A stretch of 64,000 nt of DNA from Xestospongia bergquistia (taxonomy: Eukaryota; Porifera; Demospongiae; Haplosclerida; Petrosiidae): the NCBI GenBank assembly GCA_963965975.1, contig OZ014414.1, forward strand, positions 1,178,001 to 1,242,000, in the 5' to 3' direction. Under the pieces are notes generated by a model. It was not told the origin of the DNA and made no database searches. It saw nothing but the letters and a program-made list of their open reading frames with translations. Positions within the stretch are counted from its first letter, which is position 1. The number at the start of each line of letters is the position of its first letter. The translations under genes were made by a program, and so were the position numbers. Of the stretch, positions 1-64,000 are shown one piece after another.

Positions 1-343
1 ATGCAACGTTTAAATAATTTAGATAATTTTGAGCCACAAGATCAGCCATGCAAAAAATAGTTGTTGTATGTTCTGTTTATAGTCATAAATCAAAATTACA
101 TGACTTAATTAGTCTATATGAGAATGTAAGCTCAAAGTAGATCTACAATGTGTATAGCAGCTACTTGACATATACATAATAAAATAGAAAATTAAAACAA
201 AATAAAATGTCATACTGCAAATTCAATGTTACGATGTCCTATCAAATAAACAACATTAAAAAATAAAAATAAAAAAAACAGTAAAAAAATTTATTGTGCA
301 AATAATTATAGCCATGTTGCCCAGGAGTACTCGTCAAACTGTA
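1..343. repeat. Left copy of an exact 343-bp duplication
   Basis: Bases 1-343 are identical, by line-by-line reading, to 3439-3781. Identity stops abruptly after the shared gtcaaactgta. The right-hand copy contains the last 13 codons or so and the 3' UTR of the membrane-protein gene ending at 3744, so this left copy carries a stranded piece of that last coding exon (about 307-343, minus strand) with no matching upstream exon. The left limit cannot be seen because the window begins inside the copy. Confidence 0.9.
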
Positions 344-715
344 AAATGAAATTGTGTGTGTGGGTGTGGTGTTAATAACATAACATTTTTATGTTTGTAC
401 ATTATAAGCTAATATGAGAGCAAAAACATGTTGATTTTTCAGTCAAAAATATCCAAGACTATTTAGTAGATAGCTACAGTTTGAATTTCATAGCAACACC
501 TTACATATAGTTTTGCTAAGATGTGTTTTATTACACATTTTACTATAATCTCATCATATAGTTCACAAATTCATGTTGATCTTTTTTTTAAACAAATCTC
601 ACTAAATCAAAATAATTGGCTTAAATCTACTACAAAATTGGCTTATATTTACTAAAAACTTTAATTAATGTTATTGTTTGTCCTGAAACTAATGACTGAT
701 TGTTTCGTTGTTTCA

Positions 716-1542
716 TTAAACACCTACAATATAATAAAAATAAATATCACAATTATGTATATTATCTTACAGTAGTAGCAGAAGGACGTAATTTCATATG
801 GACCTAAACAATAATACATCATGAAACATTATTTTGTTGCACCATCTTTGATTATATAATAGAGATACATAGTCAAGAACCACACATAATCGTGTAACTT
901 ACTTGTGGATCGATGAGTACATGAATAGCAAAGCCTGTTTTTAACAGTGCTACCAGAACCTAAAAAATTGCTAATGATTATATTTTAGAGCATAAACATA
1001 TGACGTACATTGATAACAGAGAGCATATTGATGTATGCCTATAATATAATGAGATCACACATCTACATATGTCCAATAAAATATGATTGTATCATACCGT
1101 ATTGGCTTGGATTGGCTAGGTGACAATATATACACGTTTTATAGGCATAAACTGCAGAGGTACCTGTGCAAAAAATTATATGGTTGTTAAAATAATGCTT
1201 ATAGTTTGTGCCTTAATAATACTGTGAAATACACTATAACATCAAAAAAGTTCAATTTACGTGCTTTTCCTGTTCCCTGTTCAGTTGTGTGATGTTGAAT
1301 AAATGGAGCTTCATTGTCTTGCAAAAGTTTATTTAAATCTTGATCAGGAGTCATTTCTTTAAAGCTTGACTCTAAATAGAGCATTAATATTTTGCATATA
1401 GATATATAACTTTAATATTCACACACATACATGTATATATATATAATGTTATAATATATTATAAAATATATATTATCGCACCAAGACTTGGTCCACAATG
1501 AGCAAGGCAGATTAGTGCTACAAATACAAGAATGAACTTCAT
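716..1542 (-). CDS. Small secreted protein with three CxxC motifs (unknown function)
   Basis: Six-exon minus-strand gene: 1482-1542, 1261-1371, 1098-1163, 903-959, 771-803 and 716-723, giving 111 residues. The start is the ATG at 1542, which opens a clear signal peptide (MKFILVFVALICLAHC). All introns have GT/AG ends and all five are phase 1, the pattern of shufflable extracellular modules. The closed reading phase is the main support for the model. After an acidic, polar stretch (residues about 21-58) come the motifs CIYC, CYSC and a final CYYC followed by one residue and the stop, each motif on its own exon or junction. The evenly spaced pairs could be disulfide or metal-binding pairs. I do not recognise the family. 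The last exon codes only two residues, so the exact C-terminus is the least secure part. It lies between the two copies of the 343-bp duplication. Confidence 0.6.
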
Positions 1543-2398
1543 ACTGACTGCAATCTTATTCTTAATCACTGCAAAATAAATCTGAGAAACTCTGATTAAA
1601 CCACACGATGTTCTGAACAAATCAGTTGCTCCCTTTTAAAGAAATTGTGGTTCACGCCTCCTTAGTTAGTTAAAATAAACCTACATGGGTCTACATGTGT
1701 GGGCTGTTATTATGAAGTTTATAACAGATTAGTTCCAGATTACTTTTTGGCTTCTTTTGGCTTTATACGTAGTGAGTTACACTAGTTTTATACATATTGA
1801 TTTAGAGTAGTTTTGGCTTTGTGTTAACCCAGTATTGGAGCTACATCCTACTAATAGATATATAACAGTTGCTTCTTTTTGCAATCCTATTAGTACATAC
1901 TGTTGGAGAAGTTAAAGGATAAAGCAATCAGGCCTCTTTTTAAACTTGACTGCTACTGCTATTTACTACTTGGCTCATTATACCAAGGCATGACTTCATT
2001 AGAAGCCATGAGTGGATACAATTTTAACATAACTAACCTAGGTGTGGTTGAAACAGTATTGGTCAAAGTTTCAATTATTGGACATACCGCAAAAGATTAC
2101 TTTTTGGCTTTTTGTTTGCTTTATACATATTGATTTAGAGTAGTTTTGGCTTTGTTTGATTCAATATTGGACTTTATCCTATTGATAAATGTTTGGTAAC
2201 TCATTTTATATACTATAAGTGTGATAGTGTATCCATGGAGCATTACATGTTTGTTTTTATCAAACTGAAAACTGTCTTTAATGATTTTCTTATATAAAAC
2301 TACATTAAAACTAGATGGTCTTTTCTTTAAAAATTTGCTTATTAACTTATTTCTCATATACTAACATTATAGGTGCTGTAACTATATATTACTTACCT

Positions 2399-2630
2399 CA
2401 CTGTAAAAATTAATATGTCATTGTAACAACTAATTTTTAGCTTACATGGATGGATTACTATGGAATATAGAGTTCTTGTGAATTACTCACTGTGTAATTG
2501 GTTGGTGTGTTGTACTTCACATACCAACCAATTATACAATGAGTAATTCAGATAAATTCTATATTCTATAGCAGATCATCGATGTGAAGTACAAATTAGT
2601 TGTTAAAATAACATATTAATTTTAACAGTG
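2399..2630. mobile_element. Fold-back MITE, copy 1
   Basis: It begins cactgtaaaaattaatatgt and ends acatattaattttaacagtg, which are inverted complements of each other. Inside, a second inverted pair (gaattactcactgtgtaattggttggt with accaaccaattatacaatgagtaattc) makes the whole element fold back. It has no coding capacity. Copies at 2932-3163 and 6166-6339 show it is a dispersed family. Confidence 0.8.
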
Positions 2631-2931
2631 TAGTTGTTTTGTGAAGTCTACAGTTTAACTTCACACAGGGTAGTATCAAATTAACACTATAATGTGAATA
2701 CACAAAATTAGTACATTTGTAATAACAACTTACTATTTTGTAATAATAAAAATTGGCTTAGCTAGGAACACACAATTAATAATCAGAAAAAGGAAAAAAT
2801 TAATTATTGGTGGATAACCTAAAGTAAACCATTTAATGGCTTATTCACATGCAGTCATGACATGTTCTCTGATTCTTCTTGAAAAAAACGAACAAGAGTT
2901 TTACAGTTGTGTGGATATAATTCTAGTTCTA

Positions 2932-3163
2932 CATTGTAAAAATTAATATGTTATTTTAACAACTAATTTGTAGCTTACATGGATTGATTACTATGGAATA
3001 TAGAAATCATGTAAATTACTCACTGTGTAATTGGTTGGTATGTTGTACTTTACATACCAACAAATTATACAATGAGTAATTCAGATAAATTCTATATTCC
3101 ATACCAGTTCATCGATGTGAAGTACAAATTAGTTGTTAAAATAACATATTAATTTTAACAGTG
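2932..3163. mobile_element. Fold-back MITE, copy 2
   Basis: It has the same length and order of internal palindromes as the element at 2399-2630, with scattered substitutions and the same aattttaacagtg right end. The two copies lie in the same orientation about 530 bp apart. Confidence 0.8.
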
Positions 3164-3293
3164 AGCTTGCATGGCACATATAATGTTTGCAATGTTTAAT
3201 TAAACAATGAATAATTCCCTTTGATGTTAATGAAAAATATAAGGTATCTATCTTTTGATGGATAAACATTAGGTGTCCACTTTATTGATAGAT

Positions 3294-3348
3294 AGGACCA
3301 GTTGACATAGTGATACATGTCAGGACCAGTTGACATAGTGATACATGT
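3294..3348. repeat. Two tandem copies of a 28-bp unit
   Basis: The unit aggaccagttgacatagtga tacatgt(c/a) occurs twice head to tail with almost no divergence. Confidence 0.75.
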
Positions 3349-3438
3349 AAAACAAATAGTCCTGTATATTGTTAGGCTTTCTACAGGAAATAGAGCATGA
3401 GGGAAGTCTTTATGCTCTGTATCCAGTAGAAAACTTCA

Positions 3439-3781
3439 ATGCAACGTTTAAATAATTTAGATAATTTTGAGCCACAAGATCAGCCATGCAAAAAATAGTT
3501 GTTGTATGTTCTGTTTATAGTCATAAATCAAAATTACATGACTTAATTAGTCTATATGAGAATGTAAGCTCAAAGTAGATCTACAATGTGTATAGCAGCT
3601 ACTTGACATATACATAATAAAATAGAAAATTAAAACAAAATAAAATGTCATACTGCAAATTCAATGTTACGATGTCCTATCAAATAAACAACATTAAAAA
3701 ATAAAAATAAAAAAAACAGTAAAAAAATTTATTGTGCAAATAATTATAGCCATGTTGCCCAGGAGTACTCGTCAAACTGTA
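3439..3781. repeat. Right copy of the exact 343-bp duplication
   Basis: Identical to 1-343. It spans the terminal codons, stop and 3' flank of the membrane-protein gene ending at 3744. It is probably the source copy, because here the exon continues intact. Confidence 0.9.
3728..3733 (-). promoter_or_regulatory. Polyadenylation signal AATAAA
   Basis: A canonical AATAAA on the minus strand begins 10 bases after the stop codon at 3744-3746. It is compatible with a very short 3' UTR. Confidence 0.5.
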
Positions 3782-6700
3782 GAATAAGAAAGAAAGCAAA
3801 GCCAAGGATAAATGCTCCACCCACAACTAATGATGGCGATATAGGCACACTGCTAAGCTTGGCCTAATAAAAGAAAGAGCATAATTATAATGATTAGATG
3901 AAGGCTGAAGATACTTAGTAATCATATTGTTTTTTTTATGTCAATCTCTACATTCATCCATTCACATTTAATATGAAGGGATTCAATGACAGGAATGTAT
4001 ACTTGAATGATTTAATTATCTATGAGAAATATAATATACCTTCAATTCTACATTGCTACAGTAGGTCACAAACGAGTCTAAATCTAGTTGTGGTGTGTCC
4101 TGATATTGAAAAGGACGGGCTCGAATCTCAAGAGCAGTCTCCTTTATCTGGCTTCCAAAATGACTTACTCGAGCAGCCTTAAAATAATGCAGGGTTGTTA
4201 AAATTGATACATAAATGTAATAAAAGTAAATAGCATACTATGTTACCTGTATAAGAGGTACAAAAAGCCAGATTGTCCACTGAATAGAAGAGAGAAAACC
4301 AGTTGTAGCAAGTAAAGGTAATTGATCATGGTCATTGTTCAATACTTGAATACCATACAATGCTAAAGAAAAGAATAACAAACTTTAACATGGAAGGGAT
4401 ATAGATGTCACAGTTCCTATAGCAATATCTCTATTTTTCATCTGTCTAATATCGAACATTATTGTATAAGCAGTTTCTGTCAGTGATTGCTTACATAATG
4501 TACTTGCAATAAATTCTCAATGCAAACTTCAACTAATATATGGACATATTGTTCAATAAGCACAATTTACATTATTACTTAACTTTGTCTTAGCATTACC
4601 AAAGAAAAAAGCCTGGTTATTTTCGTTATGGTATAATCCTCTAAATGCATCCACAGAAATTTTACTGTATTGAAATGTTATGAATGATATATTATTAATG
4701 TTATGGTCTTACATAACACTGAAGAATAAAGAAAGATAAACATCATACTACTCATAGCTCTTGAAAGATGACCATTGATTTTCTTGAGAGAAATGCGAGC
4801 ATCATTTACTGCCTACATTAAAAAATGACATAATTATAATAGAAGATTCTAGATATTGCAAAAGGTTATATACGCTCTTTTGGCGAATTTGTTTTAAGTC
4901 TAAATTTTGATAAAATATAATATACTTTTAATTATCTATCATTAAAATAACAAAGCATGATTACACTGACTATACCTTTATAGCATCCTCAATATTCCAA
5001 TTAGCCGGTTTTGTTAGCGTACGAGAACAAACTCCCTTAAAAAAGTATACCATCAGTTGACATTGCATGGCATAATTAATTACTACTGCAGTATATGTAA
5101 CATCAAAGATGATGAAACCAAAGATAGAAATAGTAAACAAAGTGATTTTCTCAGAAAGAGAGACACTATCAATGTAACAGAGGATGTGTAAGTATTTATC
5201 TTAAGTCAAAGTTGTCATCAATGGTTAGATGACTGGATAATTATACTGAATAATAATAATAGCATATGACTTTGACTGTTCAATTTTCAATCAAATGCCC
5301 TAATGTTAGTTGTGTGAATGAATAGTTAAGCATGCATATAATTGGTATATGTGATACTAAGTATTTTATTTAATGTGTACATTTATTTACTTTCCAATAA
5401 ATTCAAATTCGATCTCCTTGTATGTCATATGATTAGCAAATAATCGCAAAATGTTAAGCCCCAAAGAGCAAAAAATCCATATGATACCCACGACAAGTGA
5501 GAACCTAGACATAGACAACAAGAAATTTTGTTATGAAAAACTATAACTATATAAGGTTAATAAATAGAACTCTTACAATAAGCACCAATATCAGCAAATT
5601 GAGTAAATATAACTAACATTAAAGACTTTGCCAGATTTGTCGAAAGTCTGCCTTCAATAGTAAAAAACACCTACAGTTAAGAAATGTTCGTTAACGTTTA
5701 GTTAACAATTTGTGGTCTGTATTTATTTACTTTCTGTGCAAGCGTTGACAAATCTTCTGGTTGTTTGATTCTAAATATATACAAGCCATAACAAAAGGCA
5801 GAGAGCAGTAATATATCCAGTATAATAAACTTTGAGACAAAATGTTTGTAACATTTAATGTGATATATACCATTTAAATTAGCATGTAGTGGTACTAGCA
5901 CCTGTAGGTAAAAAATCAAAAAAGTATTGTAACAAGTTATATTTTCATATACGTATGTTCTTTATAAAAATGCTGTCACAAAGGCTGTAGTTATCTATCT
6001 AAATAATGAGTTTATTAATAAACTGACCATGCTTTTCCTCACTGATTATGTCCTGTATTTGTCTGTCATAACTTACTATAGTCTTAAATTTACATTGTTA
6101 TATTAAGTAGCTTCATTGTCTGAATTTATTAGACTATACACTCTGAGATCATTTCTTAGCATTTTCACTATAAAAATTAATATGTCACTAATTTTAATAT
6201 ACCTGACATGGATGGAATGTTGATTTTTTATGAATTACTCACTGTATAGTGAGTAATTCACACAAATTCTAGATTCCATAGTAATCTATCCATTTATAGT
6301 ACAAATTAGTTGTTAAAATAACATATTGATTTTTACCATTTTGTTATATGATATTAAGTATAATCTGATCGTGTACCTATTTCAGAATATAACAAAAGGT
6401 ACAGAACAGCAATTTATACAGTTGCATGTGGGATGACACCATTACTATTGTAATGTTAAACCAATGACCTTAAAACAACCAGTCAGACTTAACAGTATCT
6501 CTATGTCATACATTACCATGCATGATAAGCTGTTAATTTCATACATGCATATCTATCATAACTTATTCATTCATAATCCATCCATCTATGGATATGGTTA
6601 GTATCAACTTACTATGTCTCTCTCAAAACATAGTAGTATTTGTGTTACACAGGATCCAAGCAACAACAAAATTAATACAGGTGGCCACAACAGCTGAAAT

Positions 6701-7552
6701 AATTCACATGTTCTCCGAAGCCACACTCTTGTCATTATGCAAGAAGGAAGATCAATTTTCCGCCAACCAATCTGAAAATAACAAATGGTAAAAATCATTT
6801 TAAGAAATTAGCTTGTCTTATGATGTGTTGATTGTTTAGTGTGCTGTTTTGAACACTTTGACATACTACAAAACATAATTAACATGAATACATACTAAAA
6901 TTATAGAATTACATGTACTTATCAGATCAGTTTGTGGACAAACTAAATGTGATTTTCTTACTATAATCAAAAATATTGTGTATGGTAGTAATATACAGTT
7001 AGTTTTCTTAACTATTGCTCCCATAGAATCATCGCTCTGTGTGAAGAACAACAGAATACAAAATGTCATACTATAATCTTTGTACTAGATATTTAATTTG
7101 TGATACTCTTTGACTAGATGTAGTGTGTGTAAACTATTATGGCTTACTTCCACTATTGTAAATGCATTACAAGTGGTATCTTCTCTTTGTGAAAGGTCAT
7201 CTAACTGGGAAGAATCACAAACTATAATTACTCTTTCTACTTCACGTACATCATGTTAAATTCAATATATGATGGTCCCATGATCAAAACAATATAAACA
7301 AATCTTCCCTTTAAATTGTCAATTTAGAACATGTATTTTATCATTGATATAATGTTTTATAAATAACAACTATATACATTGGCCAATATTTTATCATGTG
7401 AACATAGTTTTATAAAAACATACTAGTGCTGATGTGTCAGAATATGATGCTTCAGTTTGTGAAGACTTAACCAGACCACTTTTTATGTCTTGAGTACTAG
7501 CATAATCATGGTGGTGACTGTTAACTATTAATGATTGTTCAGCTAAATCCAT
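3744..7552 (-). CDS. Multi-pass membrane protein, candidate gustatory-receptor-like (GRL) receptor, paralog A
   Basis: Twelve exons: 7424-7552, 7148-7204, 7084-6962, 6771-6613, 5901-5731, 5670-5618, 5504-5391, 5165-4976, 4812-4713, 4362-4247, 4177-4040 and 3863-3744. The phases close to an intact 489-aa ORF. A polar N-terminus of about 90 residues is followed by roughly seven hydrophobic segments (about 131-151, 185-203, 231-250, 275-310, 345-366, 378-402 and 455-480). Recognisable blocks are GWRK, YIFRIKQPEDLS, TAVVINYAMQCQL, KPANWNIEDAIK, SLKKINGHLSRA and the end FAFFLILQFDEYS. Placement of a hydrophobic-x5-QF block in the last membrane segment, after a short AKL..VPISPSL linker, resembles the TYhhhhhQF signature of insect gustatory receptors (7tm_7). 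The first two signature residues are not conserved, so the family call is an inference. The tandem paralog at 8320-11557 has the same intron positions, except that paralog A carries one extra intron (7085-7147). The alternative is a sponge-specific 7TM family. Confidence 0.7.
6166..6339. mobile_element. Fold-back MITE, copy 3 (shorter)
   Basis: It shares the left end cactataaaaattaatatgt, the central palindrome gaattactcactgtatagtgagtaattc and the right part acaaattagttgttaaaataacatat with the elements at 2399 and 2932. It lies in the intron 5902-6612 of the candidate receptor gene. The right tip is degraded (ttttaccatt instead of tttaacagtg). Confidence 0.7.
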
Positions 7553-8319
7553 GGTAAAATCTGGAGTTTAATATATGAAAAATACTATGAAAACCTAATT
7601 TAAAATTGATATTATGTCTATTTAATTAAACATATATATACTTTGACAACTCGTTAAGGATAATAAAGAATAATATAATACCACACATATAAGTAATGTT
7701 CTGGCTATTCATGAATGACATAATAGATACTCTAATGCATATTTAAGTTATAAGGTTTAGAATTTAGGCTCTAAGGTATAAATTTCTCATTGAAGTATGG
7801 AATCTTGTCACATATAAATAGCAATTGCTTGTTAGCTTTTAAAGGCCTAGGCTGTGCCTCTTGTAGATAAACACATAAGTGAAATAACTTCTTTGTATTA
7901 TTAACAAACATTTGACATACCTCTATTTTGTCTTTGTTAATAGATGAACAGCAACTGTAGCTCCAATGATAAGACCTATAGCCACTCCCACATTTCTGTA
8001 TATTATTAATGTTACTTTATTCATTGTACATTGTACATTGAATACCAAACAATATAAATTCTATTGTTATGCTATATATGCTATAACTTAAGTAGATTGT
8101 CTTGATATTTATAAGCAATATAACCACAAAATAAAATGCTGTCTATGTCTGTTGATCATGAATAAATAATTAAATTAAGTGATTTGCTATTGTCATAAAA
8201 ATCTTGTTTCATATAAACTCCAAAAAAATGTACTTAGGCAATAATAATATAATAAAATTAGAATAATAATATAAAAAACATATAATAAAAATTTTTAAAA
8301 TATTATCTTTTGCAAATAA
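7553..8319. other. Intergenic region with one exon-like island at 7921-7995
   Basis: On the minus strand, 7921-7995 is bounded by a good acceptor (aatatacag) and a good donor (gag|gtatgt). One frame is open across all 25 codons. Another frame encodes a strongly hydrophobic stretch (VGVAIGLIIGATVAVHLL) followed by a basic tail and a stop. It could be a 5' UTR exon of the receptor starting at 7552, where ctccag just upstream of the ATG is a plausible acceptor, or a remnant exon. Nothing else was seen here. Confidence 0.3.
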
Positions 8320-11300
8320 TTATAGCCATGTTGCCCAGGAGTACTCGTCAAACTGTAGAATAAGAAAGAAAGCAAAGCCGAGGATATATGCTCCACCCAC
8401 AACTAACGATGGTGATATAGGCACACTGATAAGCTTGGCCTAATAAAAAAAGAATATAATAATTTATTGATATATTTAAAGAAGCCATTTAGCCTTCGAT
8501 CTGTTCTGTTGTTATGCTATTAATATATTTATCCATCCACCATTAAACTATTTATTTGTTTCTTACAACAGACTGATATTAGCAGAACTGCATCTCAAAA
8601 TGATTCTATGTTCATACCTTCAATTCCACATTACTACAATATATAACTAAGGAATCCAAATCCAATTGTGATGTATCTTGATATTGAAAAGGGCGTGCTC
8701 GAATCTCAAGAGCAATTTCCTTTATCTGGTTACCAGAATAAGTTACTCTAGCAGCCTTTAAAATTGGTCATGAAAGGAATACAATATTATTCAATGAATA
8801 TTTTGTACCTGTATGAGAGGTATGAAGAGCCAGATTATCCACTGAATAGCTGAAAGAAAACCAGTTGTAGCTAGCAGAGCAACTTCTTCATGGTCAATCT
8901 GTAATACCTGGATACCATATAATGCTAAAGAAAGAACATTAATAGGTGAGAAAAAACCTATACTGGCTTCACAGGTACAAGGACAACTAGATAATATCAT
9001 TATAGTATAATCCGCTAAAGTTTAATAGGACTTATAAAGAAATGTGTAGAAACTCAAACTATTTCATTGAGATCCTATATTATTAATGTTATAGTCTTAC
9101 ATAACACTGAAGAATAAAGAAAGATAAACATCATAGTACCCGTAGCTCTTGAAAGATGACCATTGATCTTCTTAAGAGAAACGTGAGAATCATTTATTGC
9201 CTACAATAAAGAGGGCAATGGTCAGCCAAGTAATGAATAGACATGTAATCACCATCATGTATATATGCTTCGATATTTTCTAACCTTTATAGCATCTTCA
9301 ATATTCCAATTAGCTGGTTTTATAAGTATTTGAGTACAAATACCTTTGAGAAAGTATACGATCAGTTGGCATTGCATGGCATAATTAATTACTACTGCAG
9401 TATATGCAACATCAAAGACAACAAAACCAAAGAGAGAAATTGCCAACAATGTGTTCTTGCCAGCTAAAGACAGACTATAACATAAAAAACATAGTAACTT
9501 CTTTTTATTTTATATTTTATTATAACTTCAAGATTAGTGACTATACCTAATGATACAGTCAGGTAATATCACATCTCCTTACTATTGCTATGTTGATTAC
9601 ACAATTGGAATATCTAGTGTATTCTAAATAACTACAAGCAGCACCAAGTTGTTTTAGCCAATGCTGTAAATAATGACTAATATATAATTGTGTAATATCT
9701 TACTTTATGAATCCTAATTCTACATCATGTTGCAAATGATGAGCAAATAATCTCAAAACATTGATTCCCTGAGAGTACAAAATCGACACTACACCAACCA
9801 AAAGTATAATACTAGAGAAAAAAGAATGATGTGTCACTAATAGTATAAATTAACTTAGGACTATAACTACCCATTAATTACCACTAGCCCCAAAATAGTA
9901 GTACCATATGAAAAACATTTGACTTAGAATAATATTACATAATTAATATTACTAATTATTAATTAGTAATATTACAGGGTTTAATAATTATAAAGTTATT
10001 AAGTGTTTATTAAAATGGTACAGTTATTATATATCAAGGACTGCATACATCAATCAAATATACTCACTGACCGTATAGATCTTGCCAGCTTTTTTGATAG
10101 TCCCTCTTCTATAGCACAAAACACCTAGATTTAGTTATAACGTAACTGTTAATAATAATACACTGTGAATTACAACTAAAAGTGTATAAGTAGAAAAGTC
10201 TGACTCATGCAAACAATAAAAAATCACATTTAAAATCTTAACCGTTCATATTGTTGCTATTCTAGTTGTATGTGTATTGTGACTTGATTACTTACTTTTA
10301 ATGCAAGTGAAGACAAGTCTTCTGGTTGTTTTATGCGAAAAATATATAAACTATAAATGTAGGCAAACAATAGTAGCATGTCCAGTATTATATATGAGGA
10401 AACAAGATGGTCTATACAACTTTTATCATATGTGCTAGCATTGGTGCTATTTAAGGCATCTAGTTGTATCTAAGAAAAAAAATCATATAAGTGACTATCA
10501 AGTTATAATTTCATTGCTTAAATGTTTTATAAATAAGTTAGTAAGTAACATCTTTAAAAAAGCCTTACCTTCTTCTGCTAGCATTTATTCATTTATTAAT
10601 TATTAACTTACTATGTCTCTGCCAAAGCATAGAAGTATTTGTGTTACACATGATACCAACAAGAGTATAATTAGTATTGTTGGCCAAATCCACTGTAATT
10701 CACACATTCTTCGAAGACTGGATCTTCTAATGATCCAATGAGGAAGCTCAAACTTTCGCCAACCAATCTAGAAAATTAGAATATACAGTAATATTTGTCT
10801 GCGACAAAACAACTTGTTAGTGTTAAGAGGGCATCACAAGATATTTGAAGAAATAGTTAATTAAGCTTACACAAAGCAAATCATTGATCACATCAATGTT
10901 AAGCTGCTTTAGTATGTATTCCTCTTTTTTTTTGGTTAAATCAATATGGTTCTTAATTATATACATATATATGTTTGTATGCATGTATAATGTAACTGCT
11001 TACAATAGTTAAAAATATTTCATAAGGCAGTAGTATATGCTTTGTTCTTTCAAGTATGGCCCCCAATGGATCACTTTGAGGAAACTGGATGCGAAGAGCA
11101 ATACAATAAGAAGAACACATATATTGTACCTCTACTATAGTGAAACCCTCATTTCTAGCATCAGTATCTTTTTCTTGTAGAATTTCACGATTCTAGACAA
11201 TATCATATAGAAAATAAAGTAATGAATATACATAATACACAATATATGTAATCCTAATACAATAAGTTAAACTTCATAACTACAATATAAACTAGTGTTG

Positions 11301-11557
11301 TTAAGATATAGGACTAAAATAAGCTTTGTCAAGTTTATTATACAACATAGTCTAACTTATAGGTAGATTACTAACTGACTGTACTGAATATAAACAATGG
11401 TAGCTCCACCTAAGAGAGGTCTTACTTGTTTGTAAAAAGGTGAGGCTTCACTTTGGGCAGATTGATTAATGAAGCTACTGTAGTGTTCTTGACCAGTACT
11501 AGTACTTCCATATTGCTGTTGATGCCGGTCCTCTAGCAGTAATATTGTGTCAGCCAT
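8320..11557 (-). CDS. Multi-pass membrane protein, candidate gustatory-receptor-like (GRL) receptor, paralog B
   Basis: Eleven exons: 11426-11557, 11004-11192, 10612-10767, 10296-10469, 10072-10124, 9704-9811, 9285-9474, 9101-9200, 8809-8924, 8618-8755 and 8320-8439, giving an intact 491-aa ORF. The start MADTILLLEDRH is the only in-frame ATG near the first exon. Exons 5 to 11 match the last seven exons of the neighbour at 3744-7552 in phase, and nearly all in exact length (53, 190, 100, 116, 138 and 120 nt; the sixth differs by 6 nt). This indicates gene duplication with conserved gene structure. The hydrophobic profile is the same: about seven segments, a variable N-terminus, near-identical blocks YIFRIKQPEDLS and KPANWNIEDAIK, and the terminal FAFFLILQFDEYSWATWL. 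The N-terminal halves are much more diverged than the C-terminal halves, as expected for receptors whose C-terminal bundle forms a conserved core. The GRL assignment rests on the terminal QF motif and topology and is tentative. Confidence 0.7.
9944..9974. repeat. Near-perfect AT-rich palindrome
   Basis: The left arm taatattactaatta pairs with the right arm taattagtaatatta around a 1-base centre. It lies inside the intron between 9811 and 10072 of paralog B. No function is evident. Confidence 0.6.
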
Positions 11558-11921
11558 AATTGTAACCTAAAAACTAAGCTGTACACACCACAATACACAG
11601 GTACACACATTTAACATACACAAGCACACCTGCTCCTTACATATGCTGAATGGAAACACATGATGTATGGTCTTATTACTAACCTGTACTATATTATCTT
11701 AAGGATGGACCTTAAGACAAAACCACCAATCATAAGCTTATTCAGCAAAAGAAAGTAACAAGCCACTCCCTCTTTACTTTGACATAATCACTTATGAATA
11801 ATACATTTACGTAATGAATACTATATTTTCTACTTAATAAAAATCAGCACTCAACATACATTTATTCAAATAAATCTAAGACACTAGACACTAACAAAAT
11901 GGAATCAAAGAAGTAACAAAA
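11558..11921. other. Intergenic spacer
   Basis: This 364-bp stretch lies between the receptor start at 11557 and the stop codon of the beta-helix gene at 11922. It is AT-rich. It presumably holds the promoter of the former and the 3' UTR of the latter, but no distinct element was recognised. Confidence 0.4.
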
Positions 11922-14900
11922 TTATATTAGATTTTTATAGTCTTCCTCTGGTGTTGATTCTTGGATCTTACATTGAGTTGAAACATTTTCATTATTTCCT
12001 TTTGTTAAAAAAGGTCTACGAAGTTCAACTTCGGCTCCTTGGTTAGAGTTTCCCTTACTGCAGCACCACTTACGTATCTTGTTCAACATTTCATGATATC
12101 TTTCAACATATAATCCAATGTAAGCAAGCACAGTCCAAACAAATGGAACCCAAACCAATACAGTCTGTACTACATATCCCCATGTAGACAATGGGATACC
12201 AATAACAGTATAATAGTACTGGTACATACTTAAGGCTATTATTATCGCTAGAAGAAAAAGTGACAAGGCTTCCACAACATTAGGATCAACATACTTGTAG
12301 GTGTTTTTCTTATAGGGTCGGATAACAATGATAGCTATTCCACCAAACATACAGAAGATAAACTGCATCATGTACTGAATAATGATATTCCAAGCTATCA
12401 TGTAGGGTAAAATAATAAGAATTCGTAGCATAAAAAAGCCACCTGCTATCCAGCGAAGATCATAAAGACTCCAAGATGTGTATATAGCAATTCTACAGTA
12501 TCTTGACTTTTTTTGTTTATAACTACAGAGGGTGGTTGATGTGCAGCAGTAATACTCATATCTCCAACAAACTCCACAACTACCATCTTCATTTTTTCTC
12601 TCTTTGCAACGTAAATGTGTGTCTGCTATGTTATCCAGAGTTATGTCAAAATCATCTTTACCATCACGAAACTCTTTCTGAAACTGATGAAGTAAATGAT
12701 TAAAGAAACCAGCGTTATTTTTAGGATCATTTGACCTAAAACAGAATAAAAAAATGGGAACCATCACCACAAATGGAACACCAATCAATAATGCAGCAAT
12801 CAAATATGGATAATATTCAGAACTGTTATATTTAATGTTTCCATCTAAGTACAACACTTGGCCACTGTTATTTGAAGAAGTGTCATATGGACCTTTGAGT
12901 GGCACAGGAGTCAACAAAAAACCAGTTATGACAGCCAGTTTAGTATAACTCAAAAGGATGAAGGTAGCAAGGGCATTAGGGGCATTTTTTAATTTTGAGG
13001 CACATTTTCGAATGCATCCATCTCGTTTGTCTTGACAATAAATGATGCCTACTGCTATAACAAATATCATAGGTAAGAATGCAGAAATGTATTCAATAGC
13101 AATGATAGTAGCATAGTGGATGTCTTTTGATATGCAAAAATTCAACCATATATTTCCGAAGTTCAAATTGTATATGTCATATACAAAGAAATACATTGCT
13201 TCAATAATTTCTGGAGCTTTCTCATTGATATCAGGAATATTTTTCAAAGGGATGATATCATCACCATCCAAGGCTATAACACTTGTTACCATTTGTCCAA
13301 ACAATATGGGACCATGTAGCAAACCAGAAGTCAGAGGTATGTCAACAAAGAATATACCAAAAATAAATAAAAATGGAAGTATCAAATCAAAAATTATAAA
13401 CAATACTATGCCTGGAGCAACAGACGTACACTTAACACATTTTATTTGATGCGTATTAATTGCAGGTGCATACCCATCAATACAACTACTACATAGAACA
13501 CCCTTGTTATATGGACCACATAATTGTCTATCAACAATTTTTAATGAGTCATTCAGCTTAATATAACCCTCATAATGTCCCTCAATTCCAAAGTTACAAT
13601 TTTTACAATGACCAACCACAGTGTTGTTCCTATCAAAAGGAGATTGTCCTATCCAGAACCCACGTAAAAGTTCAGCATGAAATTCAATATTGTGACATTT
13701 GACATGATTGTTAAAATTACCTGTACATCTGCATCCTCCATCAACAAGAGCAAGACCAGGAGGACACTCTAGGAATTCAACATGTAATTCAGTTTGAATA
13801 ATGTTTTGACTGACTGTATCAACTGCTACAGTACCAGCGTTATCTTGATCATGTTCAGTTTTATACAGAACAAATTTATCATTATATGTGTAACTATATT
13901 GTTCATCAACTGTTACACTATCTGATGTGTTATAAATGTGGAGAACTAGATCTGAGATAACATCTTCGCCTTGATCATCTGTAGCAGTAATATTCATTTT
14001 TGTTGGTTTACCAGGTATCACTGATATATTAAGTGGTAAACCATTGTCTACAAACATGGCTGCATCAGTAAGAATTTGGGTTTTACATACAGCTATTGTT
14101 GTGTTAAAATCATAAACCCAATGTGTTTCATTTTCAGTATTCCAACAAAATACTTCATCAACTTTGCTTTGGTTTGAAGTTAGAGGTCCAAACCCTCGGC
14201 CTAATACACAAGGTAGTATTGATGTAGCATATATTGATGTGGAATTTCTACTGCCTTTGTTATTTGTAAAATTAAACAATGTCTCCCAATGTGTTGGACT
14301 AGTCATAATGTCATAGTATTGTATGAAACAATTCATTGAAGTTTTTCGAACCTGAACACCCAGATACTCGGCATAGATTGCGCCACCCAGATTAGTTGCT
14401 TTGTTGCTCTCAAATTGAAAAGTTGTGTTTTTGTGAATTTTAATAAAAGACCCACTATACAAACCTATTGCTCCTCCATTACGTCCAAGATTTTGAAGAA
14501 ACAAAGCAGTAGTATTCACACCAAAAAGCATCTTACTTCCTGCTGCTACTAATGCAGTTCCATCATAATTATTGGCAAAAAGAACGAACTTGTAAAAATA
14601 TACTGTGATACCATTGACGTACATAGCACCAGCTCCAAGTTGCTTTCCAAGAGAGTCTTTATATTTCACAGAGTTATCCTTGATAATAGTGTTTGTCATA
14701 TTAACTTGGTACAAAAGGCCTTCGCTAACTCCATGAAATGGAGTGAGATGAATAGCAGCACCTATTTTGGCTGTATTGTTGAAATAATTACAATTGACCA
14801 ACACCAGTGTATTAGCACTACTACTGTCACTAATGGAACCCTGACGTGTAGTGATGTAAAATAATGCACCTCCATTTAGTGCATAGTTGTCAACAAAACT

Positions 14901-16001
14901 AGCATTCTCTAACAGGAAACTGCTGCTTGAAATGTGTCCAAAGTTTGGTAAAAAGAAATAGCTAAAATAAGCCCCTCCTCCTGACTGCTGAGCTGTATTG
15001 CTACTGAAAACATTGCCATCTGTTACTACAACACTGTTGTTATAGCTGTAATCGTGCATGTCTACATAAATGCCACCACCAAACACAGCTCTGTTATCAT
15101 TAAAACTACAATTCTCTATAGTAATGTGGTTATTACTAGCATTGCCCTTAAAGAATACAGAGAGCCCACCACCTTGACCAAATGCTACGTGATAGAATTT
15201 AAATGGAAGGACATATATTTCTGATGAAATTTCATTCTTGGCTGTATTCCTAATAAATTGACACCCAGTTATTATATATTCAGAATTAGAGACCGAGGTA
15301 GTTGGTAACTGGGTTGTTTCGTCATTGCATGCTGTATCACCAGGAAAACAATATGGAAACTCAATGTATACACCACCACCATTATTAATTCCATATTGCC
15401 CAGGGTTATCAATAAAGACACTGTTTGTAATATAGTTTGTACCAAGTGTGTAATAAATCTGAACAGCAATACCTAGACTATTTTTTATTGTGACGTAGTC
15501 TAAAGTAATAGAGGAACAGCCTTCAAAGTATAGAGCAACATTAGAGGTTAAAAACTTAATATCTTCAGCGTGATTATTGAAGTCATAACTTGTGCTAGGA
15601 TGCTCAACACCACACCCATTAAAAATTACACCACTGATGGTAATAGCCTCAGATTTTATAAATGTTAAACCAGCACCAGGCTCTCTGCAAACAATCTCAA
15701 CAACTCCTTCACCATCCCTTTTTATAGTAATATCTTTTCCACTGTTATTAAAAGTAGTTCCTGGTGATGCTAGTAGTTCGTACTGACCTTGTTTGATATA
15801 CACAGCAACAGACGACCCATTGTTAATACAGTAAATAGCATAGGTAAGGTTCTTACAAGGACTTGATTCTGTGCCACAGCCTTCATTATATGTACCATTA
15901 TCATCTACATAGATGATTGTAGACTGAGTGTTCGCAGAACATACCCATGACAGCACTAGAACAAGTAGATGGAGCAGAACTTTTCTATTGCTGATGAACA
16001 T
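11922..16001 (-). CDS. Giant secreted beta-helix / multi-pass membrane protein, paralog 1
   Basis: Uninterrupted 1359-aa ORF. The first Met opens a signal peptide (residues 1 to about 25, LLHLLVLVLSWVCSA). Residues about 30-640 carry repeated GG-small-hydrophobic turns (GGGLSVFF, FGGGIYVDM, GGGAYFSYF, NGGALFYI, GAGAMYVNG, NGGAIGLY, LGGAIYAEY) with N-rich strands between them. This is the pattern of right-handed parallel beta-helix, pectin-lyase-fold or POMP-like repeats. A Cys-rich module follows at about 745-857, starting CPPGLALVDGGCRC and including LLRGFWIG and GVLCSSCIDGYAP. From about 858 to 1290 there are multiple hydrophobic helices, with RPYK followed by a membrane segment near the end, then a cytoplasmic tail. 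It is heavily supplied with NxS/T sites. A second copy follows in tandem at 16956-21242. Function is unknown; a sensor or adhesion receptor, or a channel-like protein, is possible. Confidence 0.85.
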   Translation of the reverse strand: MFISNRKVLLHLLVLVLSWVCSANTQSTIIYVDDNGTYNEGCGTESSPCKNLTYAIYCINNGSSVAVYIKQGQYELLASPGTTFNNSGKDITIKRDGEGVVEIVCREPGAGLTFIKSEAITISGVIFNGCGVEHPSTSYDFNNHAEDIKFLTSNVALYFEGCSSITLDYVTIKNSLGIAVQIYYTLGTNYITNSVFIDNPGQYGINNGGGVYIEFPYCFPGDTACNDETTQLPTTSVSNSEYIITGCQFIRNTAKNEISSEIYVLPFKFYHVAFGQGGGLSVFFKGNASNNHITIENCSFNDNRAVFGGGIYVDMHDYSYNNSVVVTDGNVFSSNTAQQSGGGAYFSYFFLPNFGHISSSSFLLENASFVDNYALNGGALFYITTRQGSISDSSSANTLVLVNCNYFNNTAKIGAAIHLTPFHGVSEGLLYQVNMTNTIIKDNSVKYKDSLGKQLGAGAMYVNGITVYFYKFVLFANNYDGTALVAAGSKMLFGVNTTALFLQNLGRNGGAIGLYSGSFIKIHKNTTFQFESNKATNLGGAIYAEYLGVQVRKTSMNCFIQYYDIMTSPTHWETLFNFTNNKGSRNSTSIYATSILPCVLGRGFGPLTSNQSKVDEVFCWNTENETHWVYDFNTTIAVCKTQILTDAAMFVDNGLPLNISVIPGKPTKMNITATDDQGEDVISDLVLHIYNTSDSVTVDEQYSYTYNDKFVLYKTEHDQDNAGTVAVDTVSQNIIQTELHVEFLECPPGLALVDGGCRCTGNFNNHVKCHNIEFHAELLRGFWIGQSPFDRNNTVVGHCKNCNFGIEGHYEGYIKLNDSLKIVDRQLCGPYNKGVLCSSCIDGYAPAINTHQIKCVKCTSVAPGIVLFIIFDLILPFLFIFGIFFVDIPLTSGLLHGPILFGQMVTSVIALDGDDIIPLKNIPDINEKAPEIIEAMYFFVYDIYNLNFGNIWLNFCISKDIHYATIIAIEYISAFLPMIFVIAVGIIYCQDKRDGCIRKCASKLKNAPNALATFILLSYTKLAVITGFLLTPVPLKGPYDTSSNNSGQVLYLDGNIKYNSSEYYPYLIAALLIGVPFVVMVPIFLFCFRSNDPKNNAGFFNHLLHQFQKEFRDGKDDFDITLDNIADTHLRCKERKNEDGSCGVCWRYEYYCCTSTTLCSYKQKKSRYCRIAIYTSWSLYDLRWIAGGFFMLRILIILPYMIAWNIIIQYMMQFIFCMFGGIAIIVIRPYKKNTYKYVDPNVVEALSLFLLAIIIALSMYQYYYTVIGIPLSTWGYVVQTVLVWVPFVWTVLAYIGLYVERYHEMLNKIRKWCCSKGNSNQGAEVELRRPFLTKGNNENVSTQCKIQESTPEEDYKNLI

Positions 16002-16456
16002 AGCAGCTGTCTTAAGAACAACACAGGACTTAGCTATAGATAAATCTGTAAAAAAGATATAAGATTCCTTGCAAGTATATTAACAGCACACATGAGCAAG
16101 AGCAATTGCACAGTTATTAATTCTAAGTTTATAATTACACTTATGCTTAGTGAACTACTAGATCATACCATAGCATTCAGTACAAATACTTAAGTAATGA
16201 ATGCCTTTCCTACACATAAGCTTATTACATAGTTTTAATGGCATCCATACAACATCAAACTTACCAAGCTCTTTTCAGTCATCTTTGCACACTATTACAT
16301 AAATTAGTTGTTTATGTAGGTATGAATTTCATAGTAACAGCCCTTGTCCAGCTACATAAACAGTCAATTCCATAGGACATTTTTACATTAGTAATGAAAA
16401 CTGTACATGATGTTTAATTTATTGTATCAGATATTTTACCATGTACTTGCAACCTG

Positions 16457-16867
16457 TATAATACGGAAGCCGAAAGGCGGCCATCCATTTCTACTTCGTA
16501 ATTTCATATTCTACTTTGAAGTTTTCCAAAACTATTCCAATTCTACTTTCTATCCTTCGATGGAACATTTAACAACTAAAATCCTATATCCCCACCCTAA
16601 CCGGAAACATGACGCAAATTCTAAGAGACAGCTCGCGGTGCTCGCGCTTTACTTCATTGAGCTACATAAGTAAAGGGAGCACCGCGAGCTGTCTCTTAGA
16701 ATAGAATGAGCGACATGTTTCCGGTTAGGGTGGGGATATAGGATTTTAGTTGTTAAATGTTCCATTGAAGGATAGAAAGTAGAATTGGAATAGTTTTGGA
16801 AAACTTCAAAGTAGAATATAAAATTACGAAGTAGAAATGGATGGCCACCTTCGGCTTCCGTAGTATA
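16457..16867. mobile_element. Long fold-back (hairpin) element
   Basis: Two arms of about 190 bp are near-perfect inverted complements. The left arm runs about 16457-16646 and starts tata-a-tacggaagccgaa. The right arm runs about 16676-16867 and ends ttcggcttccgtagtata. The loop is about 30 bp. GC content is visibly higher than in its surroundings. Because both arms read open, matching peptide frames appear on opposite strands; these are by-products of the inverted repeat and not genes. The element sits in the 953-bp spacer between the two giant genes, in which nothing else was recognised. Confidence 0.85.
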
Positions 16868-16955
16868 ACCACATTGTTGCTTAGACACACCCATTTACAA
16901 ATTATATGCAAAAAGCTAAGTATATTATCAATAATCATAAGGTATAATCACACAA

Positions 16956-19900
16956 CTACGATGTAGTACTATTATAGTTAGCTCTTGGAGTAGTCTTATT
17001 CCTTTGATTACCAAAGCCACTGCTATGACTTAATTCCATGCCATCTTCCTCACTGAGCAAGTGTATATTATCTTGCATTCTTTGGAGTGAGTTGGGCCGA
17101 TTTCTATTTCGAGCTTGCTCTCTTTGGATTGCTGTGGTCCCATTAGTATTTTGACCTTGCTCTCTTTGGACTCTTATATCACCCTCCCGGGTGCATAAAG
17201 TGTCTTTATAACGTTGAAGAAGCAATCCAATGTAAGCACATAAAATCCAAATTAGTGGTATCCAAAGTAAAATTGTTTGCATTACATAAATCCATGTAGA
17301 CAACGAGATACCAACGTTAGTATAATAGTACTGGTACATACTGAAGGCTATCATTAATGCAAGAAGAAAAAAAGATGATGCTTCAATGATATTACGATCA
17401 ATAATGTTTGTCTTGTATACACGATCATTGCTACCCTTCACTACTTCTAAAGCCTTTCTTTTATATGGATGCAATATTACAACAAACATTCCAGCAACTA
17501 AACAAACTGTGAACTGCAGCATATACTGTATGATGACATTCCATGCTAACATGTATATAGAAACAATAAAAAGTCGAAGAATAAAGAAGACTGCAGCAAA
17601 CCATCGCAAATCATTCCAATTCCAGGAAGTGTAACAAGAAACACAGCACCATTGTGATCTTTGTTGCTTGTAGCTAAAAATTTCAGTTACTGTACAACAA
17701 TTGTACTCATATCTTATTTGGTTATCAATGTGTACATTGCAGCAAAGGTCTTGGCGTATATCACAGCAAGTGGCATTAGGGTCACTTTGCCTCTCAGGAC
17801 AACATGGTGACAATCTCACTGGAATGCTGTTTATTACTTCTCCATTCAGATTATTATGCATAATAATATCAAAATCATCAGGACCATTTCGAAATTCACG
17901 TTGAAATTGATCTAGTAAATGATTAAAGAGACCACCATATTCACTTGCTTTGTTAGACCGACAACAAAAACAAATTAGAGGCACTAACAGAAGAAATGGC
18001 ACACCAAATATTGATGCTATTATAATGTAGGATTTGTGAGGAAACTGAATACTGCCATCAATATACATAACTTCATTACTTCTACTGGATAGAGAGGTAT
18101 CATTAGCAGATACAAGAGGCACAGGGGACATTAAAAAAACGGTTATGAGGGCCACTTTGGTGTAACAAAGAAGAATAGAAGTGGCTAAAAAGTTTGCATG
18201 GTTATTGATTTTCTTCTTCTTGATCAGTTTACAAAGGCACGATTCAGAGCAGCCATGTGGAATCCTACAACAATTACAGGAACAATAGTAGAAGATAGCA
18301 ACTACTACAACAAAAATCATTGGTAAATAACCAGACAGGTAATGTATGGCAATAATGGTAGCATAGGGCATATTTTTCGATAAACAATACTTCTGCCATG
18401 GCATTCCAAACTCAAGATTGAATATGTCATAGATTGTTGTATAGATTAACTCAATGACTCCAGGTGCTGCTTCGCTGATGCCAGGAGTATTCTCATAAGG
18501 AATGATGTTTTCAGCATCTAATGTTATTACGGTAGTAATCATCTGACAAAAGAAAATAGGCCCATGTAATAAGCCAGAGTTGAGTGGTACATCAAAGACA
18601 TATACTAAGCCAAGAAATATAAAAGGAAGAATGATGTCCAGTGTTATAAAAACAAATACACCGACAACACTAGAATCACATTTGACGCAATCCAAACTGT
18701 CAAAGTTAATTGCAGGGGCATACCCTTCATAGCAACTACTACAAAGTACTCCACCACGATTATCACCACACAGCTGATTCTGCACTTGTTGGAGATCATC
18801 TCCTAGACTAAAATGACCACCTTCTTTCCCATAGTTGCAATCTCTACAATGAGCAACAATTGTGGTATTAGTGAAGGGTGATATACCAATCCAATAGCCT
18901 CGTAAAAGAGAAGCATTCAGATGAGAAGGGTCACATAACAGACGTTTATTAAAATCACCTGTACAACTGCATTTACCAGTACCTTGTTTTAGTTCTAAAC
19001 CAGGAGGACAGTCCTTAAAATGAACTGCAAGTTTTGCTCGTAATGGATTTTCAGACATTGTGTCAATTGTGACTGATACATCATCCAAAGAGCTTGTCTT
19101 TGAAATAATAATATCGTCAGTAGAGATATAGTTGTAGCGCTCATCCACATGTGCTCCATGGGAACCATAGGCATGTAATACTAAGTTGGTGGTCACATTA
19201 TTTCCATGATCATCAATTGCAACAATGCCTATTTCTTGTTGCCTTCCTGGTACAATGTTTTGGTGAATGGTCCCATTAAGAAAGGAAGTAGCATCAGTTA
19301 GAATTTGGTCACTACATGCTTCATATGCCACACTTGAATTATAAATCCAGATATCAGTAAAATTATTCCAACAGAACACTTCCTTTTTCAACTTTTTATT
19401 TAGGATGCCATAGGCTCTGCCCAAAAGACAAGCATTTGTTGAAGTAGCATATATAGAGTTTGGCTTCTGGTTAGCTGCATTGTTAGTGAACTGAAAAAAT
19501 GTTAACCAACTGTTAGGATTCTTTGTTATATCAAAATATCGAATGAAACAGTTTAAGGATGTCTTTTGAAGATGAGAACCAATGTATTCGGTATAAATTG
19601 CACCACCAAGATTGACAGCTGAATTCTCAATAAACTCAAAAGATGTGTTTTCTTGAACCTTGATATAACTTGAACCATATAAAGCTATAGCACCTCCATT
19701 ACGTCCGGTATTATTTAAAAATAATACACTTGTGTTGGACAAAAACTCTAACTTGGATCCCATAGCAATTAAAGCTGTTCCATCATAATTGTTAATAAAT
19801 TCTACAGACTTGTCAAAAGTTATCGGTACTTCATCGACATACATTGCCCCAGATCCCAGTGGTGTACCAAGTGAATATTTATACATTACTGAATTTTCAA

Positions 19901-21242
19901 TAAAGGAACAGTTTGATATTATGATCTCATGAATGATACCTTCACTAACAGGATGAAAGCATGAAACATCTAATGCTGACCCATACCGTGCATTGTTGCT
20001 GATCCATATACAGTTTGTGAAAGTTATTTCATTAAAATTGTCCTCGTAAACATGTGACTGTCTTGTGGACATAAAAGATACCCCGCCACCAAAAAAAGCA
20101 TTGTTATTTTCAAAAAGCACATTATTAAATGTTAATCTTCCACTGGTAACATTACCAAACTGCTCTGTAAAACGATAAGCTAAGAATGCTCCCCCTCCTG
20201 ACCTTGTAGCTGTATTTGCTTTAAAAACATTACCACCCATTAAAACCACTGTGTTGTTATTACTGTGATCTTGCATTTCAACATACAGCCCACCTCCATA
20301 AACAGCTGTGTTGTTGATAAAACGACAATTCTCTAGGGAGATATAGTTATTTTTAGCATGACCTTTAAAGAATACTGAAAGTCCACCACCATGACCAAAT
20401 GCTATATGATAGTATTTATAAGGTAGGACAAACCTTACAGATGATGATGTACTGTGAGCTATGTTTCTTATAAAGCGGCAACCACTTATTATATATTGTG
20501 AATCAGAGACATATGTCATAGGCACCTGTGCCACTGTGTTATTGCATAATATATTACCAGGGTAACAGTATGGAAACTCGATATAAACCCCACCACCTCC
20601 TTCCATCTCTTGATTCCCAGAATTATCAATGAACTCACTGTTAATGATGTAGTTTGTGCCAAGTGTGTAATAGATCTGAACAGCAATTCCAAGACTACTG
20701 TTGATCGTAATGGAGTCTAAAGTGATCATTGAACAGCCTTGGAAGTAGAGGGTAGCATTAAAAGTTAAAAACTTAATGCCATCAGTTTCATTGTTAAAAT
20801 CATGACTTGTGCTATAGTGTTCTGCACCACACCCATTAAACACTAGACCTCTAATGGTAACATTTCTGGACTCTATAAATGTCAAACCAGCACCGATTTC
20901 TCTGCAAACGATTTCTACAACCCCTTCACCATCTTTTTCCATAGTTATATTCTCTCCATTATTAAATGTCATTCCTGATGACGGTAATAGTTCATACTGA
21001 CCTGGCTTGATATATAGAGTAACTGATGACCTGTTGTGTATATGTTCAATAACTAAAGTGAGGTTCTTACAAGGATTTGATGGACCTTCTGTGAGACATT
21101 TCTCATCATCAGTGCCATTAGTAGCTACATAGACAACAGTACTAGACTGAGTGGCTGCAAAACATACCCACAAAAATAACAGCTGTGTCAAGAGGTGGAG
21201 TCGGACAATAGAGTGCATTTCTGTTGCTAGCTTAGTATTCAA
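16956..21242 (-). CDS. Giant secreted beta-helix / multi-pass membrane protein, paralog 2
   Basis: Uninterrupted 1428-aa ORF, co-linear with the gene at 11922-16001 along its whole length. The first Met at 21242 is followed by a second at about 21218 that sits closer to the hydrophobic signal sequence (LHLLTQLLFLWVCFAATQ), so the true start may be the second. The beta-helix-like ectodomain again shows GG-turn repeats (GGGVYIEFP, GGGLSVFF, YGGGLYVEM, GGGAFLAY, NGGAIALYG, LGGAIYTEY). The Cys-rich module (CPPGLEL...C.C, LLRGYWIG, GVLCSSCYEGYAP) precedes membrane segments from about residue 852. The cytoplasmic end is longer than in paralog 1 and rich in Arg, Asn and Gln. Extra Cys clusters occur between membrane segments (around plus-strand 17640-17810). 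Being single-exon amid intron-rich genes suggests either retroposition of an ancestor or a naturally intronless family. The biochemical role is unknown. Confidence 0.85.
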   Translation of the reverse strand: MNTKLATEMHSIVRLHLLTQLLFLWVCFAATQSSTVVYVATNGTDDEKCLTEGPSNPCKNLTLVIEHIHNRSSVTLYIKPGQYELLPSSGMTFNNGENITMEKDGEGVVEIVCREIGAGLTFIESRNVTIRGLVFNGCGAEHYSTSHDFNNETDGIKFLTFNATLYFQGCSMITLDSITINSSLGIAVQIYYTLGTNYIINSEFIDNSGNQEMEGGGGVYIEFPYCYPGNILCNNTVAQVPMTYVSDSQYIISGCRFIRNIAHSTSSSVRFVLPYKYYHIAFGHGGGLSVFFKGHAKNNYISLENCRFINNTAVYGGGLYVEMQDHSNNNTVVLMGGNVFKANTATRSGGGAFLAYRFTEQFGNVTSGRLTFNNVLFENNNAFFGGGVSFMSTRQSHVYEDNFNEITFTNCIWISNNARYGSALDVSCFHPVSEGIIHEIIISNCSFIENSVMYKYSLGTPLGSGAMYVDEVPITFDKSVEFINNYDGTALIAMGSKLEFLSNTSVLFLNNTGRNGGAIALYGSSYIKVQENTSFEFIENSAVNLGGAIYTEYIGSHLQKTSLNCFIRYFDITKNPNSWLTFFQFTNNAANQKPNSIYATSTNACLLGRAYGILNKKLKKEVFCWNNFTDIWIYNSSVAYEACSDQILTDATSFLNGTIHQNIVPGRQQEIGIVAIDDHGNNVTTNLVLHAYGSHGAHVDERYNYISTDDIIISKTSSLDDVSVTIDTMSENPLRAKLAVHFKDCPPGLELKQGTGKCSCTGDFNKRLLCDPSHLNASLLRGYWIGISPFTNTTIVAHCRDCNYGKEGGHFSLGDDLQQVQNQLCGDNRGGVLCSSCYEGYAPAINFDSLDCVKCDSSVVGVFVFITLDIILPFIFLGLVYVFDVPLNSGLLHGPIFFCQMITTVITLDAENIIPYENTPGISEAAPGVIELIYTTIYDIFNLEFGMPWQKYCLSKNMPYATIIAIHYLSGYLPMIFVVVVAIFYYCSCNCCRIPHGCSESCLCKLIKKKKINNHANFLATSILLCYTKVALITVFLMSPVPLVSANDTSLSSRSNEVMYIDGSIQFPHKSYIIIASIFGVPFLLLVPLICFCCRSNKASEYGGLFNHLLDQFQREFRNGPDDFDIIMHNNLNGEVINSIPVRLSPCCPERQSDPNATCCDIRQDLCCNVHIDNQIRYEYNCCTVTEIFSYKQQRSQWCCVSCYTSWNWNDLRWFAAVFFILRLFIVSIYMLAWNVIIQYMLQFTVCLVAGMFVVILHPYKRKALEVVKGSNDRVYKTNIIDRNIIEASSFFLLALMIAFSMYQYYYTNVGISLSTWIYVMQTILLWIPLIWILCAYIGLLLQRYKDTLCTREGDIRVQREQGQNTNGTTAIQREQARNRNRPNSLQRMQDNIHLLSEEDGMELSHSSGFGNQRNKTTPRANYNSTTS

Positions 21243-21966
21243 GAAGCGGTACCTGTGTATTTTAGAAGAGCAAAAGCTAAAGTTAACTTCACAAAGTAAT
21301 GCATTAATCTACCATTATACTACATTAGTCATATCTTGTAACATTACAAGTTACTGTTACTGTTATGTGACTGTCACATGAATAGAACACAACAATAAAG
21401 TTACAACATCACTATAGTTTTTCTATTTGGTAACAAGCTTGTAATAAGGTAGAATTAATGTATGTATTTGCTGAACAAAGTCACGCTAGTACTGTAAGCT
21501 ATGAATCATATTACAATATCACATGAAAGGGAGTCCAAAATAATATGGACTACTTTTCCAATTTATTAATAAAAAGTAGTTAAAAATTTCACTCAGCTAG
21601 GTAACTTTCTGTCTATTATAACCAGAAGTAATTCATTGATATTTAAAAGCTAGCAGGGTCATATGTGTTATACTAAACTATAGACCATATGCCTAAAACA
21701 TAACAGTTAATATTACTTAAATGCAGTACTGTATTTGTTCAATACAACACAATTCTTTTGAAACTATGAAACAATTTATTTTTAAGCAGATTCTGCATGT
21801 AATTTTGCCATGCAATTACCTCATGACATTAAACCCTCTGTGCTAACACTGACTTCGTAAAAACAGTTAAACACATATAGATATTAATGCCATTGTCATT
21901 TTATTGATTCTGTTTTATAAGTAACCACAAAATTGACATAAATTTTATCAATTTGTTAAACTTACT
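21243..21966. other. Intergenic spacer with polyadenylation signal of the eIF4E-like gene
   Basis: This 724-bp AT-rich stretch lies between two minus-strand genes. An AATAAA on the minus strand at 21900-21905 lies about 60 bases past the stop of the upstream gene (21967) and is its likely polyadenylation signal. No other feature was recognised. Confidence 0.5.
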
Positions 21967-31968
<10,002 letters not shown>

Positions 31969-32525
31969 TTGGAGCTGACTGATGTTCCTGGTAACACTGT
32001 AACTTGACCAACAATCAACACAAAAGCCATTCATGAGACGATCACAAGACCGGTTTAGCCACACCCAATTGTTATCATAGGGATTTAGAGTTAATAACCT
32101 CTGTAATAATTGAGGCTAATAAATTAACTATAATAATTACTATTCGAGCTGACATTTTAGTGAGAAAATTTAAAGTTTTATGCAAAAAAATTGTTTACAT
32201 CGAAAATAATTCTTACATATAAGAGAAAATAAAAATTAAATAGAATTATCATATGGAGTCCAATAACATTGTCATACATGCAGAGACAAACAGTACACTT
32301 TCTATTTTAACTTTAATACATTTGTAACTAAACAACCTTCATACACTCAGTATTATCAAGTTTTTCAACTAATTCCTTCTCTATCCATAATTAGGTCTTT
32401 ATCCATAATCACACGTGGTTAGGGCGTGTCACATTGGGGGGGGGCTCCACCCATAAATTGCAGTCGCAATATAAGGAGCATTACCAATCCCAGGAGTATT
32501 TGATACGTCTATCATTGACTGGGTA
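31969..32525. promoter_or_regulatory. Divergent promoter region between the eIF4E-like and CNK genes
   Basis: 557 bp separate the two head-to-head start codons (31968 minus, 32526 plus). A TATA-like atataagg at 32469-32476 lies about 50 bp before the CNK ATG. A GC-rich patch (acgtggttagggcgtgtcac, then a run of g) lies at about 32410-32455. Shared regulation is an inference from layout only. Confidence 0.45.
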
Positions 32526-45573
<13,048 letters not shown>

Positions 45574-45758
45574 ACTATATTCAATCTGTTAATACGTGGA
45601 CCTCTAAACAAATTTTAATGAAGTTTTACAAATTTATATCACTGTCCTTGTCTTGTATTTTAAACTCACCATTATAATTGTTAAATGTTATTACATGTTA
45701 TTAGTGATTTTTTACTTAACAATACTTATTATAATTCATTAAAAATTACTAATTAAAA

Positions 45759-48326
45759 ATGGTGTCCAAGTTGTGGTTGTTATCTTGCTCTCTCGTTATT
45801 CTTGGATATATATTGGCACAACTAGTAGAACGTCATCGACAAGGGCCTCCAATAACAAATAATGGTAAGTTAGAAGTTAGTAACTAATGTTATGAAAAGT
45901 GCTGCAGGTATTAATTCAGCCACACCTTCATATGGCTTCAGACTTAAGTTATCAGGGCCATTATTTGTATTTCGCTCTTCATTATTAATTTTTATTCTCT
46001 AATAGAGTGTATTGTATATTATGATCCTGATAAAGTGTATACTCCATCATCATTAGAAGAGATACAAGATATTATACAAAAAGCTCGCGAAAATGGAAAG
46101 ACTGTTCGTGCATTGGGATCTGGTCACTGTTGGAATGAGATGGGTGTATCAAATGATATTTACATCTCATTACATAACTATCGTGGAATTGTTAGTACAA
46201 AAATAGAGGAAAAATGGGGTATGCTAAATAATTATCTTAATCCTTGTTTTCAATACCCTCGTAATAAGGCTCATGTTACTGGTATAGAATATTTCTTTTT
46301 CTTGGTCTTTTGAATAGTTTGTAAACTGTTCTAAGTATATATGTGTGTATGTGTACTTATTGGGAGCTATCAGTATATGTTATTAATGAAATATTGTATT
46401 TGATGTATATCAGGTTTATTGATAGTGGCATAGCTAAATCAAGAACAAAATCTGATAACTTGTGATTTAGTTACACTACACTACCTATAATGATTGACAA
46501 GAAAATGTATTGAATTTAACTACTGCTTCCTACCATACATTTATATGGTATGTACTACATTTTTGTAGTAACTGTTCGTGCTGGGACAAGATTATGGGAA
46601 CTTGTTGAGGCTATTAATAAACATCAACTGGCTTTTCTAGCTTTGCCATCAGTTCTTAATCAAACTGTGGGTGGGGCAATAGCCACTGGTAAGATATATC
46701 ATATTGTGTATAAATTGATTGTAAATTGATTTTCATAGGTACTCATGGAACTGGTTTTGATTTTGGAATTTTATCAACATTTATAATAGAATTAGAACTT
46801 GTTACTGGTACTGGTGAGGTATGTTGTTATCTAACAAATAAATTAATAAAAATAAATAGATGGTCATATCCTGTTTACACAATATCTTCTTTTTATTTAG
46901 GTTCTTACCCTCACTGCAGACTCAGACCCAGAAATTTTTGATGCAGCTGGTGTCAGTTTGGGTCTGCTTGGTATCATAACTGAGGTTACCTTTCAATTTG
47001 ATGATGCATTCAATTTAATAGAATATCGTACATCACATCCTCTCTCATATTGTTTGGACAATATTGCTGACCTAATACTTCCGACAGAATATGTTGACTT
47101 TTGGATAGAAATTAATAGTAAGACCTGTGCTGTATATTCTGCTAATAGAACTGAAGAATCACCTCGTGATCCTATCCCTCAACCTATCACTGATATCAAG
47201 GTAAAGTGTACTAGTTATACACTTAAAAACCACACTGAAATATTTTTTTTTATCTTGGACGCATAATTGATAAGTGTTCTTAAACATTTTGGAAGATTAC
47301 TTACTAAGTCTCTCATACCAAACCATTTAACAATCTTCCAGGCTATACTTATTAACCTAACAAAGGTTACCTTGCATTGACATTATTATTGGTCAGTTCA
47401 CTACAAACATGATAGAAATATGTTAATTGCACTTAATATGTTTTCAAATGGTTTCCTTTCCATTATAGATACGTTCCTATGAGTATCTACAGTGGCTATG
47501 GTCAGTTTTTACTTTTACAGCCAATGCAGGCATGGAAATACTCTTTAATAATGTTGACGTTTTTTACTCTTATGAGCGTGTGGATGAAAGTTTTAAAATC
47601 TTGACAATACCTCATTACATTGACTCCTATCATAGACAGACAGAGATTGTTGTACACGTAGATGACTGTGTTGATGCTATTAATGATCTTATAGAAGTGA
47701 AGGAAAAGTTCAATATTCCATTGAATCATATTGTTGAGGTATGATAACAATAGTGAGACAGTGTTATGGTTAAAAGTAGAGAAATTAACTTGAAATTAAA
47801 CGATGTCTCAACAATAAGTTGCTTATACTGTCATATTTTATAAGTCAATGCTATTATCACATGAAGTATATATAGAAAAAGATAGTCACTAGATTCTGTA
47901 GCTTGTGAATGTTCCTGTCATGACATTGTAGTCACAGAATGAGATAATTAAGTTGCTTAATTCTATAACGGTTTCTATTACAATCTGTTTGTATAAATTT
48001 TATAGTAACTTCATTCTTCTATATAGGTACGTTTTGTTCAAGGAGATGCTTACTGGCTAAGTACAAACTATAAACGAGACTCATGTCATATAACTCAACT
48101 TTTTTACAATCCCAATGAATACTACTATAATTTATACACAGATGGCTTCTTTAATGCTACCCGCAAATATAAAGGTAGACCTCACTGGGGAAAGGCCTTT
48201 AATATGTCTCCAGAGGAAGCTCATAGGCTGTATCCAAAATTGAAGAAGTTTCTTGAGATTAGAAAGAAATTAGATCCTGACGGAATATTTTTGAATGAGT
48301 TTATTAAAAAGACATTTGGATTATGA
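45759..48326 (+). CDS. FAD-dependent aldonolactone oxidase (L-gulonolactone / D-arabinonolactone oxidase family), copy 1
   Basis: Seven exons: 45759-45864, 46006-46218, 46569-46688, 46739-46818, 46901-47200, 47469-47738 and 48027-48326, giving 462 aa. Residues about 4-25 are hydrophobic (LWLLSCSLVILGYILAQL), suggesting a membrane anchor or signal. The FAD-binding PCMH-type domain follows: TPSSLEEIQDIIQKA, VRALGSGHCWN (the Gly-His loop of the family), VTVRAGTRLWEL, VGGAIATGTHGTG. The C-terminal ALO domain ends with GRPHWGK and RKKLDPDGIFLNEF, typical of gulono- and arabinono-lactone oxidases. Members oxidise an aldono-1,4-lactone with O2 at the last step of ascorbate-type biosynthesis. The exact substrate cannot be told from sequence. 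It is followed by a near-identical tandem copy at 48707-51330. An AATAAA lies 16 bp after the stop. Confidence 0.88.
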
Positions 48327-48341
48327 AAATATATGTTTTAG

Positions 48342-48347
48342 AATAAA
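48342..48347 (+). promoter_or_regulatory. Polyadenylation signal AATAAA
   Basis: A canonical hexamer begins 16 bases after the stop codon of the first oxidase gene. The corresponding site in the second copy reads GATAAA. Confidence 0.5.
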
Positions 48348-48364
48348 TTTGAAAAGAATGAAGA

Positions 48365-48492
48365 TAGGAGGGTTTTTTTTTAATAATCATCAATTTTTGG
48401 TTTCAGTTAATAATAAAAGTTTGTTGTATAGGAGGGTTTTTTTTTAATAATCATCAATTTTTGGTTTCAGTTAATAATAAAAGTTTGTTGTT
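48365..48492. repeat. Tandem duplication of a 64-bp unit in the first oxidase 3' flank
   Basis: The block ggagggtttttttttaataa followed by tcatcaatttttggtttcag occurs twice at a 64-bp offset with no visible difference. The second oxidase gene has only one, diverged, copy after its stop. The duplication is therefore more recent than the gene duplication. The remaining spacer up to 48707 shows no other feature. Confidence 0.85.
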
Positions 48493-48706
48493 TAATTTGA
48501 ATTATTATAACACCCTAACTCTAATAATTAACATTAGCTATACAAACTTATTAAGTATTGGGTTACTGTTAGAAACAAATTTAATGAAGTTTTACTATTT
48601 TAGATCAATGTTCTTGTCTTGTGTTTCTAATTCACTATTATAATTGTTAAATGTTATCATATGTCTTCATACTTATTGTAATTCATTAAAAACTTTTTAA
48701 TTAAAA

Positions 48707-51330
48707 ATGGTGTCTAAGTTGTGGTTGTTATCTTTCTCTCTCGTTATTCTTGGATATATATTGGCACAACTAGTAGAACGTCATCGACAAGGGCCTCCAA
48801 TAACAAATAATGGTAAGTTAGAAGTTAGTAACCAATGATATGAAAAGTGCTGCAGGTATTAATTCAGCCACACCTTCATATGGCTTCAGACTTAAGTTAT
48901 CAGGGCCATTATTTGTATTTCGCTCTTCATTGTTAATTTTTATTCTCTAATAGAGTGTATTGTATATTATGATCCTGATAAAGTGTATACTCCATCATCA
49001 TTAGAAGAGATACAAGATATTATACAAAAAGCTCGCGAAAATGGAAAGACTGTTCGTGCATTGGGATCTGGTCACTGTTGGAATGAGATGGGTGTATCAA
49101 ATGATATTTACATCTCATTACATAACTATCGTGGAATTGTTAGTACAGAAATAGAACGAAAATTGGGTATGCTAAATAATTATCTTAATCCTTGTTTTCA
49201 ATACCCTCGTAATAAGGCTCATGTTAGTGGTATAGAGTATTTCTTTTTCTTGGTCTTTTGAATAGTTTGCAAACTGTTCTAAGTATATATGTGGTATGTG
49301 TACTTATTGGGAGCTATCAGTATATGTTATTACTGAAATATTGTCTTTGATGTATCAAGGTTATTGATAGTGGCATAGCTAATCAAGAACAAACTCTGAT
49401 AACTTGTGATTTAGTTACACTACACTACCTATCATGATTGACAAGAAAATGTACTGAATATAATTATTGCTTCCTACTGTACCCTACTGTACATTTATGT
49501 ACTACATTTTTGTAGTAACTGTTCGTGCTGGAACAAGATTATGGGAACTTGTTGAGGCTATTAATAAACATCAACTGGCTTTTCTAGCTTTGCCATCAAT
49601 TCTTAATCAAACTGTGGGTGGGGCAATAGCCACTGGTAAGATATATCATATTGTGTATAAATTTATTGTAAATTTATTTTCATAGGCACTCATGGAACTG
49701 GTTTTGATTTTGGAATTTTATCAACATTTATAATGGAATTAGAACTTGTTACTGGTACTGGTGAGGTATGTTATTATCTAACAAATAAATTTATAAAAAT
49801 AAATAGATGGTCATATCCTGTTTACACAATATCTTCTTTTTATTTAGGTTCTTACCCTCACTGCAGATTCAGACCGAGAAATTTTTGATGCAGCTGGTGT
49901 CAGTTTGGGTCTGCTTGGTATCATAACTGAGGTTACCTTTCAATTTGATGATGCATTCAATTTAATAGAATATCGTACAACGCATCCTCTCTCATATTGT
50001 CTGGACAATGTTGCTGACCTAATACTTCCAACTGAATATGTCAAATTTTGGATAGAAATCAATAGTAAGACCTGTGCTGTATATTCTGCTAATAGAACTG
50101 AAGAATCACCTCGTGATCCTATCCCTCAACCTATCACTGATATCAAGGTAAAGTGTACTAGTTATACACTTAAAAATCACACTGAAATAAAAGTTTTTTT
50201 TTTATCTTGGACACATAATTGATAAGTGTTCTTAAACATTTTGGAAGGTTACTTACTAAGTCTCTCATAACAAACCATTTAACAATCTTCCAGGCTATAC
50301 TCACAAAGGTTACCTTGCATAACATTTATGACATTATTATTGGTCAGTTCACTACAAACATGGTAGAAATATGTTAATTGCACTTAATATGGTTTCAAAT
50401 GGTTTCCTTTCCATTATAGATACGTTCCTATGAGTATCTACAGTGGCTATGGTCAATTTTTACTTTTACAGCCAATGCAGGCATGGAAATACTCTTTAAT
50501 AATGTTGACGTTTTTTACTCTTATGAGCGTGTGGATGAAAGTTTTAAAATCTTGACAATACCTCATTACATTGACTCCTATCACAGAGAGTCTGAGATTG
50601 TTGTACACGTGGATCACTGTGTTGATGCTATTAATGATCTTATAGAAGTGAAGGAAAAGTTTAATATTCCAATGAATCATATTTTTGAGGTATGATAGCA
50701 ATAGTGATGATTGTGTTATGATTAAAAGTAGAGAAATTGACTTGAAATTAAATGATGTCTCAACAATAAGTTGCTTATACCAGAGGCGGATCTATGGGGG
50801 GGGGGGGGGGGGAACTTTTTCCTAGATCCGCCCCTGGCTAATACTGACATATTTATAAACCAATGCTATTATCACATGAAATATATATAGAATAAGTTAG
50901 TCACTACTTTCTGCAAGTTGAGAATGTTTCCTCACAGAATGAGATAATTAATTTGCTCAATCCTATAACTAGTCAGTTCTATTGCAATATGTTTGTATAA
51001 ATTTTATAATAACTTCATTCTTCTATATAGGTACGTTTTGCTCAAGGAGATGCTTACTGGCTAAGTACAAACTATAAACGAGACTCATGTCATATAACTC
51101 AACTTTTTTACAATCCCAATGAATACTACTATAATTTATACACAGATGGCTTCTTTAATGCTACCCGCAAATATAAAGGTAGACCTCACTGGGGAAAGAC
51201 CTTTAATATGTCTCCAGAGGAAGCTCATAGGCTGTATCCAAAATTGAAGAAGTTTCTTGAGATTAGAAAGAAATTAGATCCTGACGGAATATTTTTGAAT
51301 GAGTTTGTTAAGAAGACATTTGGATTATAA
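48707..51330 (+). CDS. FAD-dependent aldonolactone oxidase, copy 2
   Basis: Seven exons in the same phases and lengths as the first copy: 48707-48812, 48954-49166, 49516-49635, 49686-49765, 49848-50147, 50420-50689 and 51031-51330, giving 462 aa. By my reading it differs from copy 1 at about 17 residues. Examples are STEIERKL for STKIEEKW, EYVKFW for EYVDFW, HVDHCV for HVDDCV and GKTFNM for GKAFNM. The Gly-His FAD loop and RPHWGK are unchanged, so both copies look functional. Introns are also largely alignable. The intron 50690-51030 carries a 58-bp inverted-repeat insertion absent from copy 1. Substrate uncertainty is as for copy 1. Confidence 0.88.
50780..50837. mobile_element. 58-bp miniature inverted-repeat insertion
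   Basis: The left end ccagaggcggatctatgg and right end cctagatccgcccctgg are inverted complements around a poly-G and aactttt core. The allelic position in the first oxidase copy (about 47825) is uninterrupted (ttgcttatactg), so this is an insertion that occurred after the gene duplication. The flanks suggest a short TA-type target duplication. Confidence 0.8.
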
Positions 51331-51647
51331 AAACATGATTTAGGATAAATTTGAAAAGAATGAAGATAGGAGTTTTTTTTTTGTTTTAATAATCATCAAT
51401 TTGGTTTCAATTAGTTCATTTAATAAAATTTGTTGTTTAATTTGAATTGTTATAACGCACGTTACCTCTAATTAATATTAGTATTGACTTCCTGTCTAAG
51501 GAATGAATATTATTAACTGGACATAATGATATTAATATTAATATACGTTAATTGCAGGAATTTACCATTCACGTGCTTATTAGCAAACAAAGTTGGCAGA
51601 AAATAGACAATTCTCTTTTCTAAGACCTGCTGACAGCTGCTGCTAGG
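51331..51647. other. Intergenic spacer upstream of the CI-MPR-like gene
   Basis: This 317-bp AT-rich stretch lies between the second oxidase and the receptor start. It presumably contains the receptor promoter. No distinct element was recognised beyond a small AT palindrome (gatattaatattaatata, about 51528). Confidence 0.35.
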
Positions 51648-63922
<12,275 letters not shown>

Positions 63923-64000
63923 GTAAATTTAATATTTTTATACATAATAACTTTAATTATTGTAATTACATTAAAACAGTTTTATAGAATACAATGACAT

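Follow-up and report, generated by a model that had tools for sequence, protein, structure and literature searches.

Tandem genes for seven-helix membrane proteins in the sponge Xestospongia bergquistia and their possible kinship with insect gustatory and odorant receptors

Results

The window analysed here, a stretch of 64,000 nucleotides from the genome of the sponge Xestospongia bergquistia, carries two minus-strand genes, A and B, which lie head to tail and exactly fill the span 3744-11557. Gene A (7552-3744) encodes 489 aa in a hand-built model of 12 exons (7552-7424, 7204-7148, 7084-6962, 6771-6613, 5901-5731, 5670-5618, 5504-5391, 5165-4976, 4812-4713, 4362-4247, 4177-4040 and, with the stop codon, 3863-3744), and gene B (11557-8320), also modelled by hand, encodes 491 aa in 11 exons (11557-11426, 11192-11004, 10767-10612, 10469-10296, 10124-10072, 9811-9704, 9474-9285, 9200-9101, 8924-8809, 8755-8618 and, with the stop codon, 8439-8320). 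GT-AG borders are present at all 21 introns (11 in A and 10 in B), and both reading frames are free of internal stops. The models were cross-checked with a custom splice aligner, in which each locus was queried with the protein of the other paralogue, and the same exons were recovered in both genes except for details around exons 1-2. The two proteins are about 65% (64-65%) identical, with dN 0.248, dS 0.699 and a dN/dS ratio of about 0.35 (NG86), values that argue for purifying selection and therefore against a chance reading frame. The preliminary description of this DNA, made from the letters of the sequence, had reported two intact multi-exon proteins of about 490 aa, as these lengths, introns and substitution rates bear out. 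It had also reported a variable N-terminus and a conserved C-terminal half, in good agreement with an identity that rises along B from 38.8% (40/103, residues 1-110) through 56.6% (90/159, residues 111-270) to 80.5% (178/221, residues 271-491).

Equivalent parts of the two proteins are encoded by corresponding exons. A basic N-terminal flank and TM1 are found in exon 4 of A (6613-6771, minus strand) and in exon 3 of B (10612-10767, minus strand), where the flank reads IGWRK...RRSSLRRM. Exon 9 of A (4713-4812, minus strand), where the similarity to insect Gr43a is highest, encodes the last part of inner loop 2 and the greater part of TM5. The same parts of B are encoded by its exon 8 (9101-9200, minus strand; INDSHVSLKKINGHLSR...), which was aligned with Gr43a LADSHESLGK.... 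The last exon of A (3744-3863, minus strand) carries TM7 (LVVGGAFILGFAFFLILQF) and a 9-residue tail and is preceded by a phase-0 intron (3864-4039), and the last exon of B (8320-8439, minus strand) likewise carries TM7 (LVVGGAYILGFAFFLILQF) and a 9-residue tail behind a phase-0 intron (8440-8617).

A search of the genome (146 Mb in 21 contigs) revealed at least six related loci besides A and B, giving a family of no fewer than eight. A truncated 3' copy of A (L031, C4:1172500-1178200, at 2353-4278) lies just to the left of the window and is 96% identical to A in DNA over 1.9 kb; its 5' half was sought with the splice aligner and was not found, only the 3' half being recognisable. The term "tandem" used in the preliminary description is right. 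Another locus, near 5.95 Mb of contig C4 (L032, C4:5952500-5957500), is a disrupted-looking copy with exon-like stretches and an in-frame stop. Member C (492 aa, without stops) is located near 6.90 Mb of the same contig, and members D, E and F are all on contig C9. No additional locus was found with F as query, and contig C5 gave one weak ninth match (E 0.25; L037). The family alignment comprises A-F, six of the eight loci, the truncated and the disrupted copies being omitted and D, E and F being shortened at the N-terminus, where they are uncertain; in this alignment the identity to B is about 64-65% for A, 56% for C, 52% for D, 34% for E and 31% for F.

Other features were observed in the window and the genome. 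Next to each other on the minus strand, 11922-16079 and 16956-21308 each encode in a single frame a protein of roughly 1400 aa. The two proteins share 50% identity; in both, the start resembles a signal sequence, the ectodomain is rich in repeats, and some eight hydrophobic segments make up a block at the C-terminal end. Neither matched Pfam at E<=0.001. On the plus strand, 53347-60917 contains exons that match cation-independent mannose-6-phosphate receptor (CIMR) repeats (E 5e-46 and 7e-36), and opposite them lie open frames for 233 and 221 aa (57237-57938 and 58521-59186, minus strand), which end in ...YNWFLW/YGWFLW and have no Pfam match. Elsewhere in the genome, cathepsin L/silicatein-like exon arrays (L076, C9:3183900-3187300; L077 and L078, C9:1502500-1522000) carry active sites with Cys (GSCWAF, GSCYAF) and with Ser (HSSYAF) close together; with an approximate silicatein query, Ser stood in place of Cys in one of the eight active-site matches in such an array. 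As silicateins are, to our knowledge, confined to sponges, such an array suggests a sponge genome.

All seven hydrophobic segments, which the preliminary description gave as about seven, were found by hydropathy in each of the aligned members A-F, in agreement with 7TMIC proteins, for which seven helices are expected within about 350-500 aa. An automatic seven-helix picker misplaced the helices in A, in C and in some references, so that the charge and loop counts for the family were redone on aligned positions. The loops on the side of the N-terminus carry 24-28 K/R residues and the other loops 4-9 in all six members, a bias that according to the positive-inside rule places the N-terminus inside and the C-terminus outside; A-F are therefore predicted to be N-in, C-out. 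The same charge pattern was obtained for most of nine GR/OR references, and the opposite one for rhodopsin (3:13) and ADRB2 (5:24). Sequons carry no weight for the topology, since outer loops have them but so do loops of B, D, E and F that are presumed to be inner. Loop lengths are nearly constant in the family, with 54-56 residues in inner loop 2, 8 in outer loop 3 and 61 in inner loop 3, and the C-terminal tail has 8-9 residues and no K or R. In B, D, E and F the spacing is 27-33 between TM5 and TM6 and 78-82 between TM6 and TM7, compared with 25-39 and 67-85, respectively, in the nine GR/OR references, among which the BmGr9 sequence is incomplete. By hand count, the distance from the DSH that closes inner loop 2 to the F of the QF pair is 145 residues in B and 147 in Gr43a.

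Direct searches gave no relevant match. A Pfam scan of the six members at E<=10 rendered no relevant match (the best chance match had E 0.09), including none to 7tm_7 (PF08395) or 7tm_6 (PF02949) and none to PHTF1-2_N (PF12129); with the same library 7tm_7 or 7tm_6 was detected above the cut-off in all seven insect references scanned, Orco scoring below the 7tm_7 cut-off. A PDB sequence search with B gave four chance matches to histones, none of them relevant, and one with the family profile gave no matches. Searching the genome with Pfam 7tm_7 and PHTF1-2_N yielded no match, but control genomes were equally empty, so that this search shows nothing, and a search of the genome with Gr43a, run without a positive control, found no match either.

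For the profile-profile comparison, 411 core columns of the six-member alignment were matched by hhalign to an alignment of nine GR/OR sequences, with a local score of 39.4 (E 2.7e-4, probability 42%). This score was reached by none of 200 controls shuffled in 6-column windows and none of 200 shuffled in 12-column windows (the best scored 38.3); this kind of control is lenient and does away with helical periodicity. Reversing the alignment gave 21.3. The global alignment paired the helices in order and placed DSHVSLKK over Gr43a DSHESLGK and QF over QF; its score was reached by 1/200 and 0/200 of the window-shuffled controls and by 8 of 25 rotated alignments, for which reason helix order was not judged by it. 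Among single-pair alignments, 16 of 54 were in TM register as against 8.7 expected by re-pairing (P 0.0045, the pairs not being independent).

The contribution of individual members to this similarity was uneven. With a GR/OR HMM, B came out on top among 18 sequences, at 10.6 bits and with an alignment spanning TM1 to TM5; C and D followed, and A, E and F were at the level of decoys. When single sequences were compared with 35 E. coli open frames with at least five hydrophobic segments, B (39.5) and C (24.5) exceeded the two best decoys (24.2 and 24.1), A (23.2) and D (22.3) fell below them, and E and F were at background. A profile of A-D exceeded the best of 39 membrane decoys with all 12 variants of the reference alignment, at scores of 25.7-44.5 and probabilities of 2-71%, the closest case being 25.7 against a decoy at 25.4, and the six-member profile did so with 10 of the 12. 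The scores also vary with the reference set: GR sequences alone gave 22, OR sequences alone 16, which is decoy level, and a set of twelve 32. A first set of five sequences rendered a probability of 0.7% (P 0.078), although the register was right. In the opposite direction, the family HMM was used to score the references, their reversed versions and decoys; rhodopsin ranked highest of 24, and the GR/OR sequences did no better than reversed ones. Against the nine GR/OR sequences, a profile of two GPCRs reached 32.3, so that membrane-helix make-up inflates such scores; the family profile scored 15-18 against GPCR sequences. The similarity between the family and GR/OR proteins therefore appears weak, above most controls yet in the twilight zone. 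The profile-profile search that had been proposed as a check thus gave a mixed answer, with an in-order match that beats most controls when the nine-sequence set is used, and nothing with the five-sequence set or in the family-HMM direction.

The last seven introns have the phases 0,2,2,0,1,0,0 in all six members, and the final one, of phase 0, directly precedes the exon for TM7, which is about 39 codons long. Of the last four introns, three are of phase 0 in every member, and the one before TM7 is related to a position described for Gr genes: insect Gr genes have a phase-0 intron directly before the TM7 exon, according to the accessible part of PMC9998090. This agreement, at the level of intron phase and TM7 exon, may be due to chance, since each gene has 10-11 introns and most of them are of phase 0.

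The TM7 motif of the superfamily, (T/S)Yhhhhh(Q/K/E)(F/L/M), is considered diagnostic but not definitive in the portion of PMC7746228 that was available. The corresponding segment FAFFLILQF of A and B has two of the four fixed positions. It had been presented in the preliminary description as the end of the proteins, and the segment is indeed there, but DEYSWATWL comes after it. It had also been likened to TYhhhhhQF, a parallel that extends to the QF of A and B and not to the TY, which is absent from all six members. The segment ends in RF in C, EF in D and GF in E, and in F it is unrecognisable, so that two fixed positions are kept in A, B and D, only the final F in C and E, and none in member F. 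As the likeness of FAFFLILQF is not conserved within the family, it deserves little weight on its own.

Discussion

We favour the view that A and B are tandem paralogues in a family of at least eight loci, which most likely belongs to the 7TMIC (GR/OR) superfamily. This membership is plausible but unproven, the sequence evidence being suggestive only. The topology, the helix spacing, the intron before TM7 and the weak but ordered profile alignment all agree with GR/OR proteins, and to that extent the GR-like reading of the preliminary description stands; relevant Pfam or PDB matches and the full TM7 motif are missing. These same absences, together with twilight-zone profile scores that shift with the reference set and a TM7 motif that is not conserved among members, speak for an orphan N-in seven-TM family unrelated to GR/OR, for example of transporters or lipid-handling proteins, whose likeness in spacing would be due to chance or convergence; basic inner loops and hydrophobic helices are presumably common to all membrane proteins. 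Against the several features that agree with GR/OR, we regard such an orphan family as less likely, though it is the chief rival.

It could also be the case, as a sub-case that overlaps with the favoured reading, that the family belongs to a 7TMIC branch that is not sensory, for example GrlHz or PHTF, and plays a general part in cells instead of serving chemoreception. In the accessible part of PMC9998090, GrlHz is reported across Holozoa, so that a sponge member would be expected, and is described as broadly expressed in flies; nothing on ligand or tissue points to sensing in the sponge family. We consider this improbable, in view of the lack of a Pfam PHTF match in any of the six members and of the tandem duplication, which would be in keeping with what is often seen in receptor families. 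A divergent G-protein-coupled receptor, a class with seven helices and many representatives in sponges (282 initial Pfam candidates in Amphimedon, as given in the accessible part of PMC4302439), is most improbable and was rejected on topology, as the N-in charge pattern is opposite to that of rhodopsin and ADRB2, and it also conflicts with the lack of a GPCR Pfam match in all six members, the short C-terminal tail devoid of K or R, and the low scores of the family profile against GPCR sequences.

If A and B do belong to the 7TMIC superfamily, the cytosolic ends of TM4-TM6 and the start of TM7 would form a subunit-contact (anchor) domain through which four subunits would assemble, and TM7 would line a cation pore. 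A small molecule bound among the helices might then open the channel, which would let the cells of an animal without neurons sense dissolved chemicals. A more tentative proposal is that sponges have a small, duplicating family of GR/OR-type ligand-gated channels, too diverged to be found by family searches; the class would then predate neurons and would have been present in the ancestor of sponges and other animals.

The preliminary description stated that GR-like proteins had been reported missing from at least one demosponge, which is plausible. Himmel et al. 2023 may include sponges, and Robertson 2015 may treat them as well. GR-like receptors are named for Cnidaria, Placozoa and Bilateria, with sponges unmentioned there, in the accessible parts of PMC7746228, PMC9998090 and PMC11526382. 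Among the matches listed in our literature searches, none reported a GR-like receptor from a sponge, and the accessible parts of PMC4650134, PMC2924276, PMC7570057, PMC12716839 and PMC12187929 contain nothing on sponge GRs. If the kinship with GR/OR holds, the type of channel used by insects for smell and taste exists in a nerveless animal, and should structure confirm it, the family would add to a known superfamily a new, highly divergent member from a significant position in the animal tree. A verified sponge member would provide a concrete set of genes with which to ask how chemicals are sensed without neurons, and would supply a missing piece in the evolution of GR/OR channels.

A comparison with known systems places the family at different distances from each of them. 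PHTF proteins, for which a 7TMIC fold like the one considered here has been proposed, differ in an N-terminal region and loop 1 that take up more than 300 residues, as stated in the accessible part of PMC9998090, and in the Pfam match that A-F lack. The cnidarian and placozoan GRLs and the GrlHz of Holozoa would be the expected evolutionary neighbours, their size and topology class being similar by literature description alone. Insect ORs and Orco (7tm_6, PF02949) share with A-F the topology class, the short outer tail and the helix spacing, but the OR-only reference set scored no higher than decoys. Unlike insect GRs of the Gr43a/BmGr9 type (7tm_7, PF08395), the A/B family gives no Pfam score, lacks the TY in TM7, shows no significant pairwise similarity, and has a longer conserved N-terminal part with IGWRK and a C-terminal DEYSWATWL. 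It resembles that type in the seven helices, the N-in orientation predicted from charge, the TM5-TM6-TM7 spacing, the DSHxSLxK-like stretch that ends inner loop 2 and, in A and B only, the QF that ends TM7, and it resembles insect Gr genes in general, as they are described in the literature, in the phase-0 intron before the TM7 exon.
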